From Marinifilum sp. D737 (lineage in GTDB: Bacteria; Bacteroidota; Bacteroidia; Bacteroidales; Marinifilaceae): a stretch of DNA of 64,000 nucleotides. Position 1 is the stretch's first letter, and each line of letters begins with the position of its first letter. The DNA is taken from NCBI RefSeq assembly GCF_026672275.1, contig NZ_JANQCD010000028.1, positions 1-64,000 on the forward strand, read 5' to 3'. This document shows, piece after piece, positions 1-64,000 of this stretch. The translations under genes and the position numbers were made by a program. Under the pieces are notes generated by a model. That model had not been told where the DNA came from, did no database searches, and worked only from the letters and a program-made list of their open reading frames with translations.

Positions 1-162
1 TTCAACAACATCTTCTAAGTCGTGAAATTCCTGGTATTTTCCATTGCTTAATGTAAGCACCTTGAATTTAAACCCATATTTTTCCCAAGGGTATTTCTCT
101 GCCTTACTTGTTAAAAATGAAGCTAGCAAAAAGGCAACAACTAGAATTTTGGTTATCTTCAT
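1..162 (-). CDS. N-terminal fragment of an exported protein (runs off the left edge)
   Basis: An open leftward frame starts at the ATG at 162 and continues past base 1, giving 54 codons. The N-terminus (MKITKILVVAFLLASFLTS) is a clear signal peptide, followed by a mature part beginning near AEKYPWEKYG. The start lies 2 nt beyond the stop of the neighbouring gene at 165, so it is the third gene of a leftward operon. Function is not recognisable from 54 residues; an exported or surface protein is all that can be said. Confidence 0.75.
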   Translation of the reverse strand, partial: MKITKILVVAFLLASFLTSKAEKYPWEKYGFKFKVLTLSNGKYQEFHDLEDVVE

Positions 163-164
163 GA

Positions 165-1211
165 TTATTTAATTTTTAGATTAATTTTCTGATTTTGATA
201 TTTATGTTTTTCTTCTTTTAAAGAAACCAACCAGTTCAAATACATTTCTGTTGGCATTTTTCGATACCCTAGTTGATGTATTTGAACGTAAAGCTTTTGG
301 ATTTCTTCAAATTCCTTTTGTTTTTGTTCTTTTGTTTTTCCATTATCCTGCTTCCATAGGTTCATCTTTGTTTCAGCTTTGAATAATAATGCATTAATAT
401 TATTCGGATGATATTTCAAAACTCTATTACATACTTTCAGAATAAAACTACCATCTTTAGTTCCAAACTTTTTTTGGTATCCCATTGCTAAATCAAGCAT
501 ACATGTCCCTATTGATTGCTTTGCATTTAATGTATCCATGTATATTCCTTTCTGGATTGCACTAAGATGAATATAGCCAGATGCCATTAACCAGGAATCA
601 ATCGGAAACATTCCGCTTGTTAATTCAGTATTGTACCAGCCAAAAGCTTTACTGTGTTGCTTAATGTAAATATGATTTGGGGCGTATGCCAAATATGCAT
701 TGCCACCTAACTCTTCTACAAGTATTTTATATAAATATGGCAACGAGTGACAGTTTCCTTTATAAGTTGTCAGAAGTTTCGAGACAAACATTTTTGTCCA
801 ATCTTTTTCTCCCGTAATATCTTCGAAATCATAAGTCAAAGGCAAATTGTAAATTATTTTTCCCTTTTCAACTTCAATAGGAATCGTGTCTTTCATCACG
901 CTAAAAACTGCAGCATAAACAGAAACTTCCTCCTTGTCCGATTCGTTGTATTTCAAATCACGTGCATTTATTAGCCCTTCACAAAGATGTTTGTAGTAAT
1001 TAATAGCCTCACAAAACTTTTTATATGAAAGCTTACCTTCATAGAATGAGTTTTCGACCATATAGACAGCATTCTTAAAGTCTATCGGTGTTCTATCTTC
1101 AATCATCCCTTCAAGAACTGTTAGTGTTGAATCATATAGCGTTTCCGCTGATTGACTTTTTACCGAAATACTAACAAATATTATCGATATTAAAAGTAAT
1201 GCCTTTTTCAT
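165..1211 (-). CDS. Exported transglutaminase-like protein, paralogue 1
   Basis: This 348-aa protein has a signal peptide (MKKALLLISIIFVSISVKSQ) and a central block resembling a transglutaminase-like (papain-fold) core. A Cys sits in KGNCHSLPYLY and a His about 20 residues on in YAPNHIYIK, the usual Cys-His spacing; a third catalytic residue cannot be assigned by eye. The C-terminal third is helical and Lys-rich. It starts directly after the stop of the upstream paralogue (1212) and ends 2 nt before the next gene, so the three genes are co-transcribed. The two paralogues share the motif order ENxxFExKL, FVSKL, C..(S)(L/M)P, APNH/SPNH and GIYMDTL. The substrate is unknown: a periplasmic or surface peptidase, cross-linking enzyme or non-catalytic relative are all possible. 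Confidence 0.6.
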   Translation of the reverse strand: MKKALLLISIIFVSISVKSQSAETLYDSTLTVLEGMIEDRTPIDFKNAVYMVENSFYEGKLSYKKFCEAINYYKHLCEGLINARDLKYNESDKEEVSVYAAVFSVMKDTIPIEVEKGKIIYNLPLTYDFEDITGEKDWTKMFVSKLLTTYKGNCHSLPYLYKILVEELGGNAYLAYAPNHIYIKQHSKAFGWYNTELTSGMFPIDSWLMASGYIHLSAIQKGIYMDTLNAKQSIGTCMLDLAMGYQKKFGTKDGSFILKVCNRVLKYHPNNINALLFKAETKMNLWKQDNGKTKEQKQKEFEEIQKLYVQIHQLGYRKMPTEMYLNWLVSLKEEKHKYQNQKINLKIK

Positions 1212-2534
1212 TTATCTGGTAATCTGGTGAATTATACTTTTCTGATTTTCAGGTTTTATTTTTGCCTCTTTAATTTTATTTAACCATTTTTGATAGTGTT
1301 CTTCAGGCATAAATTCATAACCTAAAGCATCTATTTGTCCATATATTTGATGCATTTTATCAAATTCCACTTTTGCTTTGGGATCTTTAACAAACTCTTT
1401 TACAGTTGGCTTCCCTTTTTGTTTGGCAATGTACATCATCGTTTGGGTTTGCCAATTAGATTCCAACATTAAAGCATTCAATTGATTTGGATAATATTCT
1501 CTTACTAAATCGGAGCATTTTTTTACAAATGGATCGTATCCGTATTTTTTTGTATAACCACTTGCTAAAGTATTTATCAATGTAGCTACGGTTTCATGCA
1601 TACTTAATGTGTCCATATAAATTCCACTTCTAATGGCTTCGGTTTTCACGTAACCACTTTCAAGAATTGCAGCATCAGTAACAATTGCTCCACAAGTAAG
1701 TTCTGCATTTAACCAATTACCTTTTGGAGATTTAAATCTAATAAACGAATGGTTTGGAGAATAAGCCAGGTAAGATTCTGTTTTCAACTCTTGGGCTAGT
1801 ATTAAATAAAATAGTGGCATGGAGTTGCATTGTCCTGAATTGGTTGCCATAAGTTTTGATACAAACATATTGCTCCAATTTTCATTACCCATGTAATCTT
1901 TGAAATCGTATTTAATTGGGTAATGGATAAGTGTTTTTTCCTGTCCTGCTAATTGAACCTGAACAGTATCGGACATGTAATTAAAAATACTTAGGTTTTT
2001 CGCAAAATTATCATTGGTGTTCATTTTATTTTCAGTCATTGACAATTGACAAATATCAACTGCCTGCTGAATTGAACTTTCAAATTGTTTGAAATCCAAT
2101 TTATTCTCAAAATAAGCGTTCTCAACGATAAAAACCGCTTTTTTCAAATTAAGTGGAGTTTCTCCACTCAGCATCTTTTTCAAATCATTCAATGCCGATT
2201 GAAAATATTCTGTTCCTCTCAAGGGACTTAAATCTGGTAATTTGTAGTTAATCGAATTTTGAGTTAAGTCTGTATAAATATCCTGCAATTGATAATATGA
2301 ATTTCTTTTTTGATTTGATTCTAACTGTCGAATTATATTTTGATTCTGCTTTTGAATTTCTGAAATATTGAAGTGCGGATCTAATTTCAATTTGATTTTT
2401 GATTGATTAGGAATATCTCCTATCTGTACTTTATTAAAGGTTGCTACCTTGGGCAATTCAACCACACTCGATTGTCCATATGTATTAATTACCAAACCAA
2501 TTATAAAAATTGAAAGTATAAAAGAAGTGTTCAT
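1212..2534 (-). CDS. Exported transglutaminase-like protein, paralogue 2
   Basis: First gene of the leftward operon. I place the start at the ATG at 2534 because it leads straight into a signal peptide (MNTSFILSIFIIGLVINTYGQ); an in-frame ATG at 2615 would add 27 residues before it. The roughly 440-aa product has an N-terminal region rich in Gln and Asn, then the same core as its neighbour: Cys in SGQCNSMPLFY, His in YSPNHSFIRF, then GIYMDTL. It is therefore a tandem duplicate with an extra N-terminal section of roughly 100 residues. Transglutaminase-like fold is inferred from the Cys/His spacing; activity is unknown. The 256 bases between it and the recombinase (2535-2790) hold no gene. Confidence 0.6.
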   Translation of the reverse strand: MNTSFILSIFIIGLVINTYGQSSVVELPKVATFNKVQIGDIPNQSKIKLKLDPHFNISEIQKQNQNIIRQLESNQKRNSYYQLQDIYTDLTQNSINYKLPDLSPLRGTEYFQSALNDLKKMLSGETPLNLKKAVFIVENAYFENKLDFKQFESSIQQAVDICQLSMTENKMNTNDNFAKNLSIFNYMSDTVQVQLAGQEKTLIHYPIKYDFKDYMGNENWSNMFVSKLMATNSGQCNSMPLFYLILAQELKTESYLAYSPNHSFIRFKSPKGNWLNAELTCGAIVTDAAILESGYVKTEAIRSGIYMDTLSMHETVATLINTLASGYTKKYGYDPFVKKCSDLVREYYPNQLNALMLESNWQTQTMMYIAKQKGKPTVKEFVKDPKAKVEFDKMHQIYGQIDALGYEFMPEEHYQKWLNKIKEAKIKPENQKSIIHQITR

Positions 2535-2790
2535 TATACGTTTAATAACAGAGCAAAACAGTTTATTATACACAGTACTCATACTTATTGCATTCAGCTT
2601 ACTTTTAGCAATCATTTTCTTCTTTATTGCAAAAATTACCTCTAGGAGTATTTTTATTTAATTCTTAATACATTAACTACAACAATCCCTTAAATTACAA
2701 ATTGAATTGAGACGCTGATTGAGAATCATAAAAAAAATTAATCCATGATCTCAGTTTAGAATCTATTTAGATAAAGTATCTAAGCAATAA

Positions 2791-3417
2791 CTAATCTTTT
2801 CTATTTAATAAATCAAAGAATTCTTTCCTGACCCTTTTTACCGTACTTCTGCTTTTTCCTGTTGCTGTTGCAGTATCATTAATACTCATGTTATTTCTTA
2901 TACAAATGGTGACCATTGGGTATTTATCAATCAAAGAAATACTATCCTTATTTTTTGAACCTTTGGGTCTACCTTTATAAGCTCCTCTCTGTTTTGCCTG
3001 GATAATTCCTTCTTTTTGTCTTTCCTTGGTTCGTTCAATTTCAATTTGTGCTAATGTTGACATGATATTCGAAATCAATTCAAATGTTGGATTTGGTTTT
3101 CCATCAACAAAACTTTTCAATCCATAGCGATGAACCGTAACACAAATTTTGTGATCTTTCATCAGCTGAAGTGTTGCCATGATATCAAGAGTATTTCTTC
3201 CCAGGCGGTCAACATCCAAAACAATCAATTCTGAAATCGATTTTTCATTCACCGATCCAATGATCTTTTTTCCTTCTGGTCTTTCTGCAAAAGGAATTTT
3301 TCCAGAAATTTTATCAATAAGCATTTCGCCTGGATAATCTTTCAAAGCTTCAACTTGTCGGGCTTCGTTTTGTTCAGAGGTAGAAATTCGAGCGTATTTA
3401 AAAATTTTCTTTTCCAT
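2791..3417 (-). CDS. Serine recombinase (resolvase/invertase family)
   Basis: The 208-aa protein has the small serine recombinase layout. The catalytic serine is in YARISTSEQ (Ser12), followed by a conserved VDRLGRN block, a long E-helix region (residues about 110-145, with IERTKERQKEGI) and a C-terminal helix-turn-helix (about 165-200, TGKSRSTVKRV). Such enzymes resolve plasmid or transposon multimers or invert DNA; at this length it is not a large serine integrase. It is the last gene of a leftward series led by small regulators and Rep, so multimer resolution for a replicon-like element is the natural reading. The upstream gap carries repeated GGGTTC motifs that could be its recombination site. 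No partner att pair for this enzyme was seen in the window. Confidence 0.88.
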   Translation of the reverse strand: MEKKIFKYARISTSEQNEARQVEALKDYPGEMLIDKISGKIPFAERPEGKKIIGSVNEKSISELIVLDVDRLGRNTLDIMATLQLMKDHKICVTVHRYGLKSFVDGKPNPTFELISNIMSTLAQIEIERTKERQKEGIIQAKQRGAYKGRPKGSKNKDSISLIDKYPMVTICIRNNMSINDTATATGKSRSTVKRVRKEFFDLLNRKD

Positions 3418-3437
3418 GTTGAAAAATTCTTCTTTTC

Positions 3438-3549
3438 GGGTTCATTTTTAGAGTGGGTTCAGAATAATAGGTTTTGAAGGGGAAATCATTAAAATTTCCC
3501 TCTCTTTTTGGGTTCGGTTTGAAGTACACCCTATTTTGAACCTGAACCC
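3438..3549. promoter_or_regulatory. Cluster of GGGTTC motifs and a hairpin upstream of the recombinase
   Basis: GGGTTC occurs at 3438-3443, 3455-3460 and 3510-3515, and its inverse GAACCC at 3544-3549. A 7-bp hairpin (GGGAAAT 3480-3486 with ATTTCCC 3494-3500) lies between them. Resolvases usually act at a multi-subsite res region next to their own gene, so this may be such a site or an autoregulatory operator. The cluster is seen; the role is inference. Confidence 0.3.
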
Positions 3550-3731
3550 CATTTTTTTAATCCTGATATTTGTTCGTGAATGTATCTTACTTGATTTTCC
3601 AACAGCAGGGATTTTCCTGTAATCGCTTTTCTAAATTCTGGATCGAGTAATTTCATTCTTCTATAAAGTGTCGCATAGGAAATATCCAGTTCCGCTGCGA
3701 GTTCTTTTCTGTTCATTGTTCTGTATTCCAT
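3531..3731 (-). CDS. Small helix-turn-helix protein
   Basis: A 66-aa basic protein. I start it at the ATG at 3731 (MEYRTMNRKELA), 2 nt after the stop of the zinc-ribbon gene, rather than at an in-frame TTG at 3737. Residues about 7-30 (NRKELAAELDISYATLYRRM) form a classic helix-turn-helix with a LDIS turn, and the C-terminus carries a hydrophobic helix (LLENQVRYIHEQI). It is probably a DNA-binding accessory of the replication or partition module. No closer family can be named. Confidence 0.6.
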   Translation of the reverse strand: MEYRTMNRKELAAELDISYATLYRRMKLLDPEFRKAITGKSLLLENQVRYIHEQISGLKKWGSGSK

Positions 3732-3733
3732 GG

Positions 3734-3859
3734 TCAAGTTGATTTTGGGGGTTCTTTACAAATTGGGCAATGATTGTCCATTCTTAAATCATAGGTAGCA
3801 TTACATATTGGGCATTTCTCCCAAACTTCATGATTCGATATTCTAAGTTTTACTTTCAT
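3734..3859 (-). CDS. 41-aa zinc-ribbon protein
   Basis: A very short gene of 41 codons plus TGA. The product contains two CPIC knuckles (Cys16/Cys19 and Cys31/Cys34), separated by 11 residues: a minimal treble-clef or zinc-ribbon fold. Its ATG overlaps the stop of the preceding gene by 4 nt (ATGA at 3859-3856), and the next gene starts 2 nt after its own stop. The tight coupling on both sides plus the paired CxxC motifs make it a real gene despite its size. It may bind DNA or act as an adaptor for Rep; this is inference. Confidence 0.6.
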   Translation of the reverse strand: MKVKLRISNHEVWEKCPICNATYDLRMDNHCPICKEPPKST

Positions 3860-4065
3860 TCTTCTAGTTCTATAAATTTATCATTAAGGGTATTCCCCGA
3901 TTTTATCTTTTGTTCCTTCCACAGCTCCCTAAGAGCCTGATCTCTCTGTTCAGCCAATTCACTTTTCAGCTCCAGGTAGGTTACATGGTCTGGACTTTTG
4001 TTTGCAACTTTTTTCCTTTCAATGATCCGTTTCAGTGTTTCAAGTACAATCTGTTTCATATTCAT
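3856..4065 (-). CDS. Small charged protein overlapping rep
   Basis: A 69-aa protein whose first 26 nt overlap the end of rep, with a second possible ATG at 4059. It is rich in Lys, Glu and Leu, with a predicted helical stretch around YLELKSELAEQRDQALRELW followed by KSGNTLNDKFIEL, which looks like a degenerate winged-helix or coiled-coil motif. It is translationally coupled to both neighbours. Function is not recognised; by position it is an accessory of the replication module. Confidence 0.5.
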   Translation of the reverse strand: MNMKQIVLETLKRIIERKKVANKSPDHVTYLELKSELAEQRDQALRELWKEQKIKSGNTLNDKFIELEE

Positions 4066-5491
4066 GCTGGTTGGTTAATGATTCTGTTTTCTTTTCAAAT
4101 TCTTTGAGGAAGAATCGAGCTGCAACTCCATGGAAATATCTTTTCTTTCCTCCTATGTCGACTATGATGGATGTCTTTCGACCTGGCACTCCTTTTTTCT
4201 TTTTTCTATTTGGGTTTGTGGTTCTAACCATATTGAATTCTGTTCCCAAATCTTTAATCAGGTTTAGGATCTCTTTTTGCTTTGCTGTTTGCCTGGTCTT
4301 TTTCTTTTCTGATACTTTCAGGTTGTAAGCCTTATCTCTGCACTTTCTTTGATCATTGCAATACTTTGATCCTTTTTTCTGATGGGTAATATCCTTCCCA
4401 CAGGTCAAACAATATCTTTTCTCTTTTTTCACCTCCCTCTGGTCAGTGGAATCCGCACATACAATACGTTGTGTATCCGTTCCCATTTTTTGTGCGTTAT
4501 CGATTTTATTCCAGTTTTTCAGGCTTTCAAAAGTGGTGTATTCGTAACCTTTTTTACTGCGTAAAAAGTATGTTAGCTCCAATGAAATCAAGTCTTTCAG
4601 GATGTTTTTAATGTTCCGTTTTGCATACTGGTTAATTAGCTTTTCAAGAAGTAACTTATTACGATGTCTTTCTTTTCGGCTACGTTCATCTTTAATCCAC
4701 CAATCAGGATTCCTTAAGTCTTTAAACTTGCTTTTATATTTGGCTGGAAGACGGCGTGTAGTTTTAATCTGATCCCATTCAAAGAATATGGTTTCATCAA
4801 TGGCCTTAAGGAACTTGTCCGAAATTAATCGACTTAGTTTTGTTTCATCCAGTAAATCAGCCAAAGTGTAAATACCGTAATTTTCAACGGCTCTCATTCG
4901 TGTGAACTTTGTTTCAACTCTTAACAGTTCTGATTGAACTTTAGATTGTTCGGCCTTATCGTAGAACTTGTAAGTTGCATTGGTAGTTTTATAGGCATAA
5001 CCATAACCTGTTTTTCCGTTCAACTCCATTTCAGAACGTTCAGCACCACGACAATACAAAACACTTTCCAGGAAAGTTTTTGTTTCAATTTTTGAAACTG
5101 AGGTATCCAGGTTCAAACCAATCTCGAAGCTCTTTAGTCTTGCATTTTCGGGATTAACACCAAATACCGAAAGCTGGCCAACTGCTTCTTGAAAATCTTC
5201 GTAAGTAAATCGGTTGATATTGTGATCTCCATCATTAAAGAACTTATGAATGGAACCTTTTATTTTGGCTTTTCCTTTTGGTTCGATAATAAAGTCAAGT
5301 CCTTTGTGGTGAGCTTTTCTACTTCCCAATTCCATTCCTGATCCAACAACGGTCAACACAGAAAATTCAAGCTCTGGTAATCTTTCCCAAAGGTGAAAAT
5401 CAAAGTCAATAAGTTCTATGCTAATACCGTCAATCAATGGTGGAAGAGGTCTTAAAAGTAGTGAGTTAATTATCGGAAAAACCATGTGCAT
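4040..5491 (-). CDS. Phage/plasmid-type replication protein (gene II/X-like) with C-terminal zinc finger
   Basis: This 483-aa basic protein resembles the replication initiators of small phage/plasmid replicons (gene II/X-type relatives). It has a mixed N-terminal domain with the segments SFEIGLNLDTS and ATYKFYDKAEQSK, and an ELLRVETKFTRMRAVE stretch typical of these proteins, where an acidic strand and Lys/Tyr-rich motif precede the helicase-recruiting part. The C-terminal quarter carries a CxxC...C...C zinc finger (from about residue 361: YCLTCGKDI, then SKYCN and RKCR), followed by a Lys/Arg-rich tail. Two 19-bp near-identical repeats lie directly upstream of its start (5494-5591) and may form the origin. 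It is the fourth gene of the leftward operon controlled from the 6.4-kb switch. The family assignment rests on pattern and context only; no Zot-like or coat genes of a filamentous phage are present. Confidence 0.6.
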   Translation of the reverse strand: MHMVFPIINSLLLRPLPPLIDGISIELIDFDFHLWERLPELEFSVLTVVGSGMELGSRKAHHKGLDFIIEPKGKAKIKGSIHKFFNDGDHNINRFTYEDFQEAVGQLSVFGVNPENARLKSFEIGLNLDTSVSKIETKTFLESVLYCRGAERSEMELNGKTGYGYAYKTTNATYKFYDKAEQSKVQSELLRVETKFTRMRAVENYGIYTLADLLDETKLSRLISDKFLKAIDETIFFEWDQIKTTRRLPAKYKSKFKDLRNPDWWIKDERSRKERHRNKLLLEKLINQYAKRNIKNILKDLISLELTYFLRSKKGYEYTTFESLKNWNKIDNAQKMGTDTQRIVCADSTDQREVKKEKRYCLTCGKDITHQKKGSKYCNDQRKCRDKAYNLKVSEKKKTRQTAKQKEILNLIKDLGTEFNMVRTTNPNRKKKKGVPGRKTSIIVDIGGKKRYFHGVAARFFLKEFEKKTESLTNQHEYETDCT

Positions 5492-5493
5492 GC

Positions 5494-5591
5494 GTACCCT
5501 GTTTACATGCGTTTTCGTTTGCCCAGGTGAGCAATTTTCGAAAAAAACAGGCTTGAGAAAACCTGTGTATTCGTACCCTTTTTAATTGCGT
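5494..5591. repeat. Two 19-bp iteron-like direct repeats upstream of rep
   Basis: A 19-bp unit beginning GTACCC and ending TGCGT occurs at 5494-5512 and 5573-5591, differing at only about four positions in the middle, with a start-to-start distance of 79 bp. Between them lies a small hairpin (ACAGG...CCTGT). Placement directly in front of rep, in a 154-bp gap with no gene, is typical of an origin or of Rep-binding sites. Origin function is inference. Confidence 0.4.
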
Positions 5592-5645
5592 ACTTTATTC
5601 TGAATCCATGGTATTCATAGGGAATTCAGTAAAGCAAAAAGGAAA

Positions 5646-5891
5646 TTAATAATTCCTTTTTGCTTTGAATGTTTCTTGTATCGATTCGCAAGTATTACAA
5701 ATAAGAGCACTGCTTCTAAAGATGTGAAGCATGAGAGAAACATGTCTGGTTGTAATTTCATTCTTAAATTGAAAAACTCTTGGCACTCCTTTCTCGCACT
5801 TTATTATTTGATTTCGGTTCGTATCTATAATGGCATGGATATTCTCTTTAATCTCAGATACCCAAACACCTTGTCTTGTTGTAGCTCTCAT
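5646..5891 (-). CDS. Small protein of unknown function in the replicon operon
   Basis: An 81-aa product starting 2 nt after the stop of the helix-turn-helix gene upstream. It contains two Cys (ALICNTCESI) near the C-terminus and a mixed strand/helix pattern before it (SEIKENIHAIIDTNRNQIIK). No family is recognised. The tight spacing to the neighbours and the absence of a competing frame argue that it is translated. The following 154 bases hold the repeats in front of rep. Confidence 0.45.
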   Translation of the reverse strand: MRATTRQGVWVSEIKENIHAIIDTNRNQIIKCEKGVPRVFQFKNEITTRHVSLMLHIFRSSALICNTCESIQETFKAKRNY

Positions 5892-5893
5892 AT

Positions 5894-6151
5894 TTAGGCA
5901 CTTTTAAGATTTAATTTGACTCGTTGATATTCTTCCATGAAATTATCAATGTCCGTTCTCTTGTAAACAATGTTCTTTCCTGTTTTATAAGATTTCAAAA
6001 AGATCATTTTATTGCTTTGGGAGTGAATTCTAACACCTTCTCTCCAGCTTTGAAAAGTATCTTTTGAACCAAAACCCAAATAAGCAATTGCTTCTTGCAG
6101 ATTGAGCCATTTCTTTTGATTTAAATCACAAACTATTTCTGGTTTCTTCAT
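5894..6151 (-). CDS. Excisionase-like helix-turn-helix protein
   Basis: An 85-aa protein with a MerR/excisionase-type winged-helix layout. KKWLNLQEAIAYLGF (about residues 13-27) forms the first helices, SKDTFQSWREGVRI the recognition helix, and KNIVYKRTDIDNFMEEY the typical 'wing plus C-terminal helix' that ends DNA-binding domains of phage and conjugative-element excisionases. It sits 2 nt after the 67-aa gene. It may act as excision factor, replication control protein or transcription factor; without an integrase in view I cannot choose. Confidence 0.6.
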   Translation of the reverse strand: MKKPEIVCDLNQKKWLNLQEAIAYLGFGSKDTFQSWREGVRIHSQSNKMIFLKSYKTGKNIVYKRTDIDNFMEEYQRVKLNLKSA

Positions 6152-6153
6152 TT

Positions 6154-6357
6154 TTATTCCTCTCTTTTTACTTCTATTCCATTATCAAGTGTAGTGGTTG
6201 CAAAAATTTTCCCCGACTTCTTTTTGAGTCTGTATGCTACCTGTCGAATATTAAAAATCTCTCTTGTCCCAACTGTAAATTGGTGTAGATCTCCAATTGA
6301 AAATTGGTCAAGTGTGGCCACCCAATCAACTTTTGTTCGAATTATTTCCTTTTCCAT
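6154..6357 (-). CDS. 67-aa protein, first gene of the replicon operon
   Basis: First leftward gene after the divergent control region. The product is small and basic, with alternating strand-like segments (VDWVATLDQFSIGDLHQFTV, then TREIFNIRQVAYRLKKKSGK) and an ending in EVKREE. The NIRQVAYRLKKKSGKIF segment could be a DNA-contacting helix. It is followed at 2-nt distance by the excisionase-like gene. Position under the repressor operators suggests an early regulator; function is not recognised. Confidence 0.5.
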   Translation of the reverse strand: MEKEIIRTKVDWVATLDQFSIGDLHQFTVGTREIFNIRQVAYRLKKKSGKIFATTTLDNGIEVKREE

Positions 6358-6402
6358 CCTGTATTTCGAATTTTGTTGTTACATTTGTTATAATCTCTCG
6401 CA

Positions 6403-6479
6403 CAAATATACGTATGTTTGTTCGATTAAAACAAGTAAAAATCGAAACATTTTTCGATTAAAAATATAACCTTTTCGAT
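6403..6479. promoter_or_regulatory. Divergent promoter/operator region of the repressor switch
   Basis: TTCGATT occurs at 6421-6427 and 6453-6459, TTCGAT again at 6474-6479 next to the repressor start, and the inverse AATCGAA at 6440-6446; 6440-6459 is therefore an inverted repeat. A leftward -7 box TATATTTG (6410-6403, complement strand) has a TTG at 6434-6432 with 21 nt between, and the 6421 operator lies between them. A rightward -7 box TATGTTTG lies at 6413-6420. Repressor bound here would block the leftward operon and its own gene, as in a phage immunity region. The sites are seen; binding is inferred. Confidence 0.55.
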
Positions 6480-7139
6480 ATGAGTAATATATCCGAACGA
6501 ATAAAAGAACTTGTCTCGTACTTCTGTGATGGTAACAATTCGAAGTTTGCTGTTAAAGTTGGAACAAGTGAAGCAAATATTAGAAATTACATTGCTGGGA
6601 GACAGCCTAAATTCGAAGTTTTGTCTTCAATTGCAAATCACTTCGAAATTAATTACGAATGGCTATTAACTGGTAAAGGCGATATGCTTCAAGCTGATTT
6701 ATCTATCGATTCCGATGAAATTCAACCATATGAAACACATGCTCTAACCATTCCTTTATATAACTCAGAGGCCTCTGCTGGAATTGGACAATTGCAACTA
6801 AGTAATGAGTATGTTATCGATAGTCTATCAGTTCCTTTTGCTCGCGAAGATGATATTGCATTGACTATTGTAGGAGATTCAATGACGCCAGCCATGCAAA
6901 GCGGAGATATTGCAGTTGTGCGCAACATGCCTAACTGGAGAGATTACCTTGATTATGGAAACATCTTTGTTGTTGTTACAGAAAATGAGGTGTACTGTAA
7001 GGTTATTGCAAAAAATGAAGACAAAGACATCTTCACTTTAAAAAGCTATAATGCCAACTATAGCGAATTCGAAATACCTAAGAAGTTTATTAGACAGGTA
7101 TATAAAGTTATTGGGATTGTTTCACAGAGGAGTTATTAA
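6480..7139 (+). CDS. Self-cleaving LexA/CI-type repressor (XRE HTH plus S24 peptidase)
   Basis: A 219-aa repressor. Residues about 5-65 form an XRE helix-turn-helix (SKFAVKVGTSEANIRNYIAG) ending in the WLLTGKG motif typical of phage repressors. The C-terminal half is an S24/LexA peptidase: putative Ala100-Gly101 cleavage site (ASAGIGQ), catalytic Ser134 in VGDSM and catalytic Lys174 in VYCKVI. All residues for RecA-stimulated self-cleavage are present, so the leftward operon should be SOS-inducible. It is transcribed away from that operon, with operators between them. It ends 308 nt before the defence gene, and a hairpin with a T-tract follows. Confidence 0.92.
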   Translation: MSNISERIKELVSYFCDGNNSKFAVKVGTSEANIRNYIAGRQPKFEVLSSIANHFEINYEWLLTGKGDMLQADLSIDSDEIQPYETHALTIPLYNSEASAGIGQLQLSNEYVIDSLSVPFAREDDIALTIVGDSMTPAMQSGDIAVVRNMPNWRDYLDYGNIFVVVTENEVYCKVIAKNEDKDIFTLKSYNANYSEFEIPKKFIRQVYKVIGIVSQRSY

Positions 7140-7216
7140 GTAGTTTCTAATTCCTCTTAAATATTGTAATGACCAACAATATATTAATACTTTTGGATAA
7201 TAAGGAATACTAAGAG

Positions 7217-7277
7217 AGTCCTGAAATAGAGTTACACAACAAGTAAAGCTATTTCAGGACTAGACAAGCTTTTTTAA
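7217..7277 (+). terminator. Probable terminator of the repressor gene
   Basis: A perfect 13-bp inverted repeat (7217-7229 with 7249-7261, 19-nt loop) is followed by a run of Ts at 7270-7275. It lies 78 nt after the repressor stop. The rest of the 308-bp gap 7140-7447 has no credible gene. Confidence 0.6.
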
Positions 7278-7422
7278 GAAAAGGTGATGGCTTCAATAGC
7301 ACCCCCGTCTCTCTTTAATTGAAACAACAAAAAAACATTGCCATAAGAGAAATAATCTCTTTAATAAGTTGATTTTTATTGTTTTTTTGCGTAATTTCCA
7401 ATCAACTAACGAAAATATCTCA

Positions 7423-7430
7423 TATATTTG
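7423..7430 (+). promoter_or_regulatory. -7 box upstream of the RloA-like gene
   Basis: TATATTTG matches the Bacteroidota -7 consensus TAnnTTTG and lies 17 nt before the ATG at 7448. No well-placed -33 TTG was found, so this is a weak call. Confidence 0.35.
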
Positions 7431-7447
7431 CCCAAAATTAATCAAAC

Positions 7448-8806
7448 ATGTTAATACGATTTGTAACATCCAATTTTCTATCATTCGACTCCGAAGTAGA
7501 GTTCAATATGATAGCGGGCTCCTTAAAAACTCACAAACATCACGTTTATAACCTTGGAAAATTAGATATTCTTAAGGGAAGTGCACTATACGGAGCTAAT
7601 GGTGCAGGTAAGTCCAATTTGATTAGAGCCATTGATCTTTTTCAAGATTTGGTAATGAGTGGAATTGTTCCAAAAAACATTGAAGACAAGAAGTTCAAAC
7701 TTGAAAATGAAAATAATGATAAACCTATATTCTTTGAAATAGAATTTCAAGCTAAGAAAAAAATATTTTCTTATGGTATAAACATTAATAATAATTTAGT
7801 AACTGAGGAATATTTGTATGAATCAGGTATAAATAAAGAGGATAAGTTGATTTTTGAAAGAACTCTATCAAGAAGTAAAAAACCAACGATCAAAATGGCT
7901 CCGAAATATCTAAAAACACAAAAAGCAAAATTGCTAATTGAGCTTTTAGAAGACAACCTTTTAAAAAATAATGAACTATTATTAAGTAAACATGATAGTC
8001 TTAAAATTAAGGATATAACAGATGCCATAAATTGGATAAAAGATAAACTGTTAGTTATATATCCTCACAGTAAGTTCACTGGTTTGGTTCAAATGTTATC
8101 AACCTCTAATAGATTTAAAGGTTTTGCAAATGATTTGCTTGAAACCTTTGATACTGGAATTTCTGAATTAAGTACTGAAGATACTGATATTGACAAATAT
8201 TTTGGTGAGGATGACGAAAAATTAAAAAAAGAAATCATTTCAGATTTAGATGAAGATTCACACATTGTACTTCCATCTGATTCAGGAGCAGTTATTGTTA
8301 CAAAAGAAGATGAAAAATATCTTGTAAAGAAAGTTATTTCATACCATAAAAATTCTTTTGGGGAAAATGTCAAGTTTGATCTAGAAGAAGAATCAGATGG
8401 TACTCAAAGGTTATTAGATTTCATCCCTGCTTTTGATTTAATTTTAAAAAATAAAGTAACCGTTCTTATTGATGAAATTGACCACAGCTTGCATCCCGCG
8501 TTGCTAAAAACATTGATTCAAAAGATAATGGTCGACGAAAGAATGATTGGACAGATTATTTTTACCACTCACGAATCAAATTTACTTGATTTTAAAATAT
8601 TCAGGCAAGATGAAATTTGGTTTGTTGAAAAAGACAAACAGAGCGGATCTTCTTCATTATATTCCCTAAGTGATTTTAAACCTAGATATGATCTTGATAT
8701 AAGAAAAGGCTATTTAAAAGGCAGATTTGGAGCAATTCCATTTTTAGCCAACCTCATTGAATTAAATTGGAATGATGACTACGATGAGAAAGAAGAGAGG
8801 ATATAA
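7448..8806 (+). CDS. RloA/AbiLi-like AAA ATPase (defence)
   Basis: A 452-aa SMC/ABC-like AAA ATPase of the AAA_15/AAA_21 type found in defence systems. It starts with LIRFVTSNFLSF, the 'F-x-N-F-x-S-F' entry strand of OLD/RloA-like ATPases. Walker A is GANGAGKSN at residues 49-57, Walker B is TVLIDEIDHSLHP at about 337-349, and a switch histidine follows in TTHESNLL. The middle (about 110-290) is a divergent helical, charged insertion. The last 23 nt overlap the next gene, an RloB-like protein, so the two are translationally coupled. The pair matches RloA/RloB as found in restriction-modification loci and the lactococcal AbiL system, where the ATPase senses infection and the partner is the effector. 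The trigger and target here are unknown. Confidence 0.85.
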   Translation: MLIRFVTSNFLSFDSEVEFNMIAGSLKTHKHHVYNLGKLDILKGSALYGANGAGKSNLIRAIDLFQDLVMSGIVPKNIEDKKFKLENENNDKPIFFEIEFQAKKKIFSYGININNNLVTEEYLYESGINKEDKLIFERTLSRSKKPTIKMAPKYLKTQKAKLLIELLEDNLLKNNELLLSKHDSLKIKDITDAINWIKDKLLVIYPHSKFTGLVQMLSTSNRFKGFANDLLETFDTGISELSTEDTDIDKYFGEDDEKLKKEIISDLDEDSHIVLPSDSGAVIVTKEDEKYLVKKVISYHKNSFGENVKFDLEEESDGTQRLLDFIPAFDLILKNKVTVLIDEIDHSLHPALLKTLIQKIMVDERMIGQIIFTTHESNLLDFKIFRQDEIWFVEKDKQSGSSSLYSLSDFKPRYDLDIRKGYLKGRFGAIPFLANLIELNWNDDYDEKEERI

Positions 8807-9509
8807 AAGAGAACCAGAATTAGCTCTACTCCGCGATTATAAGTTATTTGCAATCGCATGTGAAGGAGGAAAAAGAGAGCCTGAATATTTTAAAACATTT
8901 AGATATATCTCACCTCGTGTTGCTGTAGATATTATTGAAGATATTGTAAGTGATTCTGAAATGACAGTTGTCCATGATAATAAGTCTGCTCCTAAGTGGG
9001 TTTTAGATAGAGCCGTTAAGTACATTGACAAAGAAGGATTATCAAAAGAAGATGAATTATGGTTTGTCATGGATAAAGACCGCTGGAGTGAAAGTCAACT
9101 TAGAGAAATAGCAATGTATTGCGAAGAATATCCTAACTGGCACATTGTAATAAGCAATCCTTGCTTTGAAGTTTGGCTTTATTTTCATAAGAATAAGGAA
9201 AAGCCAAACCCCACCATATCGTCTTGCAATAATTTCAAAAATGCTTTGTCGACTTTTACACCAGGAGGATATCATCCTCTTAAATATATACCAGATTTTA
9301 TGCAAGCGATTGATAATGCAAGAGAAAATGATACATCTGAAGAATTCTTTATTCCTAATTTAAAAGAAACTAAAGTATATGAACTGGGTCAAGTTTTAAT
9401 TGAATTTATTGGAGTAAGCGCTTTTAATATTTTTATTGAAAACAAATTACCTAAGATGATTGCTGCGGAATTGAAAAAATGGAAAACAAAACAAAAGAAA
9501 ACCCATTGA
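8784..9509 (+). CDS. RloB/AbiLii-like protein (defence effector candidate)
   Basis: The second gene of the two-gene module, about 241 aa from the ATG at 8784 (MRKKRGYKRE). Two further ATGs at 8772 and 8775 exist but add only three or four residues. It shows the RloB pattern: a Glu-centred motif IACEGGKREPEYF (Glu27) and a later FVMDKDRW (Asp97/Asp99), which together resemble the acidic metal-binding set of a TOPRIM-like nuclease fold. NPCFEVWLYFHK follows, also typical of RloB. The gene is followed 88 nt on by a strong terminator. It is likely the nuclease-type effector of the ATPase encoded upstream, by analogy to AbiLii; catalysis is inferred, not shown. Confidence 0.8.
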   Translation: MRKKRGYKREPELALLRDYKLFAIACEGGKREPEYFKTFRYISPRVAVDIIEDIVSDSEMTVVHDNKSAPKWVLDRAVKYIDKEGLSKEDELWFVMDKDRWSESQLREIAMYCEEYPNWHIVISNPCFEVWLYFHKNKEKPNPTISSCNNFKNALSTFTPGGYHPLKYIPDFMQAIDNARENDTSEEFFIPNLKETKVYELGQVLIEFIGVSAFNIFIENKLPKMIAAELKKWKTKQKKTH

Positions 9510-9596
9510 CAAAACATGCAAAACCAATAATTCAATTAAATCTGATTAACTGACATTTACATAAGACAAGCGCAGAATTGGAAAGCGAATTTATAT

Positions 9597-9642
9597 AAGA
9601 ACTCAAATAATTTATTGCATAAAATTATTTGAGTTCTTTTTT
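9597..9642 (+). terminator. Strong terminator after the defence operon
   Basis: A perfect 17-bp inverted repeat (9597-9613 with 9622-9638, 8-nt loop) ends in a T-tract to 9642. It closes the RloA/RloB transcription unit before the tRNA scar. Confidence 0.8.
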
Positions 9643-9770
9643 ATCAATGAGTGAGATGGTAAATTAGTATTTCGAATAAAAACAACAAACAAAACTTGCA
9701 AAAAGATTGCAAACCTAATCACACCCTTATTCATAACGTTTGATTTTCTGACACTTTGCAAATAAAAGAT

Positions 9771-9817
9771 TACGTCTGGGGGGCGTGGGGTCGGAAGTTC
9801 GAATCTTCTCGCCCCGA
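9771..9817 (+). other. 3' fragment of tRNA-Pro(GGG): attachment-site scar
   Basis: The sequence folds as the 3' part of a tRNA. The anticodon stem is 9771-9775 with 9783-9787, with loop CTGGGGG (anticodon GGG at 9778-9780). A 5-nt variable loop, T-stem 9793-9797 with 9805-9809, T-loop TTCGAAT, the 3' acceptor strand CGCCCCG (9810-9816) and a discriminator A follow. The 5' half is absent: the bases before 9771 contain no CGGGGCG acceptor strand or D-arm. Integration into a tRNA 3' end leaves exactly such a displaced copy, so this is probably attR of an element lying to the left, with the intact tRNA outside the window. Confidence 0.7.
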
Positions 9818-9826
9818 CTAGTAAAC

Positions 9827-9854
9827 AAAGAGCTTTCAAGAATGAGAGCTCTTT
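9827..9854 (+). terminator. Host tRNA terminator-like hairpin behind the scar
   Basis: AAAGAGCT (9827-9834) pairs with AGCTCTTT (9847-9854), 10 nt after the tRNA fragment. This looks like the original tRNA terminator and marks the host side of the junction. Confidence 0.5.
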
Positions 9855-9910
9855 CTCATTACTCTTAGTTTAAATATAATTTAAACCTTATTTGCTTAAA
9901 TTATCTTTTA

Positions 9911-9945
9911 AAACAAAAAAACTGCTCCTTTTATTGAAGCAGTTT
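9911..9945 (-). terminator. Leftward terminator after the broken gene
   Basis: AAACTGCT (9919-9926) pairs with AGCAGTTT (9938-9945). Read leftward, the stem is followed by a T-rich run (9918-9911). It once served the broken gene at 9953-10110. Confidence 0.6.
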
Positions 9946-9952
9946 AAAGCAA

Positions 9953-10110
9953 TTAATACATAAAACCACTTGCATCAAAGACACCATTTGGTATTGGTAC
10001 AAAGAGTTTTCCTCAGCCTCAACTGTTCCAAAGAAAGTGTAAATGTGCTTTGCTCCCGGATCCACTGAAAGTGTAACCTCTGCAGATTGACCAGAATGAC
10101 CACATGGAAG
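9953..10110 (-). pseudogene. Frameshifted C-terminal remnant of a gene
   Basis: Two overlapping leftward frames read as one protein tail. The upstream frame gives SAEVTLSVDPGAKHIYTFF then GTVEAE; a one-base shift near 10012 continues as GKLFVPIPNGVFDASGFMY and a TAA at 9953. A terminator follows directly. Upstream, stops appear within about 20 codons and no start is visible, so only a tail remains. The family is not recognised. It sits between the attachment scar and the first PUL gene, where decay after insertion or deletion is common. Confidence 0.5.
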
Positions 10111-10160
10111 AACTATTAGAAAGACACAATATTAAATCCACAAGCCAGATTCCAGGCTGT

Positions 10161-10194
10161 ATAAAAAAAGGGTTAGACCATATGCCTAACCCTT
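10161..10194 (-). terminator. Terminator of the mannan/glycoprotein PUL
   Basis: AAGGGTTAG (10168-10176) pairs perfectly with CTAACCCTT (10186-10194), and on the leftward strand seven Ts follow. It lies 66 nt after the stop of the last GH92 gene and ends the locus. Confidence 0.8.
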
Positions 10195-10259
10195 ATTATT
10201 TCATTTACACCCCTTGTGGGATAATGTCCTTATTGGAATAATCAACTAAATAATAGCAA

Positions 10260-13184
10260 CTAATTTGCCAAGTGTTTATAAAATTCCTTTGGGATTGTTT
10301 GACGAGCAATGCCAGGGCCTTCCCACTCAACCACCAAATCAATATGATCCGAACATTGATAGAAACCCATTTGTATTTGATGCAATCCCTTCTTCAATTG
10401 TAATTGTGCCTGTTGACCAAAAGTAACTGTTTTTCGTCCATCACTTTCAAACAGTTCCTCACCATTAATGCTCAACTTACATCCATCGTTCGACGACATA
10501 TAAAAAGTATACTCTCCCGATTTTGGGATGTCGATCAGGCCTTTAAAATCGAGTCCTATCCATTCTTTTCTCGAGCAAACATCCAAAGTGGGAACTGAAA
10601 CAACTCCTGTTTTCACAGGCTCATCCAATTCATAATCGTAAACAGAACGGTAAATTCCTTCGAAATAAGAGTATTGTAACCCTTTTTCGATCTTCTTTGC
10701 ATGATAGTTTCCCGAGTTTTGCTTTGTTAATCCTCGCTTTACCACAATTCCGGGTTCACAGCCTTCTTTGTAGGTTCTGAAACTCAAATTTGAACTTTTA
10801 CCGATTTTAAATGCTTTCTTAAATTGTTGACTTTGTTTATTAGGTTCTGATCCATCGAGGGTATAGTAGATTTCAGCTTCAGGATCATTACATCTTATAT
10901 CTACCAAAAATTTTTCAATAAACACATCTGATGATTCTGTCAGGTAAGCAATTGGTGCAGCCTTAAACTCAACATTCAAATCAATATTTGTGCCCCAAGC
11001 TTTATTCGGTGTATCCCCCATTTCCAATACCAAACTTCCTCCTTTTAGAATATCTGCATGTGATAAAGAACTTAAATTCAAATCTTTTCCATTCAGTATC
11101 GCTGATTGTATATATTTATTTTCATTACTGTTATGATTTGCAATAAGTGTAAAAGTTTTTCCATTGTCCAAATGGATTTTCACTTTAGAAAATATCGGTG
11201 AACCAATGGCATATACAGATTTACCCGGACAATCGGAATAAAAGCCCATTGCACTTAATACATACCATGCCGACATTTGACCACAATCTTCGTTTCCACA
11301 CAAGCCATCAGGTGTATCCTGGTATTGTGTAGCCATTATTTCACGAACCATTGCTTGCGTTTTCCAAGCAGCTTCTGCATAGTTGTATAAATATGCCATA
11401 TGATGACTTGGTTCATTTCCGTGAGCATACTGACCAATTAGACCACTTACATCCGTATCATCACCAAGTTCGTGCTCCATTTCAGTTGCAAATAATTTAT
11501 CAAGCCAATGTTCCAGCTCTTTTTTATCTCCCAACAAACTGATTACCCCTGGAATATCATGCGGAACAAACAGGCTATATTGAAAGGAGTTTCCTTCAGT
11601 ATAATTGTATCCAACTGCTGTAGGATCAAAATTGGGAACCCATTTGTGCCCATCGGTTTTCCCACGCATAAACCCAACTTCAGGATCATAAATGTTACGA
11701 TAGTTAGAGGCCCTGTTCATATAATAAGAATATCTGTCGGCCTTGCCTAAGGCTTTTGCCACTTGTGCTATACACCAGTCGTTATAGGCATATTCCAATG
11801 TTTTGGATACGGCCTGACTGCTTTTATTGGAAGGTACATATCCTAAGGTTCGATAGGCTTTTAAGCCTCTTTTATCGAGCATCGCAGTTCGCTCCATTTC
11901 GGTGAAAGCATCCTCCAAACTAAAATTTGTAATTCCTTTTGCATGTGCATCTGCAATTAACGAAACAGCATGATAACCAATCATACAACGAGTATCGTTC
12001 GAAGCCAACTCCCACATTGGATATTCTCCAAACTCCTTACTCTTTTGAACCAAACATTGTGCAAATTCACCAGATCTATCTGGCTCAATAATGGTTAACA
12101 ATGGATGTAATGCTCTAAAAGTATCCCACAAAGAGAAAACAGTATAGTTGGTAAAACCTTTGGCCGTATGCACTTTTCCGTCCATTCCTCTGTACTTTCC
12201 ATCTACGTCTTGCGAAATATTTGGGCTTAGTAAAGAGTGGTACAAAGCTGTGTAAAAAATGCGTTTTTCCTGCACACTTCCACCTTCAACCTCTATTTTG
12301 CCCAAGCTTTTTTTCCAAATCGCTTTCGCTGATTTTCTTGCCTTATCGAAGTTTACTTCTTCCGATTCTTTCTCCAGATTTTTAAGTGCACCCTCTGCAC
12401 TTACATTCGATAAAGCAACCTTCAGCTCAATAGCCTCTCCTTTTTCTACATCGAAAAATACCAAAGACTGCAATTGAGTTCCTTTGATTTGCTCAGCACT
12501 TTCCTTTTTTTGCTTTGCGTTAAACAATTCAACGCGTTGAAAAGCCTTGGAGAATTCGATAGCAAAAAACAGTTGCTGATCACCTGCCCAATATTTAGAT
12601 CTTCTTTTTCCAACAATTCGCTTTTCGCCTATGAGTTTTATTTCAGAATCAATAACAGGATCACGATGAATTAAATCGAGCAATATTTTTCCTTCTCCTT
12701 CCTCATCAAAAGTGTATTTATGGTATCCAACTCTGTTCCCTGCAGTCAACTCAACTTTTACCTTGTAATCATCCAAATAAACAGAATAATAGCCAGGTTC
12801 CGCACTCTCCGAGTCATGAGAAAAACGTGAACGGTAGCCTGCATCCGGATTTTTACTTGTTCCTGAATTCAAATTGACCTTACCTGTTATAGGTAATAAT
12901 AGAACATCTCCATAATCGGAAACCCCTGTTCCTGATAGGTGAGTGTGGCTAAATCCGATAATAGAAGAATCGGAATAATGATAACCACCGCAACCATCCC
13001 AAGATTCGTCGTTTCGAGTATCAGGGCTTAGTTGCACCATTCCAAATGGAACCTGTGCACCAGGATATGTGTGACCATGAGCACCTGTTCCGATAAAAGG
13101 ATCAACATACTGCGTATAATCCTTTTTTGTATCACACGAATACAAGATTATACTTAAGACTAAAATCGATATAAAATTTCTCAT
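10260..13184 (-). CDS. GH92 alpha-mannosidase with C-terminal PA14 domain (lipoprotein)
   Basis: A 974-aa exo-acting alpha-mannosidase of family GH92, a calcium-dependent family acting on mannans and N-glycans. It has a lipoprotein signal (lipobox LYSC), then the N-terminal GH92 start YVDPFIGTG.HGHTYPGA. The active-site region follows with GNEPSHH near residue 587 and CGNEDCGQMSAWY after it. Unlike the two GH92s upstream it has about 200 more residues: a chitobiase-C-like strand domain (about 755-835, YYTLDGSEPN) and a PA14-like domain (about 855-974, SGEYTFYMSSNDGCKLSING), which may bind glycans. It is the last gene of the PUL, 165 nt after the BSP-like gene and its hairpin. Linkage specificity (1,2, 1,3, 1,4 or 1,6) cannot be read from sequence. 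Confidence 0.93.
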   Translation of the reverse strand: MRNFISILVLSIILYSCDTKKDYTQYVDPFIGTGAHGHTYPGAQVPFGMVQLSPDTRNDESWDGCGGYHYSDSSIIGFSHTHLSGTGVSDYGDVLLLPITGKVNLNSGTSKNPDAGYRSRFSHDSESAEPGYYSVYLDDYKVKVELTAGNRVGYHKYTFDEEGEGKILLDLIHRDPVIDSEIKLIGEKRIVGKRRSKYWAGDQQLFFAIEFSKAFQRVELFNAKQKKESAEQIKGTQLQSLVFFDVEKGEAIELKVALSNVSAEGALKNLEKESEEVNFDKARKSAKAIWKKSLGKIEVEGGSVQEKRIFYTALYHSLLSPNISQDVDGKYRGMDGKVHTAKGFTNYTVFSLWDTFRALHPLLTIIEPDRSGEFAQCLVQKSKEFGEYPMWELASNDTRCMIGYHAVSLIADAHAKGITNFSLEDAFTEMERTAMLDKRGLKAYRTLGYVPSNKSSQAVSKTLEYAYNDWCIAQVAKALGKADRYSYYMNRASNYRNIYDPEVGFMRGKTDGHKWVPNFDPTAVGYNYTEGNSFQYSLFVPHDIPGVISLLGDKKELEHWLDKLFATEMEHELGDDTDVSGLIGQYAHGNEPSHHMAYLYNYAEAAWKTQAMVREIMATQYQDTPDGLCGNEDCGQMSAWYVLSAMGFYSDCPGKSVYAIGSPIFSKVKIHLDNGKTFTLIANHNSNENKYIQSAILNGKDLNLSSLSHADILKGGSLVLEMGDTPNKAWGTNIDLNVEFKAAPIAYLTESSDVFIEKFLVDIRCNDPEAEIYYTLDGSEPNKQSQQFKKAFKIGKSSNLSFRTYKEGCEPGIVVKRGLTKQNSGNYHAKKIEKGLQYSYFEGIYRSVYDYELDEPVKTGVVSVPTLDVCSRKEWIGLDFKGLIDIPKSGEYTFYMSSNDGCKLSINGEELFESDGRKTVTFGQQAQLQLKKGLHQIQMGFYQCSDHIDLVVEWEGPGIARQTIPKEFYKHLAN

Positions 13185-13285
13185 TATTGTGGTCCAAATT
13201 ATTAATTGTAACTAAATTTTATCAAGACACCTCTTAAAGTTAAATATATATCCCTAAACATTTTTTATTAAAGTATATATAAAGA

Positions 13286-13319
13286 AAGGTTCCAGCGCAA
13301 TATTACTGACTGGAACCTT
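13286..13319 (-). terminator. Hairpin between the BSP-like gene and the last GH92
   Basis: AAGGTTCCAG (13286-13295) pairs perfectly with CTGGAACCTT (13310-13319). The leftward strand continues with CTTTATATA, so it may end or attenuate transcription before the 974-aa GH92 gene. Confidence 0.55.
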
Positions 13320-13349
13320 AGGCTTGTTTAGTAGATCTTCTAATTCGAA

Positions 13350-15371
13350 TTATTCAGCAGTACCAAATAATTCCAATTCGCCAATCATTATTCTTTTGTT
13401 ATCGCCCTCTTCAATTTCGGCAGTCATTGAGATTCTATGGTAAGAGTAATACTCTGAATTGGTGAAAGTAAACTCTTTTCTTTCTTCGAAAGCTACTATT
13501 CCTGTTTCTGATACAGAGGTAATTTCAGACCAGTTTTCTCCATCATTCGAACCTTCTAATACAAAAGTATCAGGAGTAAATACATAATCAATGCCTAAAA
13601 TATTAGCAGTTGCTGTAATTGCTACTTTAGTAACATTGTGTTTAGCTTCTGTTGCGAAAGTAAACCAAGTATTGTCGTTCATATTAAAAAATGCAGTTCC
13701 TGCATCATTATCAAAAGCAAAGCTTGGTAATCCCCAATCGAAAAAGTCAAAACCTTCCTCTTGCCAGGTAGCTGTAGAATTATCAGTAATATCAACAGTT
13801 TCTGAAGAAGAACCAGAATTTCCACCTTCTTTGGTTCCCATTAGCTCTAATTCTGCTAACTGAAAAATTCCCCCTTGGTCGGTATTTTCAAAATCGAATT
13901 TATAATATTTGTACTCTTTGTTATTATTAAAAGCAAAAGCTTTGGTCTGATGTCTTTCTTCAAAAGAAACATCTTCTCTAATATCTAAAACATCCCAGTT
14001 TTCGCCATCGTTACTAGCCGAAAGAGTTACTTTTTTAGGATCTCTGCCTGGAGCATCATCAGCAGATGTTAAAGTATATGATGAAACAACAGAAGAAGTT
14101 TCGCTCTCCAAACGCACCCATGTATTATCAGTAAAAATCAAAAATTTAGAAGCAATGTTATTATCAATGATATTTCCTATTTCTTCACCTGAAGGAGAAT
14201 CAAACTCAGTATCTCTAATAGCTGTAAAACCTGTATCTGTAACATCAATTAGATCGGCTACAGGCTCCTGATTAGTATATTCAGGCTTCTCTCTAGCCTC
14301 TCTCATTTCTTTTAGATCTGCATCTATTTCAGAAATTTTCCCGGAAGCAATATCCGCCTGATACTCGTTCCACAATGCACTTACCGAAGCATCTGCTCCC
14401 AATACCGTTTTAATTGCTTCCTCCCACGACCATGGGTTGATATTTTTTGCAGTAGCATTAAACTTGTAAATGAACTTAGGATCTTTTGAATGCAACCAGT
14501 CAATAAAGAAAGCGGAAGTATTGTAACCATCATTCCAGTTTCCACCTGCTTTACGCTTGCTTACAGGAGTAAATCCTACAACATAGCGAACGTAATCAGC
14601 TAAACCTTCAATAAAACCATAAAAATCAGTTCCCGACTCATATCCTCCAGCTCCTTGAGGTTCATATTGATACCCATGAGTAATTTCATGAATTAATACT
14701 CCTTCGATTTCTCTAATCAATTCTTCATCGCTTAAACCTTGATTTTTCTTTTGAACCAAATAGCTTGAGCTAAAATCGATCTTGATATGTGGAGCAGATC
14801 CTCCTTTAGCCGAAATGGTTTCTGAATCTTTTACTGTATAGGTAATATTAGAAACCTGATTAACATCATTAGCTAACAAGAACAATTCGAAACATACTTT
14901 TAAACAAGCATGTTTAATAAAATCTTGCTCATTAGGTATTAACTCCTTATACAAAGCACCATTTTCGTTAATGGTTTGATTGGTAAAATGAATGGTTGGA
15001 AAAGCGAAACTATCCCATCCGGCATCATCTGTTACTGTAATAAAATCAACAACTTCCTTAATATTCTCACCATACTCATTACTAATTTTTAAGCTTGCCT
15101 TAAAAGCTCCTAATTCGGTATAGGTAACAATAGGATTTTCTTCGGTACTGGTAGCAGGAGAACCTCCCTCGAAAGTCCACTCGATATTTGTTGCATAAAC
15201 CGATGAGTTGGTAAACTGTACTGCATCTCCAGGAAATACAATTTGCTTATCGGATACAAACTTGGCTTCTACATTGGCCTCAACTTTATCAAGTTGAAAC
15301 GATTCTTCTTTATCGCAACTGCTTAAAATTGCTAGTAATGCAATAAAGAAAACACTTACTAATTTCCTCAT
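13350..15371 (-). CDS. Secreted BSP-family metallopeptidase-like lipoprotein, order PKD-BSP-F5/8C-F5/8C
   Basis: A 673-aa lipoprotein (lipobox LSSC). Domain order: PKD-like (about 25-120, VQFTNSS...YTELGAFKASLKI), 'basic secretory protein' domain (about 125-345), then two discoidin (F5/8 type C) domains (about 375-515 and 525-673, both ending in a (L/M)(G/I)(E/T)LE(L)xG-type strand). The BSP domain has the zincin motif HEITHGYQYEP followed by GFIEGLADYVR, so a zinc metallopeptidase is likely. The upstream neighbour has the same domains in another order. Between GH92 genes it probably trims mannosylated glycoproteins on the surface, with the discoidin domains binding glycan. Proteolysis by BSP proteins is predicted from fold more than proven. 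Confidence 0.8.
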   Translation of the reverse strand: MRKLVSVFFIALLAILSSCDKEESFQLDKVEANVEAKFVSDKQIVFPGDAVQFTNSSVYATNIEWTFEGGSPATSTEENPIVTYTELGAFKASLKISNEYGENIKEVVDFITVTDDAGWDSFAFPTIHFTNQTINENGALYKELIPNEQDFIKHACLKVCFELFLLANDVNQVSNITYTVKDSETISAKGGSAPHIKIDFSSSYLVQKKNQGLSDEELIREIEGVLIHEITHGYQYEPQGAGGYESGTDFYGFIEGLADYVRYVVGFTPVSKRKAGGNWNDGYNTSAFFIDWLHSKDPKFIYKFNATAKNINPWSWEEAIKTVLGADASVSALWNEYQADIASGKISEIDADLKEMREAREKPEYTNQEPVADLIDVTDTGFTAIRDTEFDSPSGEEIGNIIDNNIASKFLIFTDNTWVRLESETSSVVSSYTLTSADDAPGRDPKKVTLSASNDGENWDVLDIREDVSFEERHQTKAFAFNNNKEYKYYKFDFENTDQGGIFQLAELELMGTKEGGNSGSSSETVDITDNSTATWQEEGFDFFDWGLPSFAFDNDAGTAFFNMNDNTWFTFATEAKHNVTKVAITATANILGIDYVFTPDTFVLEGSNDGENWSEITSVSETGIVAFEERKEFTFTNSEYYSYHRISMTAEIEEGDNKRIMIGELELFGTAE

Positions 15372-15421
15372 AATTAAAATTGTTTAGGGTTATTTATTTT
15401 TGCAATCAAAATTGATTATTA

Positions 15422-16867
15422 TTATTTATTCGCATTTAAATACGCTTGATACTCATCCCATAACGATTGAGTAGATTGATCAAAGATTTTATTGGTAGCT
15501 GCATCCCAAGACCAAGGAATAATAGTTTTTGCTGTTTGGTTCATTTTGTATACAAAATCAGGATCTTTTGTATGTAACCAATCGATGAAAAAAGCTGTTG
15601 TTTTGTAACCATCATTCCAATGACCACCAACTTTTCTGTACTCGTAGCTGGAATATCCTGCTTTTAATCGAACATAGTCAGCTATTCCTTCTAAAAAACC
15701 GAAAAAATCAGATCCTCCGGCATAAGCTCCTGCTCCTTTTGGTGAATACTGATAGCCATGAGCTAATTCATGATACAAAACACCTACAATCTCATCTACC
15801 AAATCCTTATTGCTCATTTCTCCTTTTTTATTTTTCAGGTACAATGAGCTAAAGAAGATATTGATATGTGGTGGATTCCCTCCTTTTGCCGATATGGTTT
15901 CTAAATCCTCAATTGAATAATCTAAAACATTTAAAACATCAATTTCATCAACACTTCTGTACAAAATCTTACAAACATTTAAACAAACAGTATTGATTAA
16001 TTCTTTAGGGTTTGGAACCAATTCTGTGTACAAATCACCATTTCCTCCTAATGTTTTATTTACGAAGTTAATTTTAGGATAAGAGAATTGATTCCAGGCA
16101 CCTACGCGTTTAACATTCACATAATCGTTTAAGATTATAGTGTCTTTCAGTCCCTTATTCTCGGCTATTAACTGCACAGGATATTTCCCAAAACTTTCGT
16201 ATTTCACTTTTGGATTTCTTGCTGTACTTGTTTCTGGCTTTCCTCCTTTAAAATACCAATGGTAAGCATCAGCCTGCACAGACAAATTGTTAAACTCAAC
16301 CAATCCTTTTGTAAAAAAGGCTCTGTTTTCTGCTTTAAACAAAGCTATTGGAGTATTATCATTACTATCCCAGGCAGCCAATAATTCAACTTCGGAAAGT
16401 TGCAAAATATCGTTTCCATTACTTTCCAATTGCAAACGATAATATTTATAGTTTTCATTTGCAGATACAGGAAAGCTTAGCTTTTGATTACGCCCAGAAA
16501 ACTGTAAATCTTTTTGCCTATCAATTTCTTGCCACGTTTTCTTATCATTACTAGCTTCTAAAACGCAAATCATCGGATCACGTTCCTCAGCATCGCCTCC
16601 CGAAACCAACGAATAGGAACTTAACTTGCATTTTTTTAAAGTGGTAAATTGAATGCTGGCACTGCTATTAAATGTTAAATATTTCGAATAAATATCTCCA
16701 TCAATCAACTTACTAACCTCTTCACCAACAGGAGAATCACCTCTATCAGAAATTACTTTACACTTGTAATTTGCTACATTTACAGGAGTGGTTTCCTGCA
16801 AATTACAAGACATAAGTAGTGCTGTTACACATGCTAACAGCATGTGTTTACTTGTGTTTTTTATCAT
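15422..16867 (-). CDS. Secreted BSP-family metallopeptidase-like lipoprotein, order F5/8C-PKD-BSP
   Basis: A 481-aa lipoprotein (lipobox LMSC). It carries one discoidin domain first (about 30-170, DGDIYSKYLTFNSS...LSEVELLA), then PKD (about 172-255) and the BSP domain at the C-terminus (about 258-481). The zincin motif is HELAHGYQYSP followed by FLEGIADYVRLKAGY. Its BSP half is highly similar to that of the downstream gene (ISAKGG, PHI(K/N)I, FFIDWLHTKDPDF, IPWSWDAA), so the pair arose by duplication with domain shuffling. The gap of 50 nt and same direction place it in the PUL operon. Likely role: peptidase acting on mannosylated protein; untested. Confidence 0.8.
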   Translation of the reverse strand: MIKNTSKHMLLACVTALLMSCNLQETTPVNVANYKCKVISDRGDSPVGEEVSKLIDGDIYSKYLTFNSSASIQFTTLKKCKLSSYSLVSGGDAEERDPMICVLEASNDKKTWQEIDRQKDLQFSGRNQKLSFPVSANENYKYYRLQLESNGNDILQLSEVELLAAWDSNDNTPIALFKAENRAFFTKGLVEFNNLSVQADAYHWYFKGGKPETSTARNPKVKYESFGKYPVQLIAENKGLKDTIILNDYVNVKRVGAWNQFSYPKINFVNKTLGGNGDLYTELVPNPKELINTVCLNVCKILYRSVDEIDVLNVLDYSIEDLETISAKGGNPPHINIFFSSLYLKNKKGEMSNKDLVDEIVGVLYHELAHGYQYSPKGAGAYAGGSDFFGFLEGIADYVRLKAGYSSYEYRKVGGHWNDGYKTTAFFIDWLHTKDPDFVYKMNQTAKTIIPWSWDAATNKIFDQSTQSLWDEYQAYLNANK

Positions 16868-16906
16868 GTTTATTTTATTTCGCTTACTGTTATTTTTAAG
16901 TGATTT

Positions 16907-16952
16907 AAAAAGGGTTTTCTATAGCCAAAAGCCAGGCTTCCGGCCATAGAAA
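16907..16952 (-). terminator. Hairpin between the 779-aa GH92 gene and the BSP-like genes
   Basis: TTTCTATAGCC (16916-16926) pairs with GGCCATAGAAA (16942-16952) with one mismatch. The leftward strand then runs into TTTTTAAA. It probably acts as a partial terminator or mRNA-stabilising hairpin inside the PUL. Confidence 0.5.
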
Positions 16953-16964
16953 TTCACATTAAAA

Positions 16965-19304
16965 TTATTTTGTAGTAGAATAAGGATAAGAGTCCTTTGA
17001 AATTCCGCGCTTTTTATTTGGACGACTGCTCATTTCGAATAACAACTCTCCTCCATTTACAATATCAGTATGGTTCACATAGTTTTTATCCCACTTTTTA
17101 CCATTTAATTTTACCGATTTGATATAAATATTCTTCGATGAGTAATTTTTAGTTTTTATGGTAAACTGTTTGCCATTTTCCAAATTTAGAACTGCCTGAT
17201 CAACCGAAGGTGCTCCAATTGCATACTGACCAGAACCAGGACAAACAGGGTAGAATCCTAAAGATGAAAAAATATACCAGGCCGACATTTGTCCACAATC
17301 ATCGTTGCCACACAAACCATCAGGTTTGTTCAGGTACTTGGTTTTCATTATCTGATTGATTCGCTCTTGAGTTTTCCATGGCTTTCCTGCCCAATTGTAC
17401 ATGTAAGCAACATGATGACTAGGTTCGTTTCCGTGTACATATCCACCCATAATCCCCTCACGGGTAATGTCCTCGTTGTGCTCAAAATATTTGTCTGGAA
17501 TATGCATGGTAAAAAGCGAATCCAAATGATTTGAAAAACGCTTCTCACCACCCATTTTGCTAACCAAACCACTAACATTCTGAGGAACATATAAGGAATA
17601 GTTCCAAGAATTTCCTTCGATAAAACCAGCTGCATGAGTATCCAAAGGATCGAATGGACTTACCCACTCTCCTGCCTTGCTTTTGGCTCGTACATAGCCT
17701 GTTTTATCATCAAATAAATTTCTCCAATTTTCCGATCGCTGTATGTATTCTTTTGCAATAGCATCTTTTCCCATTGCTTTCGCCAATTGTGCAATTGTGT
17801 AATCATCGTATGAATACTCTAGTGTGATAGATGCTCCCACTCTGTTTGTTTCGTGAGGCACATACCCATAACTTAGGTAATCACCAATACCATCGTATTT
17901 TTTATAATTTGCACTTGATAAGCAAGCCTCTAAAGCTCTTTCTTTATCAACACCTTCCAACCCATTTACCAAAGCATCGGCAATTACAGGTACTGCATGA
18001 TAACCAATCATACACCAATTTTCGTTACCAAAATGGCTCCAAATAGGAAGAATTTTATGAACACTTTGATCGTAATGTGCCAACATGGAATTGATCATAT
18101 CAGCCGAACGTTTTGGCTGTATCAGCGAAAGCAAAGGATGTTGTGCCCTGTAGGTATCCCACAAAGAAAAAACAGTATAGTTTGTAAAACCTTCAGCCTG
18201 ATGAATGTTGTGATCTAAACCTCTGTATTTTCCATCCACATCCATGTATTCAACAGGATTGATGAATGAATGGTATAAGGAAGTATAGAAAGTAACTTTT
18301 TTCTCTTCAGACGCCGCCACTTGCACACGACTTAGTTGCTTTTGCCATTCTGCTTTGGTAGCCTTTCTAACTTTGTCAAAATCGAAATGAGGAACTTCTG
18401 CTTTCAAGTTTTTTAATGCTCCTTCAGTACTCACTGCTGACAAGGCAAATTTTACTTTTATCTTCTCATTTTCCTTAGTAGAAAAATCAAAATTCGCAGT
18501 TAATGCTTTTCCGGCCATTTCAGGAAAATTATCCGTTTCGTCGAATTTGCGCCAAAAACCATTGTACACCACTTTTTCATTATTACGACATCCGTAATTT
18601 TTAATAGGCTTAGAAAAAGTCATGGCAAAATATTGATAATTAGATCTTGCCCAACCTCTTGTTATTCGATAACCTGTTACCAAAGTATCATTTTCAACAC
18701 GAATGGTAGACCACAAAACCTTGCCATCGTAATTATAAATTCCATGAGTTAAATCAAGAATAATATGAGCATTATCAGTAGCAGGAAAAGTATACTGATG
18801 AAACCCTACACGCTGCGTGGCTGTTAATTCAGCTTTCACCTTATAATCATCCAATTCAACTGTATAATATCCAGGCTCTGCCTTTTCCGTCTCTTTTCGA
18901 AATAAGGATCGATAACCCTTGCTGGTATTTTCGATTGTTCCTGGATTGTAATTTACCTTCCCAACTGTTGGCATAATTAGGAAATCACCTAAATCGGAAT
19001 GTCCTGTTCCACTTAAATGTGTGTGGCTGAAACCAACGATTGATTTGTCCTGATATTGATATCCGGCACAGTAACGATAAACTTCTTTATTGTACTTTCC
19101 TTCGTGAATAAACTGTACACTATCTGTATCGGGACTCAACTGAACCATTCCGAATGGAGCACAAGCCCCTGGAAATGTGTGTCCCATTTCTTCGGTTCCA
19201 ATAAATGGATCTACATACTTTGTTAAATCAGTATCCTGGGCAAATGCTCCTCTTCCAAGAACAAGAAAGAAACAGCTACTTATGGCAAAAATAATTGATC
19301 TCAT
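16965..19304 (-). CDS. GH92 alpha-mannosidase
   Basis: A 779-aa GH92 enzyme with a cleavable signal peptide (IIFAISSCFFLVLGRGAFAQ) rather than a plain lipobox, so probably periplasmic. It has the family start YVDPFIGTEEMGHTFPGA, the loop CAGYQYQDKSIVGFSHTHLSG, the active-site GNEPSHH near residue 624, and CGNDDCGQMSAWYIF. Length is the usual two-domain core without accessory modules. It follows the other core-length GH92 by 63 nt and shares its architecture, so the two probably split linkage specificity on a branched mannose glycan. Confidence 0.93.
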   Translation of the reverse strand: MRSIIFAISSCFFLVLGRGAFAQDTDLTKYVDPFIGTEEMGHTFPGACAPFGMVQLSPDTDSVQFIHEGKYNKEVYRYCAGYQYQDKSIVGFSHTHLSGTGHSDLGDFLIMPTVGKVNYNPGTIENTSKGYRSLFRKETEKAEPGYYTVELDDYKVKAELTATQRVGFHQYTFPATDNAHIILDLTHGIYNYDGKVLWSTIRVENDTLVTGYRITRGWARSNYQYFAMTFSKPIKNYGCRNNEKVVYNGFWRKFDETDNFPEMAGKALTANFDFSTKENEKIKVKFALSAVSTEGALKNLKAEVPHFDFDKVRKATKAEWQKQLSRVQVAASEEKKVTFYTSLYHSFINPVEYMDVDGKYRGLDHNIHQAEGFTNYTVFSLWDTYRAQHPLLSLIQPKRSADMINSMLAHYDQSVHKILPIWSHFGNENWCMIGYHAVPVIADALVNGLEGVDKERALEACLSSANYKKYDGIGDYLSYGYVPHETNRVGASITLEYSYDDYTIAQLAKAMGKDAIAKEYIQRSENWRNLFDDKTGYVRAKSKAGEWVSPFDPLDTHAAGFIEGNSWNYSLYVPQNVSGLVSKMGGEKRFSNHLDSLFTMHIPDKYFEHNEDITREGIMGGYVHGNEPSHHVAYMYNWAGKPWKTQERINQIMKTKYLNKPDGLCGNDDCGQMSAWYIFSSLGFYPVCPGSGQYAIGAPSVDQAVLNLENGKQFTIKTKNYSSKNIYIKSVKLNGKKWDKNYVNHTDIVNGGELLFEMSSRPNKKRGISKDSYPYSTTK

Positions 19305-19367
19305 AAATCTGTATTTTAGTAATTTGTTACTAATTTATAAAAATACTTTTGTCTGGCTTAAAGCCGA

Positions 19368-21689
19368 TTACTTCTCTTCAATACCATCAGAGAATGAAGG
19401 AGGGCAAGCTGATTTTGATGATGCAAAGCCTTTATTCATAACATCACCTAAAACAAACTCTATTTTCCCTCCATCCACAATATCTGAATAACTAAACCAA
19501 GCTTTGTTCCAATCAATACCATTTATTTTTACCGATTGGATATAAATATTTTTCTCTGAAAAATTCTTAGCAATAACTTCTATTGCATTACCATTGCTCA
19601 TATACATTTTGACATATGGTAAAGCTGGAGAAGTGATTATGTATTGATCGCTACCGGGACAAACAGGATAGAAACCCATAGCATTAAAAATATACCAGGC
19701 CGACATTTGTCCACAATCATCGTTTCCACATAAAGAACCAGGCGTATTACCATACTGAGTAGCAATAATCTTACGCGTTAGCTCCTGTGTTTTCCACGCC
19801 TGTCCGGCGTAAGAATACAAATGACTGATGTGATGGCTCGGTTCGTTTCCATGCCAGTAATCTCCAATTCTACCGTGAATATCATCTACTCCTATATAAT
19901 CTTTACCCTCTTTATTGGCAAAAACAGCATCCAATTTCTGAGTAAACTCCTGATTTCCACCATAGCAGTTAATTAATCCCTGAACATCATGAGGAACTGT
20001 CCATGTGTACTGCCAGGTAGTACCCTCTGTAAAAGCACCCAAGTGTTTGAAAAAATGAGGATCAAAATCTGGCATCCAATTGCCTTTACTGTCTTTAGGT
20101 CGCATCCAGCCAATATTAGAATCGAAAAGATTTTTGTAAGCCCTTGCTCGTTTCGAAAATCGCTGAGCATCTTCAGTTTTACCCATTGCCTTAGCCATAC
20201 GAGCAATGCAATAATCGTCGTAAGCATATTCAAGGGTTTTCGATACCGATTCATTTTCTATATCGTAAGGTACATAACCTAATTTTTCGTATTCTTTTGT
20301 TGCATCGTATTCGGGATGAGTTGCCGAGTGAACACATGCTTGATAGGCCAAATCCCAATCTACACCTTTTACTCCTTTAAAGTAAGCATCAACGATTACA
20401 GGCACAGCATGATAACCAATCATACACCAGGTTTCATTATTCCAAAAAGACCATATTGGCAACAATTTATCCGGGCTTTGTTTGTAATGCTCCAACATAG
20501 AATTAATCATATTGGCATTTCTATCGGCCTGTGTTAAGCAAAACAAGGGATGCGTTGCACGATAAGTATCCCACAAAGAAAATACGGTATAATTGTCAAA
20601 TCCTTCTGCTTTATGAATATTCTGATCAAAACCTCGATAAGAACGGTCTACGTCAAAATAGGTATTGGGTGCCATAAATGAATGATATACGGCTGTATAA
20701 AAAGTTTCTTTTTGTTCTTTGCTTCCTTCTACTTCGAATTTAGCCAATTCGTTTTTCCAAAGGGCTTTTCCTTCGGATTTAATTTTTTCAAAATCCCAAT
20801 GAGGAATTTCTGTATCTAAGTTTTTCATGGCATTTGCAGTACTTACTGCCGAAATACCCACTTTTACCATAATTTGTTCCGCTTCTTTTGTAAAATAATC
20901 GGCAACAAACTGAATGTCGGGGCCAGCTGACTCTACACTACTTCTAAATCGGTAGGTTTTATATGAGTCGTATTTTTCTTCCTTTTTGTTCGAAAAAATA
21001 CGAGTAGCATCGAAAGGTCGGGAAAATTTAGCAGCAAAATAAACATAGCGTTCTTTCGCCCAGCCTTTTACCTGATGCATCCCAGTAATGGTATTGTCAT
21101 CCTCAACTCTAACATTCGACCAAATTACCTTATGACGCAATACATGACTCAAATCCAAAACGATATGTGCACTATCTGATTTTGGAAAAGTAAAACGCAT
21201 TAATCCAGCTCTATTACTAGCTGTTAATTCCGCTTTAATTTGGTAGTCATCCAACAAAACAGAGTAATAATTGGCCTCAGCAATCTCATTTTCATGAGAA
21301 AAGCTTGACAAATATCCAGGTTCTGATAAATCTTTTTTCCCTTCGTTAATGTACAATTTACCTGTTGTAGGCATAAATAAAATATCACCTAAATCAGGAA
21401 TTCCTGTTCCATGCAAATGAGTCATGGAAAAACCATAAATGGTACTATCAGAATATTCGTAACCCGAGGCAGCTCCCCAGTCCCATTTTTCAGTATCCGG
21501 ACTTAACTGAACCATTCCGAAAGGAACCTGAGCACCAGGGTAAGTATTTCCTTCGCCTAAAGTACCCACCAAAGGTTTTACAAATTTTGTGTAATCTCCC
21601 CCACTTTTAAGATTTCCATTTTTTTTTGCTGAGCATGCTTGTAAAAGCGAAGCTGAAAAAATGAAAACTCCTAACAATAATTTATTCAT
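19368..21689 (-). CDS. GH92 alpha-mannosidase (lipoprotein)
   Basis: A 773-aa GH92 enzyme with a lipoprotein signal (lipobox LQAC). The core motifs are present: FVKPLVGTLGEGNTYPGA at the N-terminus, GFSMTHLHGTG, GNEPSHHISHLY near residue 613, and CGNDDCGQMSAWYIFNAMG. It is the first enzyme gene after susD, separated from it by a hairpin. First position behind SusCD suggests an abundant enzyme. Linkage specificity is not readable. Confidence 0.93.
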   Translation of the reverse strand: MNKLLLGVFIFSASLLQACSAKKNGNLKSGGDYTKFVKPLVGTLGEGNTYPGAQVPFGMVQLSPDTEKWDWGAASGYEYSDSTIYGFSMTHLHGTGIPDLGDILFMPTTGKLYINEGKKDLSEPGYLSSFSHENEIAEANYYSVLLDDYQIKAELTASNRAGLMRFTFPKSDSAHIVLDLSHVLRHKVIWSNVRVEDDNTITGMHQVKGWAKERYVYFAAKFSRPFDATRIFSNKKEEKYDSYKTYRFRSSVESAGPDIQFVADYFTKEAEQIMVKVGISAVSTANAMKNLDTEIPHWDFEKIKSEGKALWKNELAKFEVEGSKEQKETFYTAVYHSFMAPNTYFDVDRSYRGFDQNIHKAEGFDNYTVFSLWDTYRATHPLFCLTQADRNANMINSMLEHYKQSPDKLLPIWSFWNNETWCMIGYHAVPVIVDAYFKGVKGVDWDLAYQACVHSATHPEYDATKEYEKLGYVPYDIENESVSKTLEYAYDDYCIARMAKAMGKTEDAQRFSKRARAYKNLFDSNIGWMRPKDSKGNWMPDFDPHFFKHLGAFTEGTTWQYTWTVPHDVQGLINCYGGNQEFTQKLDAVFANKEGKDYIGVDDIHGRIGDYWHGNEPSHHISHLYSYAGQAWKTQELTRKIIATQYGNTPGSLCGNDDCGQMSAWYIFNAMGFYPVCPGSDQYIITSPALPYVKMYMSNGNAIEVIAKNFSEKNIYIQSVKINGIDWNKAWFSYSDIVDGGKIEFVLGDVMNKGFASSKSACPPSFSDGIEEK

Positions 21690-21742
21690 GCTTTTCTATT
21701 TTCTGTTAACTACAACCATTTAGGCAGCTAAAACCTTATTAG

Positions 21743-21771
21743 TTGAACTGGGCAACCAGTGCCCAGCTCAA
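21743..21771 (-). terminator. Intercistronic hairpin behind susD
   Basis: CTGGGC (21748-21753) pairs with GCCCAG (21761-21766), extended by TTGA/TCAA on both sides with one mismatch. There is no long T-tract, so partial termination or 3'-end stabilisation of the susCD message is more likely than a full stop. Confidence 0.5.
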
Positions 21772-21780
21772 ATTTCTTAA

Positions 21781-23313
21781 TTAATAACCGTCGTTTTGTT
21801 TCAGGTTGGTATTGATATCTCTCTGAGTTTGTGGTATTGGAAATAGAATTCTTGTAGCTTCACTAGTTGATTCTTTTTCCCAACGAGGCTGTAAATATTT
21901 TCCAAATCGAATTAAATCGGTTCTACGGTGTCCTTCGTAAGCAAACTCTCTACCACGCTCTGCCAATAACTCATCTAAAGTTAAGGTAGTTGTAGTGTAT
22001 TTGTTTTCTTCGATTTTATCTCCAAATGCACGTTCTCTCACTTCATTTACCAAATCAACCGCAGTTTGATCTGCTTGTCCGTTGTTTTGACGCATAATTG
22101 CTTCTGCTTTGTTCATAAGTACCTCTGCATAACGAATTAAAACAATATCGTACTCTTGATTCCAGTTTAAACCTGCAATAGCCTCATATTTTTTACAACG
22201 TGCTCCTTCAAACAAACCTTCACTATGGAAAGTTGTTACCTCTTTAGAATAAACAAGCTGTCCACTACCCGGGTTTCCAGCTTCAATATATACAGGAGTT
22301 CCATCTGCATAAAACTGAGGACCAACTGCAAATTGTTTTTTACGAGTATCATCATCACCATAAGAATCATAAAAACCCTCTTGTGTGATAATTCCGTTCC
22401 ATCCACCTGCATCTACGTGATTGCTCCAGTAACAAGTAAGTGCGTGCAAAGGTGCTGACATAGAAGATCCCCCTTTTTGGGTAAGTACCTGAATGTTTTC
22501 TTTTGATAAATTATTATCTTTTGAGAAAGCACTTAAATAGTCTGCCTCTAACTCGAAAAAATTAGAAGAAATAACAGCATCACACATTTTTATGGCATCC
22601 TCGTACTTATCGACGCCAATATAAGTTTTGGCATTTAGATACAAACGAGATAGTAAAGCTTCAACACTTTGCTGACTAAAAAATCCTTGAGCATAAGGTT
22701 CGAAAGCAGTTGGTAAACTTTCCTTAATAGCTAAAAATTCTGTTTCTATAAATTCGAATACTTCCTGTGCTGATTTTGTTTCTGGATAGTAAGGATCTCC
22801 TACTTTGGTTACAATCGGAATATTTCTCCAAAAATCGAGACCAATCATGTGCATGTATGCTCTGTAAGCTCGCAATTGTGCCTGCATCTCAGATTTAGGA
22901 ATGGATACTCCCATTTCTTCAAAATCCTTTTCTTCTATCCCCTCAAGAACAGCATTGGCAAAACCAACACCTTCCCAAACCGTATTCCATGATGATTCTA
23001 TTTCGCCGTGGCGAGTACCCCAGGTATGCTTGTGCAATTCAGACCAAAGAGCATTATCATAACCATGATTTTCTGATGTTTTGGTTGTCCATGCTGCCAT
23101 ATCAGTACCTAAAGTTCTCAACTTTAAATAGTAATAGGTATCACAGAAAAGCAAATGTGACCAAGGACGCATATAAGCACCTTCAATTTCCTCAGCTGAA
23201 GTATAAAAATTAGTAGTTAAATTACTACTGTACACTTTCTCATCTAATTCGGAACAAGAGTACTGCATTAACAATGCCAGAACTCCTACTATAAATAATG
23301 ATATTTTTTTCAT
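21781..23313 (-). CDS. SusD-family glycan-binding lipoprotein (mannose PUL)
   Basis: A 510-aa SusD/RagB outer-membrane lipoprotein (signal peptide ending in the lipobox YSC). The N-terminal TPR-like helices (RAYRAYMHMIGLDFWRNIPIVT) and the C-terminal IRYAEVLMNKAEAIMR and EFAYEGHRRTDLIRFGKY motifs are typical. SusD caps the SusC barrel and binds the glycan before import. It starts 17 nt after the susC stop, so the two are co-translated. Distance and co-orientation with three GH92 genes indicate a mannose-rich glycan ligand. Confidence 0.95.
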   Translation of the reverse strand: MKKISLFIVGVLALLMQYSCSELDEKVYSSNLTTNFYTSAEEIEGAYMRPWSHLLFCDTYYYLKLRTLGTDMAAWTTKTSENHGYDNALWSELHKHTWGTRHGEIESSWNTVWEGVGFANAVLEGIEEKDFEEMGVSIPKSEMQAQLRAYRAYMHMIGLDFWRNIPIVTKVGDPYYPETKSAQEVFEFIETEFLAIKESLPTAFEPYAQGFFSQQSVEALLSRLYLNAKTYIGVDKYEDAIKMCDAVISSNFFELEADYLSAFSKDNNLSKENIQVLTQKGGSSMSAPLHALTCYWSNHVDAGGWNGIITQEGFYDSYGDDDTRKKQFAVGPQFYADGTPVYIEAGNPGSGQLVYSKEVTTFHSEGLFEGARCKKYEAIAGLNWNQEYDIVLIRYAEVLMNKAEAIMRQNNGQADQTAVDLVNEVRERAFGDKIEENKYTTTTLTLDELLAERGREFAYEGHRRTDLIRFGKYLQPRWEKESTSEATRILFPIPQTQRDINTNLKQNDGY

Positions 23314-23330
23314 TCTATAATCTCCTCCAA

Positions 23331-26300
23331 TTAAAATTTAACAACAGCGCCAATTGTAAATGTGCGTGTTACAGGGTAAAAATTCAAATTATCAAATCCT
23401 GGGGTAATACCAGAATGGCCTCCAAGTTCAGGTGATAATCCTGAGTAATTAGTGAAAGTATGCACATTGCTGCATGAAACATATAATTTTGCATAGGAGA
23501 CATTCTTCCATTTGCTTGTATCAAAAGTATATCCTAAGGAAATATTCTGAATTTTTAAATAATCTCCATCCTCTAAATAGTAATCTGAATATTGAGAAGG
23601 GGCACGTAGTGGGCTTGATAAAGCAGATGTATAAATATTACTTTGAGGAAATTTATCAAGATTCTCCATATAAATTCTACCAACGTTAAGCACTTGATAA
23701 TCGAAAGCACCACGCATAAAAATCTCCAAATCGAATCTTTTGTATTCCAAACTATTGGTTAAACCAACAAAATAATTAGGCATTCCATTACCAATTACTT
23801 CTTTATCGGTATCAGCATGGTAACCTTCAACTTCATCATTAAGATCTTTAAATACCCATCCACCATTTTCATCGAACTTATCGAAACGAGGGCCATAAAA
23901 ATCACCAATAGATCCACCTTCTTTTACTCTGTAGGCACTACCTAAACCATTACCTGGCAAATCTCCGGCATAAAAAGGAACAGGTTCTTCATCGGCATTC
24001 GATAGTTTCTCAACCTCGTTTACATTATAAGAAACATTAAAGTTAGCGTTCCATTTTACTTCTGTATCTTGAAGAATTTTAGCATTTATACTTAGCTCAA
24101 TACCCTTTGAAGAAATCTCACCAATATTACTAACAATGGTAGGTTTAATTAAAGAAGGAACAGGAGCCGCTGCGCTATACAACATATCATCCGTTTTTCT
24201 TGAGTACAAATCTACACTACCATCAAAACGATTTTTTGCAAGAGCATAATCAAAACCAATATTGTATTCCTTTTTGCGCTCCCATTTCAAATCAGGATTT
24301 GGATTTTTTTCTAAAGCGTATGCACTTACCACATTTCCATTGAACACATAAGGCAAGCCTTCCTGAACAACCGTTGATAATGAATTATATGGGCCTGTAG
24401 CTGGGTTACCTGTTTCTCCATATCCTACACGCAATTTCAGATAATTAACAAATGATAGTTTTTCCATAAAATCTTCATCAGATATGGTCCAACCTGCAGA
24501 TACTCCATAAAAATTACCCCATTTATTATTTTCTCCAAAAATAGAGCTACCCTCTCTGTTGTAACTAACTGTTAATGCATATTTATCATCATAAGTATAC
24601 ACTAAACGTCCTCTCCAGGATTCAAGGGTTTTCTCGCTTCTTCCACTTCCCATACTTGCAGGTCCATTCAAATCCTGAACTCCATCATCATTAACAGGAT
24701 TTGTTAATTTAAGTCCTGAACCAATTGAATGCCATAGAAATTTATCGTTTACAAAGCCCGAGTTACTCATAGAGTAGGTATACCAGGTATCTTCTTCGTG
24801 AGTATAGTTGGCCATTACATTAAAATCGTGCTTATCGAACCTTTTTCTGTAATTGATATTTCCCTCGTAGGTATATTTATAGCTATAAAAAGATGAGGTA
24901 CTTGCAACACCCTTAATATCATCTTTTGCTAAATTTTCATTTTTCGATGAAGTATAAGATCCTGAATTTGCATCTTCAACTTTCCAGGCAGCTCTACCTC
25001 CAACTGTTAATCCTTTTACTACTTCGAACTCAGCAAAAACATTCGCTAATAAAACTTTCTTAATATTCTCGGTAGAGTAATTTAGTATATTTCCAATTGG
25101 ATTATCTACACCAAATTCCTGGAAGGTTGCAAATTCTCCATTTTCTTCATAAACTGGTCTGGTAGGATTAAACTTTGCAACAGAACCAAAAGCTCCATAA
25201 TCTGCCAATCTGTATTTTGCTTGTGAAGCAGATAAACTCAAACGCACATTTAATCGATCGTTAATTGCTTTGTGGTTGATATTAATACGACCACTTAAGT
25301 TTTTCTTAAAAGATTCTAATGCAACACCTTTATTGTCCATATAATTAATAGATGCGCGATAATTCGAATTTTTATTTCCTGCACTAAATGCGATATTATG
25401 AACCGTGTTGTGATTAGACTGTAGCATTTCGTCGTACCAATCGGTAGAAGCATCTCCTGTTGCAACACCCATCTTATTTCCTAAAGCTCGAAACTCATCA
25501 GCAGTTAAAACATCAGGTCTTTTGCTAATCTGATCAAATGCGTAATAACCAGAATATTCAACTGTTGGTTTTGATTCTTTCCCCTCTTTGGTAGTAATTA
25601 AAATCACACCATTAGTACCTCTGGATCCATAAATTGCAGCAGCAGAACCATCCTTCAAAATTGAAAAAGTAGCAATATCCTCAGGAGCAACAATATCTAA
25701 AGATCCAACGGCAACACCATCAACAATGATTAGTGGCGATTGACCTCCTGTAGAAGTTACCCCACGAATTAAAATGTCTGGACTAGCATTAGGATCTGAT
25801 CCTTTAGGAGTAGACACTGTTAAACCAGCTACACGACCTTGAATTTGCTGTACCGGAGAAGAAGCAGTTACCTTAGCAATATCATCAGTATCAACAGTAG
25901 CTACAGAACTGGTAATTTGTTTTCTTTGAACAGCACCATAACCAATTACCACAACTTCCTCCAAACCTTGTGTGTCGTCTTGAAGTGTAATATCGAAGCT
26001 TGTAGCAGCAGATACTATAACTCTCTGCGAAGTCATACCTATAAAAGAGTACAGTATAACCTGGTTCGACTCTACGTTATCGATTTCGTAATTCCCATCA
26101 AAATCAGTTACACCACCACGCGTAGTTCCTTCGATAACAACACTAACTCCTGGTAATGGTAATCCCTTAGAATCGATTACCTTACCCGAAATTTTCCTTT
26201 TTTCTTGATTGTTTTGCTGAAGAGGCGAAATAACAATGTCCGTATCTACAAGCTTGAATGTTAAGTTTGTACCTTTTAGTACTCGATTTAAAATTTCCTC

Positions 26301-26582
26301 AACAGACAAATCCTTTGCATCTACACTAATCTTCTTTGATTGAGGCAATTGTTCATTTTTATAAAAGAAATCAAAGTCAGTTTTAGCTTGTATTTCTTTA
26401 AACACATCTACAATAGAAACATTTTGCATTTTTACAGTAATACGCTTCTCTTGATTAATGTTCGTTGCATAGCCTGTATATGCAGTAGAAAGTAACAGCA
26501 AAATGTTCACCAAGCAAACAATTGCTAAGCGTCTGCCATATTCTCTCCATTTAGCAGACATTAAAAACGATTTTTTTTTCAT
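23331..26582 (-). CDS. SusC-family TonB-dependent transporter with STN domain (mannose PUL)
   Basis: A 1083-aa outer-membrane transporter. Order: long signal region (to about 39, LLLLSTAYTGYA), STN signalling domain (about 48-115, ISVDAKDLSVEEILNRVL), carboxypeptidase-regulatory-like domain (about 130-205), TonB-box-like EEVVVIGYGA, plug (about 220-330, DPNASPDILIRGV), then the barrel ending in TFTIGAVVKF. The STN domain is the hallmark of transporters that signal through a FecR anti-sigma factor, and FecR and ECF sigma genes lie directly upstream. So import of substrate probably triggers release of the sigma factor, which raises PUL expression. Confidence 0.95.
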   Translation of the reverse strand: MKKKSFLMSAKWREYGRRLAIVCLVNILLLLSTAYTGYATNINQEKRITVKMQNVSIVDVFKEIQAKTDFDFFYKNEQLPQSKKISVDAKDLSVEEILNRVLKGTNLTFKLVDTDIVISPLQQNNQEKRKISGKVIDSKGLPLPGVSVVIEGTTRGGVTDFDGNYEIDNVESNQVILYSFIGMTSQRVIVSAATSFDITLQDDTQGLEEVVVIGYGAVQRKQITSSVATVDTDDIAKVTASSPVQQIQGRVAGLTVSTPKGSDPNASPDILIRGVTSTGGQSPLIIVDGVAVGSLDIVAPEDIATFSILKDGSAAAIYGSRGTNGVILITTKEGKESKPTVEYSGYYAFDQISKRPDVLTADEFRALGNKMGVATGDASTDWYDEMLQSNHNTVHNIAFSAGNKNSNYRASINYMDNKGVALESFKKNLSGRININHKAINDRLNVRLSLSASQAKYRLADYGAFGSVAKFNPTRPVYEENGEFATFQEFGVDNPIGNILNYSTENIKKVLLANVFAEFEVVKGLTVGGRAAWKVEDANSGSYTSSKNENLAKDDIKGVASTSSFYSYKYTYEGNINYRKRFDKHDFNVMANYTHEEDTWYTYSMSNSGFVNDKFLWHSIGSGLKLTNPVNDDGVQDLNGPASMGSGRSEKTLESWRGRLVYTYDDKYALTVSYNREGSSIFGENNKWGNFYGVSAGWTISDEDFMEKLSFVNYLKLRVGYGETGNPATGPYNSLSTVVQEGLPYVFNGNVVSAYALEKNPNPDLKWERKKEYNIGFDYALAKNRFDGSVDLYSRKTDDMLYSAAAPVPSLIKPTIVSNIGEISSKGIELSINAKILQDTEVKWNANFNVSYNVNEVEKLSNADEEPVPFYAGDLPGNGLGSAYRVKEGGSIGDFYGPRFDKFDENGGWVFKDLNDEVEGYHADTDKEVIGNGMPNYFVGLTNSLEYKRFDLEIFMRGAFDYQVLNVGRIYMENLDKFPQSNIYTSALSSPLRAPSQYSDYYLEDGDYLKIQNISLGYTFDTSKWKNVSYAKLYVSCSNVHTFTNYSGLSPELGGHSGITPGFDNLNFYPVTRTFTIGAVVKF

Positions 26583-26638
26583 AAATTTAGCGGTTATTAA
26601 TTAATGAATCCTTTTTTCAATAAAGAGGTTTATTTTGC

Positions 26639-26666
26639 AAAGGGAAATGTTACCGCATTTCCCTTT
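26639..26666. terminator. Hairpin between fecR and susC
   Basis: AAAGGGAAATG (26639-26649) pairs perfectly with CATTTCCCTTT (26656-26666). On the rightward strand a T-run follows; leftward, the run is weak. In the direction of the PUL it may attenuate read-through from fecR into susC. Confidence 0.4.
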
Positions 26667-26713
26667 TTCTATTTAAAAAGCTCCTTATCGGCAATAGTAT
26701 TTTCAAATTTTGT

Positions 26714-26743
26714 ATCATTTACTAAAACGTTTTAGTAAATGAT
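26714..26743. promoter_or_regulatory. Perfect 30-bp palindrome upstream of susC
   Basis: The 30 bases are exactly self-complementary, centred on ACTAAAACGTTTTAGT. They lie between the fecR stop (26767) and the susC start (26582). A core of AAAACGTTTT resembles LacI-family operators, but no LacI gene is in view. It could also be an RNA hairpin. Confidence 0.5.
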
Positions 26744-26766
26744 GAAATAAAAAACATTGTTTGTAT

Positions 26767-27759
26767 TTATTCATCAGGGATAATAATTATAACATCCCCT
26801 TTAATCTCATATTTGATTTTAGTTGTGTAATTAATTAATGTCAAAACATGCTCAACAGGTTTAGTCCTCTTAATAACTCCAGAGTAGTGCATGTTTTTAA
26901 AAAACTCCTTCGGATATTCAAACTTTACATCATACCATCTTTCAACCATTCGAATCAAATTATCGAAACTTTCATTTTCAAAAACATAACGACCTTCACG
27001 CCATACGGTATAGTAATTTGTTTCTACCTTTTTCAATGATAACCTATTACTTCTTCGGCTATAAATCAATTGCTGATTTGGCTCTATTACAACGGTTCGC
27101 CCTGCCGCTTTTACTTCAACACTTCCTTCTTCAAGTGTTGTATATACATTCTCTTCATTATCGTATGATCTCACATTAAATATAGTCCCAAGAACCTTTA
27201 AACTTTGACCTTTCACATTTACAACAAAAGGTTTTTCCTTATCCTTGCTGACATTAAAAAATGCTTCTCCACTTAATGTTACAATTCTCTGTTTTTTATC
27301 ATCATCGAATGAAAAACCCAATTTCGAATCAGAATTTAACCACACTTCCGTTCCATCGGCTAAAACCAATTTAGATCTCTGTCCTTTAGGAACTTCAAGC
27401 TGATGCACCATCTGTTCTGCTTTGTCAAAAGAATTTAAAACTATATTAGTTCCCCATCCCAGACCAAATACTATAATTACTATTGCAGCAACCCTCATCC
27501 ATAAACCAAAATTCTTTCTTATGGTATAAACTTTAGGATTTTTTAATAGATCAATTCGATTGGATAAAATTCTCCATTCCCTCTTCAGATTTATTTTTCC
27601 TTTTTCCGAATACATTTTATAGGAATCCCAGATATCCTTCTGCTGAAAATACTCCTTTTTATTTTCGGCATTCGAATAAACCCATTCAAGAAACTCAACC
27701 TGCTCTTCCTCACCAAGCTGTCCCTGAAGGAATTCTGCTATTTTATCCTTATTATCCAT
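26767..27759 (-). CDS. FecR-family anti-sigma factor
   Basis: A 330-aa inner-membrane regulator. The N-terminal cytoplasmic part (1-90) binds the sigma factor, a single membrane helix follows (about 91-108, VAAIVIIVFGLGWGTNIV), then the periplasmic FecR domain (about 120-225, VPKGQRSKLVLADGTEVWLNSDS and the FFNVSKDKEKPFVV segment) and a C-terminal STN-like DUF4974 region (about 250-330, NESFDNLIRMVERWYDVKFEYP). It receives the substrate signal from the STN domain of the downstream SusC and controls the sigma factor upstream. The gap to the sigma gene is 171 nt. Confidence 0.93.
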   Translation of the reverse strand: MDNKDKIAEFLQGQLGEEEQVEFLEWVYSNAENKKEYFQQKDIWDSYKMYSEKGKINLKREWRILSNRIDLLKNPKVYTIRKNFGLWMRVAAIVIIVFGLGWGTNIVLNSFDKAEQMVHQLEVPKGQRSKLVLADGTEVWLNSDSKLGFSFDDDKKQRIVTLSGEAFFNVSKDKEKPFVVNVKGQSLKVLGTIFNVRSYDNEENVYTTLEEGSVEVKAAGRTVVIEPNQQLIYSRRSNRLSLKKVETNYYTVWREGRYVFENESFDNLIRMVERWYDVKFEYPKEFFKNMHYSGVIKRTKPVEHVLTLINYTTKIKYEIKGDVIIIIPDE

Positions 27760-27930
27760 CTTTAATTATCGGTTTCTATTTACATGATCGGAAAAATAGA
27801 TTTTACCCTACCTCCAATTTTCATTTTTTTAATATTTATAATTCTACGGTGATATTAAATGGTCAGTTTGCTGTGAAGATCAACAATTGGAATAAGGAAT
27901 TTTATTGTATTCTAATTCGACCACATCATT

Positions 27931-28515
27931 TTATAAAAAATCTCGTCCATTAAAGTATATGTACACCAATAGGGGAAGATATTCTTTTAACTCAAGCCTT
28001 AGAATTTTTAGAGATTTAGTGATTTGTTTTTCAACTGCCTTCACAGAAATTCCAAGTTGTTCAGCAATTTCTTTATTCTTTAGGCCATTAAAACGACTCA
28101 TAACAAACACCTGACGACAACCATCGGGCATCTTATCCATAGCTTTTTTAAGCTTTTCTTCCAATTCTAATTCAATGATACTTTTGATACCATCGTTATA
28201 ATAAGCTAACTCATCAAGATTTAATGATTCTGTACTATAATCGTCTCTAACTTTTTGTCTTTCAATCTCCTTAAGACATTTATTACGAACCATTCTAAAG
28301 AGGTAGGCAGATAAAGAGGATTTAATTGTAATATTTTCTTTGTTCTGCCAAAATATCATAAATACGTCATGAACTAAATCTCTTGCCAAATCATCATCTA
28401 CAAACTTACATGCATAGAAATACATAGAAGTATAATACTCCTCAAACAATTCTTGAAAAGCATTTTTATTTCCAGCCTTTAATTTCGAATACAATGGGTT
28501 GTTTAGATTTGTCAT
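27931..28515 (-). CDS. ECF RNA polymerase sigma factor (PUL regulator)
   Basis: A 194-aa sigma-70 family ECF factor. Region 2 is at about 14-85 (FQELFEEYYTSMYFYACKFVDD, DLVHDVFMIFW) and region 4 at about 120-175 (KMPDGCRQVFVMSRFNGLKNKEIAEQLGISVKAVEKQI). This is the Bacteroidota type paired with FecR anti-sigma factors. It is the first gene of the mannose PUL, followed by fecR, susC and susD in the same direction. It probably directs transcription from the susC promoter once FecR is triggered. Confidence 0.95.
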   Translation of the reverse strand: MTNLNNPLYSKLKAGNKNAFQELFEEYYTSMYFYACKFVDDDLARDLVHDVFMIFWQNKENITIKSSLSAYLFRMVRNKCLKEIERQKVRDDYSTESLNLDELAYYNDGIKSIIELELEEKLKKAMDKMPDGCRQVFVMSRFNGLKNKEIAEQLGISVKAVEKQITKSLKILRLELKEYLPLLVYIYFNGRDFL

Positions 28516-28533
28516 AGACTATTTTCTCGAATT

Positions 28534-28541
28534 CAAATTTA
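28534..28541 (-). promoter_or_regulatory. -7 box of the sigma factor gene
   Basis: On the leftward strand TAAATTTG matches TAnnTTTG and lies 18 nt before the ATG at 28515. No clear -33 TTG is seen at the normal distance, so confidence is low. Confidence 0.3.
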
Positions 28542-28690
28542 GAAAAAGATTTCTAATTCTGAATTTTGTAATAGTTTATAGTTTTCCATTGTATGCAAAA
28601 CAATACTGATTCTTCGTAAATTATTACAGCAAACAAAATGGAAGTTTAAGTTGAAAACTGATTCTATTGGATGAATATGCTTTTGCCGTT

Positions 28691-28725
28691 AAAACAAAAA
28701 ACTGCTCCAACAATTGAAGCAGTTT
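28691..28725 (-). terminator. Terminator of the secreted nuclease gene
   Basis: AAACTGCT (28699-28706) pairs with AGCAGTTT (28718-28725), followed leftward by a T-rich run. The same stem sequence recurs at 9919-9945; this seems chance similarity of terminators. Confidence 0.7.
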
Positions 28726-28754
28726 AAGTAATCAGAAATATCTATACTTATTTT

Positions 28755-29426
28755 TTAAAGAGCATTATCAAAACCTTTGAAATAGACGTTTGAAAAACTT
28801 TGGATACTATCCAAAGGGACAATAAACGTATCAATTTCTTTTTCTATTTTTCGATTAGGCAATAAATAAGCTAATGTTTTCTTTTGACGCGGAAAAAATA
28901 TCACCTTAAAATAATAACCAGGAACAGAAACTTTATTGTGACCAATTTCGCCTTTCATATTTTTAAAAACAGGTCCGGAAACTACATAAAGTGAATCATT
29001 TTTAAGTGTTAATTTTCTGACCTTAGCCTCCAAACTTTTCCATTTCCCTCGATTAAAAGCTGGAACTTGAGGAGACATATTACTCATATAAAAACTTTCA
29101 CTCATTGCCTGTTGATCAATTTTCATTGATGCGGCAGGACAAAGGTGCCCCCGATCGTATCCAGAGCCCTTGTAATCAGATAAGCTTGCAGATCCAGTTG
29201 TGACTTTTGGATCTGCTTTGAAATTATTTTTTCGCTCTGCCAAACCTTGAATCATTTTGCTCGTAAGCTTATAGGCTACCCAATTTGCTTGCTCTTCTTC
29301 TTCATTATAACTAAGTGTATAATATTTGTGCTTCACAATTTCTCCCGACGATTTAGGTAACCAATACTGAGCTTGTGCAGCAATAGAAAATAAGATAAAT
29401 AAAAAAGTTAATGTACGTTTCACCAA
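28755..29426 (-). CDS. Secreted DNA/RNA non-specific endonuclease (DRGH type)
   Basis: A 223-aa protein with signal peptide (LTFLFILFSIAAQAQ) and the beta-beta-alpha-metal nuclease motif YDRGHLCPAASM (His is the general base), followed by SFYMSNMSPQVPAFNRGKW with the metal-ligand Asn. This NUC1/NucA family cuts DNA and RNA without sequence preference. It probably scavenges extracellular nucleic acids. It stands alone between the sigma operon and the sugar transporter and has its own terminator. Confidence 0.93.
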   Translation of the reverse strand: MVKRTLTFLFILFSIAAQAQYWLPKSSGEIVKHKYYTLSYNEEEEQANWVAYKLTSKMIQGLAERKNNFKADPKVTTGSASLSDYKGSGYDRGHLCPAASMKIDQQAMSESFYMSNMSPQVPAFNRGKWKSLEAKVRKLTLKNDSLYVVSGPVFKNMKGEIGHNKVSVPGYYFKVIFFPRQKKTLAYLLPNRKIEKEIDTFIVPLDSIQSFSNVYFKGFDNAL

Positions 29427-29540
29427 GTATAATTTTTAAAATGTTTAAACAGCTTGCAAAGCTAGAAAAAATGGGAGAAGAACGATTTTCCATTTTTACC
29501 TCCTAAACTATTTAGAAGCAAACCTTCAATTCCTACATAA

Positions 29541-29573
29541 AACAAAAGGCTTTCTATACGAAAGCCTTTTGTT
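29541..29573 (-). terminator. Terminator of the large glucan locus
   Basis: A perfect 14-bp stem (29541-29554 with 29560-29573, 5-nt loop) ends in TTTTGTTTT on the leftward strand. It lies just past the last gene of the beta-glucan region and closes its leftward transcription. Confidence 0.85.
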
Positions 29574-29591
29574 ATTTATAAAAAACAGATT

Positions 29592-30944
29592 CTATCCATT
29601 TAATCTCCTTGCATCCAAATCCCTTTTCATTTGTTCGCAAGTTTCATGATCAATCGTATAGAAATACAATAAAATCGCGCACGACATATATAATATTCCA
29701 GGGAAAACTGAAATCATCATTTTAATGCCTGTAATAGCAGTTGCTGTTTGTTCAACATTTGGTGTAAACTGAAAAACTGCAAGTAACCAACCTGCCAAAG
29801 CTCCTCCAACTCCCCAGCCTGCCTTTTGTGCAAAGGTAGCTGCCGAAAATACCAAGCCGGTTGCCCTACGGCCCGATTTCCACTCAGAATAATCTGCCGT
29901 ATCGGCCAACATGGTCCATAACAAAGGAACTGCCGGAGCATAAGCTATTTTCGCAAGAATATTAAAAGTATATATCAGAAACAGGTTATCGGAAGAAGGG
30001 ATATAAAGGCAAATGAAGAAAAATCCAGACAATAATGAACTAGCCAAGAACACATTTCTCTTACCAAATTTTTGAGCCAATGGTTTCGAAAACGGAATAG
30101 CAACAATAAGCGCTACCGTTCCAATCACATTGAATAACTGGACATTTTCTTCATTCCCAATATAATACTTGAAATAATATGCAATGGATAAATTCTGCAT
30201 GGCAAACATGATAAATGAGATGATGCCAACAAAAAATAAAATTACCCAAGGTCTATTTTTAAATAAGTTTTTAAAATCCTCTTTTAGGTTCTCCTTTTGG
30301 TCTTTTGGAGGTTGAACTCTTTCCCTGGTAGTTTTAAAGGTAATTAAGAACAGAATCAAACTGATTCCTCCAAACAATATTAATGTGTATTGATATCCCT
30401 TAGCTGTATCGCCACCACCAAAATACAAAGCCAACGACAGTGCAGTTCCAGAAACAATAAATTGCCCAACAAAAGCAAATATAAATCGATAGGAATTTAA
30501 ACCAGCACGTTCATATGAATCGGAAGTCATTACAGCTCCTAAAGATGAATAAGGCAGGTTAATAGCAGTGAACACTGTCATTAATAAAAAGTAGGTAGTC
30601 CCAGCATAAATTACCTTACCTGTTGGACCCAAATTTGGTGTAGTAAAGGTCAAAACAGCTAAAACACTATAAGGTACAGCCATCCATAAAATATAAGGCC
30701 TAAATTTTCCCCATTTGGTCTTTGTCCTGTCTGCAATAATTCCCATTACCGGATCGCTAATCATATCCCAAAAACGAGCAATTAGCATAATGGTTCCTGC
30801 GGCGGCGGCCGAGATTCCAAAAGTATCGGTGTAGAATATCAGAATCCAGAAACCAACCATATCCCAAACAAAATGGGAGGCTGTATCTCCTAAACTGTAC
30901 CCGATTTTCTCCTTTAGTGAAAGTTTTGACTCTATATTTTTCAT
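29592..30944 (-). CDS. GPH-type sugar/cation symporter (MFS)
   Basis: A 450-aa inner-membrane transporter of the glycoside-pentoside-hexuronide:cation symporter family, with about 12 membrane helices. Signature segments: IGYSLGDTASHFVWDMVGFWILIFY at the start, RFWDMISDPVMGIIADRTKTKWGKFRPYI, and WTMLADTADYSEWKSGRRATGLVFSAATF in the second half. It imports a glycoside or uronide with Na+ or H+. It is the last gene of the leftward locus after the PfkB kinase, 41 nt apart, so the pair may import and phosphorylate the same sugar. Confidence 0.92.
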   Translation of the reverse strand: MKNIESKLSLKEKIGYSLGDTASHFVWDMVGFWILIFYTDTFGISAAAAGTIMLIARFWDMISDPVMGIIADRTKTKWGKFRPYILWMAVPYSVLAVLTFTTPNLGPTGKVIYAGTTYFLLMTVFTAINLPYSSLGAVMTSDSYERAGLNSYRFIFAFVGQFIVSGTALSLALYFGGGDTAKGYQYTLILFGGISLILFLITFKTTRERVQPPKDQKENLKEDFKNLFKNRPWVILFFVGIISFIMFAMQNLSIAYYFKYYIGNEENVQLFNVIGTVALIVAIPFSKPLAQKFGKRNVFLASSLLSGFFFICLYIPSSDNLFLIYTFNILAKIAYAPAVPLLWTMLADTADYSEWKSGRRATGLVFSAATFAQKAGWGVGGALAGWLLAVFQFTPNVEQTATAITGIKMMISVFPGILYMSCAILLYFYTIDHETCEQMKRDLDARRLNG

Positions 30945-30985
30945 GTTATTTATCTTGTAATATGGATTTTAGAAGTGTATTCGTC

Positions 30986-31777
30986 TTACTCAACACCACC
31001 TTTAAACAATAAAACTTTGGCTGCAGCACAACTTCCTTTATACATAGCCTGTTTAATATTTTTCGATTTGTACCATTCAATCACAAATGCTGCCTGGTAT
31101 GCATCGCCACATCCGGTGGTATCAACTACTTCTTCAACTTGTAAAGCATCCATTCTGTAACACTTTTCTTTATAAAAAGCTACACTGCCTTTGGCTCCAA
31201 TAGTTGCCACTATCATTTTTCCTGATTTATCAGCTACAACTTTCAAATCATCAAACATTTCTTCTTTTGCACTTAAAAATGATATGTCGATATCTTTAAT
31301 TCGATTTTCAATAAATTCAATTGGATGGTAATCCAAAAAATCGATAACGACCAGCTGTTCTTTTTTTCGTCTTTTCAAAAAGAGATCCAAATTGGGATCA
31401 CCTGCAGGCATTGCAACGATATCCTGACTTTCCAGATGACCAAAATCACTTTCCGACAAACGAAACCTATCAAATGCACCACCTTGCCAACTGTCGGCTT
31501 TAAAATATCGGTCGCCATAATTATCTATAAAGATTTTATTTGAAGCTGTGGGAGAATCAATTCTATACAATCCGGATCGATCTATTTCTCTTTTATCGAG
31601 ATGATTTTCGATAAGTTCTGCATATTTATCATTTCCTAATGCTCCAATTACTGAAACATTGGCTATCCCCGACAATTTACATTGAGTGGCAAAATTCAAT
31701 GAATTTCCTCCAACATATACTTCATTCAACTCTGGATACAAATCCACACAGCAAGAACTTAAGGCCGTAATTTTCAT
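30986..31777 (-). CDS. PfkB-family sugar kinase (fructosamine-kinase-like)
   Basis: A 263-aa ribokinase-fold kinase, short for the family. It has the N-terminal GGNSLNFATQCKLSGI substrate loop and the C-terminal anion-hole motif VDTTGCGDAYQAAFV with the catalytic Asp; the usual Ala of the GAGD motif is Cys here. Overall it looks most like the fructoselysine-6-kinase branch (FrlD). However, no deglycase partner (FrlB) is in the window, so the substrate is unknown. It forms a likely unit with the GPH transporter downstream and a GNAT upstream. Confidence 0.8.
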   Translation of the reverse strand: MKITALSSCCVDLYPELNEVYVGGNSLNFATQCKLSGIANVSVIGALGNDKYAELIENHLDKREIDRSGLYRIDSPTASNKIFIDNYGDRYFKADSWQGGAFDRFRLSESDFGHLESQDIVAMPAGDPNLDLFLKRRKKEQLVVIDFLDYHPIEFIENRIKDIDISFLSAKEEMFDDLKVVADKSGKMIVATIGAKGSVAFYKEKCYRMDALQVEEVVDTTGCGDAYQAAFVIEWYKSKNIKQAMYKGSCAAAKVLLFKGGVE

Positions 31778-31866
31778 AAATTCAAATTATAATGTATTAA
31801 GTATCTTTTTGATTTCTAATTATTAAAATAAAACCTGAACTTGATGTTACAAAACCACTTCACTTT

Positions 31867-32415
31867 TTAATAACATTCCCCATTTAAATCGATCTCAGAC
31901 AGGCCAAGATTAAGGCTTTCCGGATACAACATAACAAAAGGATCCCTCCACGGGTTTTTATTTACATCAGTTTTACTTTTTCGATTGACAAATCTATTTT
32001 GAATTTGTTTGCATTCAATTCCCTCATAGAATCCAGGAACATTGGTTTGAAATATGGAACATTTAAACCTACCATTATCAACGTATCTGAATGCATTTTC
32101 CACCATACTAAAACCGATATCCTTACCTCTAAATTCCGGCTTAACGCAAACGCCTGCCAAGGCAAGGATTTCCATTTTACTGGTTCCTACAAAAATTTCT
32201 CTATTAAATATCTCGGTATGTCCAATAAGTTCTTCGTTATTATAATACAAGAGAACTTTATGAAATGAGTATAGAGGCGTAGTTGAATAAGCCTGAATCA
32301 TTTGATTGATATCAATACTTTCTTCAATTGGAGGCCAGATAGAGGAAAGTAATTCAACTATCTTTTGAATTTCCAAAGAAGACAAATCCTTCCTGTTTTT
32401 TAGATATAACTTCAT
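31867..32415 (-). CDS. GNAT-family acetyltransferase
   Basis: A 182-aa protein with a GNAT fold. LLYYNNEELIGHTEIFNREI and MEILALAGVCVKPEFRGKDIGFSMVENAFRYV match motif A, with the acetyl-CoA loop at RGKDIG. The C-terminus is divergent. Acceptor is unknown: sugar amine, polyamine or protein. It lies between the kinase (89 nt) and the mutarotase-like gene (36 nt) in the same direction. Confidence 0.8.
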   Translation of the reverse strand: MKLYLKNRKDLSSLEIQKIVELLSSIWPPIEESIDINQMIQAYSTTPLYSFHKVLLYYNNEELIGHTEIFNREIFVGTSKMEILALAGVCVKPEFRGKDIGFSMVENAFRYVDNGRFKCSIFQTNVPGFYEGIECKQIQNRFVNRKSKTDVNKNPWRDPFVMLYPESLNLGLSEIDLNGECY

Positions 32416-32451
32416 TTCTCCTGCATTTTTTAACTAATTTATAATTAGCTG

Positions 32452-33339
32452 TTATTCTTCTATATTGAATAAACTATAAGTTCGTTTCCATTCAATCACT
32501 TCATCAGGTTTCACATGAATTTCAAAAAACAATTCAGGACTAATTACATGCTTCCATCCCCACAGGTTAATTTTTGAGGTTTCAAAATCTCCTGTTTCCC
32601 GAATTCCTATTTTGCTTTTGGTATTAAGCAACTCCCAACTTGCAAATACACTTTTACCTCCTGTAAGATTCCCGTAAAAAAACTGCTCTTCAGGAATATC
32701 ATTGAAAGTAATTTCCTCTTTATTTACAATCACTTTTCCTTCCTGATTAAGAACTTCACCAAATAATTCCGGCTTAAGTTCGAAAGGAAAATTTAAGATG
32801 TAATTGCTGCCCAACAATTCATTATCGATGGCTAAAAAATTATGGCAGTATTCATTGGTTAGAATGGCCTTTTTACCTGTATTCTTCAGTCGATATCGAA
32901 TCTCGAAACTACTTTCCAATAATTCTATTTCTTTTATTAGCTCATAAGAATAACCATTCACTATTCCCGAGACACATTCGATTCTTAGTTTATTGAACTC
33001 TTTAATCAACTTAAAACTGGCAGGTTTTACCTGGTAGAATTTAATAAAGTTGTAAGCTTCTCCTTCCTTCTTTAATTCTCCCACACCGATTTTTGGAAAA
33101 GTACCTCCTTCATTTATCTCATCGAAACCAATAGGCATTTCAATACCAAACTCATTGTAAAAACCCTTACCAAACACATTTTCAGGGTCACCATTTATCT
33201 TTTCCTGGGTAGAAATGGGAATGCCGTTAAACTTCACGGATGTGATCTTCCCTGTCCAGTCAAACCTCGAAAACTGATAATTCTCAAAAGGCATATCAAT
33301 GCAAATTTCCAGGTTCTTATTTTTTAGAAGATGACTCAT
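32452..33339 (-). CDS. Aldose-1-epimerase-like (mutarotase-fold) protein
   Basis: A 295-aa cytoplasmic protein with the galactose mutarotase-like beta-sandwich. The N-terminal FSRFDWTGKITSVKFNGIPI and central FEIRYRLKNTGKKAILTNEYCHNFLAID (catalytic-type His) are typical; ELFFEIHVKPDEVIEWKRTYSLF ends the fold. It may interconvert anomers of an imported sugar or bind a beta-glucoside. It lies in a glucan catabolism cluster, which supports a sugar role; the exact substrate is unknown. Confidence 0.8.
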   Translation of the reverse strand: MSHLLKNKNLEICIDMPFENYQFSRFDWTGKITSVKFNGIPISTQEKINGDPENVFGKGFYNEFGIEMPIGFDEINEGGTFPKIGVGELKKEGEAYNFIKFYQVKPASFKLIKEFNKLRIECVSGIVNGYSYELIKEIELLESSFEIRYRLKNTGKKAILTNEYCHNFLAIDNELLGSNYILNFPFELKPELFGEVLNQEGKVIVNKEEITFNDIPEEQFFYGNLTGGKSVFASWELLNTKSKIGIRETGDFETSKINLWGWKHVISPELFFEIHVKPDEVIEWKRTYSLFNIEE

Positions 33340-33398
33340 TAAAGCTTTTTTCCTGACTGTCTATCTCAATGCTCTGTCCAACAATAAAACACAGTCTG

Positions 33399-34403
33399 TT
33401 AGTTTGTTTTCTTTGCATTCAAATATTGTTCCTTCACAACTTGAAATGCTTCCTTCTTGTTTCTTTCGATATCTACAATGCCCCAGTACTCTTCATTGGG
33501 AGCACCATCATACGGAACACCACTGCTGTTTGGTGCCCAACCTCCCGGATCTTGTGTATCCGGATTTCCTGCTTTCCAGAATTCATCTACAAAGGCAAAT
33601 AAAGCAACTCCTGCACATACCTCCTGATTCCCGAAAGTCGACTTTAAAATCCTCCTGGTGGCATCGGCCTGGGCTTTTTGATTCTCACCTTGCTCATAAC
33701 CACTCTTCGAAATAGTCATGTAACTATCGGCACCGGCTTCAGACAGGTACATTGGCTTTTTGCTAATGCTTTTCCACTTACCGAAAATGCCTGTCGGATC
33801 ATCCCAGCGGTACACATTCATACCCCAGATATCAATATCAGTACAAATGGAAAGTGCAAAGGAATCGGGTAATTCTCCATGAGCCGTAGCAACAGGATGA
33901 TGCTTATCAATTTCATGAACTTTTTGTGCTGCCTGGTTCAATGCAGTATACCAGTTTTTCAGATCACCATCGAACCACTCGGGATGGTAATTGTATTCAT
34001 TCCCCAATTCCCAAAAAAGAATGGCTGGGTGTGATTTATACTTGTTAATGAAATTGGCAAAACTCCCTGATAGAATATCAAAATGTCCATTTTGATTGTA
34101 ACCAAAGCCTACTATGATTTTTATTCCTGCCTTATGGATTTGATCCCATACTGCTTGATCATCAACAGGAGAATACAGTCTGATGGTATTTATTCCTGCC
34201 TCATTCATCAAGGCCAAATCTTGTTCAAGTCTTTCAAAGCTTCTTTGTTTACTGCCTTTTGGAACAGGATGATAACAAATTCCTTTAATGAGATAGACAG
34301 AATCATTAAGCACAATATTTCTACCTGATATTGAAACAAGATTTTCCTTTTGATTGCAAGCAAAGCAAATCATTAAAAAGGCTATACAGAGAAATCTATT
34401 CAT
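33399..34403 (-). CDS. Clan GH-A glycoside hydrolase (TIM barrel) lipoprotein
   Basis: Start set at the ATG at 34403, which leads into a lipoprotein signal (MNRFLCIAFLMICFAC); an ATG 9 nt earlier is possible. The roughly 334-aa product has a short entry (GRNIVLNDSVYLIKGICYH), the GH2/GH5-like loop NEAGINTIRLYSPVDDQAVW, the acid/base Glu in LFWELGNEYNYHPEW and the nucleophile Glu in YLSEAGADSY. These are the two catalytic glutamates of clan GH-A. Family number is uncertain (GH2 TIM-barrel-like or a relative active on beta-glucan). It sits between the GH30 gene and the mutarotase-like gene, as expected for an accessory beta-glucanase. Confidence 0.72.
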   Translation of the reverse strand: MNRFLCIAFLMICFACNQKENLVSISGRNIVLNDSVYLIKGICYHPVPKGSKQRSFERLEQDLALMNEAGINTIRLYSPVDDQAVWDQIHKAGIKIIVGFGYNQNGHFDILSGSFANFINKYKSHPAILFWELGNEYNYHPEWFDGDLKNWYTALNQAAQKVHEIDKHHPVATAHGELPDSFALSICTDIDIWGMNVYRWDDPTGIFGKWKSISKKPMYLSEAGADSYMTISKSGYEQGENQKAQADATRRILKSTFGNQEVCAGVALFAFVDEFWKAGNPDTQDPGGWAPNSSGVPYDGAPNEEYWGIVDIERNKKEAFQVVKEQYLNAKKTN

Positions 34404-34421
34404 AGTAGGCATGACTTCGAT

Positions 34422-35912
34422 TTATTTATCCTGATGAATTACAATTGTTTGTACTGCTTGGGCGTCAATTTTAAAAGTGCTTTCCTTTCCCGCCATTTTC
34501 AACTTTAATTGCTTGGCTTCCTCTTTCATATTCAATACCACAACGGCAATTGAACCATCAGGGTTTTGAGCCGCCGTTACCATTAAATCATCATCATTTA
34601 AGTCAAAACCAATTCGGATAGCGCCCGGACGGATATACTTGCTAAAGTGTGCCAAAGTATAGTACATTGGAGTATAGTAAACCTCATCTTTCTTAGGATC
34701 GACAATTACGGGAGCCAAACACCAGTTATTTGCCCAGTTAGGACCACCTTGAGTGTCAAGCACCATATTCCAATCAACCCATCCTTGTACCCAATTGTTT
34801 AGGCAACCAATGATATCACGCGCATAACGATATACCGGAACATATTTTGGGTGAAGGTGCTTCTGCTCTTCAGGAGCCCAATCAAATCCCCAATCGGTGG
34901 CTTCTTTTTTCCAGTACCAGGCATCATCATTCCAGTGCGGCACCTCTGCATCTACACAGGCTTCTGATTGAATCATCATTTTACCAGGTGCTTTTTTGTA
35001 GGTGTATTGCAATGCTTCAGGCATATAATCGAAGGTACTGGCATACCAGTGAATCGCCATACCATCGAAGTATTTTGAGGATTCCTCATCTTTATACATG
35101 ATATCGGCCCACTCTTTCAACTCATCACGATTTTGATCGTAACCCAAGACCTTTACATCATGACCATCTGCCTTCAATTTTGGCCCAAGGTGCTTGCTTA
35201 CGAAATCTACCATTTCTTCAGGAGTAAAATGCATACTCTCCCAGTTGTAACCATTACCCAAGGGTTCATTCTCTACAGTTAAGCCCCAAATATCGATACC
35301 TTCTTTCTTGTACTCATTAATGTACTTCGAGAAGAACAATGCCCAGGTATCGTAATATTCAGGCAGTAATTTTCCACCTTTCCAATCCTTGTTGTCCTTC
35401 ATCCAAACAGGAGCGGTCCATGGCGAAGACATAATTTTAAAGCCATCCTTCGAAACTGCCATGGCCTCTTTTATCATTGGAATGATATCATCACGATCTT
35501 CGTCGATAGAAAAATGCTTTAGCTCTTTGTCTCCTTCAACCGAGGCATAAGAGTAATTGCTTAAGGAAAAATCGCATGAGTTAATATGCGTTCTGGTTAG
35601 TGAATATCTTGCTCCATTTTCTCCAAAATAGGCATCTAAAATTTGCTTTCGATTTTCTTTCCCAATTTGATTCATCAGGTAGGCTGTTGATTCAGTAAAC
35701 GAACCTCCAAAACCTATAATTTCCTGGAATTTCTCATCAGGCTTAATATTGATTTCAGCATCTGCCTTACTGATTTTGGCAACTTCAATTTTTTGAAGCT
35801 TATTTCCTGCTGCTGATGTTTCATACACATCAACCAGCAAATTCTTATTCTTTGAATTACAAGCCATCATACCAATGCTTATAAATAATATCAATAAATA
35901 GTTTCTTTTCAT
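34422..35912 (-). CDS. GH30 beta-glucanase/beta-glucosidase lipoprotein
   Basis: A 496-aa lipoprotein (lipobox MMAC) with the GH30 fold. FQEIIGFGGSFTESTAYLM starts the barrel, the acid/base Glu is in GLTVENEPLG and the nucleophile in MMIQSEACVDAE, followed by the C-terminal beta-sandwich (ISPAG-like GAIRIGFDLNDDDLMVTAAQNPDGS). Bacteroidota GH30 enzymes next to SusCD and GH16/GH17 typically cut beta-1,6 branches of laminarin or pustulan. That substrate is inferred from context. It overlaps no other gene and starts 22 nt after the GPH symporter. Confidence 0.92.
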   Translation of the reverse strand: MKRNYLLILFISIGMMACNSKNKNLLVDVYETSAAGNKLQKIEVAKISKADAEINIKPDEKFQEIIGFGGSFTESTAYLMNQIGKENRKQILDAYFGENGARYSLTRTHINSCDFSLSNYSYASVEGDKELKHFSIDEDRDDIIPMIKEAMAVSKDGFKIMSSPWTAPVWMKDNKDWKGGKLLPEYYDTWALFFSKYINEYKKEGIDIWGLTVENEPLGNGYNWESMHFTPEEMVDFVSKHLGPKLKADGHDVKVLGYDQNRDELKEWADIMYKDEESSKYFDGMAIHWYASTFDYMPEALQYTYKKAPGKMMIQSEACVDAEVPHWNDDAWYWKKEATDWGFDWAPEEQKHLHPKYVPVYRYARDIIGCLNNWVQGWVDWNMVLDTQGGPNWANNWCLAPVIVDPKKDEVYYTPMYYTLAHFSKYIRPGAIRIGFDLNDDDLMVTAAQNPDGSIAVVVLNMKEEAKQLKLKMAGKESTFKIDAQAVQTIVIHQDK

Positions 35913-35933
35913 GATTGTCCTATAAAGTTTTAT

Positions 35934-37370
35934 TTAATGTTTTACTTTTCCTCTTCGGGCAATTAAGGCCTGTCGAATTTCAAGTGCTCGCTGCTCCGAA
36001 ATACTATACTTCATCATCATCCAAATGGCAATAAGAGCAAAAAATATAGGTATAATAATATCTGCCAACCTCAGGTTTATTAAGGATTCTGCTGTTTGGA
36101 TTTGTGCATTTTGATCAAAACCAACCATTTTTAAAACTACGCCACTTACTAAAAATGCAAGTGCATTGCCCAATTTCACCATCAGCCAGTACACGGCTCC
36201 AAACATTCCCTCTCGTCGCGTTCCATTATTCAATTCATCCAAATCACAAACATCGGCAGTCATCGACATCATTAAGGTGAACAAGCCACCAATACCGAAA
36301 GAGATCAATGGTAATGGCAAAAACATTAACCAAGGATTAGCCGGGTTAAATCCCCACCACTTTAATACATATCCCACAATAGAGAGTAAAGTGGAAATGA
36401 TAAAGGCCTTTCTCTTACCTACTTTGGTTGAAATACGAGTTACAATCGGAATAATCAAAAATGCAGTACATGCGGCGTTGACAGTACTAAACCATGGAGG
36501 CCAGGCTCCTGCAGCACTAATGCTACCATCGAACAAGTAGTACAGAATGATAAAGTATGAGAACTGCGCAATAGTCTGAAAACCATTAAATACTAAAAAT
36601 GTTGCTCCGCATAATTTAACGAATGGCTTACAGGTTAAGGTTTGTACAATTGCGGTCCAAAATTCTTTAAGGTTTGATGTTAATTTCTTCATGCTTAACT
36701 TGGATTCACCTTCCAAGTCAGGCAATTTAAGTTCCTTACAAAACAGTGCTGGCAGTGCACCCAATATGATACTTGCACCTCCAACCCACACAGATAAAAC
36801 CCTAACTCCCGTTGTCGATTCCTCGAAAAATAGATCTGAGTTTCCTATCATGATCCAGAACCATGGAGCAATCATCCAGGCCATCTGACCAAAAAACTGC
36901 CCTACCGCCATTAAACGGGTTCGTTCATTGTAATCTGGTGTCATTTCGTATCCCAAACCTATGAATGGTGTAGAATATATGGTAAAGGCCAGGAAGAAAA
37001 CAACCGACAGAATTAAAAAGTAAAAGAAATTATAGATTTCTGAATTTTCAGGGTGCAATTGCCACAGCACCATAAAAGCAATTCCGGTAATGATACTCCC
37101 CAATAGTACGTAAGGCTTTCTTCTTCCCCAACGAGTACGAGTATTGTCCGAAATATAACCCATGATTGGGTCAATTAAAGCATCGAAAAATTTTGGTAAG
37201 GCAGATAATAAACCAGCTAAAACAGGATCCATTTTAAATCCGTAGATCAGGTAGAACATAAAAACGCCCAAGGCTGCCGGATAAAGGTTGATTGTTAACT
37301 GTCCTGCTCCGTAAGCTGCTTTCTGTCCAAATGGAACTTTATCTTCTGCCGCTGTTTTATAGGGTGCCAT
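35934..37370 (-). CDS. GPH-type sugar/cation symporter (MFS), second copy
   Basis: A 478-aa transporter of the GPH family. Motifs: VPFGQKAAYGAGQLTINLYPAAL, KFFDALIDPIMGYISDNTRTRWGRRKPY and MTADVCDLDELNNGTRREGMFGAVYWL. About 12 membrane helices. It is placed between the GH17 and GH30 genes and probably brings laminari-oligosaccharides or gentiobiose-type units into the cytoplasm, where the GH17 and phosphorylase act. Substrate is inferred from context. Confidence 0.92.
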   Translation of the reverse strand: MAPYKTAAEDKVPFGQKAAYGAGQLTINLYPAALGVFMFYLIYGFKMDPVLAGLLSALPKFFDALIDPIMGYISDNTRTRWGRRKPYVLLGSIITGIAFMVLWQLHPENSEIYNFFYFLILSVVFFLAFTIYSTPFIGLGYEMTPDYNERTRLMAVGQFFGQMAWMIAPWFWIMIGNSDLFFEESTTGVRVLSVWVGGASIILGALPALFCKELKLPDLEGESKLSMKKLTSNLKEFWTAIVQTLTCKPFVKLCGATFLVFNGFQTIAQFSYFIILYYLFDGSISAAGAWPPWFSTVNAACTAFLIIPIVTRISTKVGKRKAFIISTLLSIVGYVLKWWGFNPANPWLMFLPLPLISFGIGGLFTLMMSMTADVCDLDELNNGTRREGMFGAVYWLMVKLGNALAFLVSGVVLKMVGFDQNAQIQTAESLINLRLADIIIPIFFALIAIWMMMKYSISEQRALEIRQALIARRGKVKH

Positions 37371-37418
37371 ATTGCTTTGTATTTTAGGTGTGAGTGATTC
37401 GTAATTAGATATTGTTGG

Positions 37419-38498
37419 TTAAAGTTCTGGGTAAAGAGCCTGCATTACTTTTTTCGGTTTTCTATCAACCGTAAACAATCCCCAGTGCTTTTCTGCTCCC
37501 AGCGGATTAGCTGTTTCACCTTTCCAATCCTCATCAAAAGCTTCAAAAAAGAAAGTTGTAATGTTCATTTCCTTCGACCACTTGTTCAACTCCTGGTAGT
37601 ATTGCTCCTGCTTCTCTTCACTGGCTCTTTCACCAAACTCAGATGCAATACTTGCCCATCCGGCTTCGGTAATTACAAGCTTACTATCGGGGAATACATT
37701 TCTAACATCCTGTACATTTTGTATGGTATATGGCATTCCTTCGTCAATGTCTTTTCCTTCCCAAACCGGGTACACATGAATTGAAACAAAGTCTACAGCC
37801 TTAGCCAGTTCCTGTCCACTTTTAATCCACCATTCGTAGTTATCGGCAACGGTTACTGGCTGCTGAATCTCTTTCTGTACTCTTTTTACATAGGAAATAA
37901 TCGAATCGGTATCCACCTTATGGTCGTTCCATTCTACCAAGGCTTCGTTACCCACATTCACAGCAATTACCGTTTCCGAATATTTGTTAGCCAAAGCAAT
38001 TCCTCTTTGAATTTCCTCCTGGTTCAGCAACCTATTTTTATCTAAAGTTTCTTGTGGAATGGGTTCGTTTAGCCAAGAACAGGTTTCATGAGCACTCAAT
38101 TCTGCCTTCAGCCAAACACCTAGCATTACTCTTATATTCAATTGATTTTCTTCAATAATTCTAAGAACAGCCTGAGAATTTTCGCCGCAATCGTACAGTC
38201 TAATTAGCTTGAACAATGAGTCTTTCGAAATAATTTTTAAATCTTCCAATACTTCTGCATCGCTCGGATTTACAGCTCCATTTCCCCTATCAGGGTGCTG
38301 CCCACTTCTAAAACCAGAGTAAGCCACAGCCCATGATGTTCCTCCTAAAAGATCCTTTTTCTCTTGTTTGATTTGCATATTTTGTTTTGCTTCTTCCTGA
38401 ATGCTTGTATCCGTTTTTTTTGCAGCATTCTTACAAGAGAACAATCCAATCGTAATACAAATCAATACGGAAATATTTTTAATTGCTGAGTTTTTCAT
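37419..38498 (-). CDS. GH17 beta-1,3-glucan-active lipoprotein
   Basis: A 359-aa lipoprotein (lipobox LFSC) of GH17. The barrel opens with VAYSGFRSGQHPDRG, the acid/base Glu lies in VNVGNEALVEW and the nucleophile in VITEAGWASI. The sequence ends with KHWGLFTVDRKPK. GH17 acts on beta-1,3-glucans, as hydrolase or transglycosylase. Of the three tandem GH17 genes it is the only exported one, so it acts on the surface or in the periplasm. The next GH17 starts after a gap of 12 nt on its other side. Confidence 0.9.
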   Translation of the reverse strand: MKNSAIKNISVLICITIGLFSCKNAAKKTDTSIQEEAKQNMQIKQEKKDLLGGTSWAVAYSGFRSGQHPDRGNGAVNPSDAEVLEDLKIISKDSLFKLIRLYDCGENSQAVLRIIEENQLNIRVMLGVWLKAELSAHETCSWLNEPIPQETLDKNRLLNQEEIQRGIALANKYSETVIAVNVGNEALVEWNDHKVDTDSIISYVKRVQKEIQQPVTVADNYEWWIKSGQELAKAVDFVSIHVYPVWEGKDIDEGMPYTIQNVQDVRNVFPDSKLVITEAGWASIASEFGERASEEKQEQYYQELNKWSKEMNITTFFFEAFDEDWKGETANPLGAEKHWGLFTVDRKPKKVMQALYPEL

Positions 38499-38510
38499 AT
38501 CTGTCAGTTG

Positions 38511-39458
38511 TTAAGCTTTTATGAGTTGTGTAAATTCCTTTTCCATCACTTTCTTGGGTTCACGCTCTAGATTGAACAGCCCCCAGTGTTTCTCGGGCTC
38601 CATTGGTTCCGGCGATCCTTTCCAGGATTCATCAAAGGCTTCAAAATAAAAGCAGAGTATCTCTTCTTCTTCTGTCCATTGCATTAAATCCTGGTAGTAT
38701 ATGGCTTGTAAATCTTCACTTACATTTTCCGGGTCAATTCCACGTCCATTTGAATTCGTTGCCCAACCCGCCTCTGTAATTACAACAGGTTTGTGAGGAT
38801 ATTTTTCTGCAATGCTGTAATAGTTTTGTTTGGTGTACTCCAGGGCCTCATGAATATTCTTGTACTCCCAAACCGGGTAAGTATGAATGGAAATAAAATC
38901 TACAGCTTCCACTAAATCCTTAATATGATCGAGCCATGGCACATAATTTTCGCAGAATGTAACAGGCTGCTTGGCACCTTTCTTAATAATTTTCACATAA
39001 CGGATAACACTTTCAACCGGAACATAGTGATCTGTCCAACTTACTGTTGCTTCATTACCTGCAGAAAGAGCAAAAACAATGTCAGAATATTGATTTGCGA
39101 GCTTTATTAATTTCTCAATCTGATTGATATTGTGCTCCTTGTTGGCAATTAGTTGTCCTTCGGAGTAAACTCCTCCCCACGGACAGGCAAAATTGTTCAT
39201 TTCAGCTCCAATATATGCGCCAAGCATCACTTGAAAATCAAGCTTCTCATTTCGAATCACCTCAAGCACAGTATCGGTTTGTTCATCACAGGCATATAGT
39301 CTTAAATATTTCCAATGTCCTTGCAGGATTAACAGGTCTTCCTTAACCTGCTCATAAGTAGGAAAAATCCCCGCTTCCGGACTCTGTCCTTCTCTAAATC
39401 CTGAGTAACAAATTGCCTTGTCAAATTTTATATTCAGTTGTTCAGTAATCTTCTTCAT
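38511..39458 (-). CDS. Cytoplasmic GH17 beta-1,3-glucan-active enzyme
   Basis: A 315-aa GH17 without signal peptide (MKKITEQLNIKFDKAICYSGF). Acid/base Glu in ALSAGNEATVSW, nucleophile in VVITEAGWATN; the end KHWGLFNLEREPK matches the exported GH17 next to it, so the two are close paralogues. Cytoplasmic location together with the phosphorylase suggests trimming of imported oligosaccharides. It could also be a transglycosylase. Confidence 0.9.
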   Translation of the reverse strand: MKKITEQLNIKFDKAICYSGFREGQSPEAGIFPTYEQVKEDLLILQGHWKYLRLYACDEQTDTVLEVIRNEKLDFQVMLGAYIGAEMNNFACPWGGVYSEGQLIANKEHNINQIEKLIKLANQYSDIVFALSAGNEATVSWTDHYVPVESVIRYVKIIKKGAKQPVTFCENYVPWLDHIKDLVEAVDFISIHTYPVWEYKNIHEALEYTKQNYYSIAEKYPHKPVVITEAGWATNSNGRGIDPENVSEDLQAIYYQDLMQWTEEEEILCFYFEAFDESWKGSPEPMEPEKHWGLFNLEREPKKVMEKEFTQLIKA

Positions 39459-39494
39459 TTACTATTTACTTAGCCTTCTTCGCGCGTACACGAA

Positions 39495-40379
39495 TTAAAA
39501 TTTCAACTTCTCATCCTTATCCCAAATTCCCCAATAGGCCCCCACATCACCTTCGTCTGATGTTTTCCATTCTTCGTCGAACGACGAGAAGTAGAATATC
39601 TCGATATCTTCTTCTTTTGACCAGTTTTGTGATTGTATAAAGTACTTCATCGCATTTTCCTGTGAAGGTTCTGCACCATGGAATGGCTCTCCTACATTTG
39701 GCCAACCTGTCTCAGAAATGATCACTTTTTTACCTGAACCTGCTCGTAATGCACGGTTGTACATATCTTTCATGTACAGGTATGAGTTTTCGAGACTACA
39801 ACCTTCCCAAAAAGGGTAACAGTTTGCAAGAATCACATCACAAGCTTCGGTAACCTTAGGTCGGTTTGCAAACTCATAGTATGCATCCACATAAGCCACT
39901 GGAACACCAGGAAGTTCTTTCTTTACACGATAGATATATTTCAGAAGCTCCTCTTCGTTTAAATCTTCGCGATACAAAACTTCGTTACCAACAGCTACGA
40001 TATCTGCATAACCAGCTTTTGCCACTTCGATCACTCCTCGAATTTCGTTTTCATTGATACTTTGATACTTCCCCAACCAAGCTCCTACCATGGTTTTCAA
40101 TCCAAATTCTTTGGCCACTTTAGGAATCAATTCATTTCCTTCGGTACATGAAAAAGATCTAATCCATTTGGTATGAGGACTTACAATTTCCATTCTTCTA
40201 CGAATCTGTTCTTCGTTTATCTGGGTTCCTGGTTCCTGTCCTTCCATGTATGGACTAAAACAGATACCATGCATTCCTCTATTTAAATACTGATAGTATA
40301 GAGCTCGTAATTCATCTTGGCTTTTGTTTTCAAGATCAACGCCTGCCAAAGACATTAAATATTCACTTCTTACAGACAT
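39495..40379 (-). CDS. Cytoplasmic GH17-family enzyme, divergent
   Basis: A 294-aa GH17-type protein without signal peptide. It begins with the barrel entry MHGICFSPYMEGQEPG, has the acid/base Glu in AVGNEVLYRED and the nucleophile in IISETGWPNVGEPFHG, the more classical GH17 motif set than its two neighbours. It is shorter, with a helical N-terminus (NKSQDELRALYYQYLN). It follows the large phosphorylase gene at 73 nt, across a hairpin. Confidence 0.88.
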   Translation of the reverse strand: MSVRSEYLMSLAGVDLENKSQDELRALYYQYLNRGMHGICFSPYMEGQEPGTQINEEQIRRRMEIVSPHTKWIRSFSCTEGNELIPKVAKEFGLKTMVGAWLGKYQSINENEIRGVIEVAKAGYADIVAVGNEVLYREDLNEEELLKYIYRVKKELPGVPVAYVDAYYEFANRPKVTEACDVILANCYPFWEGCSLENSYLYMKDMYNRALRAGSGKKVIISETGWPNVGEPFHGAEPSQENAMKYFIQSQNWSKEEDIEIFYFSSFDEEWKTSDEGDVGAYWGIWDKDEKLKF

Positions 40380-40408
40380 AGGTTTAGGCTTAAAAGGTTA
40401 AAGTTTAT

Positions 40409-40440
40409 CGGTATGCCTGCAAATTGCTGCAAGCACACCG
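40409..40440 (-). other. Intercistronic hairpin between the phosphorylase and GH17 genes
   Basis: CGGTATGCCTGCA and TGCAAGCACACCG (40409-40440) form a 13-bp stem with two wobble or mismatched pairs and a 6-nt loop. No T-tract follows leftward beyond AAACTTTAACC. It may be an mRNA processing or stability element. Confidence 0.35.
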
Positions 40441-40452
40441 ACTGTTTAATTG

Positions 40453-43400
40453 TTAGTTTTTCGACATTGTATAATCTATTCTTTTCACTAAATCTTCTCT
40501 TCTAAATATCGATGCACTGATATTTTCATCGATAACATTACCAGAGATCAAGATGCTGGATCCATTTCTATAAGTGATTTTTATTTCGGACATTGAACCT
40601 TTTGAAATTACAAGTGGAACCTTACAGAATGTTAAGGCCAATTGCCCCACCTGCAGCTCTATTGTTTGTTTTACATTTTGAAGATCATAGAAAACAAACA
40701 ATTCTTTATTCTTAAGTACTTCCTGCTCATTCAACAAAGGCAAATCAAAAACAATTTTCCCTTGATCGATGCGAATCCCTAACTCTCCCATTCTCGAAAT
40801 AAAATCTTCTTTCACCTGACCAGTCATACCTGGTTGCTTGGCTCCAGCATTACCAGGAGTATGAGAGTAAGCATCAGTTGGAAAAGCACCATACAAGTCT
40901 GGCGATTTGTAAATTCCAATACCTGCTTTAATTTCGTAATAATGTTCCTTCAATCTTCCAATCAATTCAGCACTTAAGTTGTTGTCGCTTGCAAAGAAGA
41001 AATTCTCTTGAGTAGCCAGAAGTAATTTGGATACCATGTGCCAATAGATACTTCCTAATCCTTCGTAACCGTAAAAGGTTCCCGATCTCCCTGTAAATGA
41101 TTGATGGTCGAACATGCTTTCATAGGCATTTAGAACAAGGTCTCTGTCGGAATTAACCAATTCTGTATATTCAGAATTTAAGCTGTCAAGAATTTCATTT
41201 AACACCTCTGCATTTCGAATTTTACCATTGAAATGACAGTTGCCCGATTGATCAACTGAAACCAACTCTGTATTCTTATTTTCAATTAATTTTTGAAGTA
41301 AGAATGATTGTTCCACCTTCTCTTTGGGAATGTTATTCTTATCGGTAAATCTTGCCAACTGTCTGTCAGGATATAATATGTAGCTAAACTGATCCTCACG
41401 GAACAGAGAACTTGCCTTTAAAGCATCCAGCACTTCCAAACTTTCTTCTGCTGTTAAATATCCTGAACTCAATACTGCTACCTGTCCTTCCAACATTTCA
41501 TACAGGTAACGAATCGAAATTTCATCATCCGAAATTGAAATCAGGTTGTAAGCATGGTACAATTTGTCTTCTCGCTTGTTTACACGAATCGACTGATCCA
41601 TGTAGCTCATTGCTAACCTTGTAAACTCTACCAAATCTGCAACGTTCACAGACTTGCGCTCTCCCGAAAATGAATTGGCATAGATCGCCTCTCTGTATTC
41701 TGTTCCAGCTAAACCAAGGACATCGGCAAAGTGCTTTTTGTCTTTGTTGGTAAAACCAGTATTCAACAGGTTCGATTGCGTATTAAACAGGTTAAATATC
41801 TTATCCAATAAGACTTTTACTTCGGCCGAAACTGTAATTTCTTCTACTGATAATTGTTCTAATTTTTCAGTCCAGAACTTCAAAAATCTACGCAAGTAGT
41901 ACAGGGTTACCATAGAAACACCGTTCCCTACCAATGCATTGTTTGCATCGTTCCATTCCGGGCGCTGGGTATTTAACCAAATCCCTGCTTCAGGAATAAA
42001 ATTGCTTAATTTACTTAGCAATGTAACCAATACTTTCTCCATCAGGTTTACCCTGTATATCTCGTTTCCTTGATGCATCAAGAAAGCATCGGCGCCAAGC
42101 TCTTTGTATTTTTCTTTTATTGTTTTGTTCAGATCAAAATCGAATCCAATGGTATCTTGAGGATTTTTAACAATCTGATCGTAAGATTTAATTCGGTAAG
42201 GTACATTTGCATACACAAACATCTCTTTGCTTAAGAATTCATCGAGTTTGCCCGGGTGAAAGTCATTGGATAATTCCAAAAGTTTCTGCAAATAGATTAT
42301 CTGGTGGTCTCCCCAATATCCGATGTAAGCCCATGGATCATCCGGATCAGGACACTCCCAATCGATTCCTTCACGGGTAATTCGGTATGGATTGTATCCA
42401 TCGGCAGTAGAAGCATTCACAAACTTGCTAATCATCCCTTCCAGGTATTCTGGGAACGACCAGGCCAGAGCTTCCCAATTTTGGAAAATATCTCTCCAGT
42501 TTCCCTGGTAATTTAATTTAGGACTGCCATCTTCGTTTTTCGTTTCGATAGAGAACTGATTCCACGGACGACTTGGATCGCCATGACGACGACTAAACGT
42601 TAATGGCAAGTATTCCAGGCAAATCCTCTGTAAATCAGAATTGGCAAGTGTTACTGCTGCATTCAATAACTCGCTATAAGAAACTTCACCTGGCAATTCG
42701 CTCAACCAACTTTCAAATTCTGAATAAATGGCTGTATTGGTTTGCTTTACAAACAGAACGAAATCTGCTGAATTTACTTTGTAAGCATCAACAAAAATCC
42801 CACCTCTCATAACATTAAACAGTGTATTCGAAAAGTGTCTTGCCGTACATAAATGATCATCACCAACTTGCAATCCATCTGCATCAGCAACAATTTTTAT
42901 CAGGTTGTCAGTACCTAATTGAATGTCCTTATTGATTTCAGCGATGACATCAGATTCATTCAAAATAAAATCGTTCAAATCTGAAATTGCTGCACTATCC
43001 TGATTAATTTCAGCAACAATGATCCACTCTTTAGATCCTTGTGGAGTTAATTCCAGTTCTGAATTAAGCATATAGGCACCACGAGTAGCTTTTACATCCA
43101 CTTCAGTTTCAAGCTCCATTCCTCTCTTAAAATTTTGCTCTTGTTTAGCCGATAAGAGAATTTTCTTATTCTTAAGACCAACCGACCATACACTTGTACA
43201 TTTTAAAGATTCACTTGGCTCTGCTTTGTCAACCGGAATAGAACTCAACATGAACAAACCCAAACCCGATTCAGGAAGGAGTTCATTCTTTTTGTATGCA
43301 TCAAGCAAATTGCTGTATTCGCTCTGAAATGCATAATCGAATCCATATGGTATGATATTTTGAATTCCATCCAAAACTTCCAAATTCACATAGCCTGCTC

Positions 43401-43905
43401 CGGTATTTTTGACCTTTGATTTTCTAACAAAACCAAACTTTTCCGAATAATACCAGGCATACTGAAAAGCAATTCCCAAGTCGAGATTTATTTCCTCGAA
43501 AATGATCTTGTTACCATATATGCTTTTGTACAGATTTCTTTGAATTTGATATACTTCATTCAAATTTTTTGCGAAAGGTTCCCACAAAAATGTTCTGTCA
43601 TTTTTTTCAACCAAGAATAAAGTCTTACTACCTGTTATTCCTTTAAAATCATGGATTTTATCAACAGTGTAATATGGAAACAATGCGTTATCACGATTTT
43701 TTCTACCAGCCGATAATGAACCATTGCTTGATATAAACATCCAATGATCCGAATCACTTACCATGCTCATAAAAAAATCAGGCATTTGTTCTGAATTGCT
43801 AATCTTGTAGAACTTCTCATTGTTCACGTCTACAAATTCACCCTTAATCTCAGCCTCGCTGCAATTCAGGTTTGTGTTTCCCAGATAAATGTTACTCTTC
43901 TTCAT
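40453..43905 (-). CDS. Large cytoplasmic glycoside phosphorylase-like enzyme (GH149-like beta-1,3-oligoglucan phosphorylase)
   Basis: A 1150-aa protein with no signal peptide. It has an N-terminal beta-sandwich (1-300, with YSEKFGFVRKSKVKNTG), then a helical barrel with RRHGDPSRPWNQFSIE, NYQGNWRDIFQNWEALAW near residue 465 (probable general acid Asp) and DPWAYIGYWGDHQIIYL, and a C-terminal part with YGYEGLGSIYWHMVSKLLLA and AYSHTPGNAGAKQPGMTGQV. Size and these motifs fit the clan of GH94/GH149/GH161 inverting phosphorylases, best GH149, which releases glucose-1-phosphate from beta-1,3-oligoglucans. The surrounding GH17, GH16 and importers support this. Exact family and phosphate dependence are inferred, not proven. 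Confidence 0.72.
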   Translation of the reverse strand: MKKSNIYLGNTNLNCSEAEIKGEFVDVNNEKFYKISNSEQMPDFFMSMVSDSDHWMFISSNGSLSAGRKNRDNALFPYYTVDKIHDFKGITGSKTLFLVEKNDRTFLWEPFAKNLNEVYQIQRNLYKSIYGNKIIFEEINLDLGIAFQYAWYYSEKFGFVRKSKVKNTGAGYVNLEVLDGIQNIIPYGFDYAFQSEYSNLLDAYKKNELLPESGLGLFMLSSIPVDKAEPSESLKCTSVWSVGLKNKKILLSAKQEQNFKRGMELETEVDVKATRGAYMLNSELELTPQGSKEWIIVAEINQDSAAISDLNDFILNESDVIAEINKDIQLGTDNLIKIVADADGLQVGDDHLCTARHFSNTLFNVMRGGIFVDAYKVNSADFVLFVKQTNTAIYSEFESWLSELPGEVSYSELLNAAVTLANSDLQRICLEYLPLTFSRRHGDPSRPWNQFSIETKNEDGSPKLNYQGNWRDIFQNWEALAWSFPEYLEGMISKFVNASTADGYNPYRITREGIDWECPDPDDPWAYIGYWGDHQIIYLQKLLELSNDFHPGKLDEFLSKEMFVYANVPYRIKSYDQIVKNPQDTIGFDFDLNKTIKEKYKELGADAFLMHQGNEIYRVNLMEKVLVTLLSKLSNFIPEAGIWLNTQRPEWNDANNALVGNGVSMVTLYYLRRFLKFWTEKLEQLSVEEITVSAEVKVLLDKIFNLFNTQSNLLNTGFTNKDKKHFADVLGLAGTEYREAIYANSFSGERKSVNVADLVEFTRLAMSYMDQSIRVNKREDKLYHAYNLISISDDEISIRYLYEMLEGQVAVLSSGYLTAEESLEVLDALKASSLFREDQFSYILYPDRQLARFTDKNNIPKEKVEQSFLLQKLIENKNTELVSVDQSGNCHFNGKIRNAEVLNEILDSLNSEYTELVNSDRDLVLNAYESMFDHQSFTGRSGTFYGYEGLGSIYWHMVSKLLLATQENFFFASDNNLSAELIGRLKEHYYEIKAGIGIYKSPDLYGAFPTDAYSHTPGNAGAKQPGMTGQVKEDFISRMGELGIRIDQGKIVFDLPLLNEQEVLKNKELFVFYDLQNVKQTIELQVGQLALTFCKVPLVISKGSMSEIKITYRNGSSILISGNVIDENISASIFRREDLVKRIDYTMSKN

Positions 43906-44038
43906 TTTAATCTAAATAGATTCTACTTCAATTTCCTACAACAAAAAACTTCTGAGTTTTATATTTCACTTCGATTCAATTTGAGGATTCTGTAATCCAA
44001 TGTCATTTATTCATTGTAATACAATTCCATTCTGAACA

Positions 44039-44070
44039 AGCTAAAAGCTATCAGCCTTTAGCTATTAGCT
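44039..44070 (-). other. Imperfect 12-bp hairpin in the gap before the phosphorylase gene
   Basis: AGCTAAAAGCTA (44039-44050) pairs with TAGCTATTAGCT (44059-44070), one mismatch. It lies in the 264-bp gap 43906-44169 that separates the SusCD/GH16 half of the locus from the cytoplasmic half. It may be a weak terminator; no gene is seen in this gap. Confidence 0.35.
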
Positions 44071-44169
44071 TCTTTAAATTAAATAGCTCACACTCTATTA
44101 CTAATCACAACTCTCATTCGAGATCGAAATAATTTTATATAGTTTATCCTTAATGGATACAATCTGTTC

Positions 44170-45726
44170 CTATTCTTTAACCAGAATTACTTCCAGTTCT
44201 TCAAGAGATTTTCCCTTGGTTTCGGGTAGCATTACAATGACAAATACAAGTCCTAATGCTCCGAATATTCCGTATATTAAAAAGGTAGTTGCATTTCCCA
44301 GGTTCATTTGCTCCCAAGGGAATGCCAACTGTACAATGAAACTTATTCCCGAATTGATTAAGCCAACAAATGATATGGCCAAACCTCTCACCCGATTTGG
44401 AAAAAGTTCTGAAAACAGGACCCACATCACAGGTCCGATAGAAATTGCAAAAGAGGCAACAAAGCCAATAATTCCAGCCAATACCAACCAGGGGTTAATG
44501 CTGATTGCTTTTCCGATAAATTCCGATTGATGTTCTTTAAAAGTTTGTTCTCCAACACTTGCTAACAGTGCATTGTTGAATTCAATATCGCTTTGGAAAA
44601 CAACATTCTCAATTTCATTTAATTTGGAAGGCTCAATAAAACCTGAGCATTCCGATATACTCTTTTCGCTTAACTGGTAGGTAGCATTTCCAAAACTCGC
44701 AGATAACACAAACATCGAAACAACAATACCAAACAAACCAAAAACCAGGAGTGGTTTTCTTCCTACCCTATCGATCAACCAAATTGCAAAAAGAGTAAAT
44801 ACAAGATTGGTTAAGCCTACTAAAATTGCTTGTGAGAATGAAGCATCGGTTCCGATACCTGTTTGTTCAAATATCATTGGTGCATAAAAAAACACCGAAT
44901 TGATTCCTGTTATTTGCTGGGTAATGGCAATCACAATGCCAATTAACAACACCAACTTTAAGGATGGTTTAAATAACTCCTTTACGGAAATTCGTTCCTT
45001 ATTCTTTGATGAATTGATGCTTCGTGCAATATTTACCAACTGTTCTTTCGCCTCTTCTTCTCCTACAGCCTTATTCATTACCTCAAAAGCTTCATCATCC
45101 AAGCCGTTCATGGCCAACCAACGCGGACTCCTTGGCACAAAAAACAGTAAGAAAAAATAGAGCAATGCAGGCAAAGCTTCCAATCCCAGCATCCATCTCC
45201 AGTTGTATGCGTCGAACTGCAGCAAGGTAGCCCAATCGGCATTCGATTTTCCCAATTGTAAAATCAGGTAATTGGTAAAAAAGGCAACTGAAATTCCCAG
45301 TACAATATTCAGTTGATTAAAGGACACCATAGTACCCCTAAGTCTTGGAGGGGCGATTTCGGCAATATACATTGGAGCTATGATCAGCGATGCGCCAACA
45401 CCGATTCCTCCAATCATTCTTGCCAAAACCAACATTATAAAATTAGGGGCTATGGCTGATCCTAAAGCTGAAATAAAATATAATGCTGCCGCACATTTTA
45501 AGACTGTTCGTCTTCCAAACCTATCACTAACAGGGCCAGCTAACATCATGGCCAAAGTTGCAGTAAGAGTCAAACAGCTCACAGCCCAACCCAATTGAAT
45601 TTTACTAAGGTCGAACTGTGGTTCAATAAATTTTACAACGCCCGAAATTACCGACGCATCAAATCCCATTAGAAATCCTCCCAATGCAACAATTAAAGAA
45701 ACAGCAGCACTATATCTTAAATTCAT
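44170..45726 (-). CDS. Sugar porter of the MFS (glucose/xylose type)
   Basis: A 518-aa inner-membrane sugar porter with 12 helices. Signature motifs are all there: DRFGRR after TM2, RMIGGIGVG, APPRLRGTMVSFNQLNI, PRSPRWLAMNG, QQITGINSVFFYAPMIFEQTG and the C-terminal PETKGKSLEELE. A roughly 70-residue segment between helices 9 and 10 (ATYQLSEKSISECSGFIEPSKLNE) is longer than usual. It likely takes up glucose or laminaribiose released by the GH16 enzymes encoded directly upstream. Confidence 0.93.
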   Translation of the reverse strand: MNLRYSAAVSLIVALGGFLMGFDASVISGVVKFIEPQFDLSKIQLGWAVSCLTLTATLAMMLAGPVSDRFGRRTVLKCAAALYFISALGSAIAPNFIMLVLARMIGGIGVGASLIIAPMYIAEIAPPRLRGTMVSFNQLNIVLGISVAFFTNYLILQLGKSNADWATLLQFDAYNWRWMLGLEALPALLYFFLLFFVPRSPRWLAMNGLDDEAFEVMNKAVGEEEAKEQLVNIARSINSSKNKERISVKELFKPSLKLVLLIGIVIAITQQITGINSVFFYAPMIFEQTGIGTDASFSQAILVGLTNLVFTLFAIWLIDRVGRKPLLVFGLFGIVVSMFVLSASFGNATYQLSEKSISECSGFIEPSKLNEIENVVFQSDIEFNNALLASVGEQTFKEHQSEFIGKAISINPWLVLAGIIGFVASFAISIGPVMWVLFSELFPNRVRGLAISFVGLINSGISFIVQLAFPWEQMNLGNATTFLIYGIFGALGLVFVIVMLPETKGKSLEELEVILVKE

Positions 45727-45735
45727 ATTTTTCTT

Positions 45736-46563
45736 TTATTTCTTTTGATAAACTCTAACAAAGTCCACTTCCATTGTTTGTGGAAAAGCTTCCTTGTCGA
45801 TTCCTTTAATACTTCCCCATGCACCACCGACTGCAACATTTAAGATCAGGTAAAATGGTTTTGTGTAAGGCCATTTCGATTCTCCAAGGCCTTCATTTTT
45901 GTACTCGAAATACAGCTGATCATCTACATAACATTTCATGATATCTTCTGACCATTCCAATATGTAGGAGTGAAATTTTTCGGTGGCATCAGCAATTTTA
46001 ATGGTTGCAGTTTGCTGTGTACCTTTTTGCCACTGGTAATCTTTTGAGTGTGCAGAAGCATGAATCACTCCTGCCTCATGACCAACATGTTCCATGATGT
46101 CAATTTCACCTATGTTTGGCCAATCTCCATCTTCGAATGACCAATCTCCGGGCATCATCCAAATGGCGGGCCAGGTACCTCTCCCATCGGGAAGTTTAGC
46201 TCGCACCTCAATTCTACCATGCAACCAGTCCGATTTTGAATTCAACCTTGCAGAGCTATATTCTCTTCCTTCTATACTTTCTTTACATGCAGTAATATGA
46301 AGGACTCCATTCCCGACCCATGCATTTTCTTTTTTAGCATGTGTATAATGCTGCAATTCGTTATTACCCCATCCCTGGATGTTTCCTTCTGTATCGTATA
46401 CCCATTTTGTTGAGTCGGGTAAACCGGTATAATCGAATTCATCAGACCATACCAATTGATATTCTACTTCTGCTTCCTGGCTTTGTTTTTTTGACTTATT
46501 GAAGTTACAAGCGGACACAAGAAAGGCGATGCCTATAAACAGACTTAATTTTTTAACCAGCAT
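45736..46563 (-). CDS. GH16 endo-beta-1,3-glucanase (laminarinase) lipoprotein
   Basis: Start set at the ATG at 46563 (MLVKKLSLFIGIAFLVSAC), which gives a compact lipoprotein signal; an ATG at 46590 would add nine residues. The roughly 275-aa product is GH16: LVWSDEFDYTG at the N-terminus, the catalytic GEIDIMEHVG (nucleophile and acid/base Glu), and LNVAVGGAWG and DFVRVYQK near the end. This subfamily cuts beta-1,3 bonds in laminarin or mixed-linkage glucan. It is one of two GH16 genes in tandem. Confidence 0.94.
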   Translation of the reverse strand: MLVKKLSLFIGIAFLVSACNFNKSKKQSQEAEVEYQLVWSDEFDYTGLPDSTKWVYDTEGNIQGWGNNELQHYTHAKKENAWVGNGVLHITACKESIEGREYSSARLNSKSDWLHGRIEVRAKLPDGRGTWPAIWMMPGDWSFEDGDWPNIGEIDIMEHVGHEAGVIHASAHSKDYQWQKGTQQTATIKIADATEKFHSYILEWSEDIMKCYVDDQLYFEYKNEGLGESKWPYTKPFYLILNVAVGGAWGSIKGIDKEAFPQTMEVDFVRVYQKK

Positions 46564-46602
46564 ATTTTTCACTTTTACAGCGATTAACATTCCAATAATT
46601 TT

Positions 46603-47688
46603 CTATTGGTAGACTCTAACGTAGTCGATCTCCATTGTTTGTGGAAAAATAGAGTTATCGATTCCCTGGGCACCTCCCCAGGTTCCTCCAACTGCAATGT
46701 TCAAGATGAAAAAATGAGCTTTATTAAATGGCCAATTCTCAGCAGTTTTATTGGAAGGAGAATAGGTATGAGTAATATTGCTTTCGGTATCCACATAAAA
46801 CTGGATTTTATTTTCATCCCAAATCATGCCATAAATATGAAATTCTTCTTCGGCTGTTTCCAAGCTTGCCGAACTTCCATTGCCATTCCCTGCATGCTCT
46901 GCCGGAGTGTGCACTGTTGCATGAATTGTGTTTGGTTCATATCCTACATATTCCATGATATCAATTTCACCACAAGCTGGCCATCCCACCTGATTCAGGT
47001 TAGTACCAAGCATCCAAATTGCCGGCCAAATCCCTCTACCTGAAGGAAGTTTTGCGCGAATTTCCATTCTTCCATAGGTAAACTCTTGTTTTCCCCATGT
47101 GATCATCCTGGTTGAAGTATATGATCCTGCCACCATTTTGTCATTTACCTTACGGGCAGTAATCATTAGTTTTCCATCCTCGACATGAGCATTATCACCA
47201 TTGGTATAATTCTGGAGTTCCTGATTTCCCCAACCACCATCACCGGTTTCAAATGTCCAATTGTCAGCATTAATTGTAGTTCCATTAAACTCATCAGACC
47301 ACACCAAGTCTTCCCCTTGCACATAGTCAGGATCATCATTTGCAATGCTAACAGTCCTGGTCACAGTTTTTGTATCACTTAAACTGTTCATTTTGCCCCA
47401 AACTGTTAAGGTAATTTCATATGTTCCTTTTTCAGGATAATGAATGCTTCGAACCGATGTTTTATCAGTTTCTTTTGAGCTGGAATTCCCATTACCGTAA
47501 TTCCACTGCAGGTATAAATAGTCTCCTTCAGAGGTATTTGTAAGGTTTACCAGGTTTGGATTGTCCTGATCAATCTCAAGTTCAAATCCTGCTGTATATT
47601 CCTCACCTTCATCACCACCACTACTTGAACAGGATGCAAATCCAACAAATAATAAAATGGCTAACACACAATAATTTAAATTATTCAT
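46603..47688 (-). CDS. PKD-GH16 endo-beta-1,3-glucanase lipoprotein
   Basis: A 361-aa surface lipoprotein (lipobox FASC). A PKD-like domain (about 30-115, NYGNGNSSSKETDKTSVRSI then GTYEITLTV) precedes the GH16 catalytic domain (about 125-361) with LVWSDEFNGT, the motif GEIDIMEYVG and LNIAVGGTWGGAQGID. The PKD domain probably spaces the enzyme from the membrane. It follows the glycan-binding protein gene across a GC-rich hairpin. Likely makes the first surface cuts in laminarin. Confidence 0.94.
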   Translation of the reverse strand: MNNLNYCVLAILLFVGFASCSSSGGDEGEEYTAGFELEIDQDNPNLVNLTNTSEGDYLYLQWNYGNGNSSSKETDKTSVRSIHYPEKGTYEITLTVWGKMNSLSDTKTVTRTVSIANDDPDYVQGEDLVWSDEFNGTTINADNWTFETGDGGWGNQELQNYTNGDNAHVEDGKLMITARKVNDKMVAGSYTSTRMITWGKQEFTYGRMEIRAKLPSGRGIWPAIWMLGTNLNQVGWPACGEIDIMEYVGYEPNTIHATVHTPAEHAGNGNGSSASLETAEEEFHIYGMIWDENKIQFYVDTESNITHTYSPSNKTAENWPFNKAHFFILNIAVGGTWGGAQGIDNSIFPQTMEIDYVRVYQ

Positions 47689-47726
47689 ATATCACTCTAA
47701 TCAAATTTCACGAATAGTTAAAAGTA

Positions 47727-47745
47727 CCGGGGCTAAATGCCCCGG
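47727..47745 (-). other. GC-rich hairpin between the SGBP and GH16 genes
   Basis: CCGGGGC (47727-47733) pairs perfectly with GCCCCGG (47739-47745), 5-nt loop, in an otherwise AT-rich gap. The leftward strand continues with TACTTTTAAC. Likely a partial terminator or a stabiliser of the upstream susCD message. Confidence 0.5.
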
Positions 47746-47760
47746 ATAAAAAAGATCTTC

Positions 47761-49221
47761 TTAATCTAATAACATGAAATCATCGATGTAAAAAATACCT
47801 GAATTACAATGTCCTTCTGCTCCAAGCTGAATGATAATCTGATCGAAATCTGTTCTGTCAGAAACATCACTAAAATCAAATGTTAATTCAACCCATTTTC
47901 CCAATTGATCTTCGGTAAAAACATAACCTCTAACTTGTTGAGTTTCCCATGCACTTCCACCTTTTTTACTATCCTGAAGTTTGACATCAATCTGAGGCTT
48001 AAGATTATGCTCTGACAACCAAGGAGTCCCTGGGTCACATTCTGTTACATAATCATTAAAACTCGGAATAAAAACCTTCATTGTGAAAACATTTCTTGAA
48101 GTAAGGTCTATTCTGTAGTCCAACACAGTTTTCACATTGGTCCACTCAAATCCATCTTTTGTATATCGGGCAATATTTTCTGAAGTATTAGGATCAAGAG
48201 GTGCAAAATTTGTTATCGTTTCAAATGCAACTATGTCATCCAGATTCCAAACCACATTACCATTACCTTCAAAATCATCCATGATATCATTCTCTTGAAG
48301 AGGTTTTTCAACAACAGGAACTTCGTAACCTTTCACAATTAAATTGTTGTACCATCTGTTACCATCTCCTCCGATACAACTCAATTGTAATGTATTTTCA
48401 GTTATGCCTTCAATTCGGAATTCATTGTTGGTAGCGCCATAGTCAAAACCGAAGAAACTAGGCTTATCTGATGTTAACACAAGGTAGTTAGCACCTTCAC
48501 GTTCAACAACCGCCCAAGTAGCATTTCCTGGTGTAAAATCCACTTTACAATCAACACCATCAACTTCAACAGGGTTAGAGTAATTAGGGTTAGTCTTCTG
48601 ATAATCCTTCACGTATGAATCACCATTATTATGATATTCAAATACGAATTCAACCATTTTAAAAGTAAATTCATCATCATATGAACCTGAACCTGTTTTT
48701 TGCAATGGACTTGCTGCCCACCATTCCGGCCAGTTTCCACCTGCTGGGCCAATTCCATAATGACCTGATCCAAGACTATCCACAACCCAGGTTTTACCTT
48801 CAAGAACAGACGAACCACCTGTTAACATATTTAAAAGAGGGCTATCCAAAAAGGCATAATCTGTTTCGGTTTGAACAATTTGATCTGATTTAGAAGCTGT
48901 TTCACCACTATTTACAGTAATTGTTAAAGTAACATCGTAAGTATCGGGTGTTGGATAATATGCCACTACTTCATTACCCGTCGCAACAGTTCCATTACCA
49001 AGATCCCATTTCACGATATGTATTCCTTCAACAGTTGTATTGTTAGTTAACACAAAATGAAATTCATCATCTCCAGGAACTATCGTAAAACTTACATCTT
49101 CAGCTGTAGGAACTGTTCCAATATTTAAGTCAGACTTATCGAATTCATTCGGATCGCAGGCAACCAACATCATCAAGATTGCCAGTGCAAATCCAAATCC
49201 TGATTTTATAATATTTTTCAT
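47761..49221 (-). CDS. PKD surface glycan-binding lipoprotein (SGBP)
   Basis: A 486-aa lipoprotein (lipobox LVAC). It has an N-terminal PKD-like domain (about 40-120, IVKWDLGNGTVATGNEVVAYY), a middle section (about 135-300) and a C-terminal jelly-roll-like domain (about 315-486) beginning NDIMDDFEGNGNVVW and ending SGIFYIDDFMLLD, typical of carbohydrate-binding domains. No catalytic residues seen. Position right after susD is that of an SGBP, which helps capture laminarin on the cell surface. The ligand is inferred from the neighbouring GH16. Confidence 0.82.
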   Translation of the reverse strand: MKNIIKSGFGFALAILMMLVACDPNEFDKSDLNIGTVPTAEDVSFTIVPGDDEFHFVLTNNTTVEGIHIVKWDLGNGTVATGNEVVAYYPTPDTYDVTLTITVNSGETASKSDQIVQTETDYAFLDSPLLNMLTGGSSVLEGKTWVVDSLGSGHYGIGPAGGNWPEWWAASPLQKTGSGSYDDEFTFKMVEFVFEYHNNGDSYVKDYQKTNPNYSNPVEVDGVDCKVDFTPGNATWAVVEREGANYLVLTSDKPSFFGFDYGATNNEFRIEGITENTLQLSCIGGDGNRWYNNLIVKGYEVPVVEKPLQENDIMDDFEGNGNVVWNLDDIVAFETITNFAPLDPNTSENIARYTKDGFEWTNVKTVLDYRIDLTSRNVFTMKVFIPSFNDYVTECDPGTPWLSEHNLKPQIDVKLQDSKKGGSAWETQQVRGYVFTEDQLGKWVELTFDFSDVSDRTDFDQIIIQLGAEGHCNSGIFYIDDFMLLD

Positions 49222-49241
49222 GATTTTAACTTTAAATGTGA

Positions 49242-50762
49242 TTAGTAACCTGGATTTTGTACCAATTTGTATTCTCCATATGTTCTGTCAATCTCCGATT
49301 GAGGGATTGGGAAGTATTTTCTTGTTTCATCCCAGGTTCTTACTGAAGAAAACTCAGGTATGCTTTCAGTTAACAGAGCAGTATCACCCCAACGTACCAA
49401 ATCCCAGTAACGCATACCTTCTCCGAAGAATTCTCTTCTTCGCTCCAGCTTAATATTTTCAGCTGTTGCAGGAATAGACGCAACACCAGCTCTTGTTCTA
49501 ACAGCATCAAGGCAAGTTTCGGCAGTTAAACCAGTAGTAGCTGCCTGACCATGTACTACGATCAGTTCCGCTGCATTTAATAAAGCCTCGGCATAACGGA
49601 AAATTCGAACATTGTTTTCATAGTTCAAGTCTCCTGTATAAGGAGCATCGTTATAATCTTTTCGAGCAGCATATTTTGCCATAAAGTAACCAGTATTCTG
49701 GAAACGTGCAGTGTATGTTCCATCTTCGAACTGATTCACCGATGCAGCCAATCTTGCATCACCTGCTTCATAAATGTCAACTATTTCAGTACGAACAGGT
49801 CCAAATCCCCATCCACCTTGATATTCAGTACTTCCGCTCAGCAAATCGGTACCTGTTAATTCATTTGGAGAAATAAAAGTAGGCATGTTGGTTCCGTATC
49901 CTGTCCATGCTGCACCCCAGTCTTTTCCTTCAGGTAAGTGATTGGCTTCAAAAATGGAACCTGAACCGAATTCACCAGCTCTGTCCCAAATTGATGCATA
50001 GTCAGCCAATTCGAATTCATTGCTATTATAAATTTCTTCCATATCAGCAAGAACCTCAGCATATTTGCTTTGATCTTTTTGATACAATACAATTCTCGCT
50101 TTCAACATCATTGCTGCTGCTTTGCTCGCACGACCATCGTTTACTGCCGTTGTTTGCAAGGGTAGTTTATCGCCCTCAATTGCAAAATTTACATCTTCAA
50201 TCAATTCAGCATAAACCTGATCAGCAGTAAGCTGAGGAGCAAAATAAGGAGCTTCCAATTCTTCTTCGAAATATGGAATGTTACCCCAGAATTTCCACAA
50301 CCAATGTACATAGTATGCTCTTAAGAAATGAGCTTCTGCCTTATATTGATTCAGTTTATCTTCATCAACACCAATAGCATTTTCGCAAGCTAAGATTACT
50401 CCATTACAACGGCTAATTCCTGAATAATAGATGTTCCAAAGTCCGTTTGGTGCTAAATCACCATTCAAATTGTACTGAGACAAATTGTAAAGAACTTGCT
50501 GGTCACCAGCTGAACCACCACCTTTATAGATATCATCAGACAATAGGTCTGACATCAATGGTACACTGTTAAATTGAAAATCAGCATAACTATCAAATAG
50601 TAAAATCTGATAAGCAGAACCAAGATTCGATAAAATCGCACCTTCTGTTGCATCACCTCCTGCTTCTTGGGAAGAAGTAGGCTCCACTGTTAAAAATTCA
50701 TCGCTACAGGCTGTAAAACCTATTAAAACAGCAAGGAATAATGTTTTTATATATTTATTCAT
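49242..50762 (-). CDS. SusD-family glycan-binding lipoprotein (beta-glucan PUL)
   Basis: A 506-aa SusD/RagB lipoprotein (lipobox FTAC). Typical motifs: AEAHFLRAYYVHWLWKFWGNIPYF, IFRYAEALLNAAELIV and RRREFFGEGMRYWDLVRWGD, ending with the FPIPQSEID and NPGY tail. It forms the lid of the SusC transporter encoded 18 nt upstream. The beta-1,3-glucan ligand is inferred from the GH16/GH17 neighbours. Confidence 0.95.
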   Translation of the reverse strand: MNKYIKTLFLAVLIGFTACSDEFLTVEPTSSQEAGGDATEGAILSNLGSAYQILLFDSYADFQFNSVPLMSDLLSDDIYKGGGSAGDQQVLYNLSQYNLNGDLAPNGLWNIYYSGISRCNGVILACENAIGVDEDKLNQYKAEAHFLRAYYVHWLWKFWGNIPYFEEELEAPYFAPQLTADQVYAELIEDVNFAIEGDKLPLQTTAVNDGRASKAAAMMLKARIVLYQKDQSKYAEVLADMEEIYNSNEFELADYASIWDRAGEFGSGSIFEANHLPEGKDWGAAWTGYGTNMPTFISPNELTGTDLLSGSTEYQGGWGFGPVRTEIVDIYEAGDARLAASVNQFEDGTYTARFQNTGYFMAKYAARKDYNDAPYTGDLNYENNVRIFRYAEALLNAAELIVVHGQAATTGLTAETCLDAVRTRAGVASIPATAENIKLERRREFFGEGMRYWDLVRWGDTALLTESIPEFSSVRTWDETRKYFPIPQSEIDRTYGEYKLVQNPGY

Positions 50763-50780
50763 AATGTTTTCGTTTTTGAC

Positions 50781-53700
50781 TTAGAAAGTAATATTTGCTC
50801 CAAATGTAATTGTGCGTGATTGTGGGTAAACACCTTTATCAACACCAATTGTGGTATAACCTCCAGAAGCAACTTCCGGCTCAAATCCTTCGTAATCAGT
50901 TAATGTAAACAGGTTTTCAGCTGCTACATACAGTCTGAATCTGTTGATGATTTTTTTGCTGATAATTGAAGAAGGAATCGTATATCCTAACTGAATCGAT
51001 TTCAATCTAATGTATGATCCATCCTTCACATACAAGTCAGAAGAACGTGCATTACCATTTGGATCTTCAGATGTTAATCTTGGAATTGAATTAGAAGTAC
51101 CTTCTCCTCTCCAACGATCTAAAATCCATGCTGGACGGTTCATACTTGGAATATCTGCTCTTTGAGAGAAATCATAAATATCATTTCCATAACTTCCTTG
51201 CAAGAAAGCATTAAAATCAAAGTTTTTCCAGTCCGCAGAGATATTCAAACCAAATGTCCAGTCTGCCATCCCTTTACCAATTTTGGTTCTGTCATCATCA
51301 TTGATAATTCCATCATTGTTGTAGTCAACAAATCTTACATCACCAGGCATAGCCGATTCACCATAAGTGTTATTGTATTGAGCTGCTTCAGCTTCATTTT
51401 GAATCAAGCCATTTGTTTTAAACCCATAGAAGAATGGGAAAACTTCACCATTTTGACCTTTTACGTAACTACCAATTCCAGAAGTACCATTACTTTCATA
51501 AATTGCTTCTCCTGAATCGTTACCCATATCGATCAACTCATTCTTAATATAGGAAGCTTGTGCACTTACTGAGTAGTTAAAATCACCGATGTTATCTTTC
51601 CAGGTAATTTCAAACTCAATCCCTTTGTTTTCCATATCCCCTGCATTGGCGATAGGAGCTCCTTTTCCAACATATCCAGGAATAGGCTGTGCAATCAACA
51701 TTCCTTCAGTATCTTTCTTGAAATAGTCGAAACCAATTGTTAAAGCATGGTTTAGTAATCTCAAATCAAAACCAACATCAATTTGCTCCGATTCCTCCCA
51801 TTTCACATCAGGGTTTGCAATTCTTGATGCATTCGAACCATACTGCATAGTTGAATAATCACCAGAACCAAAGTAATAGTTAGTTCCACCATCCATCAAA
51901 CTTGTGTATGAGAATGCATCAATATTTTCATTACCATTTCTACCCCAGCTGGCACGAACTTTCAAATAATCCAACCACTCTGGCATTCCGTCCATAAACG
52001 ATTCGTTGGTAACATTCCAACCCACAGAGAATGATGGGAAGGTTGCCCACTTGTTGTTCGGACCAAAGTTTGATGAACCATCGCGACGAACTGTTGCCTG
52101 GAACATGTATTTTTCATCGAAGTTATAATCGATACGTCCGAAGTAGGATGCTAATGTTTTAGAAGTATATCCTCCTGTACCACCAGAAACCATAGAGTCA
52201 TCTTCATCTGCAATAGCGTAATCGATTACTGCCTTTGATGGATTCTCTTCTAATAAATCATAATCTGTACCTGATAAATTTCTGTAGGTATATTCTTTAG
52301 AAGACTGACCTAATAATGCAGAGAAATTATGCTTCTCATTAATTGTCTTTGTGTAATGTAATGTATTTTCGATCTGCCAGTTATAACCTCTGTTCATACT
52401 TGACCAAACTGAAGAGCGACTGAAGTTTTTACCTTGTGATGTTAGATAGTAAGGAAATCTATATCCATCTGTTCCCCAGAAAGCAAGATCAATACCATAA
52501 CTGGATTTGAATTTTAAATCCTGAATAATTTCCAATTCGGCCCAAAGTGTAGCAACAATCTTATCTGAGTTGTCTTCTGCATTATCCGGAGCATTCAACA
52601 TTGCCACAGGGTTAGCAATTTCCTGGAAACCTGAAGGAGGCAAAGAAAACACACGTCCATCTTTATCTTTTACAGCTGTAGGTTGAGAAGCTAAAACTGC
52701 ATCTGGATCCGCAGCATAAACAGAAACACTTGGATCGAAGGCCAAAGCACTACCCAAAACAGAACCAAACTCTGAGTTGGTTTCGATACCTTTTGATTTA
52801 ATTCTGGTATAACCAGCATTAATACCAACTTTTAAGTTTTTAAACCACTGGCGCTCTTCTTTTAATACATCGTAAGTATTGTTTAAACGAAGGCTGTAAC
52901 GCTCGAAGTTTGATTTGTTAAAATTACCTCCAACAATACCTTCCTGATTGAAATAACCAAATGATACAAAATAGTTTGATCTGTCATTTCCACCACTAAT
53001 GCTTACCTGGTGATTTTGAACAGGTGCATCATAGTTGAATGTTTCATCCTGCCAATCGGTTCCAGTTCCTGCATTTGCAATTTGATCAGATGAATAGATT
53101 GCACTATTTCCATCGTTCAATTGCATTTCATTCATAATTACCATGTACTCTTCAGCATTTAAAACAGCTTTTTTAGTCCATGGGTTCTGAAATCCATATG
53201 AAAAGTCGTAGCTAATTGTTGCTTTCCCCTGAGAACCTGATTTGGTTGTCACAAGAATAACACCATTTGCACCTCTGGCACCATAAATTGCAGAAGATGC
53301 AGCATCTTTTAACACCTCAACAGATTCAATATCGGAAGGGTTCAAGTAATTAATACCACCATCAACAGCCATTCCATCTACAATATATAAAGGGTCACTG
53401 TTATTGATTGTACCAATACCACGAATTCTAACCTTTGAATCGGCTCCTGGCTGACCTGAACTTTGAGTAATCTGTACACCAGAAACTCTCCCTTTCAGCA
53501 CATTTTCGATACGTGAAGGGGTCGATTTTTCAAGATCTTCAGCATCAACACTACTAATCGAAGCAGTTACAACACTTTTCTTCTGAACACCATAACCAAC
53601 AACAACAACTTCATCCAAACCTGTTGTTTCGGTGTCCAAAATCACGTTAATTTCAGTTTTATCACCTACAAGTATTTCCTGCGAGGTAAAACCAATAAGA

Positions 53701-53915
53701 GAAAATACCAATACATCTTCACCAGATGCTTCAAGGCTAAACTTACCATCAAAATCTGTAGAAGTACCTATTGTAGTACCTTTAATAACAACCGATGCAA
53801 ATGGTAAAGGTGTACCATCCTCGGCCGAAGTAACTAAACCTGTTATAGCTTGTTTTTGTGCAAAAGATTGCAAACAAAAGAAAGCCATAACTAAAAACAA
53901 GACTGTTTTTTTCAT
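50781..53915 (-). CDS. SusC-family TonB-dependent transporter (beta-glucan PUL)
   Basis: A 1044-aa outer-membrane transporter. Signal peptide to about 19 (MAFFCLQSFAQ), carboxypeptidase-regulatory-like domain (about 22-95, ITGLVTSAEDGTPLPFASVV), TonB-box-like LDEVVVVGYGVQKK, plug (about 115-230), then a large barrel ending RTITFGANITF. Unlike the mannose SusC it has no STN domain, so it does not signal through a FecR; control is by the propeller regulator upstream. It imports large beta-1,3-glucan fragments with the SusD lid. Confidence 0.95.
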   Translation of the reverse strand: MKKTVLFLVMAFFCLQSFAQKQAITGLVTSAEDGTPLPFASVVIKGTTIGTSTDFDGKFSLEASGEDVLVFSLIGFTSQEILVGDKTEINVILDTETTGLDEVVVVGYGVQKKSVVTASISSVDAEDLEKSTPSRIENVLKGRVSGVQITQSSGQPGADSKVRIRGIGTINNSDPLYIVDGMAVDGGINYLNPSDIESVEVLKDAASSAIYGARGANGVILVTTKSGSQGKATISYDFSYGFQNPWTKKAVLNAEEYMVIMNEMQLNDGNSAIYSSDQIANAGTGTDWQDETFNYDAPVQNHQVSISGGNDRSNYFVSFGYFNQEGIVGGNFNKSNFERYSLRLNNTYDVLKEERQWFKNLKVGINAGYTRIKSKGIETNSEFGSVLGSALAFDPSVSVYAADPDAVLASQPTAVKDKDGRVFSLPPSGFQEIANPVAMLNAPDNAEDNSDKIVATLWAELEIIQDLKFKSSYGIDLAFWGTDGYRFPYYLTSQGKNFSRSSVWSSMNRGYNWQIENTLHYTKTINEKHNFSALLGQSSKEYTYRNLSGTDYDLLEENPSKAVIDYAIADEDDSMVSGGTGGYTSKTLASYFGRIDYNFDEKYMFQATVRRDGSSNFGPNNKWATFPSFSVGWNVTNESFMDGMPEWLDYLKVRASWGRNGNENIDAFSYTSLMDGGTNYYFGSGDYSTMQYGSNASRIANPDVKWEESEQIDVGFDLRLLNHALTIGFDYFKKDTEGMLIAQPIPGYVGKGAPIANAGDMENKGIEFEITWKDNIGDFNYSVSAQASYIKNELIDMGNDSGEAIYESNGTSGIGSYVKGQNGEVFPFFYGFKTNGLIQNEAEAAQYNNTYGESAMPGDVRFVDYNNDGIINDDDRTKIGKGMADWTFGLNISADWKNFDFNAFLQGSYGNDIYDFSQRADIPSMNRPAWILDRWRGEGTSNSIPRLTSEDPNGNARSSDLYVKDGSYIRLKSIQLGYTIPSSIISKKIINRFRLYVAAENLFTLTDYEGFEPEVASGGYTTIGVDKGVYPQSRTITFGANITF

Positions 53916-54030
53916 AAATTCGTTCGTTAAGATTAGAAAAAAATTAGTTTACTCATTTGGGTTATACCGATTAGTATTTAAGTAAATTCACAACTGCACT
54001 CTGTTTGTTATATATTTTTTAAATATCCAT

Positions 54031-54072
54031 CGGCATTATACCATCGTAATTTTGACATTAAAACGGCATAAT
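54031..54072 (-). promoter_or_regulatory. Paired CGGCATNAT motifs upstream of susC
   Basis: CGGCATTAT (54031-54039) and CGGCATAAT (54064-54072) form a direct repeat with a start-to-start spacing of 33 bp, about three helical turns, 116 nt before the susC start. They could be binding sites for the HTH domain of the upstream regulator. The rest of the 417-bp gap 53916-54332 holds only the terminator. Low confidence. Confidence 0.3.
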
Positions 54073-54279
54073 ATTTATTCACCTAAATCGTTTGCAATAT
54101 CTTCCAATGCTAACTCAATGTCAAAAAAACAGCTACATCACGAACTCATCATTACGATAAAACCAATACATCATTACTACATCATTACACTTTTTCGAAG
54201 CCTTAACTCACTGATTTACCTACACTTGACAAACTCAACATTTCTTAAAAATTGCACATCCCTCATACATCAAAAAACA

Positions 54280-54314
54280 AAAAGGGCAAATCCACCAAGT
54301 AGACCTGCCCTTTT
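54280..54314 (-). terminator. Terminator of the sensor-regulator gene
   Basis: AAAAGGGCA (54280-54288) pairs with TGCCCTTTT (54306-54314). Leftward, a T-rich run follows (TTTTTGTTTTTTG), so the stem ends the regulator transcript before the susC promoter. Confidence 0.8.
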
Positions 54315-54332
54315 CTCTTAAAATTGATATTT

Positions 54333-57245
54333 TTACACGTTCAGTAAGAAATCGATTAGATTTTCATCTCTTGAGAGATCAAATTTTTTCCGAAGTCTGT
54401 ATCGACTAATTTCAACCCCTCGCACTGAAATATTCATCAGAGGTGCAATTTCCTTAGTAGATAAATTCATTCTTAGATAAGCACACATTCTTAGATCTTT
54501 TGGGGTGAGTTGAGAATATGCACTTCTTAGCCTTCTTAAGAAGTTTTCATGCACTTGATCGAAATGTAATTCGAACTGTTCCCAATCCTGATCACTATTA
54601 AACTCTGAATCCAGAGTTTTCATTAATTGTCGAACTTGTACAAGAGCTGTTGGATCCTTTATCTTCTTTAATGCTTTTTTCAGCTCTCCAACAGCATAGG
54701 AAAGAACCTCGTTCTTATGAATAATATTCATAGTAGAACTTGCCAACTCTCGAGTCTTAAAGTCAACTTCACTCCTTAATTTTTCATTTCTTAGTTGTAC
54801 AATCTCTCTCTCTGCGATAAGTGCTTCTTCTCTAAACTTTTGCTCTTTGGCCTTTAACTCCTCTTGCTGTTGCTTCTCTAACCTTTCATGCATTCTTCTT
54901 ATGCGCAATCGCACTAACAACACAATGCCCCATAAAATGGCTATACTAACCAAGAGATAAATAAAATAGGCCAATTTTGAACGATACCAAGGTGGTAAAA
55001 TTGTAAATTTAAACTCATCGGGAACCGATTGCACTCCATATTGGTTTTGTGCAAGTACACGAAAAACATAGTCTCCTTCAGGCAAGTTTGTATACTCCTT
55101 ACTTGTGTTGGTTTCCCAGTTAGAGGTATCTTGTTCGAAGCCTTGTAATTGATACTTATAATTGACCAACTGCATTTGACTCGACTGCGGAGCACTATAT
55201 TGAAAACCAATTGCATTATTCCTAAACTTAAGAATCACGGGCATCTCCTCATCCTCCTTTTTAAACCCAGAGTAAATAACTGAATCTTGCAAGCTTGTCT
55301 TATCTGCTACCTTCACTTCTCTAATTAAAGTATGGAAAGTATTCTCATACCTTTTTCGCATTTCCGGATTATAATGAACAAATCCATCCTCAGTAGCAAT
55401 TAATACATTTGACCTGTCTATTTCATAAACATTCTCAAAAGCCCCTATAAAAGAACCTCGAATCGAAGAAAAAGCCATTTCATGTTTCTCATAAGAGTTA
55501 TCTACTTGCAATTTCAATACTCCTAACTTTTCATCCTGAAAATACCAGATATCACCATTTGATTGCTCAAAAAGTTTTGTAAGCTCCTTTTCCTTTCCAA
55601 ATAGATTATTTAATGATTGGTAAGCTTCAAACCTATTGATCTCAGGAACATACTCATAAAAGCCCTTATTGGTTGTGAAAACCTCTTTATCACGAATTTT
55701 ATGAATTCCTATGCTTAAATCAGAAGGAAGCCCATCTTCCTTTCCATACAGTTTAAAATTAATACATGAATCCAATGCATTGTTTAAAACGATTCGATAC
55801 AATCCTTTATAACCATGACTCATCCATATGCTGTTATCATCATTCCAAATCATTTCTCTGGATGATTCCTGAAAACCGCCGATTTTTTGTTTAAACCTCC
55901 ACTTCCCCTTTTCCGATTCCCTTTCGAAAAGAATCAAACCAGAATAAGTTCCTCCTATCATTTGATTTGGGAATTCACTTTTATATAAATATTTCCATCC
56001 TCCTTCAACATCACAAATCAGTTCACCTTTATCCTGATTGATCCTAAAAGTACCTTTAGTGTGTCCGCATATGAGCTCATCACCTATTACTTGCAAGCTC
56101 CAAACCTGACCAGAAGTTTTTTCAACAAGCCTAAACTTTTCGTTCAAGTTTAAATCCATATCTAAAAAATCGTACTTACGGGCAAACAAGCCCATATTTG
56201 TTCCCAGGTACAAATATCCCCTAAAATAAATTGAGGAATATCCTGTTCCAATATCTCTTACCCTGGGAAAAGTGGTTACTGGCGAACTAATTTCAAGGTG
56301 ATTAATTCCATTGTCTAAACCTAGCCAAAGATTCTGTTCCGAATCCTGAAATAAACTAAGTATGGTATTATTAAGCAGACCTAAATCTGTATTAACATGT
56401 TGGATAATTTGCCCCCTTTTGTTGAGAATATACAGACCATTTCTAACCGTTCCAAAAACAAAATGATCATCTCTTAGTGCTAAACCTGAGTAGATTTGCT
56501 CTTTAACAAATGACTTGTTTGCATCAAGATTCCATGATTCAATTTCTCTTCCATTATATATAAATAAACCATTCAGGGCAGTTGCAATAAGAAGTTCATC
56601 CTCGGAGTAAGGCAGTACACTAACAATTTCTATATCTTTAAACTTTTCACCGCCTGCCACCAACTGAAAGTCTTGTCCATTCAATTTACAGAGCCCCTTT
56701 CCTAGAATCTGTACATAAAACGAATCATCTATAACAAAACTCTTACGAAAAATCATTCTGTCACCAATAATGGACAATTTATGATCCTTATAGAAAATAA
56801 CTTTTTCAAAGGTGTGAAATACAATTCCATTCCTGAAGTGATAAATTTGCCACACTTCTTCGAAATCTCTTTCCGCCTCGGAAAGCAGATTTACCAAAGA
56901 CCTATAAACCAACTTGCCTTTTGAATCGGGTTCCAAATATCCAAATTCATTGTATGCTCCAACATAAACCCTATCCGACTTGTCGATTGCCAAAGCACGC
57001 ACTACCGATCTATTAGGCATTTCTATTAATCGCCAGTTGGTTCCGTCGAATTCCAGCACTCCTTCATTATTGGCAAAATACATCAATCCTTTAGAAGATT
57101 GTGTAATGTCCCAATTTTGAGTTCCTCCATGATATTCACTTCTTGGAAAATTCTTAATAAAGGGAACTCCTTTGTTTTTTACCTTGGCGAAACAAGAAAA
57201 ATTTATAAGCAGAAATAGGAGTAGTATTGTAGTTGATTTATTCAA
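54333..57245 (-). CDS. One-piece sensor-regulator: beta-propeller, Y_Y_Y, membrane helix, LuxR-type HTH
   Basis: A 970-aa membrane regulator. Signal region (LLLFLLINFSCFA), then propeller repeats of the two-component regulator type over about 40-640 (FANNEGVLEFDGTNW, SLFQDSEQNLWLGLDNGINHL), Y_Y_Y domain (about 680-745, YQLQGFEQDTSNWETNTSKEY), one membrane helix (about 755-778, LAYFIYLLVSIAILWGIVLLV), a coiled coil (785-865) and a LuxR-type HTH at the end (about 905-965, LTPKDLRMCAYLRMNLSTKEI). There is no histidine kinase or receiver domain, so it binds ligand outside and DNA inside in one chain. It lies directly upstream of the SusCD/GH16 genes and is their likely activator. Confidence 0.9.
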   Translation of the reverse strand: MNKSTTILLLFLLINFSCFAKVKNKGVPFIKNFPRSEYHGGTQNWDITQSSKGLMYFANNEGVLEFDGTNWRLIEMPNRSVVRALAIDKSDRVYVGAYNEFGYLEPDSKGKLVYRSLVNLLSEAERDFEEVWQIYHFRNGIVFHTFEKVIFYKDHKLSIIGDRMIFRKSFVIDDSFYVQILGKGLCKLNGQDFQLVAGGEKFKDIEIVSVLPYSEDELLIATALNGLFIYNGREIESWNLDANKSFVKEQIYSGLALRDDHFVFGTVRNGLYILNKRGQIIQHVNTDLGLLNNTILSLFQDSEQNLWLGLDNGINHLEISSPVTTFPRVRDIGTGYSSIYFRGYLYLGTNMGLFARKYDFLDMDLNLNEKFRLVEKTSGQVWSLQVIGDELICGHTKGTFRINQDKGELICDVEGGWKYLYKSEFPNQMIGGTYSGLILFERESEKGKWRFKQKIGGFQESSREMIWNDDNSIWMSHGYKGLYRIVLNNALDSCINFKLYGKEDGLPSDLSIGIHKIRDKEVFTTNKGFYEYVPEINRFEAYQSLNNLFGKEKELTKLFEQSNGDIWYFQDEKLGVLKLQVDNSYEKHEMAFSSIRGSFIGAFENVYEIDRSNVLIATEDGFVHYNPEMRKRYENTFHTLIREVKVADKTSLQDSVIYSGFKKEDEEMPVILKFRNNAIGFQYSAPQSSQMQLVNYKYQLQGFEQDTSNWETNTSKEYTNLPEGDYVFRVLAQNQYGVQSVPDEFKFTILPPWYRSKLAYFIYLLVSIAILWGIVLLVRLRIRRMHERLEKQQQEELKAKEQKFREEALIAEREIVQLRNEKLRSEVDFKTRELASSTMNIIHKNEVLSYAVGELKKALKKIKDPTALVQVRQLMKTLDSEFNSDQDWEQFELHFDQVHENFLRRLRSAYSQLTPKDLRMCAYLRMNLSTKEIAPLMNISVRGVEISRYRLRKKFDLSRDENLIDFLLNV

Positions 57246-57447
57246 AGTAATGGCGATTTTGTTTATTGAAATATATAATGATTCATAAAAATATGCAAAG
57301 TTGTTTTAGATACTACAAAACATCAAGAATAATTTTCCTGTCTAAAAGAGAGATGTACAATTAACAACTCTTAACATCAAAAACACCAGCTCAAACACAC
57401 AAATCACTACACACCTATCACTTACAATCAATAAGCGATTTCTCATA

Positions 57448-57480
57448 TTAACCTTATTTAACCTTGATTCACCTTAAATC
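57448..57480 (+). promoter_or_regulatory. Three 10-bp-phased TTAACC repeats upstream of the barrel gene
   Basis: TTAACC at 57448-57453 and 57458-57463 and TTCACC at 57468-57473 repeat at exactly 10-bp intervals, about 60 nt before the ATG at 57537. The same hexamer repeats at 10-bp spacing, on the other strand, in front of the kinase gene (60511-60526). OmpR-type regulators bind such tandem direct repeats, so these are probable sites for the response regulator encoded at 62221. The rest of the 291-bp gap holds no gene. Confidence 0.5.
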
Positions 57481-57536
57481 ATCTAATAATACATGAATGT
57501 GAACTTTCTTTGAATTGAATTTTTAAACAAAGACTA

Positions 57537-60290
57537 ATGTACAGAATTTCACTATCTATATTTTTCATCCTTACCGGATTATCCTTATTTGCTCAGAAAA
57601 GTTATACATTAACTGGTAAAGTATTAGACTCGCAAGAAGAAGCTTCTTTACCTGGTGCAAGCATTCTACTAATTAATAAATCGGATACCATTCAAAAAAA
57701 AGGTACCATAACCAACGAATTAGGCAATTTCAATATAAAAGTAAAACCAGGACAATATGATTTTCGAGTTTCTTTTATCGGCTATAAGGAGATTAAAAAA
57801 TCAATCTCCGTAGATAAATCATCCATTGACCTGGGTCAGTTTAAATTGATTGAAAACTCTGAATTTCTTCAGGAAATAAACATTACAGAGACCTTACCGC
57901 CAACAAAAATCAAAGGCGATACCACTGTATTTAATCCAGATGCATTCAAAGTAAATCCAGATGCTACTGCAGGGGAACTCTTGGCCAAAATGCCTGGCTT
58001 TTATGAAATGGATGGTAAACTGGTTGTAGAAGGACAAGAAGTTGCTGAAGTATTAGTGGATGGGAAAAAGTTTTTTGGGAATAATATGAATCAAGCTTTG
58101 GCAACTATTCCAAACGATGTAATTAAAAACATTGAAGTTTATGAATACAAAAGCGATGAAGAAAAATTTACCGGACTAAAAAGAAATGAAGAAGATAAAA
58201 AAACCCTAAACATTGTTACCAATAAGAAAAACAAAAGACTTGTTTTTGGTGATGTGGCTGCAGGATTTGGGAAAGATAACAGGTATGGTTTCAATGGAAA
58301 CCTTAACAGTTTTTCAGATAACAATAGCATTACGCTTACAGCAAAATCGAGAGATGTAAATGCCCCGCTAAAATTAAGCAATAGAAATTTTGGAAATAGA
58401 AGTATTGATGGAAATGACATTCAGGATGACTCTTTTGGAATCAACTTTGTAAATTCGAAAAACGAAAATGACATTGAATTTAGCTACGAATATGGCAATC
58501 AAGAATATGAAAACAAGAGCAATAGTGTAAGAACTTATACATCTGATGCACTAGCTGGTCAGGTACAAAATTCGACAAACCATTCGACCAACGACAACAA
58601 TGATCACCGTATTAATCTGAGAGTATCATTAAACTCCAACCCGAAAAACAGGTTAATGCTGAATACCAATATTTCCACAACTGATGGTGAATCAAATTCC
58701 AACTCCATTTCTGATACCAAGTTAAATGGTAACCCTTTAAATTCGAATAATAACCTGAACTCATCCGAAAATAAAAACTACAACCTATATCAAACTGTAA
58801 ATTATTCAAAAAGTCTGGGTAAAAAAGGTCGTTCCTTGAACTTAAATGCTGGATTTAATTACTCCAACAACGAGTCGGAGGGAAAACAATTGTCTGAGAC
58901 TTTTAATGAAAACAATGAAGTAAGTCAAAGTATTAATCGAATTTCAGACTCTAAAAGGAAAAACTCAGGTGTTGATGCAGGAATATCATTTAGCGAACCT
59001 ATGGGTGAAAAAGGATTTGCCAGTTTAGGATATCGCTTCAATTATAACGAACAAAAATCAGATAAATACGGATATAACTTTAATGAAAGTGAAAACTCAT
59101 ATAGTGATTTGGATGAACTAACCACAAATAATTTTGAAAACACAACTTTCAGAAATGCAGGACGATTTTCTTATCACCTTAATGGCAAAACTCATGGCTT
59201 TAGCTTAGGTGCCGATTTTGAAATGACAAGTCTAAAAAATGAGGAATCATTTCCCACTCAGACAAAGTTTAACAAGGATTTCTTTTCATTTAAACCATAC
59301 ATTAGGTATTCGCTCAATTTGAAGAACCAAAAAAGAATTAACCTTAATTACATGTCGCGAACAACAACTCCAAATATTCGCGATTTGCAGGAAATTGTTG
59401 ACCTTTCAAATCCATTAAACATTACAACTGGTAATTCAAAATTGGAACAATCTAAATCTCATACTTTAATGGCACTTTATTCATCATCAAACATGAAAAA
59501 AGGAAGTCATTTGTCGATTCATACTATGGCAACAACAACAAATAATACTGTTGGAAGAAGAACAATTGTTGCTGCTAAGGATACAACCATTAACGGATTG
59601 TACTTTCTGCCTGCAGGAGGACAATTTTCAGAACCTGTAAATCTTGATGGTCAATATTCTATAGGAACAAGTATTTCGTATAGCTTTCCTCTTAAGAAGT
59701 TAAAGTCTAAACTGAACATCAACACAAGAGGTCGGTTTTCTCACAACCCTACTTTTGTTAATGATAAAAAAGCATATACCAATTCGTGGAACTTGAATCA
59801 TGGAATGACACTTAGTTCAAACATTAGTGAAAAAATAGACTTTACATTTACCAGTTCAAGCAACTATCAGAAATCCAATAACACATCCAAGTCTGGTTCA
59901 GAGTATTTATCGCAAACTACCTCATTAAGCATGTATTGGAATTTCTTAAAGGATTTGGTATTTCGAACAAATGCAAGTAACAATTATCAAAATAACTTTT
60001 CTACCAATAGTGTAGATAACTTTTGGCACTTAAACCTTGGTTTATCTACCAAAATATTAAAAAACAAACGTGGAGAATTATCATTCACAGCTTATGATAT
60101 TTTGAGTAAAGATGATCAAAGGTCTCACTTTGTTTCAGACTTATATTCTGTAGATTACTACTCAAACAAGTTGAACAAGTTCTATATCCTTACTTTCAGT
60201 TATAAATTAAGAGATGGCAAAGGAAAAGGAAGAAAGCAACGAGGAGGCCATGGTATGTATCCAACCTATGGCAATTACATGATGATGTAA
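57537..60290 (+). CDS. Outer-membrane beta-barrel protein (TonB-receptor-like, with carboxypeptidase-regulatory domain)
   Basis: A 917-aa outer-membrane protein. Signal peptide (MYRISLSIFFILTGLSLFAQ), a carboxypeptidase-regulatory-like domain (about 25-105, TGKVLDSQEEASLPGASILLI), a plug-like part (about 120-230, DATAGELLAKMPGFYEMDGK) and a long barrel rich in Asn and Ser. It is not a SusC: there is no SusD partner and the barrel is of the OMP_b-brl type. The C-terminal tail (GKGRKQRGGHGMYPTYGNYM, then MM) is Gly/Met/His-rich and may bind metal. Function and ligand are unknown. The phased repeats suggest control by the adjacent two-component system. Confidence 0.82.
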   Translation: MYRISLSIFFILTGLSLFAQKSYTLTGKVLDSQEEASLPGASILLINKSDTIQKKGTITNELGNFNIKVKPGQYDFRVSFIGYKEIKKSISVDKSSIDLGQFKLIENSEFLQEINITETLPPTKIKGDTTVFNPDAFKVNPDATAGELLAKMPGFYEMDGKLVVEGQEVAEVLVDGKKFFGNNMNQALATIPNDVIKNIEVYEYKSDEEKFTGLKRNEEDKKTLNIVTNKKNKRLVFGDVAAGFGKDNRYGFNGNLNSFSDNNSITLTAKSRDVNAPLKLSNRNFGNRSIDGNDIQDDSFGINFVNSKNENDIEFSYEYGNQEYENKSNSVRTYTSDALAGQVQNSTNHSTNDNNDHRINLRVSLNSNPKNRLMLNTNISTTDGESNSNSISDTKLNGNPLNSNNNLNSSENKNYNLYQTVNYSKSLGKKGRSLNLNAGFNYSNNESEGKQLSETFNENNEVSQSINRISDSKRKNSGVDAGISFSEPMGEKGFASLGYRFNYNEQKSDKYGYNFNESENSYSDLDELTTNNFENTTFRNAGRFSYHLNGKTHGFSLGADFEMTSLKNEESFPTQTKFNKDFFSFKPYIRYSLNLKNQKRINLNYMSRTTTPNIRDLQEIVDLSNPLNITTGNSKLEQSKSHTLMALYSSSNMKKGSHLSIHTMATTTNNTVGRRTIVAAKDTTINGLYFLPAGGQFSEPVNLDGQYSIGTSISYSFPLKKLKSKLNINTRGRFSHNPTFVNDKKAYTNSWNLNHGMTLSSNISEKIDFTFTSSSNYQKSNNTSKSGSEYLSQTTSLSMYWNFLKDLVFRTNASNNYQNNFSTNSVDNFWHLNLGLSTKILKNKRGELSFTAYDILSKDDQRSHFVSDLYSVDYYSNKLNKFYILTFSYKLRDGKGKGRKQRGGHGMYPTYGNYMMM

Positions 60291-60345
60291 TGCCATAAAC
60301 ATTAAAGAACAAAATTATTTTCTTTTAATTTTTCATAGTCAATCT

Positions 60346-60383
60346 AAGCAGGTCATTCTTTGAGAATGGCCTACTTTTTTTTT
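60346..60383 (+). terminator. Terminator of the barrel gene
   Basis: A 14-bp stem (60346-60359 with 60363-60376, two wobbles) is followed by nine Ts (60375-60383). It lies 56 nt after the barrel gene stop. Confidence 0.8.
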
Positions 60384-60510
60384 AGAAAAATACTTTTAAG
60401 ATATATGATTCACCCTGATTTTAAACCCTTATATGGATGTCAACAGCTCCTTTTTGTCTTAATTTATTGATAATTGTTCATTAAATGCTGTTTAGCGCTG
60501 ACTGTAATTT

Positions 60511-60530
60511 GGTTAATTAAGGTTAACAAT
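60511..60530 (+). promoter_or_regulatory. 10-bp-phased GGTTAA repeat upstream of the histidine kinase
   Basis: GGTTAA at 60511-60516 and again at 60521-60526, exactly 10 bp apart, is the complement of TTAACC repeated upstream of the barrel gene. It lies 40-57 nt before the kinase start, as expected for an autoregulatory response-regulator site. Confidence 0.5.
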
Positions 60531-60555
60531 TCGAACATTTACTACTGAAAGCCAG

Positions 60556-60563
60556 TATATTTG
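60556..60563 (+). promoter_or_regulatory. -7 box almost touching the kinase start codon
   Basis: TATATTTG matches TAnnTTTG and ends 4 nt before the ATG at 60568. If used, transcription would start at or near the ATG, giving a leaderless or near-leaderless mRNA. No -33 TTG at the usual distance, so this may be chance. Confidence 0.3.
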
Positions 60564-60567
60564 TTTC

Positions 60568-62058
60568 ATGTCTAGAAACCGATTAAATCGAAAGAAAATT
60601 AAAATCATTTCACCAATGGTTTTAAGTATGTTTTTATTGGTCACTTTTGTGGGGTACTGGTTGCATTCTCAATACAATAATGAAAAGAAAAACCTGCAAG
60701 TAGAATTATCCAGACTTTATCATGTATCCATAAACGATGGAGAATTTATCCTCTTTTATCGAAATGTGATAAAACCTGCTATAAATCATCAGGACACCAT
60801 AAATTTCGAAAGCTTAAAAATAGGGTCACCAAAAACCAGTTCAGACTTTAAAAGAGCTTACATCAAAGAGTTAAAAGAATTTATAGATACCAATCAAAAC
60901 TATACAAATATTTTTAGAGCTATTGAAACTAGTTCATTTATCCCTGATAGTTTAAGAGATGAACGATATTATGACATTTTAAGATTGGGTTATCGTTATC
61001 AAATTTACCCTGCCCAAATTCTTTACAATCAAAGGAAAAAATCAAATGATACTACTCAACTATTTTTAAGAAATCTATTCTTAAGAAATGTAGCTATTAA
61101 TTTTCCAAATATAAAAGCCGGACATGAGGATGAAATTGACAGGGAAAATATTGAATTGATTGAAAAAACCAATCAAGAAGTACTAAGAAGAGGAAAATTA
61201 GGCATTATTATATATGCTCGAAGATATGATAAAGCAAGCGTTCTATACTTTGAGCACTATTTCCTGCATCTAATTACAGAAATTCTACCGCAAATTATCT
61301 TCGGAATTGTATTAATCAGTCTGTCGGTATTTGCTTTGGTAGTTGCTTATCGTAGTTACCTTAGCCAAGCAAAGCTAAATATGCTTCGTTCCGATTTTGT
61401 TAGCAATATTACACATGAATTAAAAATTCCGGTATCCACAGCAAAAGCTGCTATGGAAGCCATTCTGAATTATGGAATCTCCGACGATAAAGAAAAAACA
61501 AAGTCCTATCTTAAAATGGTTGCTTCAGAAATGAACCGCCTGGATAGTCTTACTTCAAGAGTATTGGAACACTCAAAGCTCGAGTCTAATCAGCACCTAT
61601 TAAAGAAGGAAGAAACCAACTTAAATGAGTTTGTCGATCGAATTGTGAAGTCGGTACAACTCTTTTCTGCAAATACGATCAATATCAAATTCAACAAACC
61701 CAATGAATTGATAAGCATTCCTATCGACCAGGTATACATTGAAGGGGTAATTCGCAATTTGATAGAAAACAGTAAAAAGTATGGTGGCAATGATGTAAGT
61801 ATTGTTGTGAATCTTTGGCAAAAAGGTTTACATGTTTACATATCGGTTATCGATAATGGCCCGGGAATTCCAAAAGAATATTTGAATAAGGTTTTCGATC
61901 GCTTTTTCAGAGTGCCAACCGGCGATCAACACAATGTAAAAGGATTTGGTTTGGGCTTAAGTTTTGCTGCTTTGGTTATGAAACAACACAATGGATCAAT
62001 CAGTGCAGATAAGCTTACAGAACAAGGTTGTGAAATAAAATTAGAGTTTCCAGCCTAG
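60568..62058 (+). CDS. Membrane histidine kinase
   Basis: A 496-aa sensor kinase. First membrane helix at about 13-32 (ISPMVLSMFLLVTFVGYWLH), a periplasmic sensor part of about 210 residues without recognised domain, second helix at about 240-265 (IIFGIVLISLSVFALVVAYR), then the HisKA domain with His283 in SNITHELKIP, and the ATPase domain with N box (NLIENSKKYGG), G1 (DNGPGIP) and G2 (GFGLGLSF). It phosphorylates the response regulator encoded next. Signal unknown, perhaps envelope state or the barrel protein's substrate. Confidence 0.95.
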   Translation: MSRNRLNRKKIKIISPMVLSMFLLVTFVGYWLHSQYNNEKKNLQVELSRLYHVSINDGEFILFYRNVIKPAINHQDTINFESLKIGSPKTSSDFKRAYIKELKEFIDTNQNYTNIFRAIETSSFIPDSLRDERYYDILRLGYRYQIYPAQILYNQRKKSNDTTQLFLRNLFLRNVAINFPNIKAGHEDEIDRENIELIEKTNQEVLRRGKLGIIIYARRYDKASVLYFEHYFLHLITEILPQIIFGIVLISLSVFALVVAYRSYLSQAKLNMLRSDFVSNITHELKIPVSTAKAAMEAILNYGISDDKEKTKSYLKMVASEMNRLDSLTSRVLEHSKLESNQHLLKKEETNLNEFVDRIVKSVQLFSANTINIKFNKPNELISIPIDQVYIEGVIRNLIENSKKYGGNDVSIVVNLWQKGLHVYISVIDNGPGIPKEYLNKVFDRFFRVPTGDQHNVKGFGLGLSFAALVMKQHNGSISADKLTEQGCEIKLEFPA

Positions 62059-62096
62059 ACGGTGAACAATTAACAAAGTTAAAAGGTTTGCTGCGC

Positions 62097-62138
62097 AACT
62101 GATAACTGATAACTGATAACTGATAACTGATAACTGAT
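62097..62138. repeat. Six tandem copies of a 7-bp unit (AACTGAT)
   Basis: The unit AACTGAT is repeated six times without error in the 162-bp gap between the kinase and response regulator genes. Its length is not a multiple of three, and slippage would change the gap between the two genes by 7 bp steps. No other function is seen. Confidence 0.85.
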
Positions 62139-62220
62139 ATTTAAGTTTTATTAACAAAATCACCCCCGCTCAATCTTCTCACATTTTCTTATCTTGCAGG
62201 GCACTCAAGCTAAGATAATC

Positions 62221-62931
62221 ATGAACAAAACGAAGATACTTTACGTTGAAGACGAACCTAATTTAGGCCAAATCGTTTACGATTCGTTGATCCTAAAAGG
62301 ATTCGATATCATTTGGGAGACAGATGGAGCACAGGTAATGTCGAAATTTCATGATTTTACTCCTGATATTTGTGTTCTGGATATCATGCTTCCAAATGTT
62401 GATGGATATCAATTGTGTGAGCACATCAGATCCAAATTTCCAACACTCCCAATTATTTTTCTTACGGCCAAAACCGAAACTCCGGATCTTGTAAAAGGTT
62501 TTGAAGCTGGAGGTACCGATTACATCCGCAAGCCATTTAGCATTGAAGAATTGGCGATTCGAATCGATAACCAATTAAAGTTACATGGCATTGGCGAGAA
62601 CAAAGAAACAGCAAAGGAGCAAAAAATTGAACATGATGAAATTAAATTAGGGACTTACACCTATTTCCCTAAAAGATATGAATTGATCACACCTTCGAAA
62701 ACCATTAACCTTTCGAACCGTGAAGGCGAATTGCTAAAAAAACTAACCGAAATGGGAAGTAAGGTTGTGGAACGAAAAGACATTTTAATGCAGGTTTGGG
62801 GCGACGATTCATTCTTCAATTCCCGAAACCTGGATGTATACATTAAAAAGCTTCGCAACTACTTTGCCGAAGATGATCATATTGAAATACAAACACTTCG
62901 AGGCAGAGGATATTTGTTTTTGGTGAAATAA
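62221..62931 (+). CDS. OmpR-family response regulator
   Basis: A 236-aa DNA-binding response regulator. I start it at the ATG at 62221 (MNKTKILYVEDEP), which puts the receiver domain at residue 1; a TTG at 62194 would add nine residues before it. The phospho-acceptor is Asp54 (CVLDIMLP), the acidic pair is in YVEDEP, and Lys in YIRKPFS. The C-terminal winged helix spans about 135-236 (LSNREGELLKKLTEMG, VWGDDSFFNSRNLDVYIKKLR, IQTLRGRGYLF). It works with the kinase upstream and probably binds the TTAACC repeats. Confidence 0.95.
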   Translation: MNKTKILYVEDEPNLGQIVYDSLILKGFDIIWETDGAQVMSKFHDFTPDICVLDIMLPNVDGYQLCEHIRSKFPTLPIIFLTAKTETPDLVKGFEAGGTDYIRKPFSIEELAIRIDNQLKLHGIGENKETAKEQKIEHDEIKLGTYTYFPKRYELITPSKTINLSNREGELLKKLTEMGSKVVERKDILMQVWGDDSFFNSRNLDVYIKKLRNYFAEDDHIEIQTLRGRGYLFLVK

Positions 62932-62952
62932 AATCAGCTGTATAAAATACAA

Positions 62953-62981
62953 AAGGAGTACTCTTAAAATAGGTACTCCTT
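62953..62981. terminator. Bidirectional terminator between convergent genes
   Basis: AAGGAGTAC (62953-62961) pairs with GTACTCCTT (62973-62981), with T-rich runs on both strands. It separates the response regulator (ends 62931) from the convergent GH2 gene (ends 63006). Confidence 0.8.
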
Positions 62982-63005
62982 CTTTTATAATATACATTTT
63001 TACTT

Positions 63006-64000
63006 CTACTCAAAGGTAGTATCAAGTGTTCTGAGCTGAATCACTTTCTTGATTTCTGCCAGCGATAGTTCCGTTTCCAACTTGATGTTTACAGATTCTC
63101 CTGCCAATACATCAAAATAATTATCAGAAAAGAATCCATCTTCATCGCCAAGGGTAAAAAACAGATTTTTGGCCAACACATCCGATGTTAAGGAGATTTC
63201 GTAAGCCTCTTCTCCTTTTGTGATCCTAAATTCAACATTTGGTTGAGGCAATTCGAGATCTTTAACCGGATTAAAGTATAGGATATTCCTTTCCAGTACT
63301 TCTTTACCCATTTGCACTTCAACCAAAAACAATTCTCTGTTAGGATTTCTATTCTGTAAAAATGATTTAAATTCCTGACTAAAGAAAACTTCACTTGAAT
63401 TTTTACAAATGGTAATGTCTTTGCTTTCCGACCATTTTTCCTTCCCGTAAAAATCAAGCACTCTCATAACCAATTTGGCTTTGATTTCTTTCAAATGGTC
63501 ATTTACTACAGCTACCTTAATACTATCATTTTCGAAATAAGGTGAAACCAATAATGGTTCAAAACCTTTTTTCACATAGTACTGCAAGGCTTTCCACTCC
63601 TGGTAGTAATCGGTAGAACTCCATGAAGCAACCGGCCAACAATCATTCATCTGCCAGTACAAGCTTCCCATACAATATGGCATGGCTCTTCGGTGACCTT
63701 CCAAAGCAAACTTAATTCCTTCGGCTTGCAATACATGATTCACATACAAGAATGATTCAAAATCCTTAGGTTTCTTGTAATCCTTCAACATGTAATATTC
63801 AATGGTTTCGTTCCCAATTGATGATCGCTGATGAGACTTCATAACCTCTGAATAGATATCGTAATCCTCAGGTTCAGCATATTTTCTAACCGATTTCATT
63901 TCCGGGAAAGATTGAAAACCGTATTCGCTCATAAATCTTGCAATATGTGTAGCATAGGTTTCAAATGGTTCTTTTCCCCACCATACTCCCCAGTAATGAT
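63006..64000 (-). CDS. C-terminal part of a GH2 beta-mannosidase-like enzyme (runs off the right edge)
   Basis: The leftward frame is open to the window end; its first visible residues are HYWGVWWGKEPFETYATHIARFMSEYGFQ in part, the hallmark of GH2 beta-mannosidases. The nucleophile Glu is in FMSEYGFQSFP, and GHRRAMPYCMGSLYWQMNDCWPVASWS is the conserved follow-up. About 331 residues are visible, ending in the family's beta-sandwich domains (from about LVSPYFENDSIKVAVVNDH on). The acid/base Glu and the N-terminus lie beyond base 64000. It probably removes beta-linked mannose, for example from the N-glycan core, and may belong to another sugar locus right of the window. Confidence 0.88.
   Translation of the reverse strand, partial: HYWGVWWGKEPFETYATHIARFMSEYGFQSFPEMKSVRKYAEPEDYDIYSEVMKSHQRSSIGNETIEYYMLKDYKKPKDFESFLYVNHVLQAEGIKFALEGHRRAMPYCMGSLYWQMNDCWPVASWSSTDYYQEWKALQYYVKKGFEPLLVSPYFENDSIKVAVVNDHLKEIKAKLVMRVLDFYGKEKWSESKDITICKNSSEVFFSQEFKSFLQNRNPNRELFLVEVQMGKEVLERNILYFNPVKDLELPQPNVEFRITKGEEAYEISLTSDVLAKNLFFTLGDEDGFFSDNYFDVLAGESVNIKLETELSLAEIKKVIQLRTLDTTFE

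Follow-up and report, generated by a model that had tools for sequence, protein, structure and literature searches.

What do the 10-bp-phased TTAACC repeats ahead of two neighbouring genes of this Marinifilum genome control, and which regulator reads them? In the window, i.e. the whole 64-kb stretch analysed (contig C51 of the 5.08-Mb genome, G000), three consecutive genes on the plus strand form what is called the trio below: a PF14905 outer-membrane beta-barrel gene (57537..60290, 917 aa; OMP_b-brl_3 with a carboxypeptidase-regulatory-like domain), a sensor histidine kinase gene (60568..62058, 496 aa; HisKA/HATPase) and an OmpR/PhoB-family response regulator gene (62221..62931, 236 aa; RprY-like, scoring under the RprY model cut-off). 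The family assignment of the two-component pair rests on PF00072, PF00486, PF00512 and PF02518, all of which exceed the Pfam cut-offs; the barrel reaches 41 bits against the SusC/RagA model TIGR04056 (cut-off 368) and is not assigned to that family. The kinase is 97% identical to that of M. flexuosum, and the barrel-kinase-regulator order is kept in 9 of the 10 loci examined (the window, L048-L052, L042, L044 and L045); at the remaining one, L053, no barrel was found upstream of the kinase. AlphaFold models were poor (mean pLDDT of 49 for the kinase and 31 for the barrel) and were not used. The gap between the kinase and regulator genes (62059-62220) holds short tandem repeats that vary among species (CTGATAA here, AGCAGTA in M. 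fragile and M. breve).

Position, rarity and conservation of the TTAACC elements

The initial annotation had described three phased boxes before the barrel gene, the last being TTCACC, and two inverted boxes before the kinase gene; the letters were rechecked and the positions hold. The putative barrel operator on the plus strand (57448..57473) reads TTAACC-TTAT-TTAACC-TTGA-TTCACC, with the exact pair at 57448-57463 and TTCACC at 57468-57473, and the putative kinase operator on the minus strand (60511..60526) reads TTAACC-TTAA-TTAACC. A distal plus-strand pair before the barrel gene (57361..57376), TTAACA-ACTC-TTAACA, resembles the rprXY promoter site TTAACA-ATCT-TTAACA.

In the 5.08-Mb genome, TTAACC-N4-TTAACC occurs in 3 exact copies compared with 9 for a reversed-pattern control, so that the exact pair is rare and not enriched; with up to one mismatch, there are 40 pairs against 129 in the control, and in the window, pairs with up to two mismatches number 10, with 8.6 expected from shuffles. 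Thus, a genome scan, proposed as a check of the element, finds the pair no commoner than its control, whereas location, conservation and a fixed spacer all exceed chance. Two of the three exact genome copies fall at the barrel-kinase locus. In six aligned Marinifilum genomes, the barrel element shows no variation in any of its 34 columns, which run from the first TTAACC to TTAAATCA, compared with 52 invariant columns among the 170 others of the intergenic region; at the kinase site, the figures are 15 of 16 columns compared with 15 of 116 around it (seven Marinifilum loci), one base being changed in M. breve. When G026 is added, 29 of the 34 barrel columns and, in eight loci, 15 of the 16 kinase columns are kept. 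The distal pair keeps 15 of 16 columns in the six Marinifilum genomes and 13 with G026. In G026, G049 and G050, the barrel site is TTAACC-TTAA-TTAACC, accompanied in the latter two by a weaker in-phase TTTACT; in these two genomes, the shorter region before the kinase gene contains no site. Across the eight regulator-carrying genomes, the spacer is TTAA or TTAT in 28 of 28 matches to the N4 pattern. Judged by such comparison, the TTAACC boxes before the barrel and kinase genes are real, strongly conserved control sites. The 10-bp direct repeats conserved at these genes would suit the head-to-tail binding, on direct repeats about 10-11 bp apart, that marks the OmpR/PhoB family.

The trio regulator and its relation to RprXY

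Among the 56 genomes of the family set, the same 8 gave matches to both the kinase (E <= 1e-60) and the regulator (E <= 1e-62); absence is not exhaustive for large genomes, in which 50 of up to 105 regulator candidates, and 27 for the kinase, were scored. The pair with spacer TTAA or TTAT is present in all 8 genomes where the regulator was found. The 48 others contain 18 N4-pattern matches, in 12 genomes, none of which has either spacer. The segment FFNSRNLDVYIKKLRNYF, presumably the recognition helix given its position, is identical in five aligned regulators, including that of G049 (66% overall identity), and differs from RprY.

Relatives of the barrel reach E <= 1e-100 in at least 10 of 393 genomes of the order, the own genome included (2 candidates scored per genome). 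Of nine barrel loci at ~28-31% identity, eight lack any match to the kinase and regulator at E <= 1e-3, and the sole half-site match in the nine is one degenerate pair, at L138; at L143, two frames of hybrid type weakly match kinase and receiver, one of them lying directly upstream of the barrel gene.

The trio regulator scores 187 bits against the RprY equivalog model NF051850 (cut-off 370) and 140 bits against the Bacteroidetes PhoB model NF053854 (cut-off 270). It is 40% identical to the separate RprY of its own genome (384 bits), and the kinase matches the own-genome RprX only from about residue 226 on, i.e. in the kinase half, besides two insignificant short alignments. Upstream of rprX, we found a perfect TTAAC-N5-TTAAC in 22 of 34 loci (0.2 expected), five of which use TTAACC as one half-site; the own-genome rprXY site is TTAACAATCTTTAACA. 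This set comprises 33 of the 53 genomes with RprY over the cut-off plus G053, where it is below, and counts L309 as a miss (its rprX match begins at residue 221, placing the true upstream region outside the view). In 22 of 22 perfect rprXY sites, TAnnTTTG follows the site at 27 bp, compared with 29 bp at the trio kinase; in layout, the promoter of the trio kinase is close to a copy of the rprXY promoter, with the same orientation and nearly the same spacing. Other kinases were also compared. The seven loci with hk75-type kinases contain no perfect site, and a 9-of-10 site occurs in three (0.6 expected); four of the five regions fetched for the C119-type kinase turned out to be of the C75 type. 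A third related kinase gene has GTTAAC-N4-GTTAAC upstream in 3 of 3 loci (L271 2050-2067, L279 4765-4782 and L311), a pattern in which, GTTAAC being self-complementary, either strand shows a TTAAC pair.

These data bear on an alternative in which the TTAACC sites are read mainly by RprY proper or by some other sister regulator, the trio being just one target locus. Consistent with it, RprY exceeds the model cut-off in 53 of the 56 genomes, the rprX sites include TTAACC half-sites, and near-identical sites exist where the trio was not found. Against it, TTAACC-TTAW-TTAACC is absent from all 48 genomes with no regulator match although 45 of them have RprY over the cut-off, and we consider this alternative unlikely. 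Control by the trio's own regulator is the preferred reading. The view that this regulator reads the site and controls its own genes gains comparative support from three sides: the site tracks the regulator, its distance to the -7 element is fixed, and the kinase promoter is rprXY-like. A tree of 22 rprX proteins, which takes in 6 of the 8 carrier genomes, places G049 apart from Marinifilum and G026, and of 200 bootstrap trees, 0% unite the carriers as a single clade; support is 80-82% at the forks that separate the two carrier lineages, and the branches with good support are compatible with one origin.

According to the available text of two reports, RprY of P. gingivalis binds its own promoter (PMC5706477, PMC3646045), and one of them describes it as a repressor (PMC3646045); no RprY DNA-binding motif was found in the text available from PMC3646045, PMC5706477 and PMC6032018, and a search of accessible literature for TTAACC with Bacteroidetes returned nothing related. 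The trio resembles RprX/RprY of the Bacteroidales (in P. gingivalis: oxidative stress, nqr, chaperones) in having a related regulator and a near-identical autoregulatory promoter layout, but it differs in the site (TTAACC rather than TTAACA) and adds a linked barrel gene and thiol-redox targets.

Promoter geometry and candidate targets

The barrel and kinase genes each have a plus-strand -7 element, which we assign to the consensus TAnnTTTG. The barrel element (57505..57512) is TTTCTTTG in the window and in M. flexuosum and TATCTTTG or TATATTTG in seven relatives; it lies 41-42 bp past the second half-site and 31-32 bp past the third, a distance conserved among relatives. The kinase element (60556..60563), TATATTTG, lies 29 bp past the operator and within a block of 18 of 18 invariant columns. 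It ends 4 bp before the start codon, and the element is about equally near the start codon in many rprX genes; the messages of the kinase and of such rprX genes may therefore be leaderless.

The same geometry speaks to the possibility that the operator serves not the barrel gene but the divergent propeller-type regulator gene (54333-57245) and its polysaccharide locus, with which, in Marinifilum, the site shares an intergenic region. This is very improbable: the distance from the site to the barrel -7 element is fixed, and in G026, G049 and G050, where the barrel site persists, the propeller gene has no match within about 3 kb upstream of the barrel gene. An origin of the repeats by chance, or as AT-rich sequence conserved through drift, which the unenriched degenerate pairs of the window might suggest, is refuted by the invariant columns and the constant spacer and has almost no probability left.

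Regulation of the barrel gene from this site is probable, but the claim that the barrel is the main target finds no support, since the same site also precedes a set of envelope thiol-redox genes. In the regions around exact and near matches, these encode secreted thioredoxin-like proteins, TlpA/AhpC-TSA lipoproteins, a DsbD N-domain protein and a PF12974 binding protein followed by two ferredoxin-type proteins (the ferredoxin operon). Ten places in the own genome lie within two mismatches of TTAACCTTAATTAACC: seven at described genes, two inside reading frames (C53 and C130) and an unassigned one on C41. The target sites there are at C64:73341 (the thioredoxin promoter), 99980, 100699 and 103974, and the degenerate site before the DsbD gene has two mismatches. 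In G050, the barrel's is the sole exact pair in the genome; a G026 target of 498 aa has no Pfam match. The regulon predicted from these sites is wider than the barrel and two-component genes, and its candidate members are functionally coherent; the shared rare site suggests a small regulon of envelope thiol-redox genes under this sensor/regulator pair in marine Marinifilum. On contig C64 (L317 2448-19503, L316 6948-18011), genes that read as ECF-sigma-like, FecR-like and SusC/SusD-like (names by frame reading) lie beside or between the thiol-redox genes.

At 15 of 25 thiol-type upstream regions, TTCA[CT]-N15-18-TGTC, which we liken to ECF-sigma promoters, follows 14-19 bp past the site (0.06 expected from order-1 shuffles); as written, it is absent from the other 10, and by itself it is not rare (7 in the 64-kb window). 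The ECF-like pattern also occurs without the operator before thioredoxin genes of trio-less genomes (L175, L177 and L178), so the operator looks like an addition. In the M. flexuosum genome (G036; L105 4143-4900), operator and ECF-like promoter are kept upstream of a thioredoxin gene which matches from residue 184 onward only, and its thioredoxin part thus seems lost.

Related sites extend to a conserved small RNA of about 80 nt, which consists of the core GGTTTTCATAGATTAAAATGGGTTAG and an intrinsic terminator and is preceded by a -7 element and a site of the TTAACC-N4-TTAACA type; it is represented by L241 in the own genome (C59:277-354, promoter at C59:218) and by loci in 17 further genomes. 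At 84 bits or more, it is found in 18 of the 56 genomes (8 with the trio and 10 without), and TTAAC[CT]TT[AC][AT]TTAAC[AG] lies upstream in 18 of 18, six of these loci having served to build the small-RNA model. The model also gives 37-39 bits to L247, L251, L252, L254 and L255, which share TTTTTCATAG and a terminator, with CTTTAAC upstream, and are possibly further family members. An Rfam search of nine loci, eight of them with the small RNA, returned only tRNA at the gathering threshold, the matches of L241 being weak and far below it. None of 125 own-genome start regions has 10 or more contiguous bases complementary to the small RNA (the best has 9; shuffled mean, 0.5), which gives no support to pairing with start codons.

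The hybrid TTAACC..TTAACA sites precede the small RNA in its ten carrier genomes that gave no regulator match. Similarly, TTAACCTTAATTAACA, with one mismatch, lies at the thioredoxin orthologue of G029, a trio-less genome, and in G030, likewise with no regulator match, a site with two mismatches is present. Given such near-identical sites, another RprY-like regulator may share some of them; the operator logic thus extends past the trio, and RprY is likely to cross-read.

Proposed scheme and comparison with other systems

Taken together, the comparisons make it probable that the trio's two-component pair drives the barrel gene, its own genes and a thiol-redox regulon through TTAACC sites and represents a divergent RprXY-type system. 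The kinase (60568-62058), perhaps in response to an envelope thiol/redox or folding signal, would phosphorylate the response regulator (62221-62931), which would then bind TTAACC half-sites 10 bp apart, head-to-tail. Positioned upstream of the core promoter, the regulator would most likely activate rather than repress the barrel gene and its own kinase-regulator genes, though the repressor role reported for RprY of P. gingivalis speaks against this. A third group of targets, many activated via ECF-sigma-like promoters, would comprise the genes for DsbD-type and secreted thioredoxin-fold proteins as well as an operon for Fe-S electron transfer. The trio site would depart from the RprXY site chiefly by its final base and its spacer.

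Two other systems share features with this scheme. In the available text of PMC1906773, the Pho box CTTAACCT of cyanobacterial SphR, a box of the PhoB family, consists of tandem direct repeats with a TTAACC core; there, each repeat is 8 bp long and the linker 3 bp, giving 11 bp, compared with 10 bp at the trio site, and among the annotated trio targets, one PF12974 binding protein alone recalls phosphorus uptake. The phosphate (Pho box) reading was rejected because the regulator fails PhoB models. In PorXY-SigP of P. gingivalis, according to the text available from PMC4800418, two-component control works via an ECF sigma factor; the likeness lies in joining such control to ECF-type transcription, but in the present case the site itself stands beside putative ECF-like promoters.

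A broader interpretation, which we put forward tentatively and hold to be doubtful as a whole, is a dedicated envelope thiol-redox stress response, in which the regulator would act atop ECF-sigma promoters (TlpA, thioredoxin and DsbD), sister RprY-type regulators reading TTAACA would drive the small RNA, and paralogues would have divided up one ancestral operator according to final base and spacer. For an RprXY-type system, the comparison proposes an operator together with a promoter geometry and a short list of testable targets, and it points to envelope disulfide chemistry as the output of that system. It also suggests that paralogous regulators in one genome may divide one operator between them via a single base and the spacer.
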